7,944 nt of DNA from Treponema sp. (GTDB taxonomy: Bacteria; Spirochaetota; Spirochaetia; Treponematales; Treponemataceae): the NCBI GenBank assembly GCA_016290335.1, contig JAEETM010000124.1, positions 1 to 7,944 of the forward strand. Reading direction: 5' to 3'. Below the pieces are notes generated by a model. The model did not search any database. It was not told where the DNA came from and saw nothing but the letters and a program-made list of their open reading frames with translations. Shown here in pieces: positions 1-7,944 of the stretch (the stretch's first letter is position 1; each line of letters begins with the position of its first letter). The translations under genes were made by a program, and so were the position numbers.

Positions 1-593
1 ACGTTAGGGTCTTTAGGATTTTCCAAAAGGTCCTTGTTTGCATTGTAAAGCTCTTTCCACTGCCATGGGTCGTTGTAGATATATGGACGGCCGGCAATGT
101 TCCAGAAACAATCACCTGTCTTTTCCCAGTCGCGTACAATGTAGTACTCTGGAAGAGGGTTCTTGTCGCCAACACCATCAAGAGAAGCAAGAGAAAGCTT
201 TGCATATTCAGCAGCTTTTTCCCAGTCTTCCTTTGCAAAAGCGCTTTCGGCATTTTCAAGATTTTCTTTTGCAGCAGAGTAAGCCATTGGATAAGCTTCT
301 GCAGCATTAATTCCATCTGCCCAGGCAATTTTGTTCTTTGCCATTGTGATGCTGTCTTCTGCAGTCTTTCTTGCAACCATCATTTCGATATAAGCCTTTG
401 AAAGCTCTGCATTTTCTTCTGCGAGTCTTGAATACTCAACTGCATCTTCATATTCACCGGCATCAAGAGCAACCTGTGCCTTTTTTGCATACTCATCAGC
501 TAATTTCTGATAAGTGTTGTTTTTATAGCTAAGTGCAAAAGCTGAGGCAGCCATCATTACTGCCAGTACAATTGAAATAAGTTTCTTCATCAT
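1..593 (-). CDS. Secreted helical protein with C-terminal LysM-like domain, C-terminus cut by window edge
   Basis: The reading frame is open from the ATG at 593 to the window edge; 197 codons are visible and the stop is missing. Residues 1-20 form a type I signal peptide (MMKK, hydrophobic core, ending SAFA), so export to the periplasm or cell surface is expected. Residues about 25-140 are Ala/Glu/Lys-rich and helical, with TPR-like or coiled-coil character (AGEYEDAVEYSRLAEENAEL). Residues about 150-197 look like a divergent LysM domain: YYIVRDWEK, then CFWNIAG where classical LysM has DTLWSIA, then WQWKELYNANKDLL. LysM binds peptidoglycan, so a wall-associated structural role is inferred. 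The ATG at 593 was chosen because it overlaps the upstream lipoprotein stop (ATGA) and has AGGAG at 604-608; a second ATG follows directly at 590. A single message with the lipoprotein gene is likely. Family placement is moderate; exact function unknown. Confidence 0.85.
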   Translation of the reverse strand, partial: MMKKLISIVLAVMMAASAFALSYKNNTYQKLADEYAKKAQVALDAGEYEDAVEYSRLAEENAELSKAYIEMMVARKTAEDSITMAKNKIAWADGINAAEAYPMAYSAAKENLENAESAFAKEDWEKAAEYAKLSLASLDGVGDKNPLPEYYIVRDWEKTGDCFWNIAGRPYIYNDPWQWKELYNANKDLLENPKDPN

Positions 594-1585
594 TTTGCAT
601 CATCTCCTATAATTGCCTCTTTAACTGTTTCTGGCAAATCAGCTTCTGCCTTTGAAGGGTCTTCATAATCATCTTCTTCAAGAAGAACTGCATCTTCATC
701 TTCAATACCTTCAAGCTTTGTCTTCATAGGAGCTTTTTTATCGGCCTGGAGAGCATAATCTTCACTTTCCTTAACCTTTAATTTTGCTTCCTCAATCTTT
801 TTAAGTGCTGCAGCTCGTTTTTCAGCGATATCATCGTAAAGCTCGTCAAAAAGATCTGTTGCATCTATGTAATTATCATAAGCTCTATCATAAGCCATCA
901 TTGTATAAGCAGAGTCACCCTTCTTAAACAAATCAACAGCTTTGTTATATTTATCTTTCTGAGCAATCTGTGCTCTTACACTTTCTGCATCCTTCTTAGA
1001 AAGCAGGGCATCTGCACGAGCATCCTTTGTCATCTGCTTAAAGATGATTGCATAAACAGCTATAAGTGTTGTGTTTGCACTGTTTGCTTTTTCAAGCTGA
1101 GCTTTTCCTGTTGAATTAGGATCATTGAACAGGTCTTCGTATTCAAGAAGATAATTGTATCCCTTGTCATACATTGCTTCTGCCAAATCAACCATATCGG
1201 TATCATCAATATCTTCATTTACCTTACAGGCTTTTACATAAGCAGCCAAAGCAGCATATCTGTCGGCTAAATCTTTACTATCAGCAGAAATATCTTCGCC
1301 ATTATCAGACTTAGCCTTGATTTTATCGTACAAAGCATCAATTGCCTGGAGTTTTTCTGGTTCATATTCTTTAACACCTGAATCCAAGGCAAGTTTTCGA
1401 GCATCATCTATGCCTTTAAGAGCGGCACCATTATCTACCTTTGCTGGTTCTGGCTCTGGCTCTGGCTTAGGTGTTTCAACAACAGGAGCTGGCTTTTCTG
1501 GTTCCTCCGGAGCAGGTTTTGACCCACAGGAAATACAGAAAAAAATCAGCATCGCAGAACAAATCATCATTACGACTTTTCTCAT
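590..1585 (-). CDS. Putative lipoprotein, Pro-rich linker and long helical domain
   Basis: A 331-residue protein. Residues 1-19 are a lipoprotein signal (MRKVV, hydrophobic stretch) ending at Cys20 in the context FCISCG, a relaxed spirochaete-type lipobox, so lipidation and membrane anchoring are expected. Residues 22-48 form a Pro/Glu-rich tether (EPEKPAP, PKPEPEPEPA). Residues about 52-290 are Ala/Lys/Asp/Glu-rich helices with repeat-like phrasing (DLFKKGDSAYTMMAYDRAYDNYIDA), resembling the helical part of the downstream LysM protein. Residues 293-318 are strongly acidic. I see no catalytic motif. The start at 1585 has AGAGGA at 1590-1595. The stop overlaps the next gene by 4 bases, implying translational coupling and a shared envelope role, perhaps a lipoprotein tether partnered with a peptidoglycan-binding protein (inference). 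No named family recognised. Confidence 0.85.
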   Translation of the reverse strand: MRKVVMMICSAMLIFFCISCGSKPAPEEPEKPAPVVETPKPEPEPEPAKVDNGAALKGIDDARKLALDSGVKEYEPEKLQAIDALYDKIKAKSDNGEDISADSKDLADRYAALAAYVKACKVNEDIDDTDMVDLAEAMYDKGYNYLLEYEDLFNDPNSTGKAQLEKANSANTTLIAVYAIIFKQMTKDARADALLSKKDAESVRAQIAQKDKYNKAVDLFKKGDSAYTMMAYDRAYDNYIDATDLFDELYDDIAEKRAAALKKIEEAKLKVKESEDYALQADKKAPMKTKLEGIEDEDAVLLEEDDYEDPSKAEADLPETVKEAIIGDDAK

Positions 1586-1675
1586 AACATCCTCTCGTTT
1601 TAATTAGTTTTTTATATATCCTTTTTAAAAGAAATATATGCGTTTTTATAAGTCTATAGCATTTTAAAAAAGTGT

Positions 1676-1703
1676 TCTATAGAGGAAGAAGTTAATCTCA
1701 CAA
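1676..1703 (-). promoter_or_regulatory. Predicted sigma70-type promoter for the lipoprotein-LysM operon
   Basis: On the minus strand, TTGTGA (1698-1703) and TATAGA (1676-1681) are separated by 16 bases, about 90 bases upstream of the ATG at 1585. The surroundings are very AT-rich, so chance matches are possible and other -10-like boxes occur nearer the gene. Confidence 0.4.
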
Positions 1704-1718
1704 AAAATGATTTTTTGT
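1700..1718. promoter_or_regulatory. 19-bp perfect A/T palindrome overlapping the -35 box
   Basis: ACAAAAAA (1700-1707), spacer TGA, then TTTTTTGT (1711-1718): 8-bp perfect arms. It overlaps the predicted -35 of the lipoprotein promoter, so it could be an operator for a dimeric regulator. A/T runs make chance more likely than for a mixed-sequence dyad. It could also act as a weak terminator hairpin. Confidence 0.3.
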
Positions 1719-1773
1719 CATTAATACAGTCTCAATTATAACCCATAATTCGCAATTTTGAAAACATATTTTA

Positions 1774-1801
1774 TTGTTTTGTGAAAAATCTGTGCTAAAA
1801 T
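1774..1801 (+). promoter_or_regulatory. Predicted extended -10 promoter for the YdbC/PC4-like gene
   Basis: TTGTTT (1774-1779), 16 bases, then TAAAAT (1796-1801) preceded by TGC, an extended -10. The predicted transcript start lies near 1808, leaving a leader of about 48 bases before the ATG at 1856. With the minus-strand promoter at 1676-1703 it makes 1586-1855 a divergent promoter region. I see nothing else gene-like there. Confidence 0.45.
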
Positions 1802-1855
1802 AATAATATACGTTGTATCACTGTTTATTTTTGATAAAAAAAGTGAGGACTTGCT

Positions 1856-2086
1856 ATGGCTGATGATTTTTCTTATGAAATAGTCAAAAACATTGGAACT
1901 ATTTCGGAAGGTAAAGGCGGATGGAACCTTGAGTTGAATCTTGTTTCCTGGGGCGGAAGACCGGCAAAATACGACATAAGAAGCTGGTCACCAGACCATC
2001 AGAAGATGGGAAAAGGCGCAACTTTTACTCAGGAAGAACTTATTGCACTTAAAAATCTTCTGAATAGTTCAGAACTTGAGCAGTAG
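1856..2086 (+). CDS. YdbC/PC4-like small nucleic-acid-binding protein
   Basis: A complete 76-residue protein matching the bacterial YdbC family, the prokaryotic relatives of eukaryotic coactivator PC4, which bind single-stranded DNA or RNA as dimers. The diagnostic stretches are GWNLELNLVSWGG (22-34) and KYDIRSWSPDHQKMGKG (38-54), followed by a C-terminal helix with TQEELIALKNLL (58-69). The length is normal for the family. The start is well supported by GAGGA at 1845-1849, seven bases before the ATG. The last 38 bases overlap the 3' end of holA on the other strand. A weak stem, GAGC (2078-2081) with GCTC (2086-2089), followed by six T's, may end transcription. A role in transcription, repair or ssDNA protection is inferred from the family only. 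Confidence 0.88.
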   Translation: MADDFSYEIVKNIGTISEGKGGWNLELNLVSWGGRPAKYDIRSWSPDHQKMGKGATFTQEELIALKNLLNSSELEQ

Positions 2087-3122
2087 CTCCTTTTTTAACA
2101 ACAATCTCATAAAGCATTTTTTGAAGAATCAGATTTTCTACTGCTGCACCACCGGCACGAATCTCCATATCGGAAGAAGCAAGTATTGCAAGAATCGCAG
2201 TAACCTGGCCGGGTGTCCATATTTTTGCAGCATTTCTGTACTGTTTCTGCATTGTAGTTGCATAAAAGCCGTTTCGTTTTAATGTATCATAATCGGGAGT
2301 ATAACCATTCGGGCAGATGCTGTGCCACAAAGCAAGCTTTCTAAAGCAGTAAGCAAGTCCCGCAATTAAAGAAACAGAGTTTTTATCCTTAGAAAGGCTT
2401 ATTTTCTGCAGGATTGTAAGCGCGCCTTCAAAACGTTTTTCTACGGGGTCGGCGGCATTAGAAATGCGGTTGAACAGCGTAAAGGCGGTTTCTTCGCGGT
2501 TATTTATAAGAACGGAGTCTACATCATCGCTTGTAATAACATGGTCTTTGGTAAAAAGCACAAAAAAGCGGGAACATTCATTCTTTAAGGCTTCGGTGTT
2601 GTTTTCTACCATTTCCAAAATAAGCTGGGCGGCATCTACTTCTATAGAAAAGCCGTTTTTCTGGAAAAAGCTCTGAACCCACGGCAGCTTGTTCTTTTCA
2701 TCCATTTCCCAGAAGGTCTTTTTATTTGAAGTGGGAATCAGTTTATCAAGCTTTGAATTAACAGAAGTTTCATCGGAAACAAGAATGAGGATTGAAGAAT
2801 CCGAATCATCACTGGACCCTGCTGAATCACCTGAACCTGAACCGTTTGACTCCTGCACGGAAGAAATCCAGTCGGAAATCATCGCAATATCATCTTTTGT
2901 CTTAATAAGCTCGGCATTTTTACAGACAACGCAGGTGGCAGAACAGAAAAGGGTGCCGGAATAAAGGATGTTTAAAACTTCTGCAAGCGGAGTTTCCACA
3001 AGATAATAAAGGTGCTCATCAACATCACCGTATTTTTTTTTGAGAGAAGCCTTAACTTTTTCAATTGCCTCGCCCCGCAGACCAAACTCCGGGCCGTTAT
3101 ACAGGTAAACTGGAAATGCCAT
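2049..3122 (-). CDS. holA: DNA polymerase III delta subunit (clamp loader), HolA
   Basis: A 357-residue HolA-type protein. Delta is the wrench of the clamp loader: it opens the sliding clamp so that the DnaX/delta-prime complex can place it on primed DNA. Visible family features are the N-terminal strand and turn PVYLYNGPEFGLRGEAIEKV (4-23), an AAA+-like middle (WEMDEKNKLPWVQSFF, 138-153; QLILEMVENNTEALKNE, 166-182; a sensor-like ITSDDVDSVL, 196-205) and a helical C-terminal collar (233-345). No working Walker A is seen, as expected for delta. Residues 92-110 are an unusual Ser/Gly/Asp-rich stretch. I start at the ATG at 3122 (MAFPVYLY) rather than an in-frame TTG at 3146 lying inside lexA, because family members begin just before this strand. 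Only 7 bases separate it from the lexA stop and no clear Shine-Dalgarno precedes it, so coupling to lexA translation is likely. Confidence 0.88.
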   Translation of the reverse strand: MAFPVYLYNGPEFGLRGEAIEKVKASLKKKYGDVDEHLYYLVETPLAEVLNILYSGTLFCSATCVVCKNAELIKTKDDIAMISDWISSVQESNGSGSGDSAGSSDDSDSSILILVSDETSVNSKLDKLIPTSNKKTFWEMDEKNKLPWVQSFFQKNGFSIEVDAAQLILEMVENNTEALKNECSRFFVLFTKDHVITSDDVDSVLINNREETAFTLFNRISNAADPVEKRFEGALTILQKISLSKDKNSVSLIAGLAYCFRKLALWHSICPNGYTPDYDTLKRNGFYATTMQKQYRNAAKIWTPGQVTAILAILASSDMEIRAGGAAVENLILQKMLYEIVVKKGATAQVLNYSEDF

Positions 3123-3129
3123 GTTAGTA

Positions 3130-3741
3130 CTAGTATGTGCGCACAATATTTGAAAGAATACCGACGATTCTTACATCCTGACAGTAAATAGCCTGGAAAT
3201 CAGGGTTTTCCGGCTGCAAACGTACGCGGGTTGCTTCCTTATAATAACGTTTGAGTGTGATTGCATCATCTATAACTGCAACAATAATCTGACCGTCAAC
3301 TGCTGTGCTCGACTGCTCAATTACGGCAAGGTCGCCTTCAAGAATACCGGCGTTTATCATGCTTGTACCACGGACACGGAGTGCAAAATAGCTTTTTCCA
3401 GGGCGGATAAACGGTTCGGTAAGGTTTACATAACCGTCAAGGTTTTCTTCGCAAAGGAGGGGTTTTCCGGCTGCAACTGTACCAAGGAGTGGAACTTTTC
3501 CAACATAAAGCTCTTTTTCCTTATCGCGTACATCCGAAACAACCTTGATTGAACGTGAACGTTTCTGGCACTGTGTCAAATAGCCTTTTTTCTGCAAAGC
3601 TGCAATATGGTCCTGAACCGCACGAAGAGAAATGCCAAAATGATCCCCAATTTCCCTCACTGTTGGCGGATAAGCGTTATCTTCCGTAAAATTAGAGATA
3701 AACGTAAGAACTTCCTTTTGTCTTTCTGTAATCTGCTTCAT
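3130..3741 (-). CDS. lexA: LexA, SOS repressor and self-cleaving protease
   Basis: A 203-residue LexA of normal length. It represses DNA-damage genes and is inactivated by RecA-stimulated self-cleavage. The N-terminal winged helix (1-68) reads ITERQKEVLTFI, then YPPTVREIGDHFGI, with recognition helix around SLRAVQDHIAALQKKGYL. The cleavage site is Ala91-Gly92 in VAAGKPLL. The catalytic dyad is Ser127 (GTSMINAGILEGD) and Lys164 (ITLKRYY), so the protease looks intact. The start at 3741 is chosen because MKQITERQKEVL matches the family N-terminus and GGAGGAA lies at 3745-3751. The frame stays open to 3831, but that extension would translate GC-rich hairpins and is rejected. holA follows after 7 bases. 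A dyad over the predicted -35 (3844-3863) may be its own operator. Confidence 0.95.
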   Translation of the reverse strand: MKQITERQKEVLTFISNFTEDNAYPPTVREIGDHFGISLRAVQDHIAALQKKGYLTQCQKRSRSIKVVSDVRDKEKELYVGKVPLLGTVAAGKPLLCEENLDGYVNLTEPFIRPGKSYFALRVRGTSMINAGILEGDLAVIEQSSTAVDGQIIVAVIDDAITLKRYYKEATRVRLQPENPDFQAIYCQDVRIVGILSNIVRTY

Positions 3742-3772
3742 GGGTTCCTCCAGTTTTTTTAATATGATTAGG

Positions 3773-3828
3773 AGGGGGAAGTCTCCCCCTGCGGGCGCAC
3801 GTTGTTGCGCCCTACCCCCTCTACGGGG
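3773..3828. repeat. Cluster of three GC-rich hairpins in the lexA upstream region
   Basis: Three back-to-back inverted repeats: AGGGGGA (3773-3779) with TCCCCCT (3784-3790); GGGCGCA (3793-3799) with TGCGCCC (3806-3812); and CCCC (3816-3819) with GGGG (3825-3828). Their GC content contrasts sharply with the AT-rich DNA around them. The first two would lie in the leader of lexA mRNA and the third straddles the predicted start of transcription. There is no U-tract in the lexA direction after them, so they do not look like an attenuator. A dispersed intergenic repeat is the likeliest explanation. Confidence 0.6.
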
Positions 3829-3829
3829 C

Positions 3830-3857
3830 AATATAATTTAAATGGTCACTTTTTCAA
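3830..3857 (-). promoter_or_regulatory. Predicted sigma70-type promoter of lexA-holA
   Basis: On the minus strand TTGAAA (3852-3857) and TATATT (3830-3835) lie 16 bases apart, close to consensus. The start of transcription would fall near 3822-3823, giving a lexA leader of about 80 bases that contains the GC-rich hairpins. Confidence 0.5.
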
Positions 3858-3863
3858 GTTACC
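3844..3863. promoter_or_regulatory. Candidate LexA operator: 8-bp inverted repeat over the lexA -35 box
   Basis: GGTCACTT (3844-3851), spacer TTTC, AAGTTACC (3856-3863): arms complementary at 7 of 8 positions, centred on the predicted -35 (3852-3857). Size and placement suit a dimeric repressor. It matches neither the E. coli CTGT-N8-ACAG box nor the Gram-positive GAAC-N4-GTTC box, so assignment to LexA rests on position and on the habit of lexA genes to self-regulate. I did not find another copy in this window. Confidence 0.4.
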
Positions 3864-3887
3864 GGATGTTGGTTCCAGCGGCCCCGT

Positions 3888-3901
3888 AACGCCCCGGCGT
3901 T
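3888..3901. repeat. Short perfect GC-rich palindrome
   Basis: AACGCC (3888-3893), two bases, GGCGTT (3896-3901). It sits between the lexA promoter and the REP-like repeat, in a stretch (about 3864-4030) with no credible gene. It may be part of the same composite repeat block. Function unknown. Confidence 0.35.
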
Positions 3902-3912
3902 GTGGGACTTTA

Positions 3913-3942
3913 TGTCATTGTCGGACTTGATCCGGCAATCTA
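3913..3942. repeat. REP-like palindrome of the TGTCAT...CGGACTTGATCCGG type
   Basis: Arms ATTGTCGGA (3917-3925) and TCCGGCAAT (3931-3939) pair over nine positions with one G-T, around a CTTGA loop, flanked by TGTC on the left and CTA on the right. The layout resembles the widespread intergenic repeat of alphaproteobacteria whose core reads CCGGGCTTGACCCGG inside a TGTCAT...ATC frame (from memory, not searched). No REP-associated transposase is in the window. Confidence 0.5.
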
Positions 3943-4032
3943 GCAAGCTTTATGGTGTAAAAACACTGCGCTATGGCAACTTTTTTTCTTACGGATAAAA
4001 CTTGCTGGGCAACTGTCCACTTTTTATTTGTA

Positions 4033-4057
4033 AAAAACTTTCCTTCGGAAAGTTTTT
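4033..4057 (-). terminator. Intrinsic terminator of the hprK-ptsH operon
   Basis: Arms AAAAACTTTCC (4033-4043) and GGAAAGTTTTT (4047-4057) pair perfectly over 11 bases with a three-base loop, about 50 bases beyond the ptsH stop. On the minus strand the stem runs into a T tract, as expected for Rho-independent termination. The A/T symmetry means it could also stop transcription coming from the other side. Confidence 0.75.
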
Positions 4058-4070
4058 GTCTATATACACG

Positions 4071-4109
4071 TGAGGCTAAAAAGCTGCGCGACTGCTCGCT
4101 TTTTACCTC
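4071..4109 (-). other. Imperfect hairpin spanning the ptsH stop codon
   Basis: TGAGGCTAAAAAGC (4071-4084) pairs with GCTTTTTACCTC (4098-4109) apart from one bulged C. On the minus strand the first arm contains the ptsH TGA stop (4108-4110). It could stabilise the 3' end of the message or add to termination; the clear terminator lies farther on at 4033-4057. Confidence 0.45.
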
Positions 4110-4374
4110 ACTCTTCCTCGAACTTACTATCGAACAGTTCCTCTATCACGGCGGCGGCTTCGTCTTCGTCGGGGCCTTGGACGTGCATGGTCATTTGGGT
4201 GTTGTAGCCGGCACCCATGGCGATGACGCCCATAATGGATTTGGCATTGACAGTGGCATCGTCGCGGGTGAGGGTTATTTCACTTTCAAACTTGTTGGCT
4301 GTCTGTGCTATAATTGCAGCAGGTCTTGCGTGAATGCCTGCCCTGTTTTTTACCGTTAAGATTTTTTCAATCAT
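4108..4374 (-). CDS. ptsH: HPr, phosphocarrier protein
   Basis: An 88-residue HPr of normal length. It accepts phosphate on His15 from enzyme I, and Ser46 is the regulatory site of HprK. Both motifs are intact: His15 in NRAGIHARPA (10-19) and Ser46 in NAKSIMGVIAMGA (43-55). The C-terminus is acidic (DEDEAA, SKFEEE). Start at 4374 with AAGGAA at 4381-4386. It lies 26 bases downstream of hprK and shares its operon, with a terminator after it. No enzyme I or enzyme II gene is in the window; treponemes are known for keeping HPr and HprK with an incomplete sugar PTS, suggesting a signalling role (established for the group, inferred here). The gene is visibly GC-richer than its neighbours, perhaps reflecting codon selection for high expression. 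Confidence 0.95.
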   Translation of the reverse strand: MIEKILTVKNRAGIHARPAAIIAQTANKFESEITLTRDDATVNAKSIMGVIAMGAGYNTQMTMHVQGPDEDEAAAVIEELFDSKFEEE

Positions 4375-4400
4375 AAATCATTCCTTGCATATATTATAAA

Positions 4401-5390
4401 CTAGTAAGAATCATCATTTCCATAGAAGGCAGTTTTTGCATCACTTGTTTCAAGCCATTTAAGGATATTCTGGTTAAAGTCCTGAGCGGAGTTGTAGCCC
4501 ATATCCTTAAGTCGCTCGTTCATAGCGGCTGCTTCTATAATAATAGGAAGGTTTCTTCCCGGTCGTACAGGAATCTCTATCATAGGGATTTTTACACCTA
4601 AAAGCTCCCTGTACTTTTGCTCCGTACCAATTCGGTCGTAAGCTTTTGCCGAATCCCAGTCTTCAAGCTGAACAATAAGCTGCACTTCCTTCTGGTTTCG
4701 AATGGCACCAACACCATAAAGCTGGGAGATATTTATAATTCCCAGGCCTCGTATTTCCATGTGGTGACTTATTAATGTGTTTGCTCCACGCCCCAAAAGG
4801 GTGTTTCCGTTTACACATCGAATCTCAACAATATCATCTGCTACAAGACGATGTCCTCGTTCAACAAGCTCCAGTGCCGTCTCGCTCTTTCCAACGCCAG
4901 AATGACCGGTCAGAAAAATACCTATACCGTAAACCTCAACAAAAACGCCGTGCATTGTCTGATGAGGTGCAAAAATATTAGAGAAAACTCGTATTATTCT
5001 GCTTAAAAACTCGGTGGATGTCAAATCGGTTTGAAGAATAGGACAGCAATTTTCTTCGGCAAAGGCCCTGAATTCTTCAGTTGGTTCAAGATTGTAGGTA
5101 AAAACGCAGCATGGAATCTCGTGCTGGAAAAAAGTTTCAAGAGTGTCTGTGGTTTTGTCATGATGAAGCTTGTTCAGGTAGGCTGTTTCACCGCGTCCGA
5201 ATAACTGGACTCTGGTATGACCGAAATTTTCATAAAAACCGCTCAAAGCAAGCCCCGGACGGTTTATTTCCGGGTTAGTAATGGCTCTTGGTAAACCCCG
5301 TCGGCCAGCAATGCACCGTAAATTTAGCGCATCGTGTCCGGACAAGTCCAGTTCGAGCAAATCCAGAACAGTGAATTTCTTTTCAGCCAT
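4401..5390 (-). CDS. hprK: HPr kinase/phosphorylase
   Basis: A 329-residue bifunctional enzyme that phosphorylates HPr on Ser46 using ATP or pyrophosphate and also removes that phosphate, linking carbon and energy state to regulation. Residues 1-135 are the N-terminal domain (KFTVLDLLELDL, LNLRCIAGRRGLPRAIT). The kinase core has His147 (TMHGVFVEVYG), Walker A GHSGVGKS (162-169), the Asp-Asp pair 185-186 (VADDIVEI), the family signature MEIRGLGIINI (211-221) and IPVRPGRNLPIIIEAAAMN (273-291). All key residues are present. Start at 5390 gives MAEKKFTVLDLL, as in the family; the longer open frame to 5630 would translate an intergenic hairpin element and is rejected. There is no Shine-Dalgarno before this ATG, which fits the leaderless transcript predicted from its promoter. 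ptsH, the substrate gene, follows 26 bases on. Confidence 0.95.
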   Translation of the reverse strand: MAEKKFTVLDLLELDLSGHDALNLRCIAGRRGLPRAITNPEINRPGLALSGFYENFGHTRVQLFGRGETAYLNKLHHDKTTDTLETFFQHEIPCCVFTYNLEPTEEFRAFAEENCCPILQTDLTSTEFLSRIIRVFSNIFAPHQTMHGVFVEVYGIGIFLTGHSGVGKSETALELVERGHRLVADDIVEIRCVNGNTLLGRGANTLISHHMEIRGLGIINISQLYGVGAIRNQKEVQLIVQLEDWDSAKAYDRIGTEQKYRELLGVKIPMIEIPVRPGRNLPIIIEAAAMNERLKDMGYNSAQDFNQNILKWLETSDAKTAFYGNDDSY

Positions 5391-5396
5391 GGAATT

Positions 5397-5425
5397 ACTA
5401 TACACATAAGCAGATATTTTTGCAA
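5397..5425 (-). promoter_or_regulatory. Predicted proximal hprK promoter giving a leaderless mRNA
   Basis: On the minus strand TTGCAA (5420-5425), 17 bases, TATAGT (5397-5402). Six bases separate the -10 from the ATG at 5390, so transcription would begin at or next to the A of the start codon. The lack of a Shine-Dalgarno before hprK agrees with this. Confidence 0.5.
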
Positions 5426-5426
5426 C

Positions 5427-5455
5427 CCTATAGAAAATTAGTTCACTGAAATCAA
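5427..5455 (-). promoter_or_regulatory. Second, distal hprK promoter candidate
   Basis: On the minus strand TTGATT (5450-5455), 17 bases, TATAGG (5427-5432). It would start transcription near 5420 and leave a roughly 30-base leader, also without a Shine-Dalgarno. It is in tandem with the proximal promoter; the -10 is weaker. Confidence 0.35.
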
Positions 5456-5496
5456 TTTTTCTAAAAGTAAATAAAAAAATAGCGTTAGGGAGAGGG

Positions 5497-5679
5497 ACGG
5501 CTTTCAAAAACACTCTGATGTGCTGCCGCTTTAGCGGCAAACGTATATAATTACAAGGGCACATCAGCGTGTAGCACGCGAGCCGGCCTTCGCAGCACAG
5601 CTGCTCGGAGACTCGCTCAAAATGCTCCACAGGAGCATTTTTCCGGCTATGCCGTCGCTCCCTAGGTTTTGAAAGTCGT
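5497..5679. repeat. Highly structured MITE-like or ncRNA-like element with 13-bp inverted termini
   Basis: The ends ACGGCTTTCAAAA (5497-5509) and TTTTGAAAGTCGT (5667-5679) pair over 13 positions with one G-T. Nested inside are: GATGTGC (5517-5523) with GCACATC (5559-5565), enclosing TGCCGC/GCGGCA (5524-5539); GCGTG/CACGC (5567-5579); and AGCCGG (5581-5586) with CCGGCT (5643-5648), enclosing GCAGC/GCTGC (5592-5604) and the terminator-like AAAATGCTCC/GGAGCATTTT (5619-5641). Nearly all of it can pair, in order and without crossing. It lies between the predicted divergent promoters of hprK and hpf, in neither predicted transcript. No ORF inside is credible and I see no target-site duplication. 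It could be a non-autonomous mobile element, a structured RNA, or a transcription insulator. Confidence 0.6.
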
Positions 5680-5741
5680 AACTCGACCGGAAGCTATTTT
5701 TTTAGTATAAGTTTACAAAATTGATTTCCGTGAAATTAATT

Positions 5742-5769
5742 TTGTTTTTTCGGAAAAGCATAGTATACT
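5742..5769 (+). promoter_or_regulatory. Predicted sigma70-type promoter of the hibernation factor gene
   Basis: TTGTTT (5742-5747), 16 bases, TATACT (5764-5769), about 75 bases before the ATG at 5844. The -10 is close to consensus. It lies beyond the right end of the structured element, so that element should not be in this transcript. Confidence 0.5.
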
Positions 5770-5778
5770 TTAACAAGT

Positions 5779-5795
5779 ACCTGGCATGTACAGGT
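5779..5795 (+). other. Small hairpin or dyad at the 5' end of the hibernation factor leader
   Basis: ACCTG (5779-5783) and CAGGT (5791-5795) pair around a seven-base loop, just after the predicted transcript start near 5776. It may be a 5' stabilising hairpin or a downstream operator; five base pairs alone are weak evidence. Confidence 0.3.
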
Positions 5796-5843
5796 CTAAT
5801 ACTTTATGTATATAGAAGAGATTTTTCTTCAAAGGAGCCTTTT

Positions 5844-6137
5844 ATGACAAAAAAAATCGACGCAGTAGGATTTACCCTTGAAAAAAAGCAGTCAGAAATG
5901 ATTGAAAACAAGCTTAAAAGAATTTCTTACGCAGATGACCTTATAATTGATTTAATAATGAAAGTCAAACACGACAAGGCTTATTCGTTTGATACAACAG
6001 TAAACTTTAAATGGGGTCTGGTTGCTCACGTTTCAAGCGACGACTACGATTTCGGTGCCGCCCTGAACAAAACCATGGACCTCCTCGACAACAAAATCAA
6101 CAAAGAAAAAGAGAAGATTCAGGAGCCAAAAATTTAA
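5844..6137 (+). CDS. hpf: Ribosome hibernation promoting factor, short form (HPF/RaiA family)
   Basis: A 97-residue member of the HPF/RaiA family, which binds the 30S decoding region, blocks tRNA and mRNA and stabilises idle ribosomes in slow growth. The family pattern is visible: an early strand with GFTLEKKQSEMIENKLKRI (9-27), a central KVKHDKAYSFDTTVNF (40-55), GLVAHVSSDDYDFGAALNKTMDLLDNKINKEKEKI (58-92). It lacks the C-terminal dimerisation domain of long HPF, so it is the short type. Start at 5844 fits the family and has AAAGGAG at 5831-5837; an in-frame start at 5721 would add residues unlike the family and is rejected. It has its own promoter and terminator, so it is a single-gene unit, divergent from hprK. 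In several other bacteria hpf-type genes sit near PTS genes, and a link to energy state is plausible but inferred. YfiA versus HPF subtype cannot be settled here. Confidence 0.87.
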   Translation: MTKKIDAVGFTLEKKQSEMIENKLKRISYADDLIIDLIMKVKHDKAYSFDTTVNFKWGLVAHVSSDDYDFGAALNKTMDLLDNKINKEKEKIQEPKI

Positions 6138-6173
6138 TTAGCTTATCAGTAATTACTTCTGATTTATAACTGG

Positions 6174-6206
6174 AAAGACCCTTGTATACCGCGCAAGGGT
6201 CTTTTT
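6174..6206 (+). terminator. Intrinsic terminator of the hibernation factor gene
   Basis: AAAGACCCTTG (6174-6184) and CAAGGGTCTTT (6194-6204) form a perfect 11-bp stem with a nine-base loop, and the T tract extends to 6206. It lies 37 bases after the stop. The opposite strand has a shorter T tract, so it may also help end the convergent HD-GYP transcript. Confidence 0.88.
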
Positions 6207-6236
6207 ATTATTTCATTATATTAATGTTTTCAAAAA

Positions 6237-7944
6237 CTATTTAATCCTGATATTTGTGATTACGCACTGATCGCCGGTGAGTGCCGCATAGACTTCCGGT
6301 GCTTCCTTTATGATTGTGGTAACACTCTTTATTACAATACCGCCATTTTCTGTAGTTACAGTGATTTTGTTACCTTCGCGCTGGAAATGAACTGTACAGT
6401 CGAATCCTGCCTTATTCATTTCCTTCCAGGCCTGCCAGCCGTCAAAGTTTTCGTTTTTGCTTACGGTAATTGTATTTTCCGCAAAATGACTGTCTTCCCA
6501 GTTTTCGCCGTCAATTCTTATGCAGACAAAATCCATGTAATTTTTTCCTTTTGGAACTTTATCATCTGCATAAAACAAAGTAACAAAAGGACAATGCCAT
6601 ATAAGTCTTGCATTTGGAAGGCTTTTTGCGTGGAAGCTTATTGTCATTCCATCCTTTACCGGAACTGCCTGTGAAGCTGCACTGCGCCATCCGTCAATCT
6701 GAACACTTGGAATATCACCTTCCGGTCCGTCAATATAGCTCACTTCTTCTGCAATTCTATGGATATAATCGCCATTTATAGCTTCTTTTGTCTGGATAAA
6801 CTCAACATTTGAATAATTACAGTGCTGTCCGGTCAAGCTCAGATAAGAAAAACGCGAATTATCGGCAAGCGCAACTGTAATTGTAGAAATCTGATATGCA
6901 CATATAAGCTTAATCTGGATATGATCTTTGTATTTTACAACCTCGCCATCAAAATCAATTCCATCCTTAAAGGCTTCTGTAAATTGGTTGTCGCTGAACT
7001 TTTCATTTCCGATATTTTCTACCTTTATTTTGCGTGAATCCTTTTTCTGGGCACTGCCGTCAAAATATACTTCTGCAAACTCTGTATAAATCATTTCTTT
7101 TGTCTGTTCATCATTATAATGAATGCGGCCATCAAGAGAATCAAACAGAATCATTGTAAAGCAGGAATCTTTCGGTGAAAAACCCTGCTGAACTTTACAG
7201 CGAACCTTAAATCGTAAGATTTCTGAAGAAAGACGCAAGCCCTCAGAATAAGCAGAACGGTTTTCTGTACAAATAAGTGTATCTTTTCCGGCAAACTCTG
7301 GAACCTGATGTTTTTCCTTCATTTCGTATTCTGTATCAAGATCAATCAAATGGAGCATTATTGTTGCAAAGCCCGGATCAAACTGATACCCAATTCCTTT
7401 TACAATTTCTTCGCGCACTTTTTCCTGAGGAATAGGCTCACGGTAACTTCGTTTAGAAGTCATTGCATCGTAAGCATCGGCAACAGCTATAATTCTTGCA
7501 ATCTCCGGAATATCATCCCCTTTTAAACCATAAGGATAACCACGGCCATCATAACGCTCGTGATGATAATGTGCTGCAATTGAAAGATATGGTGATTTAT
7601 CAATGCTGGAGAGAATCTGGTGTCCAATTTCGGGATGCTTTTTAATCTCTGCAAACTCTTCATCGGTCAGCTTTCCATTTTTATTGATAATGCTGATTGG
7701 AACACCAATTTTACCTACATCGTGCAAAAGCCCTGCAAAATAAACTTCATTACAGTATCTAGGATCTTTTCCTGCATAGTGTGCAATTTTCTGGGCATAT
7801 TCTGCAACCCGCATTGAATGTCCGTGAGTGTATTCGTCTTTAGCATCTATAGCGTTTGCAAGAGCTGTTGCTGTCTGTTCAAACAAAAGCCTTATATTGC
7901 TCTGTTCATCTTTAAGAATCTCTATTTCGCGGCGCTTTGCTTTT
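6237..7944 (-). CDS. HD-GYP domain protein with C-terminal lectin-like modules, N-terminus cut by window edge
   Basis: The frame is open to the right edge; 568 residues are visible, counted from the codon at 7943, and the true start lies outside. Residues 1-20 (REIEILKDEQ) look like the end of a coiled coil. Residues about 30-200 are an HD-GYP phosphodiesterase domain, which hydrolyses cyclic di-GMP: HGHSMRVAEYA (40-50), the HD pair His74-Asp75 in LLHDVGKIGVP, His103 (KKHPEIG), His127-His128, DGRGYP at 132-137, then GLKGDDIPEIARIIAVADAYDAM. All metal and signature residues are present, so it is probably active. The remaining 370 or so residues are not a standard output domain. They look beta-rich and hold two similar closing motifs, LTGQHCNYSNVEF (370-382) and LTGDQCVITNIRI (555-567), suggesting two related sandwich modules. 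There is no membrane segment in the visible part. The missing N-terminus may carry a sensor or transmembrane region. Confidence 0.93.
   Translation of the reverse strand, partial: KAKRREIEILKDEQSNIRLLFEQTATALANAIDAKDEYTHGHSMRVAEYAQKIAHYAGKDPRYCNEVYFAGLLHDVGKIGVPISIINKNGKLTDEEFAEIKKHPEIGHQILSSIDKSPYLSIAAHYHHERYDGRGYPYGLKGDDIPEIARIIAVADAYDAMTSKRSYREPIPQEKVREEIVKGIGYQFDPGFATIMLHLIDLDTEYEMKEKHQVPEFAGKDTLICTENRSAYSEGLRLSSEILRFKVRCKVQQGFSPKDSCFTMILFDSLDGRIHYNDEQTKEMIYTEFAEVYFDGSAQKKDSRKIKVENIGNEKFSDNQFTEAFKDGIDFDGEVVKYKDHIQIKLICAYQISTITVALADNSRFSYLSLTGQHCNYSNVEFIQTKEAINGDYIHRIAEEVSYIDGPEGDIPSVQIDGWRSAASQAVPVKDGMTISFHAKSLPNARLIWHCPFVTLFYADDKVPKGKNYMDFVCIRIDGENWEDSHFAENTITVSKNENFDGWQAWKEMNKAGFDCTVHFQREGNKITVTTENGGIVIKSVTTIIKEAPEVYAALTGDQCVITNIRIK

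Follow-up and report, generated by a model that had tools for sequence, protein, structure and literature searches.

The intergenic stretch between hprK and hpf in the window (the whole 7,944-bp Treponema contig piece analysed here) is probably a copy of a MITE-like, non-autonomous element whose conserved core is structured and likely acts when co-transcribed. For the family, mobility has good support; as to the copy in the window, the assignment would follow from homology of the core and from its own palindromic ends. Covariation, an excess of G-U over A-C cells, and a sense bias relative to neighbouring genes support selection on the core as RNA, short of proving it.

Two nested repeats between hprK and hpf

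The element is flanked by a divergent gene pair, hprK (minus strand, start 5390) and hpf (plus strand, start 5844), and among the listed open reading frames of at least 50 aa, only the hprK frame, extended far upstream, spans it. The first-pass annotation described a single 183-bp element here, with 13-bp terminal repeats and at least six compatible nested helices, and held so much ordered pairing to be hard to explain by chance. Checked against the window sequence, all seven pairings are present: the arms 5497–5509/5667–5679 are complementary at 12 of 13 positions with one G-U, and the six inner helices match in full. Chance is also a poor explanation on either strand, since 5480–5690 folds with z scores of −6.35 (plus) and −5.72 (minus), with 0 of 200 dinucleotide shuffles as good in each case. 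While the helices are thus real, the extent is not as proposed. The inverted arms reach further out, to 5434–5509/5667–5742 (76 nt, 72% complementary), and the palindromic ~310 bp at 5434–5743 folds far better than its shuffles (z −11.28, 0 of 100 as good).

Nor is the element single. The segment 5586–5664 is absent from all 25 family A copies that were read in the genome G001; in the window copy it therefore represents a second repeat, B, lodged in a family A element. The stretch is two nested repeats: a ~310-bp element with a core of ~155 nt (family A) and a ~79-bp repeat (B) within. The parts are as follows.

5434..5743, plus strand: whole family A element, outer limits tentative (inverted arms, fold z −11.28)
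5445..5459, plus strand: left end ACTGAAATCAATTTT, resembling the ACGGAAATCAGTTTT ends of G001 copies (read from the sequence)
5472..5705, plus strand: core match, interrupted by B (covariance model, 143.5 bits, E 1.1e-33)
5473..5483, plus strand: P1 basal stem, 5' arm AAAAAAATAGC, partner 5693–5703 (sequence, fold, helix 1)
5497..5509, plus strand: P1 upper stem, 5' arm, the previously noted terminal repeat, partner 5667–5679 (12 of 13 plus one G-U, helix 3)
5510..5572, plus strand: P2, consisting of ACAC/GTGT and CTGATGTGC/GCACATCAG, with an inner hairpin at 5524–5539 and the conserved strand AACGTATATAATTACAAG (helices 4 and 5, conserved columns)
5574..5585, plus strand: 5' portion of hairpin P3, which lacks its 3' arm at the site of B (comparison with G001 copies)
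5586..5664, plus strand: nested repeat B (absent from the 25 G001 copies read)
5667..5679, plus strand: P1 upper stem, 3' arm (complementarity, helix 3 of the covariation test)
5693..5703, plus strand: P1 basal stem, 3' arm GCTATTTTTTT (sequence, fold, helix 1 of the covariation test)
5717..5731, minus strand: right end, reading ACGGAAATCAATTTT on that strand (read from the sequence, compared with G001 ends)

The six helices are all present, but their assignment needs correction on two points. Two of them (5592–5596/5600–5604 and 5619–5628/5632–5641) lie entirely within B, and 5581–5586/5643–5648 joins an A base run to B. Furthermore, the family A consensus pairs GTGT 5569–5572 with ACAC 5510–5513 (columns 43–46 with 106–109), which excludes 5567–5571/5575–5579.

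Taken alone, B folds modestly better than its shuffles (z −2.3, 5 of 200 as good). Matches to it, some of them partial, occur in 34 of 59 Treponema genomes; among these, G028, G045 and G048 have no family A match, and B was also seen at places where A is lacking. Other A copies carry it at or next to hairpin P3. As side observations, B is an element in its own right, ~80 bp long with three hairpins; it was found reversed and placed between P2 and P3 in one copy (L046), in the loops of other palindromes (L391, L394 and L397), and in a tandem array (L399).

A consensus scan of 5380–5870 found two promoter-like sites, both outside the element and none inside it; an internal TATAAT was rejected as a promoter because the scan lists no site there. 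The hprK promoter-like site occupies 5425–5397 on the minus strand, and a TATACT box that possibly serves hpf, seen by eye and not listed by the scan, lies past the other end of the element at 5764–5769. With both outside, little effect is expected at this locus: the influence of the element between hprK and hpf should be small, and this copy is probably near-neutral. The earlier suggestion of a structured RNA with its own promoter is supported as regards selection on a folded plus strand, and unsupported as regards the promoter.

Among the relatives found, the closest is a Treponema genome from water-buffalo rumen (L001), whose HprK is 98% identical and which gave no core match near hprK in a covariance-model search of 81 sequences. 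Around 7480–8010 of L001, hprK is preceded by a gene other than hpf, and similarity to the window stops near the hprK start. Treponema sp. JC4 (L025, ~7830–7950) has a GC-rich palindromic stretch of another kind between hpf and hprK.

Dispersed copies in Treponema genomes

When 5400–5780 was compared by BLAST with 80 hprK loci, relatives of two different parts of it appeared, in different places. Matches were present in eight of the nine whole genomes reached through hprK loci; G001 alone contributed 57 matching pieces. A covariance model built from alignment A1 (described below) recovers the window copy at 5472–5705 in the 81 sequences and places family A in 34 of 59 sampled Treponema genomes, with 1 to at least 51 matches each when the best 51 candidates per genome are scored. 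On that scoring G001 has 38 core matches; with more candidates scored, G018 has 80 and G220, taken as T. succinifaciens 6091T, has 34. In a sample of the phylum, 6 of 198 genomes match, two of which (G001 and G029) also belong to the genus sample. Both covariance-model surveys were run with stricter filters. The search of related Treponema genomes that had been proposed at the outset thus did find further copies, and they are dispersed.

No Rfam family matched in the window at the gathering score; at E up to 10, four loci with copies gave eight weak matches, none of them over the element. Carriage by plasmids or phages was rejected: a search of both with one G001 copy (L116) gave no match, and viral contigs contained none to one exact pattern. 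A tandem series of GGAACGAATTACTCTGTCCCCTTTGTATTATA-like units, ~53 bp apart, was seen in G018 (L221, ~1460–1720).

Some copies seem to occupy the same insertion site in different genomes; L053/L052 and L095/L163, for example, have cores that are 93% and 99% identical. Of six shared-site pairs considered for constraint after insertion, one counts a single place two times and five are between genomes. The cores of these five are 99, 94, 93, 100 and 73% identical, against 90–92, 78–93, 77–84, 95–100 and 79–88%, in the same order, for pieces of their flanks. The result is mixed.

Structure and covariation of the core

Alignment A1 holds 35 cores, 25 from G001 and 10 from five other genomes. RNAalifold gives 47 pairs for it, and 30 of these have a compensated double change. 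Paired cells amount to 97.5%, compared with 84.5% for shuffled partners, relatedness being uncorrected. The covariation score is 0.347 against 0.106 in shuffles, none of which was as high in 500, again uncorrected for relatedness and in an alignment that is mostly one genome. The element is thus neither single-copy nor without covariation, contrary to the refuting condition set at the outset.

The core is made up of P1, a long stem with interruptions; a three-way junction; P2, whose loop strand is conserved; and P3, a hairpin. In A1, the conserved stretches are the P2 loop strand and the junction (GCGTGTAGC), and P1 also contains a tandem G-A step, as seen by eye. The conserved loop strands persist where ends and stems change. 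Few G-U cells (8 of 1168) occur in G001, the genome that contributes 25 of the 35 cores, fewer than drift under RNA selection alone would predict. This scarcity leaves room for correction of the palindrome arms at the DNA level.

Ends, target duplications and transposase

Paired terminal ends are present in copies of G006, G058, G151 and G220, and they fall into unlike types. Type a ends (GCCCGAATGTCGAGTTTT, in G006) have AT-rich duplications of 5–6 bp in six of eight end pairs, a length at which chance matches are easy. Type b ends (CAGGGCAAACGCATTATA) are flanked by exact 10-bp duplications in 10 of 17 end pairs of G058 and 11 of 19 of G151 and G220 together; allowing two mismatches, the counts rise to 12 of 17 and 18 of 19. 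As a control, the flanks of different copies differ at four or more positions in G058 and at five or more in G151 and G220. The end type of the window copy occurs in about 20 of the 25 G001 copies, by eye, with no clear target duplication there in a flank scan, nor any found for the window copy. Pairing just outside the ends of 18 copies (61 of 144, against 52.6 in shuffles; 120 of 2000 shuffles as high) was not significant.

A search by ends alone for an autonomous partner saw none for type a, b or c; the partner of type b surfaced only through a DDE_Tnp_1 search. A 1279-bp insertion sequence bounded by CAGGGCAAACGCATGTAA ends is present in G220 as 12 intact copies, and its 388-aa transposase is of the ISAs1 family. 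The first 14 bases of its ends are the same as those of type b family A ends, and 7 of the 12 copies have duplications of 9–10 bp, by eye. ISAs1 sequences occur in only 12 of the 59 genus genomes, mostly as fragments, and are absent from G058 despite its type b ends. For the end type of the window, no transposase was found in G001, whose single DDE_Tnp_1 gene has no type c ends at its flanks.

Type b ends in G220 also bound six copies of 90–101 bp, two of 149 bp and six of 335–336 bp. In the three long copies that were read, the P3 region is replaced by another palindrome; in the short ones that were read, most of the core is gone and the ends are intact. Since such internally deleted copies recur, movement does not depend on having the full core in cis. 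Separately, the core of the 335-bp copies in G220 (L270, L276 and L280) was seen to enclose a palindrome bounded by GGATGTCCAATAAGT ends, a composite that has spread.

Thirty G058 copies were sorted by their ends into 15 of type b, 6 of type a and 9 of neither. The cores on type a and type b ends in this genome share a mean identity of 82%, whereas the type b cores are 61% identical to those of G018 and 60% to those of G220, G151 and G029. Judged by identity, the core tracks the genome, unlike the ends. The same core on unlike ends would mean that it spreads by more than one transposition system.

Strand preference

Alignment A2 has 129 rows, of which 23 antisense and two weak ones were dropped. 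The remaining 104 rows hold 129 G-U and 31 A-C cells, counts in which neither cells nor copies are independent, and the direction is the same in all five genomes (5:1, 6:1, 31:5, 39:10 and 48:14). The signal is weaker by column (29 G-U against 20 A-C; in G220, 9 against 9).

The neighbouring genes were compared in two sets of copies that have six copies in common. Where both neighbours run in the same direction, the element is sense at 29 sites and antisense at 8 in the first set (71 copies, crude ORF caller), and 34 against 12 in the second (105 copies from five genomes; p 0.0016), or 33 against 14 with longer ORFs (p 0.008). By genome, the sense-to-antisense counts of the second set are 8:3, 6:1, 5:3, 7:4 and 8:1. 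Divergent sites in this set outnumber convergent ones overall (38 against 16), with the reverse in G060 (2:9). Together, the G-U excess and the tandem sense bias point to use as a plus-strand RNA.

Discussion

We propose that insertion-sequence transposases may recognise the ends of the element in trans. In T. succinifaciens, common ends and duplication length indicate that the ISAs1-family element could do so; for the end type of the window, such recognition would hold by analogy. The pairing of the core, in turn, would be maintained with a preference for the plus strand, which suggests that the core most likely takes effect upon co-transcription, forming a folded UTR or intercistronic element that could influence RNA decay or termination, for example. 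It seemingly spreads by more than one transposition system, and the window copy has in addition acquired the separate small repeat B at P3. A bolder version, which we find possible but somewhat doubtful, is that the core is a mobile functional RNA domain, selfish or useful, that swaps transposon ends, travels with unlike transposition systems and, at dozens of sites in each gut Treponema genome, supplies a leader or trailer specific to one strand.

Shape and covariation could instead have arisen by DNA processes only, such as hairpin-templated correction of the arms and amplification of subfamilies, in a plain MITE whose core has no function as RNA. The few G-U intermediates of G001 would fit such an origin, as would the copies that still spread without most of the core. 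However, strand-symmetric processes would be expected to yield neither an excess of G-U over A-C nor a tandem sense bias, and the conserved loop strands survive amid changing ends and stems; on balance we regard an origin in DNA processes only as rather unlikely. The same asymmetry bears on a bidirectional terminator or insulator, in which the A-run and T-run at the P1 base would terminate transcription either way and separate transcription units. Divergent sites are common, and the AAAAAAATAGC/GCTATTTTTTT ends of P1 occur in the window and in most G001 copies. Against this, a terminator scan found none at the window element, the run is short in type b copies (TTTT in L255, for example), and a symmetric terminator would produce neither the sense bias nor conserved inner loops, so that this role is very improbable.

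Regulation of hprK or hpf specific to this locus is hardly credible. A copy does adjoin hprK in 3 of the 81 searched sequences (the window, L012 and L016), but its orientation to hprK in the window is opposite to that in the other two, hpf is placed differently, L001 with its nearly identical HprK has no copy there, and dozens of copies lie elsewhere. A single-locus regulator was therefore rejected, given the dispersed copies and their differing orientation.

We thus return to the MITE-like element with a structured core that likely acts when co-transcribed. Family A recurs often as a non-coding repeat in the Treponema genomes that were sampled, but no Rfam family corresponds to it. That the core keeps its fold while transposon ends change raises the question of whether an RNA domain can outlive its vehicles, and T. 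succinifaciens, an organism described as apathogenic, with 34 core matches and a candidate transposase, makes this question testable.

Comparison with known systems

The first-pass annotation had offered a MITE among its readings, and the family supports this: it has terminal inverted repeats, it is short, carries no transposase gene and exists in many copies. Target duplications are seen in relatives of the window copy, and a candidate autonomous partner, of the ISAs1 family, was found for type b ends but not for type a or the window end type. That insertion sequence of T. succinifaciens resembles type b copies in its CAGGGCAAACGCAT ends and 9–10 bp duplications; it differs in its 1279 bp, its 388-aa transposase and its lack of the core, as read, and the window copy has other ends. 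In the open literature on Treponema repeats, MITEs, RNAs and ISAs1, no description of family A was found among the matches listed. A REP, described as a simple palindrome of 20–40 bp (PMC3733652), does not correspond to an element of ~310 bp with a branched core.

Judged by descriptions, family A is nearest in kind to bcr1–bcr3 and ERIC. For bcr1, a length of ~155 bp with compensatory changes has reportedly been noted. The bcr1–bcr3 repeats of the Bacillus cereus group are short, high-copy chromosomal repeats likened to MITEs (PMC3446304), often within UTRs or intercistronic regions (PMC6542083, PMC3446304); bcr1 averages 39 copies per strain, and its mobility is linked to a TTTAT motif (PMC6542083). 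Like these, as there described, family A is a short chromosomal repeat with copy numbers in the tens; unlike them, it belongs to another host phylum and has duplications of 10 bp or 5–6 bp rather than TTTAT. ERIC/IRU and NEMIS (Correia) are miniature elements that fold once transcribed and affect the stability of neighbouring mRNA, and for ERIC orientation matters (PMC2229807). They measure 107–155 bp, compared with ~215–310 bp for family A, which, likened to them by description, has in addition a core with a three-way junction that is carried on unlike ends.
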